From an uncultured Pelagibacteraceae bacterium (GTDB lineage Bacteria; Pseudomonadota; Alphaproteobacteria; Pelagibacterales; Pelagibacteraceae), in contig CABZCX010000001.1 of assembly GCA_902524345.1 (NCBI GenBank), positions 67,001 to 131,000 of the forward strand: DNA of 64,000 nucleotides. Reading direction: 5' to 3'. The translations under genes were made by a program, and so were the position numbers. The notes beneath the pieces are model-generated. The model ran no database searches, had not been told where the DNA came from, and saw only the letters and a program-made list of their open reading frames with translations. Numbering within the stretch: position 1 is the stretch's first letter; each line of letters starts with the position of its first letter. This document shows, one piece after another, positions 1-64,000 of the stretch.

Positions 1-369
1 GGTAAGAATTGCCATATTTCTGCAGGTTCGGGTGTTGGTGGAGTTCTAGAGCCCGCGCAAGCTTTACCAACAATCATAGAGGATAATGTATTTCTTGGAG
101 CGATGTCAGAGGTAGTTGAAGGCGTAATTGTTGGAGAAGGTTCAGTTTTAAGTATGGGTATGTATATTGGTCAATCAACTAAAATAGTTGAAAGGAAAAC
201 TGGGAAAATTACTTTTGGTAAAATACCACCTTATTCAGTTGTAGTTCCAGGCTCGTTGCCTGATAAAAATAATTCTTCTGCACCCTCCTTGTATTGTGCA
301 GTAATAATTAAACAAGTTGATGAAAAAACAAGATCTAAAACTTCTATTAACGACCTCTTAAGAGACTAA
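1..369 (+). CDS. dapD: 2,3,4,5-tetrahydropyridine-2,6-dicarboxylate N-succinyltransferase (C-terminal part, truncated by window start)
   Basis: Frame open from base 1 ([62 protein letters not shown]), left-handed beta-helix hexapeptide pattern typical of DapD; directly upstream of dapE. Confidence 0.93.
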
Positions 370-371
370 AA

Positions 372-1529
372 ATGAAAACTTTAAATGAGTTAAAATTAGC
401 TAAAGAGCTAATCAGATTTCCTTCTATCACTCCAGTTGATGCTGGGGTAATGAAATTTTTAGAAAAAAAATTAAAAAAATTAGGTTTCAAAACAAAAATA
501 TTGGAATTTAAAGAAAGAGGATTTCAGCCTGTGAAAAACTTGTATGCAAGATTAGGATCTAAGAAACCGAATTTTATGTTTGCAGGACATGTTGATATTG
601 TCCCTCCAGGAAACATTAAGGATTGGACGGTAAATCCATTTAAACCATCTATCAAAAAAGGCTATTTAATTGGGAGAGGTGCAAATGATATGAAAAGCTC
701 TGTTGCAGCTTTTGTGTCTGCTGTAAGCACTTTTTTATCAAAAAATAAAAAATTCAACGGATCAATAAGTTTACTTATCACAGGAGATGAAGAAGGTGAT
801 GCAGTAAATGGCACCAAAAAAGTTGTAGATTATTTAAAAAAAAGGAAAGAGAAAATTAACTTTTGTCTTGTTGGTGAACCAACAAATCCAAATAAATTAG
901 GTGAAATGATAAAGATTGGTCGTAGAGGAAGTATAACTGGAAAAATTAAAATTATAGGTGAACAATGTCACGTCGCTTATCAACATAGAGGAAATAATCC
1001 CTCAACATCATTAGTTCAAATTCTAAAAGAAATTAAAGATATTAAGTTTGATCAAGGAAACAAACACTTCCAACCTACAAACTTAGAGGTTACAAAAATA
1101 AATATAAATAATAACGCTGATAATGTTATCCCAGCTATGGCTGAGGCAACATTTAATATAAGATTTAATAATAAACATTCATCAAATTCTATCAAAAATA
1201 GACTTAATAAAATTTTTAAAAAGATAACCAAGAAAAATAAATCGAAATTCAAAATTGATTATAGAGTTTCAGGTGAAGCATTTCTAACAAGACCGAATGA
1301 AACAACGCACATGATACAAAATATCATAAAAAAAGTGACCAAAATTAAACCAAAGCTATCTACTACAGGTGGAACCTCAGATTTAAGATTCATAAGAAAA
1401 ATATCACCTGGATTAGAATTTGGGCTTGTTGGAAAAACAATGCATAAAGTTGATGAAGCCGTATCTTTAAAAGATTTGAAAAATCTTAAGAAAATTTATG
1501 AAAACATTTTAATAAATTATTTTAAATGA
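372..1529 (+). CDS. dapE: succinyl-diaminopimelate desuccinylase
   Basis: M20 peptidase motifs (FAGHVDIVPPG, GRGANDMKSSVAAF, TGDEEGDAVNGT); follows dapD. Confidence 0.95.
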   Translation: MKTLNELKLAKELIRFPSITPVDAGVMKFLEKKLKKLGFKTKILEFKERGFQPVKNLYARLGSKKPNFMFAGHVDIVPPGNIKDWTVNPFKPSIKKGYLIGRGANDMKSSVAAFVSAVSTFLSKNKKFNGSISLLITGDEEGDAVNGTKKVVDYLKKRKEKINFCLVGEPTNPNKLGEMIKIGRRGSITGKIKIIGEQCHVAYQHRGNNPSTSLVQILKEIKDIKFDQGNKHFQPTNLEVTKININNNADNVIPAMAEATFNIRFNNKHSSNSIKNRLNKIFKKITKKNKSKFKIDYRVSGEAFLTRPNETTHMIQNIIKKVTKIKPKLSTTGGTSDLRFIRKISPGLEFGLVGKTMHKVDEAVSLKDLKNLKKIYENILINYFK

Positions 1530-2449
1530 AAACAGCGATCATAAATTCTGATTCCTATGAGAAACATAACACTGGCAATGGTCATCCTGAGCAGCCTAAA
1601 AGAGTAGTTGCTATAAAAGAAGAGTTAAAAAAAAGAAAAGATTTAATCTGGGATAAACCAGATAATGTTCCTGATGATATATTGTATATGACACATTCAA
1701 AAGACTATATAAATAATTTAAAAGATTCTTTTCCTCAAAAAGGCCTTAAGTTTCTAGATGGCGATACAGTTGTATCACCCGAAAGTAAAAAAGCAGTTTT
1801 TGATGCTGCTGGTTCAACAATAAGAGCAATAGATGGAATAGAGAGTAACCAATTTAAAAATGCATTCTGTTTGGCTAGACCACCTGGGCACCATGCTGAA
1901 AAAAATAAAGCTATGGGATTTTGTTGTATATCAAACGCGGGAGTAGCAACAAACTATTTAGTGTCAAAATATAAATACAAAAAAATTGCCTGTGTAGATT
2001 TTGACGTGCACTGGGGTAATGGAAATTATGATGTCATGCGTAATAATAAAAATTCATTATATATTTCTACACACCAATATCCTTTTTATCCTGGGGGTGG
2101 AACAGATAAAGATAAAGGAGACTTTAATAATTCATTGAATATCCCTTTGCCTGCTGGGACGAACTCCGAAGAATACTTTAATGCATTTGATAGGGTGTTA
2201 GAAAGATTAGTTCAATATAAACCAGATTTTCTCATATTTTCAGCAGGTTTTGATGCACATAAAGATGATCCATTAGCTCAATTTCAACTTAGTTCAAAAG
2301 ATTTTTATGAAATTACCAAAAGAACATTAGCGGCTACTAATAAGTTTACCGCAGGTAAAGTTGTTTCTATACTTGAAGGTGGATATGATTTAAATGCTTT
2401 AGCAGAAAGCGCCAACGAACATGTTAATGCATTGGTGGAATTCAATTGA
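1526..2449 (+). CDS. histone deacetylase family protein (AcuC / acetylpolyamine amidohydrolase-like)
   Basis: HDAC motifs RPPGHHAE, DFDVHWGNG, FSAGFDAHKDDPLA, EGGYDL; ATGA overlap with dapE. Confidence 0.9.
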   Translation: MKTAIINSDSYEKHNTGNGHPEQPKRVVAIKEELKKRKDLIWDKPDNVPDDILYMTHSKDYINNLKDSFPQKGLKFLDGDTVVSPESKKAVFDAAGSTIRAIDGIESNQFKNAFCLARPPGHHAEKNKAMGFCCISNAGVATNYLVSKYKYKKIACVDFDVHWGNGNYDVMRNNKNSLYISTHQYPFYPGGGTDKDKGDFNNSLNIPLPAGTNSEEYFNAFDRVLERLVQYKPDFLIFSAGFDAHKDDPLAQFQLSSKDFYEITKRTLAATNKFTAGKVVSILEGGYDLNALAESANEHVNALVEFN

Positions 2450-2479
2450 TAAATATCTAGCCCATCATAAATCGACTTC

Positions 2480-2974
2480 ATGAAACTATACAAAATAAGA
2501 AAATCAAAAATTGATAATAAAGGTCGTGGACTTTATGCTACTAAAAATATCAAAGAGGGTACAAAAATTATTAATTACTTAGGAAAAATAATTACAAATA
2601 AAGAAGTTGAAGACTCAGATAAATATGACAATAAAAAACCTATTTATCTATTTACTCTAAATAAAAAATATACCTTAGATGGTGATTTCTCATTTAATAT
2701 TGCTGGATTGGTAAATCATAGTTGTGATGCGAACGCACGTTATGATGGTAAGGGTTTAAAAATTTGGATAACAGCTGATAGAGATATTAAAAAGGGCGAA
2801 GAGATAACTTGTGATTATGGTTTTAGTTTTGACAAAGAAGATTACAAGCAATTTCCTTGTAAATGTAAATCAAAAAATTGTTGTGGTTTTATAATTCGTG
2901 AGGAAAGCAGATGGCGAATACACCGTAAATTTGCGATGAGTAATAAAAAAAAATTAATAAATAACTCTCGTTAA
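2480..2974 (+). CDS. SET domain-containing protein (putative lysine methyltransferase)
   Basis: GRGLYATKNIKEG, GLVNHSCDANA, GEEITCDYG and post-SET CKCKSKNCCG motif. Confidence 0.9.
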   Translation: MKLYKIRKSKIDNKGRGLYATKNIKEGTKIINYLGKIITNKEVEDSDKYDNKKPIYLFTLNKKYTLDGDFSFNIAGLVNHSCDANARYDGKGLKIWITADRDIKKGEEITCDYGFSFDKEDYKQFPCKCKSKNCCGFIIREESRWRIHRKFAMSNKKKLINNSR

Positions 2975-3694
2975 ATAGAGACCTTGAGGAGGTGCAGGTG
3001 GAGCACATAATTCTCTTTTTTTAGACTGCATTACATTTACAAATCTTTTTAATGTCCATTTTTCTTCCCCAACATATTTTAAACAACCAACCATAGACCG
3101 AACTTGTTGTTGTAAGAAAGATTGAGATCTGAATTCTATTTCAATCTTATTTTTTGTAGATCTTATTTTTACAGATTTCATAGTCTTTATTGGACTTTTA
3201 GCCCTACAACTCGATTTTCTAAAAGTACTGAAATCTTTAGTACCAATCAATTTTCTTGCAGCACCTTTCATCAATTTTAAATCAAGATCTTTTATAATAT
3301 GCCAGCCTCTATTTTTATCTAAAACTGGTCCACTAATCCGATTAATAATCACATAATTATAAACTCTCATTTTAGCTGAAAATCTAGCATGAAAATTATT
3401 ACCTCTTTTTGTAATTTTAAGTATTGCTATTCCATCTTTATTTAAAAAATGATTGATTGATTTTAAAAACCTATCAATTTTGATAATCTTATTTTTACAA
3501 TCAAAATGTGCTGACTGTTCTTTAGCATGTACACCAACATCTAATCTTCCAGCCCCATATATTATGATTTTTTCTTTTAAAAGTTTTGAAATTTTCTCTT
3601 GTAATAACCCCTGGACAGTTTTTTTTTTTTTTTGAATTTGCCAACCCCTAAAATTAGTGCCCTCATATTCAATTAATATTTGATACCTAAACAT
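2954..3694 (-). CDS. truA: tRNA pseudouridine(38-40) synthase
   Basis: YEGTNFRGWQIQ...TVQG, AGRLDVGVHA, FHARFSA, FLQQQVRSMVG motifs. Confidence 0.95.
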   Translation of the reverse strand: MFRYQILIEYEGTNFRGWQIQKKKKTVQGLLQEKISKLLKEKIIIYGAGRLDVGVHAKEQSAHFDCKNKIIKIDRFLKSINHFLNKDGIAILKITKRGNNFHARFSAKMRVYNYVIINRISGPVLDKNRGWHIIKDLDLKLMKGAARKLIGTKDFSTFRKSSCRAKSPIKTMKSVKIRSTKNKIEIEFRSQSFLQQQVRSMVGCLKYVGEEKWTLKRFVNVMQSKKRELCAPPAPPQGLYLTRVIY

Positions 3695-4619
3695 TTGATA
3701 ACTTTGAGCCCTTTTTAATTTGAGAGCCCAACATGAATTTGGTAATTTTTTGTGGTCTTTTTCCTTGTCTTTGAATTTCGAGAATCTTAATAGATTGGTT
3801 TTTATTACATGCTACTTCCAGCTGATTTGAAATTATTTCTCCAACTTGACCTATGCCATTACCAATTTCGGCTTTCAAAATTTTATATCTTTCGCCATTA
3901 AAACTAAAAGAAGCACCTGGGGAGGGAAATAATCCGTTTATTTTTCCAATTATTTTAGAAGCATCTTCGTGCCAATCGATCCGTGACTCCTCCTTGTCAA
4001 TTTTTTTTGCATAAGTAGCTTTTGAATGATCCTGATCAATAAATTTCGCCTTATCTTCCAGTATATCATCCACATTATCTAAAATTTTTTCAGCAGCTAA
4101 AGCCGATAGTTTTTCTGAAATTTCTTGAGCATTTTGGTTTTGATCTATTTTGATTTTATAAATATTACTAACTGGTCCGCTATCCAATTCTTTTTTGATC
4201 TTCATAATACTTATGCCCGTTTCAGGATCTAAATTCATAATTGATCTTTGGATTGGCGCTGCGCCTCGCCAACTAGGAAGAATTGAGGCGTGAATATTTA
4301 CAAAACCTTTTTTAGTTAAGTTTAAAAAATTTTCAGGAATTATTTGTCCATATGCACACACTATCGCAAGATCTGCATTTAATTCTTTTAAAAATTCATA
4401 CTCCTCATGATTATCTTTAAGTGTCTTGGGTGTTCTATGATTAATATTTAAAGTTTCAGAGATACCCTGAACTGGACTTTTGTTTATTTTTTGTCCTCTA
4501 TGAGATTTTTGCGGTGGTTGAGTAAAAACCACAGAAATATTATAACCATTTTGATATAGAGATTTTAAGATAGGAACACAAAATATTGGTGTACCCATAA
4601 AGATAATTTTATTTGCCAT
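3687..4619 (-). CDS. fmt: methionyl-tRNA formyltransferase
   Basis: IIFMGTPIFCVPIL, LPSWRGAAPIQRSI; next to def. Confidence 0.96.
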   Translation of the reverse strand: MANKIIFMGTPIFCVPILKSLYQNGYNISVVFTQPPQKSHRGQKINKSPVQGISETLNINHRTPKTLKDNHEEYEFLKELNADLAIVCAYGQIIPENFLNLTKKGFVNIHASILPSWRGAAPIQRSIMNLDPETGISIMKIKKELDSGPVSNIYKIKIDQNQNAQEISEKLSALAAEKILDNVDDILEDKAKFIDQDHSKATYAKKIDKEESRIDWHEDASKIIGKINGLFPSPGASFSFNGERYKILKAEIGNGIGQVGEIISNQLEVACNKNQSIKILEIQRQGKRPQKITKFMLGSQIKKGSKLSNV

Positions 4620-4621
4620 CT

Positions 4622-5146
4622 TTAAACTACTACTCTGTCTGGATTTTTTTTAATTTTTGAAATTTTTTTAATAATAAAGTCTTTTTTTAATTTAGATAAA
4701 TGATCAATGATCAATTTCCCATCTAAATGATTAATTTCATGTTGGATACATGTTGATAAGAGTCCATCACATTTTAAATTTTTTTTTGAGCCTTTTTCAT
4801 CAATATACTCAATTTCACATATTTTTGGTCTTTCAATTTCAACAAACGTTTCTGGTATTGAAAGACATCCTTCTTCATAAACCGACATTTCATCACTCAA
4901 ATTTTTGATCACTGGATTAATTAATGCCATTGGTTGCTTTTTTTCATTTTTACTTGAAACATCAACAACTAAAACTCTTTTAAGTATACCTACTTGAACT
5001 GCCGCAAGACCAATTCCATTAGAGTGGTACATTGTTTCGAATAAATCATTTATTAATTTTTTTTCATCACTTCCAATTTTTTCAATTGGATTAGAAACTT
5101 TTTTTAATATTTCATCTGGGACAGTAATAATTTCTTTAATGGTCAT
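4622..5146 (-). CDS. def: peptide deformylase
   Basis: GIGLAAVQVG, EEGCLSIP, QHEINHLDG motifs. Confidence 0.96.
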   Translation of the reverse strand: MTIKEIITVPDEILKKVSNPIEKIGSDEKKLINDLFETMYHSNGIGLAAVQVGILKRVLVVDVSSKNEKKQPMALINPVIKNLSDEMSVYEEGCLSIPETFVEIERPKICEIEYIDEKGSKKNLKCDGLLSTCIQHEINHLDGKLIIDHLSKLKKDFIIKKISKIKKNPDRVVV

Positions 5147-5169
5147 GAAATAAACAAATAAACTAATTT

Positions 5170-6933
5170 TTACACTTTTAAAGGAAGAACTTTAAGCAAA
5201 ATTTTATTTCTTATAGAATCTATGTTTAACTGGTTTAATGCACTAATTATAAAATAAACTGTATCTTCATCTATTCTCTCAAGTTTATCCTGACCAATAA
5301 CTTCGACGATTCTTAATAGTGCTGCACCAGATTCAGCATTATTAATCATTATTTGTATATCCGTTGGCATTTCGTTTTCACTTATCAAGTATAATTCATC
5401 ATATTTTTCAGAAATCTTTATACCATCTGCTTTAAGAGACTCTAAAAATATTACATCCTTTTTAGAAAAAGAATATCTTTTATTTTTTTTAATTTTTTTA
5501 AGAAAATTATTAACATCTTTTTCAATCTTTGACTTTGAATAATCTCCATTAAAATAGTTAATTAATTTAGATTGGTGAAGAACATCATTATTATATTTTA
5601 TTTCCATTGGTAAATCTTTATTCAATTCTATATTCGTGTAATAAAAACTTGTTAAATTGTCAGGCACTTCTGTAGGGTCCATCTCTTTTAAAAATTTTTT
5701 TAATTGATTATCAAAAGCATAATTTAAATTATCTTTTTTGAATAACCCCTTTAAAATTTTTAATAATTTTAATTTTTCAATCATTTCAGATTCAAGTAAA
5801 ATTTTCTGATAAAGTAAGGCTCTTGCCTCAATATTAGATAGAGATTTGTAGGACTCTTTAGCATTTAAAAGTTGACTAATATTAAATTGAAATCTCATAT
5901 AAATTTTAAATAACTCGTTCTCAGAATAGTTCTTATTATGAACGGCTTTTTCAATATTTGATATCTTATCTATTTCTGAAATATCAACTTTTTTTAAAGA
6001 TGATAACAAATTTGCTGATGATAGATATCTCCAAATAATTTTAGATGTTTTTTCGTCTGGTTGAAATTCAAAATTAGGATTTGTCTTATGAGCAAGATGA
6101 AAATCAAATATTGTTTTTTCAGATATTGAATCATCGATTTTTGAGGTATAGCCAAGTAAATAATCAATTTTTTTTTCAAAATATCTATCTTTGAAACCTA
6201 ACTCTTTTTTTAAGTCTAAAATTAATAATGCTTCCTCAGTCTTGCCTGCATTTATCAGACAGTATACGTTAAATTTTGAAAGATATTTATCTGTGATTGG
6301 CTCAGAATTTTTTGAAAATATATCACAAGCCTTTTTCAATCTAAACTCAGATATATAATAATCTATAAAGTGTTTAGATAATTTAGGGTTATCATTAAGA
6401 AGACTATTTTTATCCAAATACTCTTTAATTAAATCAAAATTTGAGTTCTTTATTAGCCAGTCTGATTTTAATTTTAAAAATTCTTTCTCGGTGATATTTT
6501 TTTTAGGATAGTGAGCATTAGTTAAAATTGAAATCTTCATCAACTCTGAAGCATCATCAGAAAGATTTAGTTTTGTGATTCTACCAAACAGATTCTTTAA
6601 TTGATTACCATCCGAATTACTCCACATATTAATATCTAAATCATAATCCTCCGGGTCGTATAATCCAGTAATCTTTATCTTCTTTGAATTTAAAGACGAG
6701 TCTTGAATAATGCCTAAAGTTTCATCATTTGACTTTTTATTAAAAATACTTATCTCACTTGATAAGTTGTTACTTTCATCTATTGGCAAGTTAGATTCTG
6801 GATTTAGGTCACTTTTTTTCTCATTAAACTTCCAAATGTCTACTGGTTTATCTGAGGAATGTGCTTTGAAAGAGGTAAATAATATGAAAATAACAAGTAA
6901 AAGTTTTTTACTTAACAATTTTGAATTTTTCAT
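5170..6933 (-). CDS. hypothetical exported protein, helix-rich
   Basis: Long ORF with N-terminal signal-like segment (KLLSKKLLLVIFILFTSFKAHSS); no family recognised. Confidence 0.8.
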   Translation of the reverse strand: MKNSKLLSKKLLLVIFILFTSFKAHSSDKPVDIWKFNEKKSDLNPESNLPIDESNNLSSEISIFNKKSNDETLGIIQDSSLNSKKIKITGLYDPEDYDLDINMWSNSDGNQLKNLFGRITKLNLSDDASELMKISILTNAHYPKKNITEKEFLKLKSDWLIKNSNFDLIKEYLDKNSLLNDNPKLSKHFIDYYISEFRLKKACDIFSKNSEPITDKYLSKFNVYCLINAGKTEEALLILDLKKELGFKDRYFEKKIDYLLGYTSKIDDSISEKTIFDFHLAHKTNPNFEFQPDEKTSKIIWRYLSSANLLSSLKKVDISEIDKISNIEKAVHNKNYSENELFKIYMRFQFNISQLLNAKESYKSLSNIEARALLYQKILLESEMIEKLKLLKILKGLFKKDNLNYAFDNQLKKFLKEMDPTEVPDNLTSFYYTNIELNKDLPMEIKYNNDVLHQSKLINYFNGDYSKSKIEKDVNNFLKKIKKNKRYSFSKKDVIFLESLKADGIKISEKYDELYLISENEMPTDIQIMINNAESGAALLRIVEVIGQDKLERIDEDTVYFIISALNQLNIDSIRNKILLKVLPLKV

Positions 6934-7087
6934 TTGGGATTATTTTTTGTATATCATTTTTTGGGGCTGGAAATTCAATTTTATTTAAAAAGAAAACAAT
7001 ACCAATAATAAATAGTAAAATTAAAGTTAATTTTATTACTATCCCAATTAAACTTTGTCTCGAACTTGTTTTTTTATAAATTTGCAT
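6908..7087 (-). CDS. small single-TM protein, 59 aa (MQIYKKTSSRQSLIGIVIKLTLILLFIIGIVFFLNKIEFPAPKNDIQKIIPNEKFKIVK)
   Basis: Read by hand; below ORF-track cutoff; strong TM helix; overlaps start of 5170..6933 CDS by 26 bp in operon configuration. Confidence 0.7.
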   Translation of the reverse strand: MQIYKKTSSRQSLIGIVIKLTLILLFIIGIVFFLNKIEFPAPKNDIQKIIPNEKFKIVK

Positions 7088-7144
7088 ATAACTTTAAGTA
7101 TTTTCAAATTAAGACATATTTGTGTTTTTTCAATAAAGAAACTT

Positions 7145-7669
7145 ATGGAATCAAGAGAAAATATTGTTTTTTTAGGCATGATGGGATCTGGTAAAACCAG
7201 TATTGGAATATTAATTTCAAAAAGACTTAATTTACAATTTTACGATATTGATCAAATTATTGAAAAAGAATTGAAGATGAGTATATCAGACATCTTTAAT
7301 TCAAGAGGAGAAAAATTTTTTAGAGATTTAGAGGAAAGAACAACACTTAAAATTTTAAAAAAAAGAGGTGTGGTTGTTTCTTTGGGTGGAGGTGCATTTA
7401 TTAATAAAAAAATTAGAGACGAAATTTTGAAAAATCACTTTTCTTTTTGGTTAAGCTGGAATTTCAAAACACTCGTCAGGAGAATACAAAATAACTCAAA
7501 AAGACCAATTGCTGTTAAATCCTCTCCGGGTGAACTAATAGATTTAATAAAAAAAAGGTCAATAATTTACTCTAAATCAAAATATAAAATTAATTGTGAA
7601 AGATTGTCCAAAAATGAGATAGTAAATAAAGTTAGAAAAATATATGAAAATAAAAAGACTTTTAGTTAG
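7145..7669 (+). CDS. aroK: shikimate kinase
   Basis: FLGMMGSGKTSIG, DIDQIIE, VVSLGGGAF; internal ATG at 7145 (MESRENIVFLG) preferred over ORF start 7055; followed by aroB. Confidence 0.93.
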   Translation: MESRENIVFLGMMGSGKTSIGILISKRLNLQFYDIDQIIEKELKMSISDIFNSRGEKFFRDLEERTTLKILKKRGVVVSLGGGAFINKKIRDEILKNHFSFWLSWNFKTLVRRIQNNSKRPIAVKSSPGELIDLIKKRSIIYSKSKYKINCERLSKNEIVNKVRKIYENKKTFS

Positions 7670-8750
7670 TACAAATCAAGAAAAATACCCAATATTTATT
7701 GGCTCAGGACTAATTTCAAATTTAAAAGGTATTATAAAAAAACAGTCAATTAGTTTTGTCAAATGTCTAATTGTTGTTGACAGAAACGTTCCAAGCAGGA
7801 AAATTAATATAATTAGAAAAAAACTGTATCCCAAAAAAGTATATATTCACTACTTAGAGGCTAATGAAAAAAACAAAAATCAAAAAACAACAGATAAAAT
7901 TTTAGATATCCTTCTAAAAAAAAATTTTTCAAGAGAAGATATTTTGATAAGTGTCGGTGGTGGTATAACTGGTGACATTGCTGGATACGCTGCAAGCATA
8001 TTTAAAAGAGGACTAAAATTTATAAATATACCCACTACTCTTTTAGCTCAAGTAGACTCTTCAATAGGTGGTAAAACCGGTGTTAATACAAAACACGGTA
8101 AAAATCTTATTGGAAGTTTCTACCAACCTAAATTAGTCATAAGTGATATTGATTTTCTAAATACTCTTCCCAAAAGAGAGATTATATGTGGCTATGGTGA
8201 AATTTTAAAACATTCTTTAATTTCTAATAAAAATTTTTTTCAATTCTTAAATAAAAATTTTGAAAAAATTTTAAGATTTAAATCCCCATATATTGAAAAA
8301 ACTATTCATGAGAGTTGTAAAATTAAAAAAAAAATAGTCGAGAAAGATGAAAAGGAAAGAAGTTTAAGGAAAATTCTAAATTTTGGTCATACTTTTGCTC
8401 ATGCTTATGAAGCAAGCTTAAATTTTTCCAGAAAACTAAATCATGGTGAAGCTGTTATTTTAGGGATGACCACAGCACTCAACTTTAGTAAATCAAACAA
8501 TTTGTTACCATCAAATGAATTCAAAATTATTTTAGACCATATAAAAAACTCCAATTTACCAAATAATATTAAAGAATATTTTTTTTTAAAGGATATAAAC
8601 AAAATTATCTCATTTATGATTAATGATAAAAAAAATAGTTCAAATAAAATAAATCTAATATTATTAAAAAAGATTGGGGCTCCATTAATTAATAAAAAGT
8701 TTAGTAAAGAAAAATTAAAAATATTTTTAGATAAACAATTACGTAATTAA
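7644..8750 (+). CDS. aroB: 3-dehydroquinate synthase
   Basis: SVGGGITGDIAGYAAS, IPTTLLAQVDSSIGGKTGVN, LNFGHTFAHA, LNHGEAV. Confidence 0.95.
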   Translation: MKIKRLLVSTNQEKYPIFIGSGLISNLKGIIKKQSISFVKCLIVVDRNVPSRKINIIRKKLYPKKVYIHYLEANEKNKNQKTTDKILDILLKKNFSREDILISVGGGITGDIAGYAASIFKRGLKFINIPTTLLAQVDSSIGGKTGVNTKHGKNLIGSFYQPKLVISDIDFLNTLPKREIICGYGEILKHSLISNKNFFQFLNKNFEKILRFKSPYIEKTIHESCKIKKKIVEKDEKERSLRKILNFGHTFAHAYEASLNFSRKLNHGEAVILGMTTALNFSKSNNLLPSNEFKIILDHIKNSNLPNNIKEYFFLKDINKIISFMINDKKNSSNKINLILLKKIGAPLINKKFSKEKLKIFLDKQLRN

Positions 8751-8999
8751 AATTTGAATTGAATGAATATTATTTTTGAGTTCCTTATCTAAAATTTTAT
8801 AAATTTTTTTATTACTTTGAATTCTACCCATTTTTAACAGTTCTTTCGAACTTATCAAAATTTTTAAATGAAACTTTTTTTCATCATTGCCTTTGTGCCC
8901 CGTGTGTAGAAAAGATTTATCTTCTATATTAATATGTTGTACAATAATTTCTTTTTCAATTTTTTTTTTTATGATTGCAATTAAATCATTTATATTCAT
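8739..8999 (-). CDS. BolA family protein
   Basis: Short BolA-like fold sequence (DKSFLHTGHKGNDEKKFHLKILISS...IHSIQI). Confidence 0.85.
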   Translation of the reverse strand: MNINDLIAIIKKKIEKEIIVQHINIEDKSFLHTGHKGNDEKKFHLKILISSKELLKMGRIQSNKKIYKILDKELKNNIHSIQILIT

Positions 9000-9016
9000 T
9001 ATGAATTTATTATATC

Positions 9017-9544
9017 ATGAAAAATATTTGTGATTGGAATAATTGCACAGAGATTGGTGAATATAAAGCACCAGTTGAAAGAGACAATAGTAAAAAGTAC
9101 AGAATGTTGTGTTTAAAGCACGTTAAAGAATTTAACAAAAATTGGAATTATTTTTCTGGCATGAATGATGATCAAATAATGAATTTTTTAAAATCAGATA
9201 TGACCTGGCATAAACCTACTCAGAGCTTTAGCTCCTCAGATAATTTTTTTAAGGTGTTATGGAACAACACCTTAAAGGATGAATTTGATAATAAGAAAAT
9301 TAAAAGTGATTTCAATTATATGCGTCAATTTAAATTTGACCACAAAGATATAAAAGCTTTTGAAATACTTGGATTGTCAGCTGGTATGAAGTGGATGAAA
9401 ATACAGAAAAAATTCAAAACACTTGTCAAAAAATTTCACCCTGATATGAATTCAGGAAATAAAAAATATGAAGAAAAACTTAAACTAATCACTCTAGCTT
9501 ACACTCAATTGAAAAACACTTATAGAGAAAAAATTGACACCTAA
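9017..9544 (+). CDS. J-domain protein with N-terminal Cys/His cluster
   Basis: C-terminal AFEILGLS...[15 protein letters not shown] (HPD motif); N-terminal CDWNNC...CLKH pattern; upstream of cobS. Confidence 0.88.
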
Positions 9545-10508
9545 CATTAACCCTCAACCGGATATAAAAGTTTCAATAAAACAAACTTTTGGTATAGACT
9601 CTGAAATGGAAGTCGTGGCTTTTTCAGAAAAAAATGAGTACGTGCCTGAAATAGATAAAAACTACAAATTCGACAGAGATACAACATTAGCGATAATTTC
9701 TGGATTTGCTTTCAACAAGAGAGTCTTGGTCCAAGGTTATCATGGCACTGGCAAGTCTACTCATATTGAACAAATCGCTGCAAGGTTGAATTGGCCTTGT
9801 ATACGAGTAAACCTTGATAGTCATATAAGTAGAATTGATTTGATTGGAAAAGACGCAATTACTTTAAAAGACGGTAAACAAGTTACTGAATTTAAAGAAG
9901 GAGTCCTTCCTTGGTCTATACAAAATCCTGTAGCTCTAGTTTTTGATGAGTATGATGCTGGTAGACCAGATGTAATGTTTGTCATTCAGAGAGTGCTTGA
10001 GTCAGAGGGGAATTTTACACTTCTTGATAAAAACAAAGTTTTAAAACAAAATAAATATTTTAGATTGTTTGCAACTTCTAATACTGTAGGACTTGGTGAT
10101 ACGAGTGGGCTTTATCATGGTACACAACAAATAAATCAAGGTCAAATGGATAGATGGAATATTGTAACAACTCTTAACTACTTAAGTTTAGATAAAGAAA
10201 TGGATATTATATTGGCTAAAAATAAATCTTTAAATAACCCTAAAGGAAAAGAGAAAGTTTCAAATATGATAAAAGTTGCATCCTTAACTCGAAAGGGATT
10301 TATTGCTGGAGATATAAGTACTGTAATGAGTCCAAGAACAGTACTGCATTGGGCTGAAAATGCAGAAATATTTAAAGATGTAGGATACGCATTTAGAGTC
10401 ACTTTTCTAAATAAATGTGATGAGATTGAAAAAAATACAATTGCAGAATACTACCAAAGATGTTTCGGAGAAGAACTGCCAGAGTCACTAGCAAATATTC
10501 AAATTTAA
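9534..10508 (+). CDS. cobS: CobS-like AAA+ ATPase (cobaltochelatase subunit / MoxR-type)
   Basis: [64 protein letters not shown] start overlaps upstream gene. Confidence 0.92.
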
Positions 10509-12308
10509 ATGAAAAATAATAAGGTTGAAAACTTAAGAGAAAAACTTAAGCAAGCTTTAACTTCAACAGCAAAAGTAATTTCTGATGATATTAGTCTTAA
10601 AAAAATTGATGAAAAAAATAAAAAAGATTTGAATTTTGTAAATATTGAAAATCTTAACTCAAAAAGAGATTTCATTAAAGCTAGAGCAGAGTCTGACTCG
10701 TCTGCTTTAAAAAAAAAGTTCTCAGATGATGCAGTTTACAAAAAAAATTTACCTATAAATTCATCGTATAAGTCCCTTTATACTATCGCAGAAAAAGTAA
10801 GGTATGAATGCCTGGGCTCAAAAATGTTGAAAGGTATAGAAAAAAATCTTAAAGAAAATTATGATCAAATAATCCAGTTAAAAAGAAAAGACCAATTAAA
10901 TTCAAAAGAGGATGTACCAGTAGTAGAGGCTTTTGAATTGTATATGTTAAAGAAATTTCTAAACGTCAAATTAAATACCTTAACCAATAATATGTTAAAT
11001 TTTTGGGAGAAAGACTTCGATAAAGTAATGAATAAACACATTGAATTTTTAAAAGAAAATTTAGAATATCAAAATGAATATTCTTCAAAGTTTTCAGAAA
11101 TATTACAAGAAATGGATATTTTTAAAAATGAGGACAATGAGGAAACCAGAGAAGAAAATCAAGATGATGGTCAAAATAATCCATCCAATGATGATCAAGA
11201 CAGCAATTCGAATGAATCTAGAGATGAAAATAAAAACGAACAAACCGAAGCTAGTTTGGACTCTGAATATGACATAGACGAATACAAACTTGATGAACAA
11301 CAAATTGATAGTGAGTCTGATCAACAAAATAATGAACAAATTATTCAAAAAAAAACAATTAATGATTTAAATGCAGACTATAAAATTTTTACAACCCAGT
11401 TTGATGAAATTACGAAGGCAGAAAATTTAGAAAACTCCGATGAAGCTTCAAAATTAAGAAAAACATTAGATCAGCAGTTAATAAGTTTCCAGGACGTTAT
11501 CACTAAACTTGCGAACAAACTTCAAAGACAGCTGTTGGCAAAACAAAATAGAGCCTGGGAGTTTGATTTAGAGGAAGGATTATTGGATAGTGCAAAATTA
11601 CCACGAATAATAATGGACCCTTATAATTCATTATCTTTTAAAAAAGAAAAAGATTTAGATTTTAAAGACACTGTTGTTACTCTTTTAATAGATAATTCAG
11701 GGTCTATGAGAGGACGTCCAATTACAATTGCTGCGATTTGCGCTGACATTTTATCAAGAACCTTAGAAAGATGTTCTGTTAAAGTTGAGATATTAGGTTT
11801 CACAACTAAAAATTGGAAAGGTGGAAAAAGTAGAGAGTTTTGGAATAAAGAGGGTAAACCAAAAACGCCAGGTAGATTAAATGACTTAAGACACATAATT
11901 TATAAAGGGGCTGACACTCATTGGCGACAATGTAAAAATAATCTTGGTTTAATGTTAAAAGAAGGATTATTAAAAGAAAATATTGATGGAGAAGCAATTT
12001 CTTGGGCATTTAATCGATTAAAAAAAAGAAAAGAAGAAAGAAAAATATTAATGGTAATTTCTGATGGTGCACCAGTTGATGACTCAACTCTGTCAGTCAA
12101 TTCAGGAGATTTTCTTGAAAAAAATTTAAAGAAAATTGTGAAATTTATCGAGGAGAAAACTGAAACTGAAATTTTAGCGATTGGAATAGGGCATGATGTG
12201 TCAAGATACTATAATCGAGCGATAAAGATTACAGATGTCAATGAATTGGGGGATGTCATGATTTCTCAGTTGAGTGAACTATTTAAAAGTAAAAAAAATT
12301 TACATTAA
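10509..12308 (+). CDS. cobT: CobT-like VWA protein (cobaltochelatase subunit)
   Basis: Acidic low-complexity centre and VWA MIDAS motif [14 protein letters not shown]; follows cobS. Confidence 0.92.
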
Positions 12309-13573
12309 AGATTGAACAAATCTTTATTTTTCCACTTTATTGTCACTTCAGCTCCACTTCTTGTTTGAGAATTCCAACAATTAACAGTGGCAAAATTTTT
12401 TTCTAATAAAGTCTTTCCTATAAATAATCCTAAACCTAATCCACTATTTTTATCAGATGATTTTAAATAAGGTTCTCCTATTTTTGAGAGAATGTCATTT
12501 GGGTATCCCTGGCCATCATCCTCAATGGTCACAATAGTATTTTCGGTATTTGATCTTAGGTTTATATAAATTTTGTTTTTGCAAAATTTATTTGCATTAC
12601 CTATGAAATTTCTGAGACCATAAACTATTTCAATTGATTTGGTTATTTTTTTTGAGTACGCGTCTTGCTCAAAATTAAATTTAAACTGATTTTTACTAGT
12701 TTCTTTAAAAGAGGATATTATCTCTTTAAGATAATCTCTCATAGTTGAATCCTCATCAATAAAATTATCCTCTACATCAGGATTTAGTGATAGCTTTTTC
12801 AAAATTTGATTACATCTCTCGACCTGACTTGAGAGTAATTCAATATCCTGAATTACATCTTTTTGATTTTTTAATTGTTTTGTTAATTCTTGTGAAATTA
12901 TTTTAATTGTCGATAAAGGCGTTCCAAGAGAATGAGCTGCTGCTGCTGCTTGACCTCCTAAAGATAACATTTCATGTTCTTTTGCCATAATTTCTTCCAT
13001 TTTGTTTAAAGCTTCTTTTCTTAATCTTGATTCTCTTCCAAAGATTATCGCAAAATAATTTAAAAATATTAATGCTATAATCAAAGAAACAGGTATTGAA
13101 TAATAAATATAGTCACTTATGTGAAAGTGACCATCTAATGGGTATGGTAAGTCACTTGCATAAAATGTGAGAAAAATAATCATAATACAGGTTATCAAAA
13201 CTATAAATAAGTTAGTTTTTAATCCAAGATTAGTTGAAGCAAAAATACTTGGTATAATTATAAAAATTATAAAAGGATTTTTTGCACCTCCGGTTAAATA
13301 AATTAAAACAGTTAATTGAAAAATATCAAAGAGTAAAAATAGTAAAGCTAACCTATCTGATAGTTGAATTTTTTTATAAATAAAGATTAAATATAAATTA
13401 CTTATTACCCCAAAAAAAATTGCTAAATTAGCAAGAAAAAAATCAAATTTAAAACCAAAATAAAAATGAACTAAGTAAACAGAGATTAATTGACCAATGA
13501 TTCCAATCCACCTTAGATTTATATATGTAGATTTTTTAAGAGAATAATACTTTGAGTCCTCAAAGAACCTCAT
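12305..13573 (-). CDS. RegB/PrrB/ActS-type sensor histidine kinase
   Basis: GGAKNPF quinone-binding-type motif, [16 protein letters not shown]-box, [15 protein letters not shown] ATPase domain. Confidence 0.88.
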
Positions 13574-13575
13574 TT

Positions 13576-15666
<2,091 letters not shown>

Positions 15667-15731
15667 TCACTTATCATTGGCTTGTTTAATTAAAATTGCA
15701 AAATTAAGCTTGAAAATATTGACTTTTTGAA

Positions 15732-15821
15732 TGGCGGAGAGAATGGGATTCGAACCCATGAAAGAATTGCTCCTTTACACGCTTTCCAAGCGTGCGCCTT
15801 AAACCACTCGGCCATCTCTCC
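15732..15821 (-). tRNA. tRNA-Ser (anticodon GGA), CCA encoded
   Basis: Reverse complement GGAGAGATGGCCGAGTGGTTTAAGGCGCACGCTTGGAAAGCGTG...GGTTCGAATCCCATTCTCTCCGCCA folds as class II tRNA. Confidence 0.96.
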
Positions 15822-15901
15822 AATATGTTAAAATATATTAGATTTTTATTCTTATTAAAGAACAGTTTACATATTCACAAAACAAGACCAATTAAATTTA
15901 A

Positions 15902-16738
15902 TCAAATCTTCGGCCTATAAAAAGAACTTTTGCCTATTATAGAAGCTAATAAACCTGCAAATCTTTTTTTAGTAATAATGAATTTCTTATTATTTCTTAA
16001 AATAAAATGAAACATTAATTTTATTAAAAGTTTAATCAATAATGGGAAAAAAATAATTATACTTAGGAGATAACCTTTATGTTTTTTGCTGAAATAAAAT
16101 TTTGACCACATCCAATGCCAATTTCTTGACATTTCTATTTCAAAACTCTCATCATATTTGGAAGATTGATTGCCTAAATGAGAAACTTCAACGTTAATTT
16201 CGATTATTTTTTTACCATTTTCTCTAATTCTTTTACAAAGGTCAATTTCCTCTAAGTACAGAAAAAAATTTTCATCAAAAAAATAATTGGAGAATTGTTT
16301 TTTGTTTAATATCATTGCCATTCCAGGTACCTCATTTACGAAAACATAATCTTTATCACCACTATTTTGTCTATAAGCCTTAAATTTTTCAACAATTTGA
16401 GGTGCTGCAATTGCAAAATCAACGTTTTGAGTAACTCTAATTATTTTGTCGATTTCTGAGCTATATATCTTTAAATCTGGATTTATAAGAAATAGATACT
16501 GAGTGTCTGAATTTAAAATTCCAAAATTATTAGCTTTACCAAAACCACAATTACTATTCATTACGAAGACTTTTAAATTTGGAATTTTATTCTTAAGAAT
16601 TTTATAAAATTCATGATTATTAGAGTTTTCAACAATAATTTTTTTACATTCCTTAGGAATATCTTTTAAACAATCATGGATAATATGTTCGCTTTTAAAT
16701 GTAACGATAATAAAGGTTAAATCAGAATAGCTTACCAT
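15902..16738 (-). CDS. glycosyltransferase family 2
   Basis: GT2-type SNCGFGKANNFGILNSDTQYLFLINPDLKI and FLYLEEIDLCKRIRENG. Confidence 0.88.
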   Translation of the reverse strand: MVSYSDLTFIIVTFKSEHIIHDCLKDIPKECKKIIVENSNNHEFYKILKNKIPNLKVFVMNSNCGFGKANNFGILNSDTQYLFLINPDLKIYSSEIDKIIRVTQNVDFAIAAPQIVEKFKAYRQNSGDKDYVFVNEVPGMAMILNKKQFSNYFFDENFFLYLEEIDLCKRIRENGKKIIEINVEVSHLGNQSSKYDESFEIEMSRNWHWMWSKFYFSKKHKGYLLSIIIFFPLLIKLLIKLMFHFILRNNKKFIITKKRFAGLLASIIGKSSFYRPKI

Positions 16739-16741
16739 TAC

Positions 16742-17443
16742 TCAAATTTTGATATCTTCTGAAATTTTATCTAAAAGGTTTTTTTGATAAAAAAACATAG
16801 TTACACCAATTATATTTATTAATGTATAATTTCTTTCATTCATATAGTCTATTTTTTCATTTTTTAACTTTGAAATCTCAAAAAAATTATTTTCTTCAAT
16901 AGTGATTAACTTCGGATTAAATTTTTTAAAATTTATACCCTCCAAAACCTCCATCTCATTTCCCTCAGTATCAATATTCAAATAATCAGGACTCTTAATA
17001 TTTCTAGAAGTTAATAGTTCATCTAAAGTATAGGCTTGAATTTCTATTTCTCTCTGATCAGAATTTTGTTTGATTAAGGAGTTTTGTTGATTTATAGGAG
17101 AATTTTCAAAGTAGGTTTTTTTTTCAGTTTTATTACTAATGGCACAACAGACATTGGCATCTTTAGGTCTTGCCATTTTGAACAAATCTATAGATGTTTT
17201 GCTTAAATCTATATTTGTACCTTTCCAGCCTTTTTTAAAAAGTTTATAGGTCAGAGAGCCTTTGAAGGGGTGATATGCACCAATATCTATATAGGTTCCT
17301 TTATTTTGATTTTTAAAAATTCTATTCACCATTACATCCTCGGCAAACTCTGCAAAATGTGAATTTGGATATTTACCTTTATATAATTTTTGTAATTTAT
17401 AAAAAAAATATAAAAATTTATTATCAAATTTATTGACCATCAT
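16742..17443 (-). CDS. FkbM family methyltransferase
   Basis: [52 protein letters not shown]. Confidence 0.88.
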
Positions 17444-19248
17444 TTTTCTTTAGAAATTTTAAGTACTCCTATAAATGCTTCTTGCGGTATCTCTACTCTT
17501 CCAAATTGTTTTGATCTTGCTTTGCCCTTTTTTTGTTTTTCAAGAAGTTTTCTTTTTCTATCCGTTGCACCACCACCATGTATCTTTGTTAAAACATCTT
17601 TTTTAAAACCTTTAATTGTCTCTCTTGCTATAATTTTTCCTCCTATTGCTGCTTGAACAGGTATCATGAAATTATGTCTTGGGATTAAATTTTTCAATTT
17701 TTCACAAACCTCTCTTCCTGTTTTTTGTGCAAAATCCTTATGTATCATCATCGCTAATGCGTCTACGGGTTCACCATTAACTAAAATACCAAGTTTTACC
17801 AAATCACCTTCTCTGTGTTCAAGTATCTCGTAATCAAAACTTGCATATCCACTTGTCATAGATTTAATACGATCATTAAAATCAAAAACAACTTCATTTA
17901 GTGGTAATTCGTAAGAAATTACAGCTCTATTACCCGAGTAGCTAAGGTTTGTTTGAATTCCCCTTTTATCCTGACACAATTTTATAATAGAACCTAAATG
18001 ATTATCTGGAGTAATTATTGTTGCTTTAATCCATGGTTCTTCTATAGACTGAATTGATGTTGGATCAGGTAAACTTGAGGGATTTTGTAAATCCTTAATC
18101 TTTCCATTGTTAAGTTTTACTTTATATACAACACCTGGTGTAGTTGTTAATAAGTTAACATCAAACTCTCTCTCGAGTCTTTCTGTTATTATTTCAAGAT
18201 GTAATAAGCCAAGAAAACCACATCTAAAACCTAAACCTAACGCTGATGAAGACTCCGCTTCATAAGAGAAGCTCGCATCATTAAGTTGTAATTTTGCCAA
18301 ACCGTCTTTTAGTTTTTGGTATTCAGAGCTATCAACAGGAAATAGGCCACAAAATACTACTGGTTTACTTGGTTTAAAGCCTGGCAAAGCTTCAACTATT
18401 GGTTTTGAAGCATCACAAATTGTGTCTCCAACTTTTGTATCTGATAACACTTTAATTCCCGTAGTTATGAATCCAATTTCTCCAGAATTAAGTTCACTTA
18501 TATCTTTTGGTTTAGGTGTAAATAAACCCACTTTTTCAACTATATAATCTTGATTAGTGGAAAGCATTTTTATTTTCATATTTTTTATAATTTTGCCATT
18601 AATAACTCTAACCAAAATTACAACTCCCAAGTAAGTATCATACCAACTGTCTACTAAAAGACATTTTAGATCCTGATTTAAATTACCTTTTGGTCCAGGC
18701 AACTGATTGACTATTTGCTCCAATATATCGTCAATACCTTCACCCGTTTTTCCTGAACAAGGAATAGCATTTTCAGTTTCAATACCGATCACATCTTCAA
18801 TTTGTTTTTTTGTTCTATCCAAATCTGATGCTGGTAAGTCAATCTTATTTAAAACAGGTATAATCTCATGATTTATATCCATAGCTTGATAGACATTTGC
18901 TAATGTTTGTGCCTCTACACCCTGTGTACTGTCGACAATAAGTATGGAACCTTCACAAGCATAAAGTGATCTACTCACTTCATAACTAAAATCTACGTGA
19001 CCTGGTGTATCTATAATATTCAAAATATATTCTTTACCATTTTTAGATTTATAATTGAGTTTCACTGTCTGAGCTTTGATAGTTATTCCCCTTTCTCTCT
19101 CAATTTCCATTGAGTCCAATACTTGAGCTTTCATCTCTCTTTCGGTTAATCCTCCACATCTATGAATAATTCTGTCTGCGATTGTAGATTTACCATGATC
19201 TATATGAGCAATTATTGCAAAATTTCTTATATGATCGATTGTAGTCAT
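17440..19248 (-). CDS. lepA: elongation factor 4
   Basis: [58 protein letters not shown]. Confidence 0.97.
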
Positions 19249-19253
19249 TTTAA

Positions 19254-21659
19254 TTAAGAGCGGATCTTTGCACCAGTTTTATTTTCTACTGTTTCAATGA
19301 TTAATTTGTTGATGTTTTCTAAATCATTATCATTTAATGTTTTCATTGTAGATTGTATCGTGACACTTATCGCTATTGATTTTTGACTCTCTGGAATATT
19401 ATCACCCTCATAAACATCAAAAACTTTAATGTTACTGATTAAATTCTGGTCTACACTTGCAATAGCATTAATTAAATCTTGTGCATTAACGTCTTTGTTT
19501 ACAATGAATGCAAAATCTCTCTCAGATTTTTGATAATCTGAAACATTAAATTTATTTTTTTGACCATTTAAAGTTTTTTCCATTAATTTTAAATTGTCTA
19601 AAAAAATTTCAAAACCTACAAGGGACTCTGTCTTCATGTCAATTTTTTTAGTTATACCGGGGTTAATTTCCCCAAAATAGGCTGCTACTGAGTCTGCTCC
19701 TTTTTTTAGAAATAATCTACCTGATTTACCAGGATGGTAATAATTTGGAGTTTTGTTGTCTATAAAAAATTCTTCTGATTTGTACCCTGCTTCAATTAAA
19801 GTTTGAACTACATCTTTTTTGACATCAAAAACATCAACATTTCTCTCTTTTTCAATCCAAGATAATCTTGATTTTTTTCCTGATGACAAACCACATACTA
19901 CTATGTTTTGCTCACCAGGCCTTGAACCAGTAAAGGTAGGGCCGATTTCATAAATTGATAAATCTTTAAAACCTCTATCAAGATTTTTTTTCATATATAT
20001 TATTAAGTTTGAGAATATTGAACTTCTCAAAACATCTAATTCAGTGCTTATTGGATTTACAATTTTAATTTCTTTCTTAGTGTTTCTGAAATAATCATTG
20101 TAATTTGAGTCTGTAAATGACCAAGTAATTGCCTCTAGATACCCTTTTGAGGCAACTGATCTTTGTAAAAAATGAAATAATTTTTGGGATTTATTCAAAG
20201 TAGGTTTCTTTCTTTCTTTGATTGGATCTATAATCCTTATTTTATCATAACCACTTATTCTGACCAACTCTTCAACAACGTCTACTTCTTGTGTGATATC
20301 AGGTCTCCATGAAGGAACAGTCAATTCAAAAAGGTTTTTTTTCTTTTTAAATTTGAAACCAAGATTTTCTAGAATTTTTAAAATTTCATTAATAGAAATT
20401 TTAAAACCTGCTATTTTCTCAAATAATTTGGTATCAAATTTAAACCTTTTTGTTTTATGTGTTTCAATTTTTTGAATATCGATTTTACTAATTTTACCAC
20501 CACAAATTTCTTTAATTAATATTGCAGCTTTATTTAAGCCATCCTCAATAGATAATGGATCAATGCCTCTTTCAAATCTAAACTTTGCATCAGTATCAAG
20601 ATTCAATTTTTTTGCAGTAGTCCTTATTGAACCAGGTTTAAAATAAGCTGACTCTAATAATATATTTTTTGTATCTACTTCTGTTCCTGATCTTGTTCCA
20701 CCAATAATTCCACCCAGTCCTAAAACACCTTTATGATCACTGATTACACACATTCCATCTTCCAGCTTATAATTCTTATTATCTAAAGCAGTAAATTTCT
20801 CTCCTGATTTTGAACTTCGAACAATTATACCTTTTTCAATTTTATCAGCATCATAGGCATGTAATGGACGATTAATATCAAACATTACATAATTTGTAAT
20901 GTCGACTATTGCAGAAATTGGTTTTTGACCAATTGAGATCAATTTATCCTTAAGCCATTGAGGACTTTCTGTATTCTTTACGTTAGTAATAAGGCAACTA
21001 CCAAATATAATGCATCCCTGGTTTTTTTCTTTTTTTATTTTTACATTTAAAGTATGCCTAATATTTGATTTAATTTTTTTTTCCTTTAACTCAATCAATT
21101 TTCCAAAGCCCGAAGCAGCCAGATCTCTTGCAATTCCTCTTATACCAAGACAATCTGGTCTATTAGGTGTTATAGATAAATCAATCAAATTAGATTTAGA
21201 TTTTGAAAAATAACTCTTACCAATAATTTTTTTGTATCCTGATGATAATTCAATTATACCATCACTTTCATTAGATAAATTTAACTCAGACTCTGAGCAA
21301 AGCATTCCATAAGAAGTTTCGCCTCTTATTTTAGCCACAGCTAGTTTTGTTTTAGTTTTTGGGATAATTGATCCTGGTGGGGCATATACCGTAATTAATC
21401 CCTCAACTGCATTAGCAGCACCACAAACAACTTTTTTTAATTCTTTTTCTCCAATATTAACCTCACAAACTTTTAGCCGATCCGCATTTGGGTGCACTGT
21501 AGTTTTAATTATTTTAGCTACTTTAAAAAGCTCTTTATCTGAGAATAGATTTTGTACTCCTTCTACCTCTAATCCAACATTGGTAAGTTGTTCTAAAAGA
21601 TTTTTTTCTTTTAAGTTTGTCCTTAAATGATCTTTAAGCCAATCAAATGTGATTTTCAT
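19254..21659 (-). CDS. pheT: phenylalanine--tRNA ligase beta subunit
   Basis: [38 protein letters not shown]; next to pheS. Confidence 0.97.
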
Positions 21660-22723
21660 CTACTCAAGCCTCTATAATTTGTTGGTACATCCAAAGGATC
21701 AAATCCGAAATGATTTAACCATCTATAGTCACAATCGAAGAAAGCTCTTAAATCATTAATTCCATATTTTAACATGGCTAACCTATCGATACCCATTCCA
21801 AATGCATATCCTTGAAACTTTGTTGAATCTACCTTAACATTTCTTAAAACATTTGGATGTACCATCCCACACCCCAAAATCTCAAGCCATTTATCACCTT
21901 CACCAATTAATATTTTGCCATCCTTCATCTCGTATCCTATATCAACTTCAGCAGACGGCTCTGTGAAAGGAAAATGACTTGGTCTAAATCTCATTTTAAT
22001 TTTATCCAGTTCAAAAAATTCCTTAATAAAATAATTTAAACATCCTTTTAAATGTCCCATATTAATATCTTTGTCTATATGAAGACCTTCAACCTGATGA
22101 AACATAGGTGCGTGTGTTTGATCGCTATCTGACCTATATGTTCTGCCAGGAGCTATTATTTTAAAAGGTGGTTTATCATTTAACATTGTTCTAATTTGAA
22201 CTGGAGAAGTATGAGTGCGTAATAATCTTTCTTTTTTTTCATCAAGATAAAATGTGTCATGCATATCTCTAGCTGGATGATTTTCTGGCGTATTAAGTGC
22301 AGTAAAATTATTATATTCACTCTCAACATCTGGACCTTCCTCAACGCTAAAACCAATTTCAGAAAAAATCGAGGATATTTCGTCTATTGTTTGTGACACG
22401 GGATGAATTTTGCCTCTCACAAATGGTCTCTCAGGCAGAGTAATATCAATTTTTTCTTTTTGTAACTTTTCTCTAATTTCCTCGTTTTCAATTTCCTTTA
22501 TTTTCAAATTAATTAAATCTTGTAATTCATCTTTAATAACATTCAGTTCTGAGGCAAATTTTTTTCTCTCGGTTTCTGCGATTGTTCCTATTTTTTTAAA
22601 TTGTGATGAAACTAATCCATTCTTACCAAATAAATCAGATTTCATTTGATTTACCTCTGATAAGTTTAATTTACTTTTCAGTTTCAAAAGAAGTTCATCT
22701 TTTATTTTTTTAAGATCCGACAT
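21656..22723 (-). CDS. pheS: phenylalanine--tRNA ligase alpha subunit
   Basis: [43 protein letters not shown]-type motif 3. Confidence 0.97.
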
Positions 22724-22766
22724 TTTTACAGATTATTTCTTCAGTGAAATAAAACAATAGTGAAGA

Positions 22767-23123
22767 TTAATTTAGTGCAGATTGTGCTTTTTGGACAATA
22801 GTTTTAAAGGCTTCTGGACTATCATAAGCTATCTCGGCTAGTATTTTTCTATCAATTTTAATTCCACATTTATTTAATCCATTAATAAATTTAGAATAAG
22901 TCAATCCCTCAGCTCTCACTCCTGCATTAATTCTTTGAATCCATAAAGATTTAAAATCTCTTTTTTTATTTCTTCTGTCTCTGTAAGCATATTGCATTGC
23001 CTTTTCCATAGCTTGTTTTGCAACTCTGATGGTATTTTTTCTTCGACCCCACTGACCTTTAACAGCTTTTAAAACTTTTTTATGTTTTGCTCTACTTGTA
23101 ACACCTCTTTTTACTCTAGCCAT
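22767..23123 (-). CDS. rplT: 50S ribosomal protein L20
   Basis: [23 protein letters not shown]...[23 protein letters not shown]. Confidence 0.98.
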
Positions 23124-23124
23124 T

Positions 23125-23331
23125 TTAACCTCTTAAACTATAAGGCATGTACGACTTAACAATTTTTCCATCTTGTTTTGACATTGTAGTAGTGCCTCTT
23201 AATTTTCTTATTTGTGAATTAGTCCTTTTAATCATTCCATGCCTTTTACCAGCCTGAGCCATAATAACTTTTCCCCTGGCAGATATCTTAAATCTTTTTT
23301 TTGCTGAGCTTTTGGTTTTTAATTTTGGCAT
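23125..23331 (-). CDS. rpmI: 50S ribosomal protein L35
   Basis: [22 protein letters not shown]. Confidence 0.97.
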
Positions 23332-23340
23332 AATTGAGCG

Positions 23341-23374
23341 AGGTTATACATACAAAGAAATAAATTTACAACCT
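23341..23374 (-). promoter_or_regulatory. candidate rpmI leader hairpin
   Basis: Minus-strand AGGTTGTA-(18 nt)-TATAACCT, 8-bp stem with one G-U, ending 9 nt before the rpmI ATG. Confidence 0.4.
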
Positions 23375-23384
23375 ATATTAAGGC

Positions 23385-23930
23385 TTATAAAGGCTGGATT
23401 ACCATAATCATTTGTTTACCATCAAACTTTGGTTGCAATTCTATTTTGCCAATATCTTTCATATCCTCTTTAATTTTAGCCATAAGCTCATTCCCAAGAT
23501 GAGAATGTTGAAGTTCGCGACCCTTAAATCTTATTGTAAATTTTACTTTATCACCTTTAGCAATAAATTTTTTTGCATTTTTTACTTTGAATTCATAATC
23601 GTGCGTCTCTGTAACAGGTCGCATCTTTATTTCTTTTAGTGAGACTATTTTTTGCTTTTTCTTTGCAAGATTTGCTTTTTTTTGAGCATCATACTTGAAC
23701 TTTCCCATATCCATAATTTTACAGACAGGTGGATTAGCATTAGGGGATATTTCTATAAGATCTAATCCCTCTCTTTTAGCGATTGTAATTGCCTCATTTG
23801 TATTTAAAATTCCTAAATTATTTCCATCGTTTGCAATTACCTGAACTTCGGGTGATGAAATTCTATTATTAGATCTCGGGCCACGATCTTTAGTTCTTTT
23901 TTGGAAATGATTTTGTTTGATGTCTGCCAC
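23385..23930 (-). CDS. infC: translation initiation factor IF-3
   Basis: EGLDLIEISPNANPPVCKIMDMGKFKYDAQKK; between thrS and rpmI. Confidence 0.97.
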   Translation of the reverse strand: MADIKQNHFQKRTKDRGPRSNNRISSPEVQVIANDGNNLGILNTNEAITIAKREGLDLIEISPNANPPVCKIMDMGKFKYDAQKKANLAKKKQKIVSLKEIKMRPVTETHDYEFKVKNAKKFIAKGDKVKFTIRFKGRELQHSHLGNELMAKIKEDMKDIGKIELQPKFDGKQMIMVIQPL

Positions 23931-23936
23931 TAAATT

Positions 23937-25850
23937 TTAAGATACTTTGTTTAGTGCAGAAAAAGTTTTTAAAAATAAGTCTAATTTCATATTTTCTTGT
24001 TTGTTAGAGTCCAATCTTCTAATGGTTACACTCTTACTGTCAACTTCTTTTTTACCACAAATCAATAGAATTGGTATTTTTGCTAAAGAATGTTCTCTAA
24101 TTTTATAATTTAGATTATGTTTTTTTAAGTCAACAGTCGAACTTATGCCTGCATCTTTTATTATTTTGTTCACTTCTTTTGCATAGTTCTCAAAGTCTTC
24201 AGAGATAGGTATTACCACGGTTTGTAAAGGAGAGATCCAAAATGGGAATTTACCAGCATAATTTTCAATTAATATTCCAATAAATCTCTCAAGTGAACCA
24301 AACATTGCTCTATGAAGCATAACTGGTACTTTTTTTGTTCCATCCTTATCCACATAGGAAGCATTTAATCTGCCAGGTAAATTTAAATCAACTTGTACTG
24401 TCCCACATTGCCAATCTCTACCGATTGCGTCTCTTAAAACAAATTCAATTTTAGGTCCATAGAAAGCGCCTTCCCCTTTATTGATACTATATTCAAGTTT
24501 GGTGGCTTTTACTGCTTCCAATAAAGAAGCCTCTGCTTTATCCCAAACATTATCTTCGCCAACTCTTATTTTGGGTCTGTCTGCATATTTCAAAATAACG
24601 TTTTTAAATCCTAAATCTTTATAAATATCTAAAATTAAATTTGTTACGTTTAAACACTCGCTTGTAATTTGATCCTCTGAGCAGAAAATATGTGCATCAT
24701 CTTGAGTGAAAGCTCTCACTCTTAAAAGGCCATGTAGTGCACCTGAAGGTTCATATCTATGAACTTTTCCAAATTCTGTAATTCTTAGTGGTAAATCTCT
24801 GTAACTTTTGAGACCTTGATTAAAAACTTGAATATGGCCTGGACAATTCATGGGTTTTATAGCGAAAACTTTTTCATCAGGTGTTTGAGATGTGTACATA
24901 TTTTCTCCATATTTTTCCCAGTGACCAGATTTTTCCCAAAGTAATCTGTCCAATACCTCTGGTGTATTTACTTCTTTGTATCCTGCTTTATCTTGTTTAG
25001 CTCTTAAATAACTAATAAGTTTTTGAAAAAGTGCCCAACCCTTTTCATGCCAAAAAACAGAGCCAGGACTTTCCTCTCTAAAATGAAATAAATCCATTTC
25101 TTTACCTAATTTTCTATGATCTCTTTTCTCAGCTTCTTCAATTCTTCTTAAATAATCATCTAAGTCTTTCTTGGTTGCCCATCCAGTTCCATAAATTCTT
25201 TGAAGCATTTCATTTTTAGAGTCACCACGCCAATATGCCCCTGATACTTTAGTAAGTTTAAAAGCTTTACCAATTTTGCCAGAAGATAACAAATGTGGTC
25301 CTCTACATAAATCATGCCAGGTATCACCGTGATGGTAAATTGAAAGTTCCTCATTTTCTGGAATACTTTCAATGATTTCTGCCTTATATTTTTCGCCAAT
25401 CTTTTTAAAATGTTTAATTGCTTTTTCTCTATCCCAAACTTCTCTTCTTGTTTTTACGTCTTTGTCTATTATTTCTGACATTCTTTTTTCAATTTTTATA
25501 AGATCTTCATCAGTAAATGGATCCTTTCTTGCAAAATCATAATAAAATCCATTCTCTATCACTGGTCCAATGGTAACTTGGGTTCCAGGATATAATTCTT
25601 GAACAGCCATAGCCATAATGTGAGCAGTATCGTGTCTGATAACTTCTAATCCCTCTGGATCTTTTGCGGTAAAAATTTTTACTAGAGAATCTTCTTTAAT
25701 CAAAAAGTATAAATCTTTAAGCTCACCATTTACACTCATTATCAGCGCTTCTTTATAAAGCGATTTACTTATTTTTTCTGCAATTTCTAAACCCGAGACC
25801 TCTTTTGGAAACTTAAGATTATTTCCATCTGGTAATTTTATTGTAAGCAT
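23937..25850 (-). CDS. thrS: threonine--tRNA ligase
   Basis: RHDTAHIMAMAVQELYPG, KPMNCPGHIQVF, LPLRITEFGKVHRYEPSGALHGLLRVRAFTQDDAHIF. Confidence 0.97.
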   Translation of the reverse strand: MLTIKLPDGNNLKFPKEVSGLEIAEKISKSLYKEALIMSVNGELKDLYFLIKEDSLVKIFTAKDPEGLEVIRHDTAHIMAMAVQELYPGTQVTIGPVIENGFYYDFARKDPFTDEDLIKIEKRMSEIIDKDVKTRREVWDREKAIKHFKKIGEKYKAEIIESIPENEELSIYHHGDTWHDLCRGPHLLSSGKIGKAFKLTKVSGAYWRGDSKNEMLQRIYGTGWATKKDLDDYLRRIEEAEKRDHRKLGKEMDLFHFREESPGSVFWHEKGWALFQKLISYLRAKQDKAGYKEVNTPEVLDRLLWEKSGHWEKYGENMYTSQTPDEKVFAIKPMNCPGHIQVFNQGLKSYRDLPLRITEFGKVHRYEPSGALHGLLRVRAFTQDDAHIFCSEDQITSECLNVTNLILDIYKDLGFKNVILKYADRPKIRVGEDNVWDKAEASLLEAVKATKLEYSINKGEGAFYGPKIEFVLRDAIGRDWQCGTVQVDLNLPGRLNASYVDKDGTKKVPVMLHRAMFGSLERFIGILIENYAGKFPFWISPLQTVVIPISEDFENYAKEVNKIIKDAGISSTVDLKKHNLNYKIREHSLAKIPILLICGKKEVDSKSVTIRRLDSNKQENMKLDLFLKTFSALNKVS

Positions 25851-27005
25851 TTAATTAACTAATCTTTTATATTCTGAATAAGTAGAAAAGCACATTTTTT
25901 CAACATTAAATTTTTTTACAATGTTTTTTCTACCTTCAATACCCATAGTTTTCAATAAGCTTTCGTTCATAGTTAAAGCCTGCATTATTTTTTTACTTAA
26001 AGATTTTGGATCTCCAGACTCAAATAATAATCCTGTTTTTTCATTAATCACAGTTTCATTTGATCCACCAATATTACTAGCAATTATCAGTTTTTCCATT
26101 GATTGGGCTTCTACCGCAACTCGTCCAAATGCTTCTGGTTCAATTGATGCTGAAACAATTATATCTGAAACTTTATAAGCTAAAGCCATATTTTTACATG
26201 AGTCAATAAATTTTATTTGATTAGAAATTTTGTATCGTTCACAAAGATCATGCAACTTTTTTTTATATACATCTCGTCCTTGATCATTACCTAGCACTAC
26301 CGCATAAAATGCTTCATAACCTAATTCCATGTTAACCAAATTTATCGCTTCAATAAATAGTTCCTGACCTTTCCAGGATGTTAATCTACCTGGTAACAAA
26401 ATAATCTTTTTATTTTCCAATATACCCCACTCGCTAAGTAATTTTTTTTCATCCTTTTCTAACAATGTGCTGGAGTCAAAATAATCAACATTTATGCCTC
26501 TAAATATTACGAGTAATTTTTTTTTTAAATTAATGAAATTTGAATAGTTTTCTTTAATGTGAGAAAAAATAAAGTTAGATCCAGCTATAATAAGATCTGA
26601 TCTAACCATTACCGAATTATAAAATTTTTTAATTTTACCATTGAAATTATATGTACCATGAAAAGTTGTTACGAACTTTCTTCTTGTAAATTTAGTTGCA
26701 ATTAAACAAGACCAAGCTGGTGCTCTACTTCGAGCGTGAACTATGGATATATTGTAAAATAAAATGATAAAAACTAAAATTATCGAGTTTAATAAAATTA
26801 ATAAAGGATTTTTGCTATGAACAGGTAATCTAATTAATTTAACTTTTTTCCTATCTATAAATTTTGTTAACTCACCACCACTCGTAACTATAAAAGATTT
26901 ACAGTCATTTTCTGGAAGATAATGAGCAATATCATAACAACCTGTTTCAGCTCCCCCGTAGCCTAGTTTGGGGATAACTTGCAAAACTTTTAAATTAAAT
27001 GACAT
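25851..27005 (-). CDS. glycosyltransferase family 4
   Basis: GYGGAETGCYDIA, LLPGRLTSWKGQELFIEA, EPEAFGRVAVEAQSMEKLIIASNIGGSNE. Confidence 0.9.
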   Translation of the reverse strand: MSFNLKVLQVIPKLGYGGAETGCYDIAHYLPENDCKSFIVTSGGELTKFIDRKKVKLIRLPVHSKNPLLILLNSIILVFIILFYNISIVHARSRAPAWSCLIATKFTRRKFVTTFHGTYNFNGKIKKFYNSVMVRSDLIIAGSNFIFSHIKENYSNFINLKKKLLVIFRGINVDYFDSSTLLEKDEKKLLSEWGILENKKIILLPGRLTSWKGQELFIEAINLVNMELGYEAFYAVVLGNDQGRDVYKKKLHDLCERYKISNQIKFIDSCKNMALAYKVSDIIVSASIEPEAFGRVAVEAQSMEKLIIASNIGGSNETVINEKTGLLFESGDPKSLSKKIMQALTMNESLLKTMGIEGRKNIVKKFNVEKMCFSTYSEYKRLVN

Positions 27006-27047
27006 AGGAATTAATTATATAATAATCGAAATAACTAATAAACTTTT

Positions 27048-27794
27048 ATGACTAAGTTTAAATACTTAAAACTAACAAAAACTAAAAGAATAAGATATTT
27101 GACGAATTTTAAGAAAAAAAACACTTATCTTGTTTTTCTTCATGGTTTTAAATCAGACCTAGAGGGTCAAAAACCCAAAATTTTTTTAAGATTTGCAAAA
27201 AAAAATAATTTAGGTTTTTTAGGTTTAGAATATTCCGGCCATGGAAAATCATCAGGGAAATTTATTGATGGAAATATAACCAAATGGACAAATGAAACTT
27301 CAAAATTAATTAAAAAAATTGTCAAAAAAAATAACATAATATTAATTGGGTCAAGCATGGGTTCTTGGATTTCATTAAATCAATTTAAATATTTTAAAGA
27401 TCAAATCGTAGGTTTTTTAGGAATTGGATCTGCACCCGAATTTCTAGAACACTTAATGTGGAAGAAATTTACAAAAAAGATTAAATCGGAAATCATTAAA
27501 AATGGTATATATCTTCTTAAATATGGTGACTATACTTATCCAATTACTCACCAATTAATAAAAGATGGAAAACAGAACAAAGTTTTAAACAAAAAAATAA
27601 ATCAAAATGTAAATGTAACTATGGTTCATGGGAGTAAGGATGAGTCTGTTCCTATAATTTACTCAAAAAAAATTTTGAAAATGTTTAAATCCAAAAAAAA
27701 GAAATTAGTAATTGTAAAAAACGGTGACCATAGTTTGTCTTCACCCAAATGGCTTAAAATATTGAAAAGAGAGTTAAGATTAATAATTAGCTAA
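27048..27794 (+). CDS. alpha/beta hydrolase
   Basis: VFLHGFKSDLEGQK, nucleophile elbow LIGSSMGSWISL, C-terminal NGDHSLSS. Confidence 0.85.
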   Translation: MTKFKYLKLTKTKRIRYLTNFKKKNTYLVFLHGFKSDLEGQKPKIFLRFAKKNNLGFLGLEYSGHGKSSGKFIDGNITKWTNETSKLIKKIVKKNNIILIGSSMGSWISLNQFKYFKDQIVGFLGIGSAPEFLEHLMWKKFTKKIKSEIIKNGIYLLKYGDYTYPITHQLIKDGKQNKVLNKKINQNVNVTMVHGSKDESVPIIYSKKILKMFKSKKKKLVIVKNGDHSLSSPKWLKILKRELRLIIS

Positions 27795-30700
27795 CTTTTT
27801 GTATTTTTGTTTTTGTAGAAATTGGATTTTTAAGCTTATCTATCATCTCTTTTGGACAGACCTGTACAAAATTCTTTAACTCATTCTCAAAATCATCAAT
27901 TATTTTTTTAGACAAATTGGATCCAGTTTCATTACAATGTTCGAGCACTAGTTCTTTTAAAATTTTTGACCAATATTCAGTCTCTACATTTTGCCATACA
28001 ACTGAGTCAGGGTTTACTTTTTTTTCAAATTCTTTTGATTTATCGTAAATAAAAGCCATACCCCCTGTCATGCCAGCCGCAAAATTATCTCCAACATCCC
28101 CAAGAATTACTGCCGTTCCACCTGTCATATATTCACAACCATTTGAGTCACAACCTTCGATGACAGTTATTGCGCCAGAATTTCTTACTGCAAATCTATC
28201 CCCAGCTTGACCGGCTGCAAAAAGTTTACCTGACGTTGCGCCATAAAGAACTGTATTCCCAATAATAGTATTCTCATTTGAAATCAAATTACTTTCATCA
28301 GGAAGTTTTATTGAAATGGTGGCACCCGATAAACCTTTCCCAACGTAATCATTTGCATCACCTTTTAAATTGAGTTTAAGTCCTTTTGATGTAAATGCCC
28401 CAAAAGATTGTCCAGCTGAACCTTTAAAATCAAGAGTTAAAAAATTTTCTTCTAATTTTTCATAGCCATATTTTTTGTACAAGTGATGTGAAATTCTAGT
28501 ACCCACTGCTCTATTAGTATTTTTAATTAAAAACTCATTATTTATTTTCTCAGAGTTATCTAAAGCCTTTTCTATTTGAGGCCAAATCTCTTGATCCAGC
28601 GTATCTGGAACTTTATTAATTTCTGATATCTCACAGTACCTCTTATTATTACCAGGGTCTGCTTGTACAAATAGTGGATTAAGATCTAAATCATCTAGAT
28701 TAGGTGATGCTTTGCTTACCTGCATCAATAAATCTGTTCTACCGATAACTTCATTTAAAGATTTAAAACCAAGAGAAGCTAAAATTTCTCTTACCTCTGT
28801 AGCGATAAACGTAAATAAATTTACAACTTTATCAGGAGTTCCAGTAAATTTTTCTCTTAGTTTTTCATCTTGTGTACATACTCCTACAGGACAAGTATTG
28901 GAATGACATTGCCTTACCATAATGCAACCCATTGCTACTAAAGCTGTAGTTGCTACACCATATTCCTCAGCACCCATCATGGCTGCAATAACCACATCTC
29001 TTCCAGTTTTAATACCTCCATCAGTTCTTAAAGTAACTTTGTGTCTTAGATTGTTTAATGTTAAAACTTGATTTGCCTCTGTAAGTCCCATCTCCCAAGG
29101 AATACCTACATATTTTACACTTGTTTGTGGTGTAGCTCCAGTTCCTCCATTATGTCCCGAAATTAAAATTATATCAGCTTTTGCTTTTGCCACACCAGCT
29201 GCAATAGTACCTACGCCTGATGACGCAACTAATTTCACTCCAATTCTTGCCCTAGGGTTGATTTGTTTTAAATCATAAATTAGCTGAGCTAAGTCCTCAA
29301 TTGAATAAATATCATGATGTGGAGGTGGGGAAATTAATGTAACGCCTGGTGTTGAATGTCTTAGCTTAGCAATTTCATCTGTTACTTTAAATCCTGGTAA
29401 TTGGCCACCTTCACCAGGTTTTGCACCTTGAGCAATTTTGATCTCAATTTCATTACAATTGTTCAAGTAATTAACTGTTACACCAAATCTAGCAGATGCA
29501 ATTTGCTTTACCCTCGAATTCGCACTATCACCAGAGTCCATGACTTTGAATCTATTTGCATCTTCACCACCTTCTCCGCTACAGGATGCACCTTTAATCC
29601 TATTCATCCCAATAGCCAAAGTTTCATGTGCCTCCTTAGATAATGCTCCATGAGACATACTTCCACTACCAAATCTCTTTAATATTTTTTCTATCGGTTC
29701 AACCTCAGAAATTTGAATAGATGGACCTAATTTTTTTTTTCTAAAATCAATCAAATCCCTTAAATTAATGGGTGGCAAGTTATATATTCCCTCAGCATAT
29801 TTTTTATATGCTGAATAAGAATTTGACCCCACTGCACTCTGTAATAAGTGGATTAATCTACCTTGATATTGGTGTATTTCTCCATTCTTTCTGTATCTAT
29901 AGATACCACCAATAGGCAAAACCGTATCAGTACTCTCAAATGCTTCTTTATGTATCGCACGTATTTTTTTTTCAATTCCTGACAATCCAATACCAGAAAT
30001 TTTTGAGGTAACTCCTGGAAAATAATCATCAACTATTGATCTGCTTAGACCGACAGTCTCAAAATTACATCCACCCCTATAAGAACTTAAAACAGAGATA
30101 CCCATTTTTGACATGATTTTTAACAATCCTGCATTCACTGATTTGATATACCTTTCGACACATTCATCAAAACTATACTGACCAAATAACTTTTTCTCAT
30201 GTCTTTGGTATAAACTGTCAAAAGCTATATATGGATTAACTGTAGTTGCTCCAACTCCTATCAATGTTGCAAAAGAGTGGGTATCTAACGCCTCACCAGA
30301 TTGAACATTGATTGAAACATATCCTCTCAATTTTTTATCAATTAAAAAAGTATTAATCGCTCCAACGCATAACAGCATTGGCATAGGCATTCTCTTATCT
30401 GAAATATCTTTGTCACTTAAAACTAATTGAGTCACACCCTGTCTAACAGCAATTTCTGACTCTTTTTGGATCCTTTTAATAGAGTCAAATAAATTTTCCT
30501 CATTCGAAAAAGTACAATCTATAGAAACTGAGTTTTTGCCAAAAAAATTAATAAATTTATTAAATTGTGAATTCGATAATATCGGGCTATTCAAAACATA
30601 AATATTTTCTTTCGTTAAGGTATCAAAATCTAAAATATTCCCAAGATTACCAAATCTAGTTTTCAAACTCATAACTTTATTTTCTCTTAGAGAGTCAATC

Positions 30701-32292
30701 GGTGGGTTAGTCACTTGGCTAAAGTTTTGTCTAAAAAAATGATAAAGTGGTCTGTATTTATCTGACAAAACTGCTAAAGGTGTATCATCACCCATAGAGC
30801 CCGTTGCCTCTTTAGCATCTTCTGCCATTGGATGTAAAATTAACTCTAAGTCTTCTAAGCTTATTCCAAAAGTATGTTGTCGTCTCCTTAGATCTTCGCC
30901 ATCAAAATTATGTTTCTCATTAGAAATGAATAATTTTTCATCTAAATCTATTATCTGAGAATTAAAATGTTTATATTCTTTTGCTAAGTAGTCTTTAATT
31001 TGGTTATTCGTAAATAATTTACCTTTTTCAATTCTAACCCCAATTATCTCACCAGGGCCTAGTCTACCTTTTGATAAAATTCTTTTTTCATTTAACTCAA
31101 TCATTCCAGTTTCAGATCCAGCAAAGAGAAACTTATCTTTTGTTATTGCGTATCTTAAAGGTCTTAAACCATTACGGTCATTTGCTGCAATAACCCACTC
31201 ATTATCTGTTGCAGCAATTGCAGCAGGACCATCCCAAGGTTCCATAGTGCTATTTAAAAAATTAAACAGTTGTTGATGGTTTTTTGGTAGAGTTTTATTT
31301 CTTTTTGACCAAGCGTCAGGGATCATCATCAATTTTGCTAAAGGAGCGGGTTGACCTGATTTATTTAATAACTCAAAAACATTGTCTAGGGCCGCGGAGT
31401 CTGAAACTCCTTTTTGTATAACTGGCTTTAAATTTTCAATATTTTCAAAAAAAGGACTACTCATCTCTTGTTCATGAACTCTCATCCAGTTTTTGTTTCC
31501 TTTATAAGTATTAATTTCACCATTATGGGCGACTGCTCTAAACGGTTGAGCCAAACTCCAGCTCGGAGCGGTGTTGGTTGAAAATCTTTGATGAAAAATT
31601 GCAAATCTTGAAATAAATCTCTCGTCTTTTAAATCCAAGAAAAAATCTGAAATAGCCTCAGCTAAAAACATGCCTTTATAGATAATTGATTTAGCGCTTA
31701 TTGAGCAAATATAAAAATTATTTAATGATAGATTGAAAGCTTTATTCTCAATTTTTTTTCTTGTTTCATAAATTTTTCTCTCAAGATCTTTATCAAGTAA
31801 ATTTTTATTATTTGCTTTGAAAAGTACTTGAATTATCTCTGGCATAGTTTGAAGAGCCTTTTCTCCTAAAACTTTTGGATTAACGGGCACCTGTCGCCAA
31901 CCATAAATACTAAAATCATTTTTGGTTAACTCACTTTCTACAATCGTTTTACAGCTTTCCTGTGAAGTATAATCATTTCTTGGTAAAAAAATCATCCCAA
32001 CACAAATATCAGACCCATCATGAGTGTGACCTGTAACTTCTATTTTTTCGACAAAAAAATCTTTAGGTATTTCTAAATGTATTCCTGCCCCATCACCCGT
32101 TTTTCCATCAGCATCAACGGCTCCTCGATGCCAAACTGCTTTTAAAGCTTCAATTCCATATTCTACAACTTCTCTTGATTTTTTTCCCTCTGTCGATGCA
32201 ATTAAACCTACTCCACATGCATCATGTTCCATTTCTTTAGAGTAAACATTATTTTTAGTAAGTAATTTTAAATTTTTTTTATAAGTGTTCAT
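27787..32292 (-). CDS. gltB: glutamate synthase large subunit
   Basis: HDACGVGLIAS N-terminal Cys amidotransferase, GGKSNTGEGGE-like GEGGEDANRF, CHSNTCPVGVCTQ. Confidence 0.97.
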   Translation of the reverse strand: MNTYKKNLKLLTKNNVYSKEMEHDACGVGLIASTEGKKSREVVEYGIEALKAVWHRGAVDADGKTGDGAGIHLEIPKDFFVEKIEVTGHTHDGSDICVGMIFLPRNDYTSQESCKTIVESELTKNDFSIYGWRQVPVNPKVLGEKALQTMPEIIQVLFKANNKNLLDKDLERKIYETRKKIENKAFNLSLNNFYICSISAKSIIYKGMFLAEAISDFFLDLKDERFISRFAIFHQRFSTNTAPSWSLAQPFRAVAHNGEINTYKGNKNWMRVHEQEMSSPFFENIENLKPVIQKGVSDSAALDNVFELLNKSGQPAPLAKLMMIPDAWSKRNKTLPKNHQQLFNFLNSTMEPWDGPAAIAATDNEWVIAANDRNGLRPLRYAITKDKFLFAGSETGMIELNEKRILSKGRLGPGEIIGVRIEKGKLFTNNQIKDYLAKEYKHFNSQIIDLDEKLFISNEKHNFDGEDLRRRQHTFGISLEDLELILHPMAEDAKEATGSMGDDTPLAVLSDKYRPLYHFFRQNFSQVTNPPIDSLRENKVMSLKTRFGNLGNILDFDTLTKENIYVLNSPILSNSQFNKFINFFGKNSVSIDCTFSNEENLFDSIKRIQKESEIAVRQGVTQLVLSDKDISDKRMPMPMLLCVGAINTFLIDKKLRGYVSINVQSGEALDTHSFATLIGVGATTVNPYIAFDSLYQRHEKKLFGQYSFDECVERYIKSVNAGLLKIMSKMGISVLSSYRGGCNFETVGLSRSIVDDYFPGVTSKISGIGLSGIEKKIRAIHKEAFESTDTVLPIGGIYRYRKNGEIHQYQGRLIHLLQSAVGSNSYSAYKKYAEGIYNLPPINLRDLIDFRKKKLGPSIQISEVEPIEKILKRFGSGSMSHGALSKEAHETLAIGMNRIKGASCSGEGGEDANRFKVMDSGDSANSRVKQIASARFGVTVNYLNNCNEIEIKIAQGAKPGEGGQLPGFKVTDEIAKLRHSTPGVTLISPPPHHDIYSIEDLAQLIYDLKQINPRARIGVKLVASSGVGTIAAGVAKAKADIILISGHNGGTGATPQTSVKYVGIPWEMGLTEANQVLTLNNLRHKVTLRTDGGIKTGRDVVIAAMMGAEEYGVATTALVAMGCIMVRQCHSNTCPVGVCTQDEKLREKFTGTPDKVVNLFTFIATEVREILASLGFKSLNEVIGRTDLLMQVSKASPNLDDLDLNPLFVQADPGNNKRYCEISEINKVPDTLDQEIWPQIEKALDNSEKINNEFLIKNTNRAVGTRISHHLYKKYGYEKLEENFLTLDFKGSAGQSFGAFTSKGLKLNLKGDANDYVGKGLSGATISIKLPDESNLISNENTIIGNTVLYGATSGKLFAAGQAGDRFAVRNSGAITVIEGCDSNGCEYMTGGTAVILGDVGDNFAAGMTGGMAFIYDKSKEFEKKVNPDSVVWQNVETEYWSKILKELVLEHCNETGSNLSKKIIDDFENELKNFVQVCPKEMIDKLKNPISTKTKIQKVS

Positions 32293-33731
32293 TATGCAAC
32301 TTTTGATTTTTTTAATTCTATATTTTCAAGATAAGACTTGATTGACGACGCAGCATCTCTTCCATCTTTTATTGCCCATACCACTAAAGATGCACCCCTT
32401 ATAATATCACCAGCAGCAAAAACACCTTTGATATTTGTTTCCATGGTATCAAAATCAGCTTTTATCGTTCCCCATTTTGTAACTTGTAATTCTTGTGCTT
32501 CAAATAATAATGGCAAGTTTTCTGGATCAAATCCTAAAGCTTTTATTACCATATCTGCTTTAATTTCAAATTCAGATCCTTGTTTAATTTCTGGTCTTCT
32601 TCTACCTGAGTCATCTGGATCTCCTAGTTGGATTTGATCTACAATTAATTTTTCGATTTTATTTTTTCCTTTAAATTCTTTTGGACTAGACAACCAAACA
32701 AATTCAACACCTTCTTCTTCTGCGTTAGCTACTTCTCTCGCAGATCCAGGCATATTATCTTTATCTCTTCTATATAAGCATTTAACCGAGTTAGCTTTTT
32801 GTCTTACTGAGGTTCGAACACAATCCATTGCTGTGTCCCCACCTCCAATAACTACAACATCTTTACCTTCAGCATTTAATATACCTTTATCAAATAAATC
32901 AACTTTGTCTCCTAATCCCTTTTTATTTGATGCTGTTAAAAACTCCATAGCAGGAAAAATATTATCTAAGTCATTCCCTGGTAAATTAATCTCTCTTGGT
33001 TTATAAACCCCGGTAGCAATTAAAATTGCATCATGTCTTTTTCTCAATTGCTCCAAAGTTGCATCCTTACCAACCTCAAAATTTTGTTCAAATTTAATCC
33101 CACCATCTTTCAACAATTTAGTTCTTCTCTCGACCACATGTTTTTCTAATTTAAAATTTGGTATACCATAAATTAACAGGCCACCTGCTCTGTCATATCT
33201 ATCATAAACAGTTATTTGATATCCATTTTTCCTAAGTTGTTCAGCGGCTGCAAGTCCAGCAGGTCCAGCACCAATTATTCCAACACTTTGATCTTTTTCA
33301 TGTTTAACTGAAATTGGTTTTACCCATCCATTCTCCCATGCACTATCTGTAATGTATTTTTCGACTGATCCAATTGTAACAGTGCCATGGCCTGACTGCT
33401 CAATAACACAGTTACCCTCACATAATCTGTCTTGTGGACATATTCTACCACAAACCTCGGGCATGTTGTTTGTGCTCTGAGATAATTCATAAGCTTCCTT
33501 CAATCTGCCTTCAGCAGTCAATTTGAGCCAGTCTGGAATATTGTTACTTAACGGACAATGGACTTGGCAAAAGGGAACACCACATTGAGAACATCTACTT
33601 GACTGCTCTTGTGCTTTTTGAGTTATAAATTCGTCATAGATTTCATTAAAATCATCTTTTCTATTATCTACTCCTCTTTTAGGTGGAGTTTGTTGACCTA
33701 TTTTAACGAATTTTAGCATTTTATCAGTCAT
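32292..33731 (-). CDS. gltD: glutamate synthase small subunit
   Basis: RCSQCGVPFCQVHCPLSNNIPDWL, GAGPAGLAAAEQLRK, GGGDTAMDCVRTSVRQKA. Confidence 0.97.
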   Translation of the reverse strand: MTDKMLKFVKIGQQTPPKRGVDNRKDDFNEIYDEFITQKAQEQSSRCSQCGVPFCQVHCPLSNNIPDWLKLTAEGRLKEAYELSQSTNNMPEVCGRICPQDRLCEGNCVIEQSGHGTVTIGSVEKYITDSAWENGWVKPISVKHEKDQSVGIIGAGPAGLAAAEQLRKNGYQITVYDRYDRAGGLLIYGIPNFKLEKHVVERRTKLLKDGGIKFEQNFEVGKDATLEQLRKRHDAILIATGVYKPREINLPGNDLDNIFPAMEFLTASNKKGLGDKVDLFDKGILNAEGKDVVVIGGGDTAMDCVRTSVRQKANSVKCLYRRDKDNMPGSAREVANAEEEGVEFVWLSSPKEFKGKNKIEKLIVDQIQLGDPDDSGRRRPEIKQGSEFEIKADMVIKALGFDPENLPLLFEAQELQVTKWGTIKADFDTMETNIKGVFAAGDIIRGASLVVWAIKDGRDAASSIKSYLENIELKKSKVA

Positions 33732-33786
33732 ATTTTTTAAAATTTATGGCAAGATATACATTGTTTTTATTAGTAAAAGAAATATA

Positions 33787-33807
33787 TAGGTCAATAATTT
33801 TGACCTA
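33787..33807. promoter_or_regulatory. perfect inverted repeat TAGGTCAA-TAATT-TTGACCTA upstream of gltD
   Basis: 8-bp arms, 5-bp spacer; on the minus strand it contains TTGACC followed at 19 bp by TAAAAA (17 bp to AATAAA), i.e. overlaps a -35-like box. Confidence 0.5.
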
Positions 33808-33913
33808 ATTATTACAATATCTAGCTTAAAACCTACTTAATCTGATTTTTGCATACCTAATATGATTAAATCGAATTGTTTAAAATGAATATTTTTTAAG
33901 TTACGACACTTAT

Positions 33914-34681
33914 ATGTTTCGAGATTTTATAGAAATTTTAATTCTTTCTTCAATTCAAGGAATTTCAGAATTTTTACCCATAAGCTCATCAGCTCATTTA
34001 ATATTGATATCAAACTTTTACGATTTAGAGACAAGTTCTTTATTGATTGATATAAGTTTACATTTAGGCTCATTAATTGCGGTAATTTTTTATTTTAGAA
34101 AAGAGTTATTTGATCTAAGAAATAATAATAAATTATTAAGTTTAATAATTATTGGTTCTTTGCCTTTAATACTATTCGGATATATTTTATATACCACTGA
34201 GTTTATTCATCTTTTAAGAAACACAAAAATAATTGCATCAACAACATTGTTTTTTGGATTCATACTTTTTTTTGCTGATCAAAGAAAAACTGATCGAAAT
34301 ATCTCTACCGATTTGAATATTAAGTCAATTTTATTAATTGGTTTATTTCAAATATTAGCATTAATACCAGGAGTTAGTAGGGCTGGAATAACAATTACTG
34401 CAGCAAGATTTTTAAATTTTAATAGAATTGACTCTAGTAAAATTTCTTTTTTATTATCTATACCTGCTTTAACAGGAGCAAGCTTCCTAGGTTTGAGGGA
34501 GGCTTTTGAACAATCAATAGAAATAAATTATTTATTATTGATTGCCACTTTCTTATCATTTATGTTTTCATTTTTTACAATTAAATATTTTCTTAAATTT
34601 ATAAATAAAATTTCCTTCAATATAATTGTAGTATATCGAATAATTCTTGGCTTAATTTTATTTTTAATAATATATGCTTAG
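33914..34681 (+). CDS. uppP: undecaprenyl-diphosphatase
   Basis: IQGISEFLPISSSAHL, IPGVSRAGITITAARFLN. Confidence 0.94.
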   Translation: MFRDFIEILILSSIQGISEFLPISSSAHLILISNFYDLETSSLLIDISLHLGSLIAVIFYFRKELFDLRNNNKLLSLIIIGSLPLILFGYILYTTEFIHLLRNTKIIASTTLFFGFILFFADQRKTDRNISTDLNIKSILLIGLFQILALIPGVSRAGITITAARFLNFNRIDSSKISFLLSIPALTGASFLGLREAFEQSIEINYLLLIATFLSFMFSFFTIKYFLKFINKISFNIIVVYRIILGLILFLIIYA

Positions 34682-35568
34682 GTTGTTTTCTTAATTAATG
34701 GAACTAATTGGGATAATAAGACCCCACTTAATATGAAAAAACAACCAAGTAGATTATTAATTCCTAATATTTGATTTAAAAGAAACCAAGCAGCAATCGT
34801 TGCAAATACACCTTCCAAGGAAAAAATTATTGCTGCTGGTGCTGGTGTTATATTTCTTTGTGCATAAATTTGTAAAACAAATGCAAAACCGCCCGACAAA
34901 ATTCCAGCATATAAAATTGAATCCATTTCATTTAAAATATTTTCAATTACAAATTCTTCGGAAAATAAACCTATAATAAATGAAAATATAGCAACTAGTA
35001 GAGTTTGAATTGCTCCAATCGTTAATGGTAGATTGTACTTTTTAATAATCATACCAGTAAAAATAATATGTGTACTCCAAAATAAAGCTCCCAATATCAC
35101 AAGAGTGTCACCTAGTCTTACAGTTGCATCTTGAAAATTTGTTAATAAATATCCACCAATCAAACATAAAATTACTGATGGCCATACACTCCAATGTAAA
35201 AAATCTTTTTTAAAGATGAAAATAATTATGGGGACCATTGGCACATAAAAAATTGTAAAAAAAGCAGCATTTGCTACATCGGTGTAAAGCAACGCAACCT
35301 GTTGTAATGCTGAGCCTAAAAATAATGAGACTCCAATTAAAAGGGACAGAATAATGAATGTTTTCGTATCAAATCTAAATTCCTTTTTTAGTTTTTTTGC
35401 TTCAAACAATAATGCTAAAGGAATAATTGATAAAAAACCTACAAAAAATCTTACAGAATTAAAAGTGAATGGACCGATGTCATCCATACCTGTATCTTGT
35501 GCAATGAATGTAGTCCCCCAAATGAAAGTGCACAGTAATGCACTAAATAATGATAGAGTTTTTGACAT
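34678..35568 (-). CDS. DMT (EamA) family transporter
   Basis: Ten hydrophobic segments, FIWGTTFIAQ, SLEGVFATIAAWFLLNQILG. Confidence 0.88.
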   Translation of the reverse strand: MSKTLSLFSALLCTFIWGTTFIAQDTGMDDIGPFTFNSVRFFVGFLSIIPLALLFEAKKLKKEFRFDTKTFIILSLLIGVSLFLGSALQQVALLYTDVANAAFFTIFYVPMVPIIIFIFKKDFLHWSVWPSVILCLIGGYLLTNFQDATVRLGDTLVILGALFWSTHIIFTGMIIKKYNLPLTIGAIQTLLVAIFSFIIGLFSEEFVIENILNEMDSILYAGILSGGFAFVLQIYAQRNITPAPAAIIFSLEGVFATIAAWFLLNQILGINNLLGCFFILSGVLLSQLVPLIKKTT

Positions 35569-35573
35569 ATTTC

Positions 35574-36836
35574 TTATACAGCTAATTTATAAGCAAAATT
35601 TTTTCCAAGATTATCTTTCAAATCGTTGTTAAATCGAGCCGCTTCAGCTCCATCAATTATTCTATGGTCATATGATAAAGATAAAGGTAGTACTGTTCGT
35701 GTTATGAACTTTCCATCAATAAAAATTTGTTTTTTTTGAGATTTACCAACTCCTAGAATTGCGACTTCAGGGTAATTAATGATGGGTGTAAAAAAAGAAC
35801 CACCAATACCTCCTAGACTCGTTATAGTCATAGAACCACCAAATAATTCTTTTTTATCAATTTTAAGATTTCTGCATTGATCACTTAATTTTTTAAGTTC
35901 AGTACCTATTAAAGAGATGTTCTTGTTATCAGCATTTCTAAGTTTTGGTACCATAAGCCCATGCTTCGTATCCACAGCTATTCCAATGTGATAATACTTT
36001 TTTAGAGTCATTTTTCCTTTATCAATTTCATCAATGGATGAGTTAAAATTTGGAAATTTTTTAAGTGATGCAGTTAAAGCTTTGACAATAAAAGCTAAAG
36101 GAGTAATTTTTTTTTTTTCTCCAGTGTAAATATCTGTTAGAGAAGTTCTAAACTCCTCTAATTCAGTTATATCTGCTTCGTCATGATTGGTCACATGTGG
36201 AATATTGGACCAAGAATTCATAAGATATTTAGATGAAAGTTTTTTTACTCTTGGAATATCCTTTATTTCCGTTTTTCCAAATTCAGAGTGAGGATACTCT
36301 AGTTCTATCATTTCATCTTTTTTGAATTCTTTTTCAATATTTCTCTCAGGGGTTTTTGCAACAAATGACTTAACATCACTTTCAGTTACTCTTCCTAATC
36401 TTTCACTACCTTGAACTTTACTAATATCAACACCAAGTTCTCTAGCAAATTTTCTGACTTTTGGTGAGGCTGAAGTTTTTTTTGAAAAATCTTTTACGGT
36501 AATGTTTTTTGGTTTAACTTCTTTTTCAATTTCTATTTTGTTTTCTTTGATGTTTTCTTTTTTAGTTGATTGTATTACTTTAGTTTCTACGTTGTTGTCT
36601 TTTAATTCGATTTCTAAAATCTTACTACCCTCAGAAACCTTATCACCAATTTTTAGGTTTAATTCTGTAACTAGTCCGTCATGTAATGAGGGAATTTCAA
36701 CACTCGATTTATCACTTTCAATTGTGATTAAAGGATCATTTTTTTTAATCTCTTGACCTTTTTTAATTAAAATTTCAATAACCTCTACATCTTTGAATTC
36801 ACCAATGTTTGGAACTTTTATATCTTTTTTAGGCAT
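35574..36836 (-). CDS. aceF: dihydrolipoamide acetyltransferase (pyruvate dehydrogenase E2)
   Basis: N-terminal lipoyl domain (IESDKSSVEIPS), E3/E1-binding domain (SPKVRKFARELGVD), catalytic LSYDHRIIDGAEAARF; start moved to MPKKDIKVPN. Confidence 0.94.
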   Translation of the reverse strand: MPKKDIKVPNIGEFKDVEVIEILIKKGQEIKKNDPLITIESDKSSVEIPSLHDGLVTELNLKIGDKVSEGSKILEIELKDNNVETKVIQSTKKENIKENKIEIEKEVKPKNITVKDFSKKTSASPKVRKFARELGVDISKVQGSERLGRVTESDVKSFVAKTPERNIEKEFKKDEMIELEYPHSEFGKTEIKDIPRVKKLSSKYLMNSWSNIPHVTNHDEADITELEEFRTSLTDIYTGEKKKITPLAFIVKALTASLKKFPNFNSSIDEIDKGKMTLKKYYHIGIAVDTKHGLMVPKLRNADNKNISLIGTELKKLSDQCRNLKIDKKELFGGSMTITSLGGIGGSFFTPIINYPEVAILGVGKSQKKQIFIDGKFITRTVLPLSLSYDHRIIDGAEAARFNNDLKDNLGKNFAYKLAV

Positions 36837-36837
36837 T

Positions 36838-39800
36838 CTATAGTTTTGTTGGCATAGGTTTATCAGTATCAATCTTATACTTCTTAATTGCTTCTTTAGC
36901 ATATTTTGATGCAATAAGCTGTTCCTTAGCTAAAATGCTCAACCCATATGTTGTGATATGTTCCTTATCAACCTCAAAAAATTTTCTTAACTCTTTTCTT
37001 GTATCACTTCGTCCAAATCCATCTGTTCCTAGTGAATAAAAACTTTTGTTTACATAAGGTCTTATCTGATCAGAGTTCATTCTCATATAATCAGAGGCTG
37101 CTAAAATTGGCCCTTCAGCGTTACCTAAACATTTTTCTACATAACTTTTTTTAGGGTCTTTATCAGGGTTTAGAAGATTATATCTCTCTACTTCAAGACC
37201 GTCCCTTCTTAATTCGTTAAAGCTTGTTACGCTCCAAATCTCACTATCGATTTGATATTCATTTTGTAATATTTCTGCACCAGCTATCATTTCTCTTAAT
37301 ATTGTGCCAGATCCAAGAAATTGAATTTTAGTTTTTTTATACTTATTAAACTCCTTTATTTTGTACATTCCTTTTAAAATACCCTCCTCACATGAGTTAT
37401 CTTTTGGCATTTCTGGATGAGGATAATTTTCATTCATAGTTGTAATATAATAAAAAATATTTTCTTTTTTCTCATGCATTCTTCTTAAACCTTCTCGAAA
37501 AATGACTGCAAGCTCATAATGAAATGTTGGATCATATGATATGCAATTAGGAATAGTCGAAGCCATTAAATGACTATGACCATCCTGATGTTGCAAACCC
37601 TCTCCAGCAAGGGTTGTTCTTCCAGCAGTAGCTCCAATCAAAAATCCTCTAGACTGACTATCCGCACCTGCCCAAGCAAAATCCCCAATTCTCTGAAAGC
37701 CAAACATTGAGTAGAAAAGATAAATTGGGATCATTTCAATATCATGATTGGTATATGAAGTTCCAGCAGCTATCCACGATGACATTGCTCCAGCTTCATT
37801 AATTCCTTCTTCTAAAACTTGACCGCTCTTTTCCTCTTTATACGAACTTAGTTGAGCAGAGTCCTCTGGCTCATATTTTTGACCCTCATGTGCGTAAATT
37901 CCTATCTTTTGAAAAAATCCTTCCATTCCAAAAGTTCTTGCTTCATCAGGAATGATTGGGACCAGTCTTGATGCAACATTTTTGTCTCTCAAAAGATTTG
38001 TCAACATTCTAACTAGTGCCATTGTGGTCGACATTTCTTTTTCACCTGTTGAAACTTTCATATTAGCGAAAATGTCTTTTGGAGGTGCTTTAATAGGTTT
38101 TGCATAAGCAGTTCTCTCAGGAATAAAGCCACCCAACTGAAGCCGTCTCTCTTTAATATATCTTATTTCAGGAGAATTTTGATCTGGTTTATAATATTCG
38201 ATATTTTTGACCTGTTTGTCTGTTAATGGAACATCGAATCTATCTCTATAATACATTAGGTCTTCAACATCTAACTTTTTGGTCTGATGAGTTGTATTTA
38301 CGCTCTCACCACTTTTACCCATGCCATAACCCTTTATGGTCTTAGCAATTACTACAGTGGGACTACCGACATTTTTAGATGCTTTATCATATGCTGCAAA
38401 AACTTTATGAGGATCATGCCCACCTCTATTTAATCTCCAAATATCCCTATCTGAAAGACTTGAGACAAGTTCCGAAGTTTCTGGATATTTTCCAAAAAAT
38501 TTTTCTCTAACGTAAGCTCCATCTCTTGCTTTCATTGCTTGATATTCTCCATCAACTGTTTCATTCATTGTCTTAATAAGATGGCCTGTTTTGTCATTCG
38601 CTAACAGTGAATCCCAATAAGAACCCCAAATTACTTTAATAACATTCCATCCGGCTCCTCTAAAAATTCCCTCTAATTCTTGTATAATTTTTCCATTACC
38701 TCGCACTGGACCGTCTAATCTTTGAAGGTTACAATTTATAACAAATATTAGATTATCTAAATTTTCCCTAGCTGCTAAACCAATTGCTCCTAAAGACTCT
38801 GGCTCATCCATTTCGCCATCACCTAAAAATGACCAAACTTTTCTACCCTCATCCTTAATCAGGCCTCTATTGATCAAGTATTTCATATATCTTGCTTGAT
38901 AAATCGCTAACATTGGTCCTAAACCCATTGAGACTGTTGGAAATTGCCAAAAGTTTGGCATTAACCAAGGATGTGGATATGAAGATAAACCGCCAGGCTT
39001 AACTTCCTGTCTAAAACTGTCCAATTGTTTTTCATTAAGCCTTCCTTCAAGGAATGCTCTAGCATACATACCAGGTGCACTATGACCTTGAAAATAAATA
39101 AGATCTCCACCGAATTTATTATTTTTAGCTCTCCAAAAATGATTCATTCCAACATCATATAAAGTTGCTGCAGATGCAAAAGTTCCAATATGACCTCCAA
39201 GTTCAGGAAATTTTTTATTTGCTCTTACTACCATTGCAGCAGCATTCCATCTAATTAATGACCTAATCCTTCTTTCTATATTCTGATCACCATTTGATTT
39301 CTTCTCCTCACTCACAGGAATAGTATTTATATAAGGGGTATTTTGCGTGTATGGAATATTAGCACCCTCCATATAAGCTTTATTAATTAATTCCTTAATC
39401 AAATAGTGAGCTCTTTGATTACCATCTTTTTCGATGACATCTGATAGAGAGTCTATCCATTCAAGTGTCTCTAAAGGATCAATATCACCCTCATTTACAA
39501 CTTCAATTTTGCTAGGTTTTTCTTTCTCTAATTCTGGAATTTGCTTTTCTTGTTCTTTATTTTTCTTTAAAGAATTTTCCGCCTCTAAAATTAAATTTTC
39601 AGTATTTTTTGGAACCTCTTCTAATTTAGACAATTTTTTACTAGGGCTTGATATATTGAGAAGCAAATCCCCTTTTGAAACTTTATCACCAACTTTTACC
39701 TCAATGTTTTCAACTTTCCCTGAAAAAGTTGATGGAATTTCAACACTAGATTTGTCACTTTCAATAGTGACCACTGGATCATTTATTTTAATTTCTTGAC

Positions 39801-39876
39801 CCTCTGCAACAAGTAATTCAATTACCTCAACATTTTCAAAATCGCCAATATCAGGAACTAATAATTTTTCAGTCAT
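36838..39876 (-). CDS. aceE: pyruvate dehydrogenase E1, homodimeric AceE type, with N-terminal lipoyl domain
   Basis: Residues ~1-80 lipoyl domain (LLVPDIGDFENVEVIELLVAEGQ...IESDKSSVEIPSTFSGKV); remainder AceE (HFWRAKNNKFGGDLIYFQGHSAPGMYARAFLEGRL, FLGDGEMDEPES). Confidence 0.95.
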   Translation of the reverse strand: MTEKLLVPDIGDFENVEVIELLVAEGQEIKINDPVVTIESDKSSVEIPSTFSGKVENIEVKVGDKVSKGDLLLNISSPSKKLSKLEEVPKNTENLILEAENSLKKNKEQEKQIPELEKEKPSKIEVVNEGDIDPLETLEWIDSLSDVIEKDGNQRAHYLIKELINKAYMEGANIPYTQNTPYINTIPVSEEKKSNGDQNIERRIRSLIRWNAAAMVVRANKKFPELGGHIGTFASAATLYDVGMNHFWRAKNNKFGGDLIYFQGHSAPGMYARAFLEGRLNEKQLDSFRQEVKPGGLSSYPHPWLMPNFWQFPTVSMGLGPMLAIYQARYMKYLINRGLIKDEGRKVWSFLGDGEMDEPESLGAIGLAARENLDNLIFVINCNLQRLDGPVRGNGKIIQELEGIFRGAGWNVIKVIWGSYWDSLLANDKTGHLIKTMNETVDGEYQAMKARDGAYVREKFFGKYPETSELVSSLSDRDIWRLNRGGHDPHKVFAAYDKASKNVGSPTVVIAKTIKGYGMGKSGESVNTTHQTKKLDVEDLMYYRDRFDVPLTDKQVKNIEYYKPDQNSPEIRYIKERRLQLGGFIPERTAYAKPIKAPPKDIFANMKVSTGEKEMSTTMALVRMLTNLLRDKNVASRLVPIIPDEARTFGMEGFFQKIGIYAHEGQKYEPEDSAQLSSYKEEKSGQVLEEGINEAGAMSSWIAAGTSYTNHDIEMIPIYLFYSMFGFQRIGDFAWAGADSQSRGFLIGATAGRTTLAGEGLQHQDGHSHLMASTIPNCISYDPTFHYELAVIFREGLRRMHEKKENIFYYITTMNENYPHPEMPKDNSCEEGILKGMYKIKEFNKYKKTKIQFLGSGTILREMIAGAEILQNEYQIDSEIWSVTSFNELRRDGLEVERYNLLNPDKDPKKSYVEKCLGNAEGPILAASDYMRMNSDQIRPYVNKSFYSLGTDGFGRSDTRKELRKFFEVDKEHITTYGLSILAKEQLIASKYAKEAIKKYKIDTDKPMPTKL

Positions 39877-39970
39877 TTTTATGTTTTATACACTATAAAA
39901 ATATAGTTAATTGCAAATTTTAACACATTCTGTCCTATTTTTTGACACTCTTTTACTCTTAAATGCAAAA

Positions 39971-40087
39971 ATGATTAAAAAGATACTAAAATTACTTGTT
40001 CATTCAAATTATAATACACACGTAGACGCTAAAATGTGGATACAAAAAATATTACTAGAAGGGAAGTACGGAAAAATAAATTCCTAA
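39971..40087 (+). CDS. 38-aa small ORF (MIKKILKLLVHSNYNTHVDAKMWIQKILLEGKYGKINS)
   Basis: ATG..TAA read by hand; stop shares CTAA with stop of convergent thiolase (4-bp overlap), a pattern repeated at other gene pairs here. Confidence 0.4.
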   Translation: MIKKILKLLVHSNYNTHVDAKMWIQKILLEGKYGKINS

Positions 40088-41259
40088 ATTCTTTCAACAC
40101 ATAAAGCTATACCCATTCCACCTCCAATACAGAGAGTCGCGCAACCCTTGCTTTTTTTTTGTCTCTTCATTTCATGTACTAAAGTTACAAGTATTCTTGC
40201 TCCTGATGCACCAATAGGATGACCTAGCGCGATTGCACCACCATTTACATTAACTTTATTTGGGTCAACACCAAGCTCACGAATTACAGCTATGCTTTGA
40301 GCTGCAAAAGCTTCATTGATTTCAAATAAATCAACCTCATCTAAATTCCATCCAGCTATATTAATTGCCTTGCGAACAGCTTCTATTGGTCCTAGACCCA
40401 TTAAAGTTGGATCTACTCCAACTGATGCCCATGACACTATTTTTGCAAGTGGAATGATAGATTTTTTTTCTGCTTCTTCAATAGTGGTTAAAAATAAAGC
40501 TGCAGCACCATCATTTATACCAGAAGAGTTTCCAGGTGTGACTGTCCCATTTTCTTTAAAAACTGTTTTAAGTTTTTCTAGATCAGAAATTTTTAAACCT
40601 ATTCGTGGATGCTCATCTAACTTTAATAGGTTATTACCTTGATTAATCTTAACTAACTCATTATCAAATTTGTTATTTTTGATTGCTTCTTCTGTTTTTT
40701 TTTGAGAATTTAAAGCAAACTCATCTTGTTCCTTTTTAGATATGTCAAATTTTTTTGCAATATTTTCTGCTGTAACGCCCATGTGATAATTATTAAAAGC
40801 ATCCATTAATCCATCATTAATCATTGTATCTGTTAGTTTATCCTCTGAAATTTTTCTTTCATCTCTAAAAAAAATTGAATGTGGTGCTATTGACATATTC
40901 TCTTGTCCCCCAGAAATAACATTTAATGACTCTCCCAATTTGATAGATTGATATCCCGATATTACTGCTCTTAATCCAGACCCACAAACTTGATTAATTA
41001 TATGTGCTGGTTTTGAAATTGGTATTCCGGCATTTATTGCAGCTTGTCTTGCAGGGTTCTGTCCAGCCCCAGCAGTCAATACTTGGCCCATTATTACTTC
41101 ATCTACCTCATCTGGACTAAATTTAGTTAGTTTTAAAGATTCTTTGATCACTAAAGATCCAAGCTGATCAGATCTCATTTTTTTTAATGAGCCTCTATAA
41201 GATCCTATAGGTGTCCTAACAGCACTAACAATCACCACTTCTTTTGATTTATCTGTCAT
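40084..41259 (-). CDS. acetyl-CoA C-acetyltransferase (thiolase)
   Basis: INQVCGSGLRAV, NVNGGAIALGHPIGASGARI, LCIGGGMGIAL. Confidence 0.94.
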   Translation of the reverse strand: MTDKSKEVVIVSAVRTPIGSYRGSLKKMRSDQLGSLVIKESLKLTKFSPDEVDEVIMGQVLTAGAGQNPARQAAINAGIPISKPAHIINQVCGSGLRAVISGYQSIKLGESLNVISGGQENMSIAPHSIFFRDERKISEDKLTDTMINDGLMDAFNNYHMGVTAENIAKKFDISKKEQDEFALNSQKKTEEAIKNNKFDNELVKINQGNNLLKLDEHPRIGLKISDLEKLKTVFKENGTVTPGNSSGINDGAAALFLTTIEEAEKKSIIPLAKIVSWASVGVDPTLMGLGPIEAVRKAINIAGWNLDEVDLFEINEAFAAQSIAVIRELGVDPNKVNVNGGAIALGHPIGASGARILVTLVHEMKRQKKSKGCATLCIGGGMGIALCVERI

Positions 41260-41331
41260 TCATTTTTAAATTTATCTTATAATTAAAATATACTAAAAAT
41301 TAATATAATGTATTTAAATAAAATTATAAAT

Positions 41332-41408
41332 GCGCCTGTAGCTCAACTGGATAGAGCGCTTGGCTACGGACCAGGAGGTTCTGGGTTCGACTCCTAGCAG
41401 GCGCACCA
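41332..41408 (+). tRNA. tRNA-Arg (anticodon ACG), CCA encoded
   Basis: GCGCCTGTAGCTCAACTGGATAGAGCGCTTGGCTACGGACCAGGAGGTTCTGGGTTCGACTCCTAGCAGGCGCACCA. Confidence 0.97.
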
Positions 41409-41418
41409 AAAAATATAA

Positions 41419-41517
41419 ATGTTTGATTGGCTCCTTAAATCTTCCCTGCAAATGTCTGTAATTTATTTTTTTATAATAATCTTTATTATTTTATTAATTT
41501 TAACTTTTATATTATAA
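41419..41517 (+). CDS. 32-aa putative single-pass membrane microprotein (MFDWLLKSSLQMSVIYFFIIIFIILLILTFIL)
   Basis: Read by hand; ATG 10 bp after tRNA-Arg, TAA 7 bp before thioesterase ATG; strong TM helix but AT-rich. Confidence 0.35.
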   Translation: MFDWLLKSSLQMSVIYFFIIIFIILLILTFIL

Positions 41518-41524
41518 AAATTCT

Positions 41525-41938
41525 ATGACAGGTAAATTTGAGCAAATTAGTCTAAAATCAGGATTTATGAAACACAATGGTGGGGTTTTATTTAGACAAA
41601 TTTCTGAAAATCATTATGAGTTTAAATCTACAATAACAAAAAACCATCTAAATTCAGCTGGTATCACTCACGGTGGTTACCTTGCGGCTTTAATTGATGC
41701 TGGTTCTGGTTCAGCCGCTCACAGATCAGCTAAACCTTCACCATGTGTAACAATTTCATTGGACTTAAAATTTATTGGTACATCTAAAGTTGGAGATGAA
41801 ATTATAGGTCATGTTAAAATTTTAAAAAAAACCAAAACACTCGTATTTTTATTTTGTGAGCTTAAGTGTAACGATGAAATAATTACTGCCGCAAACGGTA
41901 TTTGGAAAATCTTAAAAAATAAACCTATTAATATTTAG
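41525..41938 (+). CDS. PaaI-family (hotdog) thioesterase
   Basis: HLNSAGITHGGYLAALIDAGSGSAAH, VTISLDLKFIG. Confidence 0.87.
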   Translation: MTGKFEQISLKSGFMKHNGGVLFRQISENHYEFKSTITKNHLNSAGITHGGYLAALIDAGSGSAAHRSAKPSPCVTISLDLKFIGTSKVGDEIIGHVKILKKTKTLVFLFCELKCNDEIITAANGIWKILKNKPINI

Positions 41939-42020
41939 TATGTATTTGGCTAATTAGTTAAAGATGAAATACAACTGAAGAATAAAATATTAATTGTTAT
42001 ATAAATTTTATATATGTGCT

Positions 42021-42040
42021 AAAATAAATTTGTTTATTTT
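42021..42040. repeat. AT-only inverted repeat AAAATAAA-TTTG-TTTATTTT
   Basis: Perfect 8-bp arms between thioesterase and helicase genes; possible weak terminator. Confidence 0.35.
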
Positions 42041-42147
42041 TGAAATGAGAACTTTTTAACTTCCGATTCGGTCTTGTTTTAGTCTATTTTTGTTCTTTAG
42101 CACTAACAATATCTGGTAGGTTAAAAAAAAAGTACACCAAACATAGA

Positions 42148-44631
42148 ATGAGTAAAAATAAAATATCAGCAATTCTAGGTCCAACCAATACTGGAAAAAC
42201 GCACCTTGCAATAGAGACAATGTTATCTTTTGAAAGTGGAATGATTGGTTTTCCACTAAGGTTGTTAGCACGTGAGGTTTACGACAAATTATTAAAAAAA
42301 CTAAACTCAGACAAGGTTGCATTAATAACTGGTGAGGAAAAAATTATCCCAACAAATGCCAAATATTTTTTATGCACTGTTGAATCTATGCCAATTGATA
42401 AACAATTAGATTTTGTTGCTGTTGATGAAATTCAAATGTGCTCAGATCATGAACGAGGTCATATTTTTACGGATAGACTTTTAAATATGAGAGGTGAGAA
42501 ATTAACAATGTTTATGGGTTCAAATACAATTAAGAGTATTATTACTAAACTAGATGATGATATCGAATTTATTAATAGAAATCGTTTGTCAAAACTTTCT
42601 TATTCTGGTCATAAAAAAATTTCAAGAATTGATCGAAAAACTGCTATAATTGCATTTTCTGCGGAAGAGGTTTACGCAATAGCTGAACTTATCAGAAGAC
42701 AGAAAGGAGGGGCATCAATCGTTATGGGGTCTCTCAGTCCAAAAACTAGAAATGCTCAAGTTGAATTATATCAATCTGGAGATGTTGATTTTTTAGTTGC
42801 GACTGATGCAATTGGAATGGGTATAAATATGGATCTCAATCATGTGTATTTTTCAAATTTGAAAAAATTTGATGGGAAAAAATTGAGAAGATTGAATTTA
42901 TCTGAAATTGGTCAAATTGCTGGTAGAGCAGGAAGATATATGAATGATGGTAGCTTTGGGATAACAGGTCAATGTGGAACAATTAGTCCTGAGGATGTTG
43001 AATTACTCGAAAATCATAAATTTGAGGAAATTAGCTACTTATTTTGGAGAAATTCAAATTTGAATTTTCATAGCTCCTCTTTATTAATAAAATCATTAGA
43101 TGAAAAACCTCATAAAGACTGGTTAAGAAAAATATATGAATGTGAGGATGAAAAAGCTTTAAAGTTTTTTTTAAAAGACAAAAATTTCGAAAATATCAAG
43201 AACAATCAAGCAAAATTAAAACTTTTATGGGAATGTTGTCAAATACCTGATTTTGTAAAAAAAACTTATGGCAATCATTATGAGGTAATTGGAAATGTTT
43301 TCAAATATTTAAGCAGTGAAAAAGGCAAAATTTCTAACGATTATATGCGATTACAGCTGATGAAACTTGATAAATTGGAGGGGAATGTTGATTCTTTATC
43401 AAATAGAATTGCAAATGTAAGAACTTGGTCATATGTTTCAAACAAAAATAATTGGGTAGAGAATCATAACTATTGGATAGAAAAAACTAAGTTATTAGAG
43501 GATAGACTTTCAGACAGATTACATGAGGAACTTACAAAAACTTTTATTGATAAACGTGCAAGTATTCTTGCAAGAGGTTTAAAGCAGGATATGGAGTTTA
43601 ATACGCAAATTTTAGAAAATAATGATGTAATAATCGACAATCAATTTATCGGTAAAATTAATGGTCTCAAACTAGAATTGGATTTAAAAAAAGGAGCCTT
43701 AGAAACGGACATAAAATCTCTTAAAAAAGCTGCCAGACAATCTGTTGGCCCTGAACTCGAAAAAAGAGTTAAGATTATAATTGATAATGGTCTTATTGAA
43801 CTTAAGGATGATTCTAAAATTTATTGGGAAAACTCTGCGATCGGAAGATTGACTGCTGGTAAAGATTATCTAAATCCCAATTTAGAATTAATAGTTGATG
43901 ATATTTTAGAACAAAATCAAAAGCAAAAATTATCAGATTTTATTAATAAATGGTTAAAAAATAGAATTGGCACGGTTTTAAAAAGTTTAATTGATTTAAA
44001 AAATATAAAAGAAAAAAATCCATCCACAAAAGCTTTAGCATATCAACTTTATGAAAATAATGGTGTAATTAAAAGAGAAAAAGTTTCTGAATATTTGGAT
44101 AAGCTAGATCAAAATGAAAGAAAAACTTTACGCAATATAGGAGTCAAATTTGGAAGATATCATGTGTTTTTGTTTAAATTAATAAAACCTGATGCAGTTT
44201 CCTTAAGGACGCTATTATGGAAAAATTATCATCAAAAATATTTCAATTTAAGACCTCCAACATTTGGTTTGAACTTTTTAAACAATAAGGATTTCAAAAA
44301 TAAAAATTTCATGCTGTTATGTGGATTTGAAAAATTTGATACCTTTTTTGTTAGAATTGATATTCTTGAGAGATTATTTATACAAATATTGAATTCCGAC
44401 AATCAAGAAAAAGAAAAGATGATCAAAATGGTCCCAGAGATGATTAATCTACTAGGCTGTAGTAGAGAAAATTTTAAAAAGTTAATTAGTATGATGAATT
44501 ATAAAGTTTTAGAAATAAATAACGACCTTTTTTTCAAATATAATCCCCCTAAAAAAAACAAAAAAGTTTTTTTAAAAAAACCTAATAAAGAAAGCCCTTT
44601 TATGGTTCTTAAAAATCTTAATTTGAGCTGA
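42148..44631 (+). CDS. Suv3-like DExH RNA helicase
   Basis: LGPTNTGKTHLAIE (Walker A), AVDEIQM, ATDAIGMGINMDL, EIGQIAGRAGR. Confidence 0.9.
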   Translation: MSKNKISAILGPTNTGKTHLAIETMLSFESGMIGFPLRLLAREVYDKLLKKLNSDKVALITGEEKIIPTNAKYFLCTVESMPIDKQLDFVAVDEIQMCSDHERGHIFTDRLLNMRGEKLTMFMGSNTIKSIITKLDDDIEFINRNRLSKLSYSGHKKISRIDRKTAIIAFSAEEVYAIAELIRRQKGGASIVMGSLSPKTRNAQVELYQSGDVDFLVATDAIGMGINMDLNHVYFSNLKKFDGKKLRRLNLSEIGQIAGRAGRYMNDGSFGITGQCGTISPEDVELLENHKFEEISYLFWRNSNLNFHSSSLLIKSLDEKPHKDWLRKIYECEDEKALKFFLKDKNFENIKNNQAKLKLLWECCQIPDFVKKTYGNHYEVIGNVFKYLSSEKGKISNDYMRLQLMKLDKLEGNVDSLSNRIANVRTWSYVSNKNNWVENHNYWIEKTKLLEDRLSDRLHEELTKTFIDKRASILARGLKQDMEFNTQILENNDVIIDNQFIGKINGLKLELDLKKGALETDIKSLKKAARQSVGPELEKRVKIIIDNGLIELKDDSKIYWENSAIGRLTAGKDYLNPNLELIVDDILEQNQKQKLSDFINKWLKNRIGTVLKSLIDLKNIKEKNPSTKALAYQLYENNGVIKREKVSEYLDKLDQNERKTLRNIGVKFGRYHVFLFKLIKPDAVSLRTLLWKNYHQKYFNLRPPTFGLNFLNNKDFKNKNFMLLCGFEKFDTFFVRIDILERLFIQILNSDNQEKEKMIKMVPEMINLLGCSRENFKKLISMMNYKVLEINNDLFFKYNPPKKNKKVFLKKPNKESPFMVLKNLNLS

Positions 44632-44634
44632 TAG

Positions 44635-45048
44635 ATGATTTTTAAAAAAAAAGAAAAATTAGATATTAATAGTAATTTAATTGAAATATGTGCTCTTTTA
44701 ATTCATGCAGCAAAAATTGATGAACACTTCTCTGAAAAAGAGGAAAAAATTATTAAGCAAACAATGCTAAAAATTGGAGTAAAAAAAGACCATTTAGACA
44801 AATTATTTAACGAAGCGATAAAAATTGAGGATAATTCTAATCAAATTCTTAATTTTACAAAACAGGTCAAAAATATGAATGAACAAAATAAAATTCAAAT
44901 TATTGAAGCATTGTGGAGAATTATTTACTCTAATAAAGAGGCGGACATCTATGAAACAAGTTTAATGAGAAGGCTTGGAGGATTATTGTATGTTGACAAT
45001 AAATTGATGGGAGACATTAAAGAAAAGATAAAAAGTGAGAATTTATAA
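44635..45048 (+). CDS. TerB-like tellurite-resistance family protein
   Basis: Small helical protein, [20 protein letters not shown]...[30 protein letters not shown]. Confidence 0.82.
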
Positions 45049-45374
45049 TGACATATTTGGTTAATGATAAATGTATTAAATGTAAGCTGACTGATTGTGT
45101 TGATGTTTGCCCAGTTGATTGCTTTTATGAAGGTAAAAATATGCTTGTAATTAAACCCGATGAGTGTATAGATTGTGGCGTTTGTGAACCTGAATGTCCA
45201 GTGGATGCAATTCAAGCTGATACAGAACCAGGAAGTGACAAATGGCTAGAAATCAATAAAAAATATTCTGAAATCTGGCCAAATATAAGCGAAAAAAAAG
45301 ATCCACCATCGGATCATGAAAAATATAGAGATGAGCAAGATAAGTTTGAAAAATATTTTAAAGAGAACATTTAA
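45048..45374 (+). CDS. fdxA: ferredoxin (FdxA type, 3Fe-4S/4Fe-4S)
   Basis: [21 protein letters not shown]...[16 protein letters not shown]. Confidence 0.95.
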
Positions 45375-46200
45375 AAATAAATCCAAAAAAACAAAAAAGG
45401 TGACTAAAACAAAAGTTATCAAAAGTATAAAAAAACCAGCCAAAAAAATTAAAAAATTAGTAAAACCCAAATCAAAGATAATTACTCAAAAAAAACAAAC
45501 TAAAATTAGTAAAAAAAATGTTGAGTTAAAAACAGAAAACTTAAGGATTTCTAAAGGAACTGAGGTTAAGCCTGAAATAAAAAAGGTAAATAAACAAGCG
45601 ACTGAAAAGAGAGAGTATAAAGTAAAAGATCATGTTGTTTATCCTAAACATGGTGTTGGACAGATTTCTGAATTTAAAAAAATTAGTATTGGTGGAATAG
45701 ATGTTGAAACATACGTTATAAAATTTGAAAAAGATAAAGCTGACGGTATGGTTCCAGTCAACAAGCAATCTCACCTTCGACCATTAGCTACAATTAATCA
45801 AGTCAACAAATGTATTTCAATTTTAAAGAGTAAACCAAAAATTAAAAGATCCATGTGGAGTAGGAGAGCCCAAGAATATGAAGCTAAAATTTCCTCAGGT
45901 AAAATTTATGAATTGGCTGAAGTGGTAAGAGATTTAAATAAAGGTGACGACTTAATGGTCGATCAATCCTACAGCGAAAGACAACTTTTTGAAAAAGCTT
46001 ACGAACGAATTTTATCTGAATTTAAAATAATATTAAATATATCACTGGAAGATACTCAAAAAAAATTAGATAAAGCGCTCAAAAGAAACTTAGATAGCCA
46101 AAATAAACAAGAGACTAAAACAATTAAAGGTTCTGAATCTGAAATTCAAGATGAGGAGCCAATTTCAGAAAATGATAATGATGAGCCAATAGAAGAATAA
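45331..46200 (+). CDS. CarD family transcriptional regulator with Lys-rich N-terminal extension
   Basis: [26 protein letters not shown] CarD domain; start uncertain (ATG 45316, ATG 45331 or in-frame GTG 45400). Confidence 0.9.
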
Positions 46201-46204
46201 AAAA

Positions 46205-46244
46205 AAAAACGCCTCTCACACATAACGTTATGAGAAGCGTTTTT
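46205..46244. terminator. bidirectional intrinsic terminator
   Basis: AAAAACGC-C-TCTCA-(12 nt)-TGAGA-A-GCGTTTTT; T-tract in both directions, 11 A at 46199-46209 on + strand; between convergent carD and 46264..46341. Confidence 0.8.
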
Positions 46245-46263
46245 AATAAAGAATACTAAGTTC

Positions 46264-46341
46264 TTATCTTCTTCTTCTTTTTTTTGCTTTTTTCTTAGCT
46301 TTTTTCTTAGCCTTCTTTGCTTTTTTTCTTCTTTTAGCCAT
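46264..46341 (-). CDS. 25-aa hyper-basic microprotein MAKRRKKAKKAKKKAKKKAKKRRRR
   Basis: Read codon by codon on minus strand; GGGAG Shine-Dalgarno 6 nt before ATG; promoter-like sequence upstream, terminator downstream. Confidence 0.7.
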   Translation of the reverse strand: MAKRRKKAKKAKKKAKKKAKKRRRR

Positions 46342-46363
46342 CTTTAGCTCCCTTTTTAGTTAA

Positions 46364-46384
46364 ACGAATCAAAAATTGATTCGT
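46364..46384. promoter_or_regulatory. perfect inverted repeat ACGAATCAA-AAA-TTGATTCGT in 5'UTR of the microprotein gene
   Basis: 9-bp arms, 3-nt loop, just upstream of the Shine-Dalgarno. Confidence 0.55.
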
Positions 46385-46393
46385 AATTACTTA

Positions 46394-46422
46394 TTTTTAT
46401 TTTTTTATACACGTTATGTCAA
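46394..46422 (-). promoter_or_regulatory. candidate sigma70 promoter (TTGACA-N17-TAAAAA)
   Basis: Exact TTGACA at 46417..46422 (minus strand), 17-bp spacer to TAAAAA. Confidence 0.45.
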
Positions 46423-46539
46423 TTCTTTAATTGAAGTTAAAATTTTTATAAAATTTTTTAAATTCAAAAATATTTTTATAATTTCAATGCATTAAAAAGT
46501 TAATGTTTATGCGCTTAATAATCAAATATTTTACTTAAA

Positions 46540-48285
46540 CTAATAAAGTTTTTCTAAATCTTCTTTATATTTCTCTAAAATTTTTTTTCTTTTTAGTTTT
46601 AAAGTGGGTGTTAACATTCCATTTTCAATTGTAAATTCTTCTTTAACTAATTTAAATTTTTTAACTTTTTCAACTAAAGATAAAGTTTTATTTAAATTTT
46701 CTAAATAAATTTCTATTTCTTTCTTATTTTCATTACTTTCACTTACAATTAATGCAACGAGATATGTTTTTTTATCTCCATATACAAAGCTTTGTTTAAT
46801 TTTTTCATTTAAACATAATAAGTTTTCAATTTTGGAAGGTGATATGTTATCTCCACCAAGATTGACGATTATTTCTTTTTTTCTATCTGTTATTTTTAAA
46901 TTTCCCTCTTTTGTAATTTCCCCTATATCTCCTGTATGTAACCAGCCATCTTTAATAACCTCATCAGTTTCTTTCTTTTTATTCCAGTAACCAAGCATGA
47001 CATTTTCTCCTTTAACTAAAATTTCACCATCATCAGCAATTTTTACTTGATTAGTTTTAAAAGGAGGGCCCACTGTTTCAATCTTAATTTTTCCAGGAAT
47101 ATTACAACTAACAACAGGAGAGGCTTCAGTTAATCCATATCCTTGTAAAGTTGGTAATCCTATAGAATTCAAAAATTCACCAATTTTTTGATCTAAAGCA
47201 CCCCCTCCAGAAACAAAAGCCTTTAGTTTGCCACCAAATTGATTCTTAATTTTTCTTCTTACCAATTTTTCACAGAAAATATTAATAAAATTTTCTTTCA
47301 AACTAAATTTACCTTTATTTAGTTTTTTAATCCCAAGTGAGATGGTAGATGAAATCAGCTTCCTCTTAAGACCTTTTTGTTTTGTGAAATTCATATAAAT
47401 TTTACTGTATAAATTTTGATAAAATCTAGGGACTGCTGTCATTATTGTTGGTTTTGCAACTGACATATTAGATAATAATTTTTCCAAACTTTCAGCATAA
47501 TAAACTTTTGCTCCAAGTGAAATTTGAACAAATTGAACTGCATGTTCATATGAATGAGATAATGGTAACCACGTTAGAAAAACTGGTTTTTCATTTTTAA
47601 ATAAAGGTACTAAAATTTCTAATGCTCCCTCGCAATTAGATAAAATTCCTCCATGACTCAACATTACTCCTTTTGGGTTTCCAGTTGTACCAGAAGTATA
47701 AATAATACACGCAAGATCATTCCTTTTTAGATTGGTGTTTATAGAATGTTGAATTTTAAAGTTCTGATCAATCATTATAGTTTGCCAGTCAGTAAAAATT
47801 TTTTGAAAAAAATCTAATTCTTGATCAAAGCTATCCATAGAAATAACATTAATGTCTTTTGTTAAATATTTTTTAATTTTATCGAATTGTTCTTGAGTAG
47901 AGACAATACAAACTTTTGGCATACAATCTTTAATTATATATTCATAATCCTTATCAGAATAAGTTGTAAATAAAGGTACGGTCACTCCACCAGCATTCAT
48001 AATTGATAAATCAGAAATTAGCCACTCAGGTCGATTTTCCGAAAGCAACAAACACCTATCTCCCCTAGATATTATCTTTTTTAAATAAGTAGTTAATATC
48101 CTAATTTGTCCATCAACTACTCTCCACGAATAATTAGTAGGTTGTCTTAATTCTGGCAACTCGTGTTCTCTTGATTTTAAATTTGTCAAAAAAGCAGACT
48201 CATTCATACTAAATTTTTTTGGTATATTTTTTTCAGATGTTTTAAAAAAAAGTTCTACAAGACTATTGATATTTTTTAATTCCAT
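46540..48285 (-). CDS. AMP-dependent long-chain fatty-acid--CoA ligase
   Basis: IIYTSGTTGNPKGVMLSHGG, GYGLTEASPVVS, LHTGDIGEITKEGNLKITDRKKEIIV; start set to MELKNINS because upstream codons run into tRNA-Leu. Confidence 0.92.
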   Translation of the reverse strand: MELKNINSLVELFFKTSEKNIPKKFSMNESAFLTNLKSREHELPELRQPTNYSWRVVDGQIRILTTYLKKIISRGDRCLLLSENRPEWLISDLSIMNAGGVTVPLFTTYSDKDYEYIIKDCMPKVCIVSTQEQFDKIKKYLTKDINVISMDSFDQELDFFQKIFTDWQTIMIDQNFKIQHSINTNLKRNDLACIIYTSGTTGNPKGVMLSHGGILSNCEGALEILVPLFKNEKPVFLTWLPLSHSYEHAVQFVQISLGAKVYYAESLEKLLSNMSVAKPTIMTAVPRFYQNLYSKIYMNFTKQKGLKRKLISSTISLGIKKLNKGKFSLKENFINIFCEKLVRRKIKNQFGGKLKAFVSGGGALDQKIGEFLNSIGLPTLQGYGLTEASPVVSCNIPGKIKIETVGPPFKTNQVKIADDGEILVKGENVMLGYWNKKKETDEVIKDGWLHTGDIGEITKEGNLKITDRKKEIIVNLGGDNISPSKIENLLCLNEKIKQSFVYGDKKTYLVALIVSESNENKKEIEIYLENLNKTLSLVEKVKKFKLVKEEFTIENGMLTPTLKLKRKKILEKYKEDLEKLY

Positions 48286-48291
48286 AAAAAA

Positions 48292-48376
48292 TGGTGGGCG
48301 AAGAGAGAATCGAACTCTCACTTCTTGCGAAACACGATTTTGAGTCGTGCGCGTCTACCAGTTCCGCCATTCGCCC
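48292..48376 (-). tRNA. tRNA-Leu (anticodon CAA), CCA encoded
   Basis: Reverse complement GGGCGAATGGCGGAACTGGTAGACGCGCACGACTCAAAATCGTG...GAGTTCGATTCTCTCTTCGCCCACCA. Confidence 0.96.
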
Positions 48377-48435
48377 ATAATTGTTTAATAATTTATTAAA
48401 TAGTATAAGAACTAAAATTATATTAAAACCAAAAA

Positions 48436-49041
48436 ATGTTTAATAATCTTTATAAAAAGTGTTTAGATTTAGCAGCACACAAAAGTTCAAAGTACTACTT
48501 GGCAATCGTATCTTTTGTTGAAAGTTCTTTTTTTCCTATTCCTCCAGATGTTATGATTATACCAATGGTGATCTCAAAAAAGAATGATTTTATCAAAATC
48601 TTTCTTATAACTACGATTTTTTCTGTTTTGGGTGGTATGTTAGGTTATTTAATTGGAGCTTTCTTTTTTGATTTTGGATCACAAATTATGAGTTTTTATG
48701 GATATGAAAATAAATTATCGAGTATCAAAGAAAATTTAGTCAATAGTGATGGTTTTTATGCCTGGCTAGGTATACTTTTTTTAGCAGGATTTACACCTCT
48801 TCCCTATAAAGTTTTTACCATTGCAAGTGGCCTAATAAGTTTTAATTTTTTTATATTTATAGTTATTAGTTTGGTTTCAAGAGGGTTGAGATTTTTTATA
48901 GTCTCATACCTCTCTTATAAATTTGGGAATTTATTTACTGAATTTATGGAAAAGCACGGGTCAAAATGGTTTACAATAATTGGATTAATAATTGTTACAA
49001 TTGGCCTATTGATTTACTTAATTATAAAATTTTATGTTTGA
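48436..49041 (+). CDS. DedA/SNARE-associated (YqaA-like) membrane protein
   Basis: FVESSFFPIPPDVMIIPM, GGMLGYLIGAFFFD, PLPYKVFTIASGL. Confidence 0.88.
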   Translation: MFNNLYKKCLDLAAHKSSKYYLAIVSFVESSFFPIPPDVMIIPMVISKKNDFIKIFLITTIFSVLGGMLGYLIGAFFFDFGSQIMSFYGYENKLSSIKENLVNSDGFYAWLGILFLAGFTPLPYKVFTIASGLISFNFFIFIVISLVSRGLRFFIVSYLSYKFGNLFTEFMEKHGSKWFTIIGLIIVTIGLLIYLIIKFYV

Positions 49042-49519
49042 TTTAAAGAATGAATTCTATCTAAAAATTATTTTAATTATTAGCTTTACTGCATTAATTT
49101 TTGCGTATTTCGTAGAACATATTTTAGGTCATCAACCATGTAATTTATGCATTATTGAGAGAATTCCTTATGGGATAAGTATAATCTTAATTGCAATGAT
49201 TTTTATTATAAAGAAAAATCAAAAATTTTTAACTTTGTTGCTAATTCTTACCTTTGTCTTTTCGTTAACAATTTCTGTTTACCATTATGGAATTGAGCAA
49301 AGTTTTTTTCAAGAATCAACTGTATGTAATGCGAGAAATTTTACAGAAAATATAACCAAAGAAGATTTACTTAGAGAGTTGAGCAAAAAAACTATAAGCT
49401 GTAAAGATGTGACATTTAGGATCTTAGGATTATCACTAACAAGTATTAATATTGTAATAAGTTTATTATTTATTATAACTTTTATAAAAATTTTTATTAA
49501 ATATGAAAAAAACAAGTAA
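49034..49519 (+). CDS. disulfide bond formation protein DsbB family
   Basis: HILGHQPCNLCIIERIPYG CxxC and four TM segments. Confidence 0.87.
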   Translation: MFDLKNEFYLKIILIISFTALIFAYFVEHILGHQPCNLCIIERIPYGISIILIAMIFIIKKNQKFLTLLLILTFVFSLTISVYHYGIEQSFFQESTVCNARNFTENITKEDLLRELSKKTISCKDVTFRILGLSLTSINIVISLLFIITFIKIFIKYEKNK

Positions 49520-50033
49520 TAAAGTTGAAGAATTTATAAGAGTTGATCATGCAGGTGAAAGAGGGGCTGTCAAAATTTATGAAGGTCAGCTGTTGGCTCT
49601 AAATACAATTGTTAAGAATGAAAGTCTAAAAAAGACAATTGAAGATATGAAAGAGCATGAGATAGAACATTGTCAATTTTTTGAAAATGAAATAAAAAAA
49701 AGAAATATTAAACCTACAAAATTTTTACCTTTATGGGACTTAATGGGTGTAGGTTTAGGATTTGGATCAACCTTATTAGGAAAAAAAGCAGCGATGTTGT
49801 GTACTGCATCAGTTGAAGAAGTAATAGACAAACATTATTTAGATCAAATTAATCAATTAGGTCCAGAAGAAAAAGAGTTGAAAAAAAAAATAACTAAATT
49901 TAGACAAGATGAGCTAGATCATAAAGATATAGCCTATGAGGAGGGTGCATCAAAAAAAGGTTTTTACTCAATTATGGACAAAATAATTAAAACAGGTTCA
50001 AAAATAGCTATTCGTATTTCAGAAAAAGTTTAG
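49503..50033 (+). CDS. coq7: demethoxyubiquinone hydroxylase
   Basis: RVDHAGERGAVKIYEGQ, EHEIEHCQFFE, FRQDELDHKDIA di-iron motifs. Confidence 0.94.
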   Translation: MKKTSNKVEEFIRVDHAGERGAVKIYEGQLLALNTIVKNESLKKTIEDMKEHEIEHCQFFENEIKKRNIKPTKFLPLWDLMGVGLGFGSTLLGKKAAMLCTASVEEVIDKHYLDQINQLGPEEKELKKKITKFRQDELDHKDIAYEEGASKKGFYSIMDKIIKTGSKIAIRISEKV

Positions 50034-50036
50034 AGA

Positions 50037-50609
50037 TTAAGCCTCAAGCTCAACATCCCAATATAAATAATCCATCCAACTTTTATGTAAATAATTTGGA
50101 GGAAAATTTTTTCCGTTACGATGTAAATCTTCTGTTGTAGGCTGATAAGGATACTGAGCTAACTTCATTCCTGATGTTTTTAAAAGTTTACCACCCTTTT
50201 TAACATTACATTCAGAACAAGCTGTTACAACATTATCCCAATTAGTTTCTCCTCCTTTAGATCTTGGCAACAAGTGATCAAAAGTTAACTCCTCACCACT
50301 ACCACAATATTGACAAGAAAATTTATCTCTTAAAAAAACGTTAAATCTTGTAAAACTTGGTTTAGTTTGGGGCACAATATAATTTTTTAATGCAATAACG
50401 CTCGGTAGCTGCATGTTAAAAGATGGACTCCTAATAATTCTGTCATAACTACTTACGATTACGACTCTATCTAAGAAAACTGATTTAACAGTGTCTTGCC
50501 AAGACCACAAAGATAAAGGATAGTAACTTAGTGGTCTGTAATCTGCATTAAGAACTAATGCGGGACATTTTTCTAAAGAAACATTTTGTTCAACAAAATT
50601 ATTCATCAA
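50037..50609 (-). CDS. HNH endonuclease
   Basis: FSCQYCGSGEELTFDHLLPRSKGGETNWDNVVTACSECNVKKGG. Confidence 0.93.
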   Translation of the reverse strand: MMNNFVEQNVSLEKCPALVLNADYRPLSYYPLSLWSWQDTVKSVFLDRVVIVSSYDRIIRSPSFNMQLPSVIALKNYIVPQTKPSFTRFNVFLRDKFSCQYCGSGEELTFDHLLPRSKGGETNWDNVVTACSECNVKKGGKLLKTSGMKLAQYPYQPTTEDLHRNGKNFPPNYLHKSWMDYLYWDVELEA

Positions 50610-50644
50610 ATAATAGTAACTTAATTGAAAAATTATTTCAATAA

Positions 50645-51304
50645 CTAGCGATTATTAAATTTTTCTAAAATATAATTTAATCCTATGCTTGAAGCTTCTA
50701 CTGGGATATGATGTCCACAATTTTTTATAAGTCTTGTTTCAACATTAACAGCATTCCTGATAAAGAAATCCTTAGCTTCAAGCAAAAAATTAGGTGTAAC
50801 TATTTCATCTGCGTCACCATGAATCATCAAAATATCTGTATCTACATTTTTTCTTTGAGCTAGATATTCTTGATTAATTATTTTACCAGAAAAACCTACT
50901 ACACAGCTGTATCTTTGATCAGAAATTAAACCTATATTTAATGACATCATACATCCTTGACTAAAACCTGATAAACAAATTTTATCATTCGACAAACTAA
51001 ATTCATTTTTAATTTCACTTATGAATTTATTTAATTTAGTTTCTGCTTTTTTTGATTCATTTAAAATATATTCTGGATCATCTCTTGACAAATCAAACCA
51101 TTGATAACCTGAAGGATTTATTTTACATTTTTCATGACCGTTTGGACAAATAAAAATTGTATTAGGCAAATGACGTCTCCAGCCTAAAGATAGCATACTA
51201 ATATCTTGACCATCACCCCCATACCCATGAAGTAAAATTATTGCATTCTCAATTTCTAAACCCTCCTCAGGTTTCAATATTATTGCGTCAAGACAAAATG
51301 TCAT
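50645..51304 (-). CDS. phospholipase/carboxylesterase (serine hydrolase)
   Basis: ILLHGYGGDGQDIS, CLSGFSQGCMMSL, MIHGDADEIV, CGHHIP. Confidence 0.92.
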   Translation of the reverse strand: MTFCLDAIILKPEEGLEIENAIILLHGYGGDGQDISMLSLGWRRHLPNTIFICPNGHEKCKINPSGYQWFDLSRDDPEYILNESKKAETKLNKFISEIKNEFSLSNDKICLSGFSQGCMMSLNIGLISDQRYSCVVGFSGKIINQEYLAQRKNVDTDILMIHGDADEIVTPNFLLEAKDFFIRNAVNVETRLIKNCGHHIPVEASSIGLNYILEKFNNR

Positions 51305-51353
51305 AGTTTATAATTAATGTTTTTTTATTTTAAAAACACCCTACAATAAGTAA

Positions 51354-51557
51354 ATGATTTCTGGAATAATTTTAAAAGTACTATCAATAGCACTGCTAGT
51401 AGTCGTAGGAATAGTCCTTATACTTGGAATTGGAACTTTGTTTAAAGGAGGAGAGACTAGTAAAAAATACTCAAATAAATTGATGCAGTTGAGAGTAATA
51501 TTACAATTTATTGCTATTATCGTACTAGTAGGTTTTGCGTATTTTTTTAAAAACTAA
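51354..51557 (+). CDS. HIG1-domain twin-TM protein
   Basis: Two TM helices and SNKLMQLRVILQF motif. Confidence 0.85.
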   Translation: MISGIILKVLSIALLVVVGIVLILGIGTLFKGGETSKKYSNKLMQLRVILQFIAIIVLVGFAYFFKN

Positions 51558-52063
51558 TTGTAAAGTTTAAGCCACTCAATAAAATTTTCTTCATTAAAAT
51601 CTATTGAACCAATAACCCTAGCAAATTCTTTACCATTTTTATTTAGTAAAACTGAAGTCGGAATTCCTCTTAAAGCAAACTTTTTTGTTAAATTTATATT
51701 TTCATCAAAATATAAATTTAAATTTTTAATATTCAAATCATCAAAAAATTTTTTAGCTTTTTTAACATTATCCTGTCCAACATTTACTGGAAAAATTTTA
51801 AGGTTATCTAAATCTTTATTTGATTTCAGTAAATCTAATGATGGCATTTCCTCTTTACATGGAGCACACCAAGTTGCCCAAAAATTTAGTAATAAAATAT
51901 TTCCCTTATAATTACTTAAATCTAGTTGGTTATTTTGATCATCTAAGATGGTTAAATTTGTATATTCTTTTAATTCTTTATTAATTATAAGGTTTTTAAT
52001 ATTTGGGGTTTCATTTGCAAACGTATTTGAAATTAAAAATATAAATATTACTAAAAATCTCAT
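51554..52063 (-). CDS. TlpA-like thiol:disulfide reductase
   Basis: LLLNFWATWCAPCKEEMPSL; start moved to MRFLVIFIF (signal peptide). Confidence 0.9.
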   Translation of the reverse strand: MRFLVIFIFLISNTFANETPNIKNLIINKELKEYTNLTILDDQNNQLDLSNYKGNILLLNFWATWCAPCKEEMPSLDLLKSNKDLDNLKIFPVNVGQDNVKKAKKFFDDLNIKNLNLYFDENINLTKKFALRGIPTSVLLNKNGKEFARVIGSIDFNEENFIEWLKLYN

Positions 52064-52087
52064 ATTAAAAAGGTATAAATAATTAGC

Positions 52088-53479
52088 ATGGTAAAAAATA
52101 AAAACAATAAGGCAATTTGGAATAGTCGAATAAAAACAAAGACATCTGCGCTCTATAAAAGATATGGGAGCTCTATTAACGTTGATAAAAAACTTTTTAA
52201 AGAAGATATAATCGGATCTATCGCTCACGTAGAAATGCTTTTTAAACAAAAAATTATTTCTTTTAAGATTAAAAACAAAATTATTTATGGACTCAACAAA
52301 ATTGAAAAAGAAATACTGAATAATAAATTTGAATTTAATAAAGAATTTGAGGATATTCATATGAACATAGAAAAAAGGCTCACACAATTGATAGGTGACG
52401 ATGCAGGCTATATTCATACGGCCAGATCAAGAAATGATCAAGTTATTACAGATTTAAAGATATGGATGAAATCAGCAACTCAAAATATAGACTTAAACTT
52501 AAAAAAATTGATTAAAACCAATCTTAAGATTTCAGAAAAAAATATTAAAACTATTATACCAGGTTTCACTCACCTAAAAAACGCTCAAGCTTTATCTTTA
52601 GGTCATTACTTAATGTCTTATGTTGAAATGTTTACTAGGGATAGAAAAAGATTTTTAAATAATTTGGAAAGTCTTAATGAAAACCCTCTTGGTGTATGCG
52701 CATTAACAGGAACTTCCTTTAATATAGATAGAAAACTCACAACGAAAAAACTAGGTTTTAAAACCCCTACTAATAATTCAGTAGATACGGTATCGGACAG
52801 AGATTTTGTTTTAGATTTTTTATATAGTTGTTCTGTATGTGCAATGCATATATCCAGAATAGCTGAGGAATTAATAATTTGGAACTCCGATGGTTTTAAC
52901 TTAATAAATTTATCCGACAAAGTTGTAACAGGATCTTCCATAATGCCTCAGAAAAAAAATCCAGATATGTTAGAATTTTTAAGAGGCAAGACAGGAGGGA
53001 TCTATGGCAATTTATTTTCAATGTTAACTGTACTTAAAGGTTTACCTCTATCTTATTATAAAGATCTTCAGGAAGATAAAGAGATAATCTTTAAAACTAA
53101 TAGTACTTTAAATAGTTGTTTAAAGATTCTTGAGGAAATTTTAAATAATTTTAGTCCAAATAAAAAAAAAATGTTAGAGTTGGCTAACAATGGTTATATT
53201 ACTGCGACTGATTTAGCTGACTATATTGTTAAAAATCACTCTAAATCTTTTAGAGAAGCTTATCAAAAAACAGCTGCAATTATAAATATGGCCGAGAAAA
53301 GAAAAAAAAAATTAGATGAGTTAACATTATATGATTTGAAAAAAGTTGAACCAAATTTGACAGAAGATGTTTTAAAAGTATTCAATTTAAAAAATTCTGT
53401 AAATTCAAAGAAATCTTATGGAGGAACTGCTTTTGATAATATAAAAAAAATGATAATAAAATATAAGAAACAATTATGA
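52088..53479 (+). CDS. argH: argininosuccinate lyase
   Basis: HTARSRNDQVITDLKIWM, GSSIMPQKKNPDMLE. Confidence 0.96.
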   Translation: MVKNKNNKAIWNSRIKTKTSALYKRYGSSINVDKKLFKEDIIGSIAHVEMLFKQKIISFKIKNKIIYGLNKIEKEILNNKFEFNKEFEDIHMNIEKRLTQLIGDDAGYIHTARSRNDQVITDLKIWMKSATQNIDLNLKKLIKTNLKISEKNIKTIIPGFTHLKNAQALSLGHYLMSYVEMFTRDRKRFLNNLESLNENPLGVCALTGTSFNIDRKLTTKKLGFKTPTNNSVDTVSDRDFVLDFLYSCSVCAMHISRIAEELIIWNSDGFNLINLSDKVVTGSSIMPQKKNPDMLEFLRGKTGGIYGNLFSMLTVLKGLPLSYYKDLQEDKEIIFKTNSTLNSCLKILEEILNNFSPNKKKMLELANNGYITATDLADYIVKNHSKSFREAYQKTAAIINMAEKRKKKLDELTLYDLKKVEPNLTEDVLKVFNLKNSVNSKKSYGGTAFDNIKKMIIKYKKQL

Positions 53480-53601
53480 TGAAAAAATTTTATCTTTTGT
53501 TGATAATTTGCCTACTAGTAATGTCTTGTGGAAAACGGGGAGATCCTACATATAAAGAACCAAACTCCAAAATACCTTATTATCTCACAAAATATTCATG
53601 A
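53476..53601 (+). CDS. small lipoprotein, LptM/YifL-like (MMKKFYLLLIICLLVMSCGKRGDPTYKEPNSKIPYYLTKYS)
   Basis: Read by hand; lipobox-like LVMSC, CGKRGDP motif; ATGA overlaps with both argH stop and lysA start. Confidence 0.85.
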   Translation: MMKKFYLLLIICLLVMSCGKRGDPTYKEPNSKIPYYLTKYS

Positions 53602-54812
53602 AATACGTAAATAAAAATTTTTATGTAGAGGGTATTAAAGCATCTTATTTAGCCAAAAAATTTGGAACTCCGCTTTATTGTTATTCATTAAAAAGACTAA
53701 AAAATAACATAAGTAATTTGAGGAATAATTTTAAAAAAATTGATCCAATTATATGTTTTTCTGTAAAATCAAATCCCAATACAAATCTGTTACGTGAAAT
53801 CAATAAACAGGGTCTTGGTGCTGATGTTGTTTCCATTGGTGAACTAATGAAAGCCCTTAAAGCAGGAATAAAGCCAAAAAATATTGTTTTTTCAGGAGTA
53901 GGTAAAACTAAAGTTGAAATTGAATACGCCATTAAAAAAAAAATTTTACTAATAAATGCAGAATCTAAAAATGAAATTTTGCAAATAGAAAAAGTTGCTA
54001 GGAAGTACAAAACTAAAGTCAATGTAGGAATTAGATTAAATCCAAATACTGATGCAAAGACTTTAAGCCAAATATCAACAGGGAAAAAAGAAAATAAATT
54101 CGGAGTTTCCGACAAAGTGTTCTTAGCACTTGTCAAATATGTGAAAAAGTCAAAAAATTTAAATTTGAAATGCTTAAGCGTCCACATTGGAAGTCAAATC
54201 TTAGATTCAAAACCATATGAAAAAATGCTTGGGATACTTGATAAAATTATAAGGAAAACCAAATTCAATTTTGAATATATTGATTTAGGCGGCGGAATGG
54301 GGATTAATTACAATAATGATAAAAAAACTTTAAATCTAGATAAATATTCCAATAGTATAAAAAAATTTTTAAGAAAAAATAAATCTAAAATTATACTAGA
54401 ACCAGGTAGATCTATAATTGGCAATACAGGTATTTTGATATCAAAAGTGATTTATAATAAAGAAGGTTACAAAAAAAATTTTATAATATTAGATGCAGCT
54501 ATGAATGATCTTATGAGGCCGGCCTTATATAATGCAAAACATCAAATTAAACCAGCTGTAAAAAATAATAGCTATGCAAATAAAGTTTATGAGTTTGTTG
54601 GCCCGATCTGTGAGAGCACTGATAAATTTGGAGCATTTAAAAAGTATCAAAAATTAAGGGAGAATGATTTAATTATAATTTGTGATGTTGGAGCTTATGG
54701 GTTATCTTTAAGTTCAAATTATAATTTAAGACCAAAACCAGCAGAAATATTGATTGAAAAATCAAAAGCTAAGGTGATCTCAAAAAGACAAAAACTTATT
54801 GAAATAATTTAA
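53598..54812 (+). CDS. lysA: diaminopimelate decarboxylase
   Basis: ICFSVKSNPN, LSVHIGSQI, YIDLGGGMGINY, LEPGRSIIGNTG. Confidence 0.96.
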   Translation: MKYVNKNFYVEGIKASYLAKKFGTPLYCYSLKRLKNNISNLRNNFKKIDPIICFSVKSNPNTNLLREINKQGLGADVVSIGELMKALKAGIKPKNIVFSGVGKTKVEIEYAIKKKILLINAESKNEILQIEKVARKYKTKVNVGIRLNPNTDAKTLSQISTGKKENKFGVSDKVFLALVKYVKKSKNLNLKCLSVHIGSQILDSKPYEKMLGILDKIIRKTKFNFEYIDLGGGMGINYNNDKKTLNLDKYSNSIKKFLRKNKSKIILEPGRSIIGNTGILISKVIYNKEGYKKNFIILDAAMNDLMRPALYNAKHQIKPAVKNNSYANKVYEFVGPICESTDKFGAFKKYQKLRENDLIIICDVGAYGLSLSSNYNLRPKPAEILIEKSKAKVISKRQKLIEII

Positions 54813-54824
54813 AGTTATCTAAAT

Positions 54825-55526
54825 ATGATAAGAAACTTTTTATTTTCATTTTCTTTTTTTTCAGGAATTATTTTCATATCAATAATCTTTTTACCTTCAC
54901 TTTTGTTACCACAAAAAATTGCTTTGTTTGGTGGAAAACTTATGGGTTATTGGTCCCAATATTGTCTAAAAATTATTCTATCAACGAAAATAGTTATTAA
55001 AGGAAAAGATAATATAATAAATGATGAAAAATTTTTCATCGCCTCTTCACATCAATCAATGTTTGAAACTTTCTTTCTTCAAACCATTTTTAATTCACCA
55101 GTATTTATTTTAAAAAATGAACTTATGAGAATTCCTGTTTTTGGATGGTATTTAAAAAAGATAAGCTCTATTTCAATTAAACGAGATAAGATTACGAGAG
55201 ATAATCTTGATTTTTTTGAAGGTATTTCAGAAATAATTCAAAATTCTAAAAGACCAATAATTATTTTTCCACAGGCCACTAGGGTATTACCAGAAGATCG
55301 ACCACCCTTTAAAAAAGGAGCATCACGAATTTATGAAAAATTAAATATTCTATGTCAACCAGTTGCAATCAATTCAGGTTATGTATGGCCTAAAAAAGGT
55401 ATTAAAAAAACCAATAAAGTAATTACTATATCAATACTTAAGCCTATTGAACCTGGTTTACAAAAAGAGGAATTTCTTCAAGTACTTCAAAAAAAAATTT
55501 ATGAAGAACTAGACTTAATTTGCTAA
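54825..55526 (+). CDS. plsC: 1-acyl-sn-glycerol-3-phosphate acyltransferase
   Basis: SSHQSMFETFF (acyltransferase H-x4-D/E-like), IIFPQATR. Confidence 0.88.
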   Translation: MIRNFLFSFSFFSGIIFISIIFLPSLLLPQKIALFGGKLMGYWSQYCLKIILSTKIVIKGKDNIINDEKFFIASSHQSMFETFFLQTIFNSPVFILKNELMRIPVFGWYLKKISSISIKRDKITRDNLDFFEGISEIIQNSKRPIIIFPQATRVLPEDRPPFKKGASRIYEKLNILCQPVAINSGYVWPKKGIKKTNKVITISILKPIEPGLQKEEFLQVLQKKIYEELDLIC

Positions 55527-56635
55527 CCTTTCATTGGCATTACAATAAAAATACTATCAAAATCACTTGGATCTTTAATTAATACAGGTGAACCAGTATC
55601 ATTAAAATGTAATTCAATTTTCTCACCATCTAGCTGGGAGGCTACATCAATCAGATACCTTGAATTAAAACTAATTTCTAGGTCATGTTCAAATCTTGTT
55701 GAAATAGTTTCATTACCGTCTCCGCTGTTTGTGTTATTGACGGACAGATTTAAAGTGTCCTTTTTTAAACTAAATTTTACACCATCCTTTTTATCTAACG
55801 AAACTGATGCAACCCTGTCTACTGAATTTAAAAATAATTTTAAATCAATCTCTAATTTTTTTTGATTATTTTTGGGTATCACTTGTATATAATTTGGGAA
55901 TTTTCCATCGATCAGTTTTGAAACAAGAATGCTATTACTTAATTCGAACTTAATTTTTGATTTCATGTTTGAGATTTTTACTTCTCCATCATAGTTATCT
56001 AAAATAGCACATAATTGAAAAATAGTTTTTTTTGGTAAAATTATAGGTTCAAAATCAATTTGTTTTTCTAGTCTAATTTTTGAAATTGACATTCTATGGC
56101 TGTCAGTTGCAACAGCTGTTAAATATTTTTTTTCATCAACTTCTGTTTGGTGTAAGTAAATACCACTTAAATAATGCCTTGTTTCATCATTTGAGATTGA
56201 AAACTTACACTTATTTAATAATTTTAAAAATTGCTTAGATTTAATTGAAAATTCATTTTGATTAAAATTTTCATCTGTTACAGGAAACTCCGAATGACTT
56301 ATACAATTAAGATTGAAAGTGGATTTATCTGACTCAAGATGTAACTTATTCTTATCGTTTAAAGTTAAATTAATCTTTTTCCCAGCGGAAATTTTTCTTA
56401 CTATGTCATACATTATAGAAGACGTTGTAGTAGTTTTACCTTCCTCAAACACTTCGACATTATTGATTTGATGAATAAAAATAATATCAAGATCAGTTGC
56501 TGTTAAAATTAGTTTTGAATTATTAGCATTCAAAAGAATATTTGATAAAATTGGTAATGTTCCTCTTTTTTCTATAACTCCTTGACAGTAATTTAATGCT
56601 TGCTGTAAATCCTGTTGGTTTACACTAAACTTCAT
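55523..56635 (-). CDS. dnaN: DNA polymerase III beta subunit (sliding clamp)
   Basis: MKFSVNQQDLQQALN, ATDLDI, TDSHRM, C-terminal PMKG; downstream of dnaA. Confidence 0.96.
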   Translation of the reverse strand: MKFSVNQQDLQQALNYCQGVIEKRGTLPILSNILLNANNSKLILTATDLDIIFIHQINNVEVFEEGKTTTTSSIMYDIVRKISAGKKINLTLNDKNKLHLESDKSTFNLNCISHSEFPVTDENFNQNEFSIKSKQFLKLLNKCKFSISNDETRHYLSGIYLHQTEVDEKKYLTAVATDSHRMSISKIRLEKQIDFEPIILPKKTIFQLCAILDNYDGEVKISNMKSKIKFELSNSILVSKLIDGKFPNYIQVIPKNNQKKLEIDLKLFLNSVDRVASVSLDKKDGVKFSLKKDTLNLSVNNTNSGDGNETISTRFEHDLEISFNSRYLIDVASQLDGEKIELHFNDTGSPVLIKDPSDFDSIFIVMPMKG

Positions 56636-58043
56636 TTTCTTTTGTATTATATAATATTTGGTTCTTTAGATTGTTTATATTTTCTGCCATATCCTTATCA
56701 TTCTCTTTTAATCTCTCTATAGTTTTGACTGAATGAATTATAGTAGTATGATCTCTATTTGAAAATTCTCGACCTATTTCCGGTAAAGATTTTGGTGTAA
56801 GAATTTTTGTAAGATATATTGCAGTTTGTCTTGGTCTTACCAAATACCTTGATCTTCTTGAGGACAACATTTCATTCTTGCTAATTTTAAAAAATTTGCA
56901 CACCAAAGTCTGTATTAAATCTATTGTAACTTTATTTTCATTAATATTTAGTAAGTCCTTCAAAACTACCTTAGTTTCAGCCAAATTAGGTAATTTATTA
57001 TAAATTCTTGAAAAAGATATTAAGCGATTAATAGCGCCAACCAATTCTCTTATACTGTTAGAAATTTCAAGGCTTATAAAATCTTTAATTTCCTTTGAAA
57101 TTTCAATGTTATCTGCATAAAGCTTGTTTAACTCGTCAATTTTTTTTTCAATTATATTTTTTCTTAATTCAAGATCAGGTTTTTGTATATCTACAACTAA
57201 TCCACCAGAAAATCTGGATTTTATTCTCTCTTGAATTCTAGACAATTTGTTTGGAGATCTATCTGCAGATACTATAATTTGACTCCCTTTATCAAGTAGA
57301 GCATTAAACGTATGAAAAAATTCTTCCTGCATAGCTTCTTTTCCGTTCATAAATTGAATATCATCTATCAATAATATATCTGTGTTTCGAAAATATTCTT
57401 TGAATTTTACCATATCGTTTGCTTTTATTGATTTAATAAATTGATACATAAAACGTTCTGCTGGAATAAACATTACTTTTTTTCTTTTTTTAAATTCAAA
57501 ACCTATAGAATTTAAAAGATGTGTCTTACCCATCCCAACACCTCCATAAATATATAAAGGATTATATTGAGAGAGATTTTCGGTAACTTTCAATGAGGCT
57601 TCATAAGCAAGCTTATTACTGCTACCAGTCACAAAATTTTCAAATCTCTTGTTATGATCAACACGATTATATTGTAGAAAAGAATCCTTTAAGAATGAGA
57701 CATTTTCATTTTTTTTCAACGAAATTTCGTTATTATTTTGATTTTCTAAATTAATATTATTTTCTACAATTTTAAATTCTATCCTAATTAAGTCTTTTTT
57801 AAAAATTTTCACGATCTGTAAAATTTGGTCCAAATATCTTGATGTTATCCAATCTCTAATAAATCTGGTTGGCACTGATATCAATATATAATTATTAAAT
57901 TCCTCAATAAAATCGATTTTTTTTAACCAACTTTCATAAACTTCAGAACCCAATTTTTTTTTCATCTCATTTTGAATTAATTGCCAGTCTAATTTATTTG
58001 AACTAGATTTATTTAAATTTGAATTGTTGTAGATATTTTCCAT
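56625..58043 (-). CDS. dnaA: chromosomal replication initiator DnaA
   Basis: YIYGGVGMGKTHLLNSIG, DILLIDDIQFMNGKEAMQEEFFHTFN, GREFSNRDHTTIIHSVKTIE. Confidence 0.98.
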   Translation of the reverse strand: MENIYNNSNLNKSSSNKLDWQLIQNEMKKKLGSEVYESWLKKIDFIEEFNNYILISVPTRFIRDWITSRYLDQILQIVKIFKKDLIRIEFKIVENNINLENQNNNEISLKKNENVSFLKDSFLQYNRVDHNKRFENFVTGSSNKLAYEASLKVTENLSQYNPLYIYGGVGMGKTHLLNSIGFEFKKRKKVMFIPAERFMYQFIKSIKANDMVKFKEYFRNTDILLIDDIQFMNGKEAMQEEFFHTFNALLDKGSQIIVSADRSPNKLSRIQERIKSRFSGGLVVDIQKPDLELRKNIIEKKIDELNKLYADNIEISKEIKDFISLEISNSIRELVGAINRLISFSRIYNKLPNLAETKVVLKDLLNINENKVTIDLIQTLVCKFFKISKNEMLSSRRSRYLVRPRQTAIYLTKILTPKSLPEIGREFSNRDHTTIIHSVKTIERLKENDKDMAENINNLKNQILYNTKENEV

Positions 58044-58120
58044 TTTTATGAAGAGAGTTGAGTAAGGGCTATAATGAAAATTATTGCAACAAAATATTTT
58101 AAAAATTCAAAAAAAAATAA

Positions 58121-58137
58121 AATCTAGGATTGTGTAG
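58121..58137. repeat. 17-bp direct repeat copy 1 AAATCTAGGATTGTGTA
   Basis: Identical to 58165..58181, 44-bp period. Confidence 0.9.
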
Positions 58138-58164
58138 AATAAATAAATTTAAAAAAAAAATTGA

Positions 58165-58181
58165 AATCTAGGATTGTGTAA
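58165..58181. repeat. 17-bp direct repeat copy 2 AAATCTAGGATTGTGTA
   Basis: Identical to 58121..58137; both in dnaA upstream region. Confidence 0.9.
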
Positions 58182-58215
58182 AAATTTTTTTCAAGAATTT
58201 TTTCTTATCATTTCT

Positions 58216-58246
58216 AATTATAAATTTATTAATAAAATTTATAATT
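58216..58246. repeat. perfect AT-only inverted repeat AATTATAAATTT-ATTAATA-AAATTTATAATT
   Basis: 12-bp arms, 7-bp spacer, between rpsT and dnaA. Confidence 0.9.
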
Positions 58247-58359
58247 GAATTCAAAGAGTTCAGGTTATTTACTAAATCTAAATATTGTATAATAATTTAT
58301 TTTTATTACAGATTTTGTATATCCTGAGGTTGTATCTCTCAGACAACTTTTAATATAAA

Positions 58360-58620
58360 TTAAATAGATGATATTTTTTTCGTTATCCTGGAAATATTTC
58401 TGGAAGCGTTTTGTTTCTTTATTACCCCAGTTTTAGCAATCTTCATCAGTTCAGAATTCAACTTTGGTAAGAATTTTAGAGCTTCCGATTTATCTTTTTT
58501 TTCCAATAAAAGGTTCATTTTTTTTATTGCATTTTTATATCTACTTTTTCTGATTTTATTGACAGAAGTTTGTTTCGATATTCTTCTAATTCTTTTGATT
58601 GCTGATTTTGTATTAGCCAT
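58360..58620 (-). CDS. rpsT: 30S ribosomal protein S20
   Basis: MANTKSAIKRIRRISKQTSVNK...GVIKKQNASRNISRITKKI. Confidence 0.97.
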   Translation of the reverse strand: MANTKSAIKRIRRISKQTSVNKIRKSRYKNAIKKMNLLLEKKDKSEALKFLPKLNSELMKIAKTGVIKKQNASRNISRITKKISSI

Positions 58621-58671
58621 TTTCGCAGGGGTATAACTTGATAAATACTATCGGTCAATCAAATAATTCTT

Positions 58672-59535
58672 TTATTTTTGGCAGAATGTACAGAAGAATG
58701 TTGATCTATTTGAAATATTTTTTTTTTGAATAATACCATTACAACTTGTTCTTTTACATTGTAATCCCTCTCTTTGGTAAACTTTAAAATTTTTTTGAAA
58801 TGATCCTTTTTTTCCTGAGAGGTCTTTAAAGTTTCTTATTGAGGACCCTCCTCTTTTTATAGCATTTAGGAGTACCAACTTCGAGTTAATAAAAATTTTT
58901 TTACACTCTTCTTTATTGATGGATTCACCCCTTTTTGTAGGATTTATCTTACTTAGATAAAGAATTTCACTAGCATAAATGTTTCCAATTCCAGATATAA
59001 AATTTTGATCTAATAAAAAGTTTTTAATATCTTTTTTTTTATTTTTTAAATTATTATAGATATAATTTGTGTTAAACTTTAAGTTAAAAGGTTCAGGACC
59101 TAGTTTTTCAAATCTTTTTTCAAGAGACTGTTGGTCTTTTATAATTTCAAAAAAACCAAATCTTCTGGGGTCATTATATACTAATCTAAATTTATCAAAT
59201 AAAATTTCAATATGATTATGTTTATCAGGTAATTTTGGAGAATTGTAAAAGCTTGTATTGGTCAAAAAATTTTCTTTACCGTGTTTCAAAAAATGAATTG
59301 TACCACTCATACCAAGATGAATTAACAATTTATTTCCTCTAGATAAAAAAAGAATCAGATATTTTGAAAATCTATCAACATTTAAAATTTTTTGATTTTC
59401 TAAAATTTTTTTAAAATTTCGAGGTACCTTAATTCTTAAATTTCTATTCCTAACTATTACCTTTTTTATAGTTTTTTGTATTATTTTTTTATTTAGTGAT
59501 TGTCTTACAATTTCTACTTCTGGTAATTCTGGCAT
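58672..59535 (-). CDS. mutM: formamidopyrimidine-DNA glycosylase
   Basis: MPELPEVEIVRQSL, DQNFISGIGNIYASEILY, zinc finger C-x4-C...STFFCTFCQ. Confidence 0.96.
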   Translation of the reverse strand: MPELPEVEIVRQSLNKKIIQKTIKKVIVRNRNLRIKVPRNFKKILENQKILNVDRFSKYLILFLSRGNKLLIHLGMSGTIHFLKHGKENFLTNTSFYNSPKLPDKHNHIEILFDKFRLVYNDPRRFGFFEIIKDQQSLEKRFEKLGPEPFNLKFNTNYIYNNLKNKKKDIKNFLLDQNFISGIGNIYASEILYLSKINPTKRGESINKEECKKIFINSKLVLLNAIKRGGSSIRNFKDLSGKKGSFQKNFKVYQREGLQCKRTSCNGIIQKKNISNRSTFFCTFCQK

Positions 59536-59567
59536 TTCATACTATATTATTTGTATATTTAAATTTT

Positions 59568-60272
59568 ATGCAACAAGATCTTCAAAATAAAAAAGGACTA
59601 GTTCAAAGTATCTTTAACCAAGTTTATGATCAATATGATCTTATGAATGATCTAATGTCATTGGGTATTCATAGAATATGGAAAAAAAACTTATTGAATA
59701 TGATGAATCCCTCTATCAACCAAAATTTAATAGATGTTGCCTGTGGAACTGGAGATATAGCGAAAATCTATCTGAATAATGTGGGTAAAAATGCTAATGT
59801 AACTTGCGTTGATCCAAATAAAAGAATGATAAATATTGCTAAAAAAAAATTACCTAAATATAAAAATCTAAAATGGTATATATCCTCAGCTGAAAGTTTG
59901 CCTGTTTCGAGTAACTCCTTCGATTTTTATACAATTAGCTTTGGATTGAGAAATACCAAAAATATTAAAAAATCCCTGAAAGAAGCATACAGAGTTTTAA
60001 AGCCAGGAGGTCGATTTTTATGTCTTGAATTCTCAAAAATTCAAAACACTAATTTAGATAAACTTTATAAAAATTATTCAAAGCTAATTCCAGAAATTGG
60101 AAAAATCGTTGTTGGAAAAAAAGAGCCTTACCAGTATTTGATTAAAAGTATTGAAAATTTTGTTAATCAACATGAGCTCATAGACTTAATGCACGAAAGC
60201 AAATTTGATAGATGTGATTATACAAATTTGTCTGGTGGTATAGTTTCAATTCATAGTGGTTGGAAGATATAA
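59568..60272 (+). CDS. ubiE: ubiquinone biosynthesis C-methyltransferase
   Basis: DVACGTGDIAK, FGLRNTKNIKKSLKEAYRVLKPGGRFLCLEFS; start set to MQQDLQNKKG. Confidence 0.95.
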   Translation: MQQDLQNKKGLVQSIFNQVYDQYDLMNDLMSLGIHRIWKKNLLNMMNPSINQNLIDVACGTGDIAKIYLNNVGKNANVTCVDPNKRMINIAKKKLPKYKNLKWYISSAESLPVSSNSFDFYTISFGLRNTKNIKKSLKEAYRVLKPGGRFLCLEFSKIQNTNLDKLYKNYSKLIPEIGKIVVGKKEPYQYLIKSIENFVNQHELIDLMHESKFDRCDYTNLSGGIVSIHSGWKI

Positions 60273-61840
60273 TGATCAAAAAATTAGTAACATTATTTAA
60301 ACTTGGAAGAAAAGTAGCAAAATCTGATATTTTGGATATAACCTCAAAATTTCAAGAGCCACCTTTATCTATTAAAATTTTATTTAAAATTTTATCTTTT
60401 TCTTTTTCATCCAAAAATAATACACAATTAAACAATAATGCAGGAGAAAGGTTATCTAAATCTTTAGAGTCAATGGGTACAACTTTTATAAAACTAGGTC
60501 AGTTCTTAGCAACAAGACCGGACATTATTGGCGAGAGTTTATCTAGGGAACTTGAAAATCTTCAAGATAGATTGCCCCCTTTTCCCCAAGATCAGGCAAA
60601 GAAAATTATTAATGATGATTTAGGAATTAATACTTATAACTCAATTATTCATTTAAGCGAACCAGTTGCAGCTGCATCTATAGCTCAAGTTCATAAAGCT
60701 AAAATAGACGATAATGGAATAATAAAAGATGTTGCAATAAAAATTTTGCGGCCTGATATTAAAAAAATTTTCAATGATGAAATTGATGCTATTATGTTAT
60801 TTGCATTCTTAGTTGAGTCTTTAATAAAAAAAACAAAAAGATTGAAACTTGTTGAAGTAGTTTTTTTACTCAAAGAAATTACTAATCTTGAAATGGACCT
60901 AAGATTTGAAGCTGCTGCTGCAAATGAATACGCAGAAAATACAAAAAATGATTTTGGTTTTAATGTTCCAAAAATTTATTGGAATTATACTAGTGAAAAT
61001 GTAATGACACTAGACTGGGTAGAGGGTATATCAATTAGAGAAACTGATGAGTTAAAAAAAAGGGATATAAATACGAAGAAATTAGCAGAGGATATTATTC
61101 AGAATTTTCTTCGACATGCTGTCAGAGACGGTTTTTTTCATGCTGATATGCATCAAGGAAATATTTTAATAGATAATGATGGCCATATTGTTCCTATTGA
61201 TTTTGGAATTATGGGCAGACTCGATAAAATGAGTAAAAGATTTTTAGCTGAAATACTCTTTGGTTTTATTCAAAGAGACTACAAAAAAGTTGCTGAAGTT
61301 CATTTAATTGCGGGTCTAGTACCAAAAGATGTCCCAATAAATGATCTTGCTCAAGCTTTAAGATCTATAGGTGAGCCTATTTTTGGTCAAGCAGTTAAAG
61401 ATATATCCGGTGGAAAATTGTTAAAACAACTTTTTGATGTCACGGAAAAATTTAATATGCAAACACAACCACAATTATTAATGTTACAAAAAACAATGGT
61501 AGTAGTTGAAGGAGTAGCAAGAAAATTGAATCCTGAAACAAATATTTGGACTACATCTAAACCTATTCTTGAAAACTGGTTGAAAGAGACAAAAAACCCT
61601 ATGACTACAATTAATGAAACAATTAATAGCACATCAGAAGTAATAAAAAGATTACCAGAATTTCCAGAAATAATGGATAAAGCTAATCAGGCTCTTACTT
61701 TTTTGGCTAGTGGACAAATTCCTCAAAACTCAAATTCTTATAATGCATTAAGTGATAAAAGATCTGAAATGGTAGCTTTCAGAAATCAATCTATAATAGG
61801 TTTTTTATTGCTTGTAATTCTTGGCCTACTAGTATTTTAA
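60272..61840 (+). CDS. ubiB: UbiB/ABC1-family kinase-like protein
   Basis: GTTFIKLGQFLATRPDIIG, AAASIAQVHKA, FFHADMHQGNILID, C-terminal TM. Confidence 0.95.
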   Translation: MIKKLVTLFKLGRKVAKSDILDITSKFQEPPLSIKILFKILSFSFSSKNNTQLNNNAGERLSKSLESMGTTFIKLGQFLATRPDIIGESLSRELENLQDRLPPFPQDQAKKIINDDLGINTYNSIIHLSEPVAAASIAQVHKAKIDDNGIIKDVAIKILRPDIKKIFNDEIDAIMLFAFLVESLIKKTKRLKLVEVVFLLKEITNLEMDLRFEAAAANEYAENTKNDFGFNVPKIYWNYTSENVMTLDWVEGISIRETDELKKRDINTKKLAEDIIQNFLRHAVRDGFFHADMHQGNILIDNDGHIVPIDFGIMGRLDKMSKRFLAEILFGFIQRDYKKVAEVHLIAGLVPKDVPINDLAQALRSIGEPIFGQAVKDISGGKLLKQLFDVTEKFNMQTQPQLLMLQKTMVVVEGVARKLNPETNIWTTSKPILENWLKETKNPMTTINETINSTSEVIKRLPEFPEIMDKANQALTFLASGQIPQNSNSYNALSDKRSEMVAFRNQSIIGFLLLVILGLLVF

Positions 61841-61848
61841 TTCATAAA

Positions 61849-63054
61849 ATGAAAAATTTAGCTAATAAAAAAATTTTATTTGTAATTTGTGGAGGGATAG
61901 CCGCATATAAAAGTTTAGAATTGATCAGATTATTTAGGAAAAATAAAGCTACTATAAAAACAATTTTAACAAAGAGTGCTAAAAAATTTGTAACTCCCTT
62001 ATCAATCGCTTCATTATCACAAGGGAAAGTTTACGAGGACCTATTTAGTACAGAAAATGAGTTAGAAATGGACCATATTTCTTTATCAAGATGGGCTGAT
62101 GTAATTATTGTTGCTCCTGTAACTGCAAATACTATTTCAAAACTCGCCACTGGAAACGCTGAAGATTTAGCTTCAACTGTTATTCTAGCATCTAATAAAC
62201 AAGTTTACTTGGCTCCTGCAATGAATGTTAGAATGTGGGAACACAAGTCTACTAAAGATAATTTGAAAAATTTGAGAAGTTATGGTTATAAACTTATAGG
62301 TCCTGTTACTGGCGATATGGCATGTGGAGAATATGGTGATGGCAAAATGTCTGATCCAATTGATATATTTAATGAAATCCAAAATTTTCTCACAGCCAGA
62401 AAAAAAAATAAAAAAATTAGAGCTTTAGTTACTGCAGGCCCAACGAATGAATACATAGATCCAGTAAGATTTATTTCAAACAAATCAAGTGGTAAACAAG
62501 GTTATGAAATTGCAAAATCCTTACATAAAAGAGGTTTTGATACAACTTTAATATCAGGTCCAACCAATCTAGATATAGATCAAGAAATCAAACTTATAAA
62601 AGTTGAAACGGCAGATGAAATGTTTAAAGCCACTCAACAAAATTTGCCAACAGATATAGCGGTGTTTTCTGCCGCGGTTTCTGATTTTAAGATCAATATA
62701 AAAAGTAAAGACAAAATAAAAAAGGAGGAAAACCTAAATATCAAGTTAGAAAAAAATATTGATATCTTAAATTATATTTCAAATCATAATTCAATGAGAC
62801 CGAAACTAGTTATTGGTTTTGCAGCTGAGACAAAAAATTTAAACTCAAATGCAATAAAAAAACTTAAAAATAAAAACTGTGATTGGATTGTTGCAAACGA
62901 CGTGTCTAAAAAAAATATTGGTTTTGATAGTGATTTTAATGAGGTTACAATTCATTATAATGATTTTAAAGAGAAAAAAGAGACACTTTCATACAAAAAA
63001 AAATCTGAAATCTCCGAAGAGATTGTTGACAGAATTGTTACTCAGATGAATTAA
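61849..63054 (+). CDS. coaBC: phosphopantothenoylcysteine decarboxylase / phosphopantothenate--cysteine ligase
   Basis: ICGGIAAYKSLELIR, APAMNVRMWEH, TAGPTNEYIDPVRFISNKSSGKQGY. Confidence 0.96.
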   Translation: MKNLANKKILFVICGGIAAYKSLELIRLFRKNKATIKTILTKSAKKFVTPLSIASLSQGKVYEDLFSTENELEMDHISLSRWADVIIVAPVTANTISKLATGNAEDLASTVILASNKQVYLAPAMNVRMWEHKSTKDNLKNLRSYGYKLIGPVTGDMACGEYGDGKMSDPIDIFNEIQNFLTARKKNKKIRALVTAGPTNEYIDPVRFISNKSSGKQGYEIAKSLHKRGFDTTLISGPTNLDIDQEIKLIKVETADEMFKATQQNLPTDIAVFSAAVSDFKINIKSKDKIKKEENLNIKLEKNIDILNYISNHNSMRPKLVIGFAAETKNLNSNAIKKLKNKNCDWIVANDVSKKNIGFDSDFNEVTIHYNDFKEKKETLSYKKKSEISEEIVDRIVTQMN

Positions 63055-63491
63055 TGGTCAGAGTACTAATTAAAAAACTTGATCCTAAAGTTGCCATTCC
63101 ATCTTATAAAACCAAAGGAGCTTCGGGCATGGACCTAATGGCCTTCGTGAGGGAAAAAATAATAATTAAACCTCAAACCTCAGCTATAATTCCAACAGGT
63201 TTATCTGTCGCTTTCTCTGAAGATTATGAGATACAAATAAGGCCACGTTCTGGCTTAGCGGCTAAAAATAACATTAGTGTTTTAAATACTCCTGGAACCA
63301 TTGACAGTGATTACAGAGGTGAATTAAAAATTATAATATTTAATCATAGTAAACATGATTTTGTTGTTAATAATAATGACAGAGTCGCACAAATGGTTTT
63401 AACCCCTATTGCAAAGATGGAATTAGAGGAAGCAAATGAATTACCCAAAACTTTAAGGGGAGAGGGTGGATTTGGCTCAACAGGTAAATGA
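63054..63491 (+). CDS. dut: dUTP diphosphatase
   Basis: GASGMDLMA, IRPRSGLAAKN, GTIDSDYRGEL, RVAQMV, GEGGFGSTG. Confidence 0.97.
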   Translation: MVRVLIKKLDPKVAIPSYKTKGASGMDLMAFVREKIIIKPQTSAIIPTGLSVAFSEDYEIQIRPRSGLAAKNNISVLNTPGTIDSDYRGELKIIIFNHSKHDFVVNNNDRVAQMVLTPIAKMELEEANELPKTLRGEGGFGSTGK

Positions 63492-64000
63492 GTCAAAATT
63501 TGAATAAAAACCAGGTTGCGAGATTCTCAAGACAAATAATCTTAAAGAATATTGGTGCTTTGGGTCAAAAAAAAATAATTCAATCTAAAGTTCTTATCAT
63601 TGGGATGGGTGGTTTAGGTTGTTCTGTTGCAGAATTTCTTACCAGAGCAGGTGTAGGTAGTCTAGGTATAATTGATTTCGACAATGTAGATATAACTAAT
63701 ATTCATCGACAAAGCCTTTATGATGTAAAAGATATTAAAAAATCAAAAGTTATAGTGGCAAAAAAAAAATTGCGTAAAATTAATTCAAACACAAAAGTTA
63801 ATTGTTACAAAGTTAAACTTAATGAGAGTAATATCAAAAATATTACAAGTAAATATGATTATATTATAGATGGATCAGATAACTTCAAAACTAAATTCTT
63901 AGTAAATGATTATTGTAAAAAAACAAAAAAATTTTTAGTGGTAGGAGCTATAAGTAAATTTGATGGACATATTTTTACTTTTAATTTTAAAAATAAAAAC
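63488..64000 (+). CDS. MoeB/ThiF/HesA-family adenylyltransferase (truncated by window end)
   Basis: MSQNLNKNQVARFSRQIILKNIGALGQKKIIQSKVLIIGMGGLGCSVAEFLTRAGVGSLGIIDFDNVDITNIHRQ. Confidence 0.92.
   Translation, partial: MSQNLNKNQVARFSRQIILKNIGALGQKKIIQSKVLIIGMGGLGCSVAEFLTRAGVGSLGIIDFDNVDITNIHRQSLYDVKDIKKSKVIVAKKKLRKINSNTKVNCYKVKLNESNIKNITSKYDYIIDGSDNFKTKFLVNDYCKKTKKFLVVGAISKFDGHIFTFNFKNKN

Follow-up and report, generated by a model that had tools for sequence, protein, structure and literature searches.

Direct Repeats Upstream of dnaA in a Pelagibacteraceae (SAR11) Bacterium Are Copies of a Conserved Element Found at dnaA Only

Introduction

In Caulobacter the dnaA gene is reported to be controlled by promoter methylation and by a cis element located upstream of the -35 region, and in Escherichia coli the dnaA promoter is autoregulated through a DnaA box and the AGATCT boxes of ATP-DnaA (PMC8203912). 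Another motif, RRF, was described in the promoters of Caulobacter replication genes, where it is bound by an unidentified factor (PMC1175088). As to the origin of replication, the gene pair hemE/COG1806 flanks both the experimentally defined origin of Caulobacter and the predicted origin of Rickettsia (PMC1914354).

The DNA analyzed in this study (the window) is a stretch of 64,000 nucleotides from an uncultured Pelagibacteraceae bacterium, and positions are counted from its first letter unless a contig or genome is named. SAR11 bacteria rank with the most abundant cells of the ocean, and their regulators are few. The timing of their chromosome replication is poorly known, and a conserved site found at dnaA only, with a rigid geometry, could serve as bait for the missing factor. 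A literature search gave neither a description of the element reported here nor a mapped SAR11 dnaA promoter.

The element is of the same general kind as the Caulobacter dnaA and RRF sites, with a sequence, a position and a taxonomic range of its own. By description, it resembles the Caulobacter dnaA case as a cis site upstream of the putative -35 region of an alphaproteobacterial dnaA, in a genome encoding GcrA and a methyltransferase of CcrM length; it differs from it in that the dnaA upstream region is devoid of GANTC and in that a ctrA orthologue was reported to be missing in Pelagibacter (PMC2877005). Like RRF, it is a conserved promoter motif at a replication gene, but RRF lies between the -10 and -35 regions of several genes, whereas this element is upstream of the putative -35 and was found at dnaA alone. 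The E. coli dnaA gene is also preceded by cis sites, and the AGATTT sequence seen here loosely resembles AGATCT; unlike in E. coli, the DnaA box is neither conserved nor enriched. Finally, this genome shares with the Caulobacter and Rickettsia origins the hemE/COG1806 gene pair and its clustered DnaA boxes, but the repeats stand at a distance from that locus, and the element is not found in it.

Results and Discussion

The Repeats in the rpsT-dnaA Intergenic Region

The sequence AAATCTAGGATTGTGTA was found twice, in identical form, on the forward strand at 58120-58136 and 58164-58180, with a period of 44 bp. Two perfect 17-bp direct repeats with this period upstream of dnaA had been noticed in an earlier sequence-only reading of the window, and both copies are indeed present, the positions given then (58121-58181) being one base off. 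This pair was the only case of exact 17-bp direct repeats at a distance of 18-119 bp in the 64-kb window, and a 17-bp repeat was reached in one out of 1000 first-order Markov resamples of the AT-rich rpsT-dnaA intergenic region. The 9-mers adjoining the 17-mers on the minus strand are TTCTACACA and TTTTACACA, in agreement with the same reading. The repeated units are longer than 17 bp and correspond, on the minus strand, to TACACAATCCTAGATTT-TA-T9 (58136-58109) and TACACAATCCTAGATTT-CAA-T10 (58180-58151). The genes around them are arranged in the order dnaN-dnaA-repeats-rpsT-fpg, the whole set being on the minus strand, and the fpg-rpsT-dnaA order is maintained among relatives. The features of the region are listed in Table 1.

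Table 1. Features of the dnaA upstream region (positions in the window).
Feature	Position	Strand	Remarks
Proximal (main) copy, TACACAATCCTAGATTTTATTTTTTTTT	58109..58136	-	Core 58120-58136; PWM score 37.3
Distal (second) copy, TACACAATCCTAGATTTCAATTTTTTTTTT, 44 bp upstream	58151..58180	-	Core 58164-58180; PWM score 29.6
Weak third copy, TTCAATTATAAATTTTATTA, intergenic	58230..58249	-	PWM score 15.2; like sequence in many relatives
TTGTTGCAATAAT block; TTGCAA (58089-58084) as putative -35 of the dnaA promoter	58080..58092	-	Conserved columns 33-41, fixed distance
CTTACT, where relatives have a TAACT-like block; tentative -10	58061..58066	-	Columns 58-64 moderately conserved
dnaA, presumed controlled gene	56625..58043	-	Pfam Bac_DnaA, Bac_DnaA_C, DnaA_N
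rpsT (ribosomal protein S20), upstream border of the intergenic region	58360..58620	-	Pfam Ribosomal_S20p

Two further features were observed on the minus strand between the repeats and rpsT. Another conserved block, TATTTAGATTTAGTAAATA (58273-58287), follows rpsT in many close relatives, and a GTTG...CAAC inverted repeat (58325-58350), without a T run, is found directly after rpsT in many relatives; the latter may form a structure at the 3' end of the rpsT transcript.

Conservation and Copy Number

The rpsT-dnaA intergenic sequences of relatives were obtained through a DnaA search and from 78 named genome contigs, 107 distinct sequences in total, the closest named relatives being single-cell genomes and MAGs of Pelagibacteraceae (SAR11). 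Both in a set of 30 diverse sequences and in the total of 107, a conserved unit was found which reads CACAATCnTAGATTTTATTTTTTTTT in the direction of dnaA, with strong per-column conservation and drifting flanks. Most of the information is at C-7 (99 of the 99 aligned copies), G+1 (94) and C-3 (85), the tract TTTTATTTTTTTTT is invariant, and column 27 is a conserved A. The repeats are copies of this upstream element of Pelagibacteraceae, which is near-universal among the sampled close relatives and was found at dnaA only. The extended lineage-specific motif that had been suspected at dnaA from a single genome was thus confirmed as a strongly conserved unit, with a fixed place in 99 of the 107 distinct sequences. 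The relatives that carry it all belong to one large genus in the tool's grouping, so that these counts are not independent. The element is decayed in one relative (L011).

Most species have one strong copy. Two to three strong copies, with a spacing of 42-46 bp, are regular only in the clade nearest to this genome (DnaA identity of 88% or more), and the multi-copy cases outside this closest clade are isolated, with spacings of 38 bp (G003) and 55 bp (L017). These sequences suggest that the extra copies arose recently and locally from a single ancestral site. The 44-bp period, noted at first sight as about four helical turns, turned out to be one value in a loose range; the rigid distance is that of 33 bp between the proximal copy and a TTG block downstream.

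Restriction to dnaA

The genome search suggested for the repeat returned two copies of AAATCTAGGATTGTGTA in the whole assembly at up to two mismatches, both of them at dnaA. On contig 1, the PWM scores of the two copies (Table 1) compare with 14.5-16.5 at unrelated sites, using two PWM lengths, and in the complete relative G012 the site at dnaA scored 35.5 versus 20.2 for the next best, which is inside a coding frame. The PWM scan covered contig 1 and G012, the other contigs of the assembly being covered by the 17-mer search alone, and no comparable intergenic site was found elsewhere in contig 1 or G012. The element was also absent from the intergenic regions between hemE and PPSR, where the best PWM score was 6.2. 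Scattered matches with up to two mismatches in other genomes were about as frequent as those of a reversed control pattern.

Since the element is found at dnaA alone, it is not likely to serve a global regulator acting at many such sites, and the site of a multi-target regulator was rejected as a candidate because no further copies precede other genes in G012 or contig 1. For the same reason, the two scanned sequences give no clue from co-regulated genes.

Geometry of the Upstream Region

In the 99 sequences mentioned above, the main copy precedes a TTnTTGCA-type block by 33 bp (rarely 34), and most of the remaining eight have GTTGCA or CTTGCA near the same site, with the first bases changed. 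The spacing between the unit and the start codon of dnaA varies more, from about 62 to 87 bp among the diverse sequences, which indicates that the TTG block is the fixed partner of the element. In a sister family (L259-L273), a TTGCGA block is present upstream of dnaA in 15 of 15 genomes, with no scoring copy of the element. We infer that TTGC[AG]A is the -35 region of the dnaA promoter; the -10 region would tentatively be the TAACT-like block of columns 58-64, a poor match to TATAAT. With the block as the putative -35, a conserved sequence at a fixed 33-34 bp from it is the arrangement of an upstream promoter element. A genome-wide search for promoters de novo in G012 returned no usable -35/-10, and this result together with the unconvincing -10 means that the -35 assignment may be wrong.

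In one relative (L255) the element and the TTG block are closer by exactly 10 bp, about one helical turn. All 15 genomes of the sister family have, about 200-220 bp upstream of dnaA, a ATTGCGATTCA block, which is a GANTC site overlapping the putative -35.

Proposed Function and Candidate Factors

From its sequence context, the element is probably an upstream site of transcriptional control of the dnaA promoter, recognized by a DNA-binding protein, both the promoter and the factor being predicted. With TTGCAA as the -35, the element would be centred some 70-75 bp ahead of the start of transcription, a position that would suit a protein touching RNA polymerase from upstream (class I-like). The T-tract and the intervening A/T-rich stretch would then act as a UP-like or bendable segment, and the duplication or triplication of the unit in the clade of this genome probably strengthens or buffers binding. 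Because the spacing is rigid, an interaction with polymerase, or with another protein located at the TTG block, is favoured over a free-standing operator. Judging from position alone, the element is a little more likely to activate than to repress. It is possible, though doubtful, that SAR11 has a dedicated regulator which reads this site, present at dnaA only, and governs the synthesis of DnaA; this would amount to a replication switch with a single target, unrelated to autoregulation by DnaA and amplified in copy number in one clade.

The genome encodes a GcrA homologue (G000:C1:29401-29835), a DNA methyltransferase of the N6/N4 type with a length like that of CcrM (356 aa frame; G000:C1:392878-393540) and four regulators with an OmpR-type DNA-binding domain, all of which are candidate factors only. 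The GANTC expected for a CcrM/GcrA-type methylation control of dnaA was absent from the rpsT-dnaA region of this genome.

Among the relatives, GANTC is found upstream of dnaA in 89 of 107, mostly well upstream of the element, and it is enriched there (178 versus 46 expected in the 107 genomes); in the G012 genome as a whole it is about twofold depleted (1642 versus 3486 expected). These sites are often present as a GATTCAAT pair with a separation of 16 bp, at about 70 and 85 bp from the element on its upstream side (for example in L008 and L190).

DnaA Box-Like Sequences in the Element

According to a different explanation, DnaA would tune its own promoter by binding to weak non-consensus boxes, TTTTACACA and TTCTACACA, extended by AATCCTAGATTT. 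The control of dnaA by boxes in its own promoter is established in several bacteria (PMC8203912), and TTTTACACA matches TTWTNCACA in this genome. This explanation appears unlikely in view of the relatives: the box-like 9-mer is perfect in none of the 99 that were aligned, with one mismatch in 11 and two or more in 88, its TTAT half is poorly conserved (position -13 favours A), and CACA becomes TTCA in divergent relatives. A 9-mer that is never perfect, with a drifting TTAT half and a CACA to TTCA change, suggests that the box resemblance in this genome is mostly coincidence, and a DnaA box as the conserved core was ruled out by the per-column conservation. In the rpsT-dnaA region of 31 relatives, DnaA boxes were no more frequent than expected either, with no perfect TTATNCACA and 18 one-mismatch sites versus 18.2 expected, and the hemE-PPSR origin, rich in DnaA boxes, does not contain the element. 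The near DnaA box noted in each repeat by the sequence-only reading is thus not the conserved part. A role in the control of dnaA, which that reading also proposed, stands as the best interpretation, while DnaA as the binder found no support in the comparison.

Structural and RNA-Level Explanations

A purely structural element, that is an A-tract bend or a UP element read by polymerase without a dedicated protein, would agree with the invariant tract and the conserved A of column 27, in a UP-like though putative position. We consider it quite unlikely, as the G/C-containing core (C-7, C-3, G+1) is conserved as strongly as the tract, which is more than bending or alpha-CTD contacts alone would require. 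In a by-eye comparison with the IHF consensus, the A that follows WATC is T or C in the element.

A feature acting at the RNA level, either an rpsT terminator or a dnaA leader with a structure of its own, the T-tract serving as U-tract, is very unlikely. Each unit ends in a T9-T10 tract, and A-T-rich hairpins around the core are possible in some relatives, but no consensus structure was obtained from 30 aligned relatives (the column-shuffle control was uninformative, with an energy of zero throughout). A terminator scan for a G+C-rich hairpin directly before a T run returned 0 sites, no Rfam match was found, and neither the fixed distance to the downstream block nor the conserved loop sequence is needed by terminators.

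Location of the Replication Origin

The origin was analyzed in the complete relative G012 (1,343,202 bp) and in contig 1 of this genome (451 kb, the first 400 kb being scanned for boxes). In G012, DnaA boxes are most densely clustered at 1,261,888-1,262,125, and over the first 400 kb of contig 1 at the equivalent locus G000:C1 188,355-188,592. The cluster lies between hemE (uroporphyrinogen decarboxylase, PF01208) and PPSR (Kinase-PPPase, PF03618; DUF299/COG1806), the classical site of the origin in Alphaproteobacteria. In this genome the locus is outside the window, 63 kb from the repeats. In the hemE-PPSR regions of 26 relatives there were 26 perfect TTATNCACA boxes, distributed over 19 genomes, versus 0.45 expected, and 108 sites with up to one mismatch versus 20 expected.

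The symmetric-arm GC-skew fit of G012 gave 1,288 kb for the origin. Its 95% bootstrap interval, about 1,238-1,327 kb, contains hemE-PPSR (1,262) and leaves dnaA (1,200) outside; the skew check proposed for the surroundings of 58 kb of the window, made in this relative, pointed away from dnaA. The free two-arm fit gave 1,232 kb, and the AT skew was too noisy to exclude dnaA. A dif site was looked for and not identified. Judging by sequence, the intergenic region between hemE and PPSR appears to be the oriC of SAR11, and on the same grounds the dnaA region is not oriC, a location that both the census of DnaA boxes and the fit of the GC skew ruled out. The suggestion that the repeats are part of oriC was abandoned, since box cluster, hemE/PPSR neighbourhood and skew fit all point 63 kb away. 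In particular, an origin-unwinding module, with a DnaA box followed by DnaA-trio-like T-rich DNA, is extremely improbable: dnaA is within the broad skew trough and the T-tract accommodates a permissive NTN-trio pattern (box with up to two mismatches within 16 bp of at least three NTN triplets; rule from PMC8287927), but T9 gives it trivially, the box is not conserved and such a pattern says little in DNA this AT-rich. An oriC at hemE-PPSR and not at dnaA would provide an anchor point for growth-rate estimates from peak-to-trough coverage.

In the hemE-PPSR region of this genome (G000:C1:188,356-188,677; L157) and of 25 relatives (L153-L178), clustered TTATTCACA boxes were observed, and a trio-like run (for example TTATTCACATTCCCTAATAATACTACAATC) often comes after one of them, in the manner of the origin-unwinding module already described.
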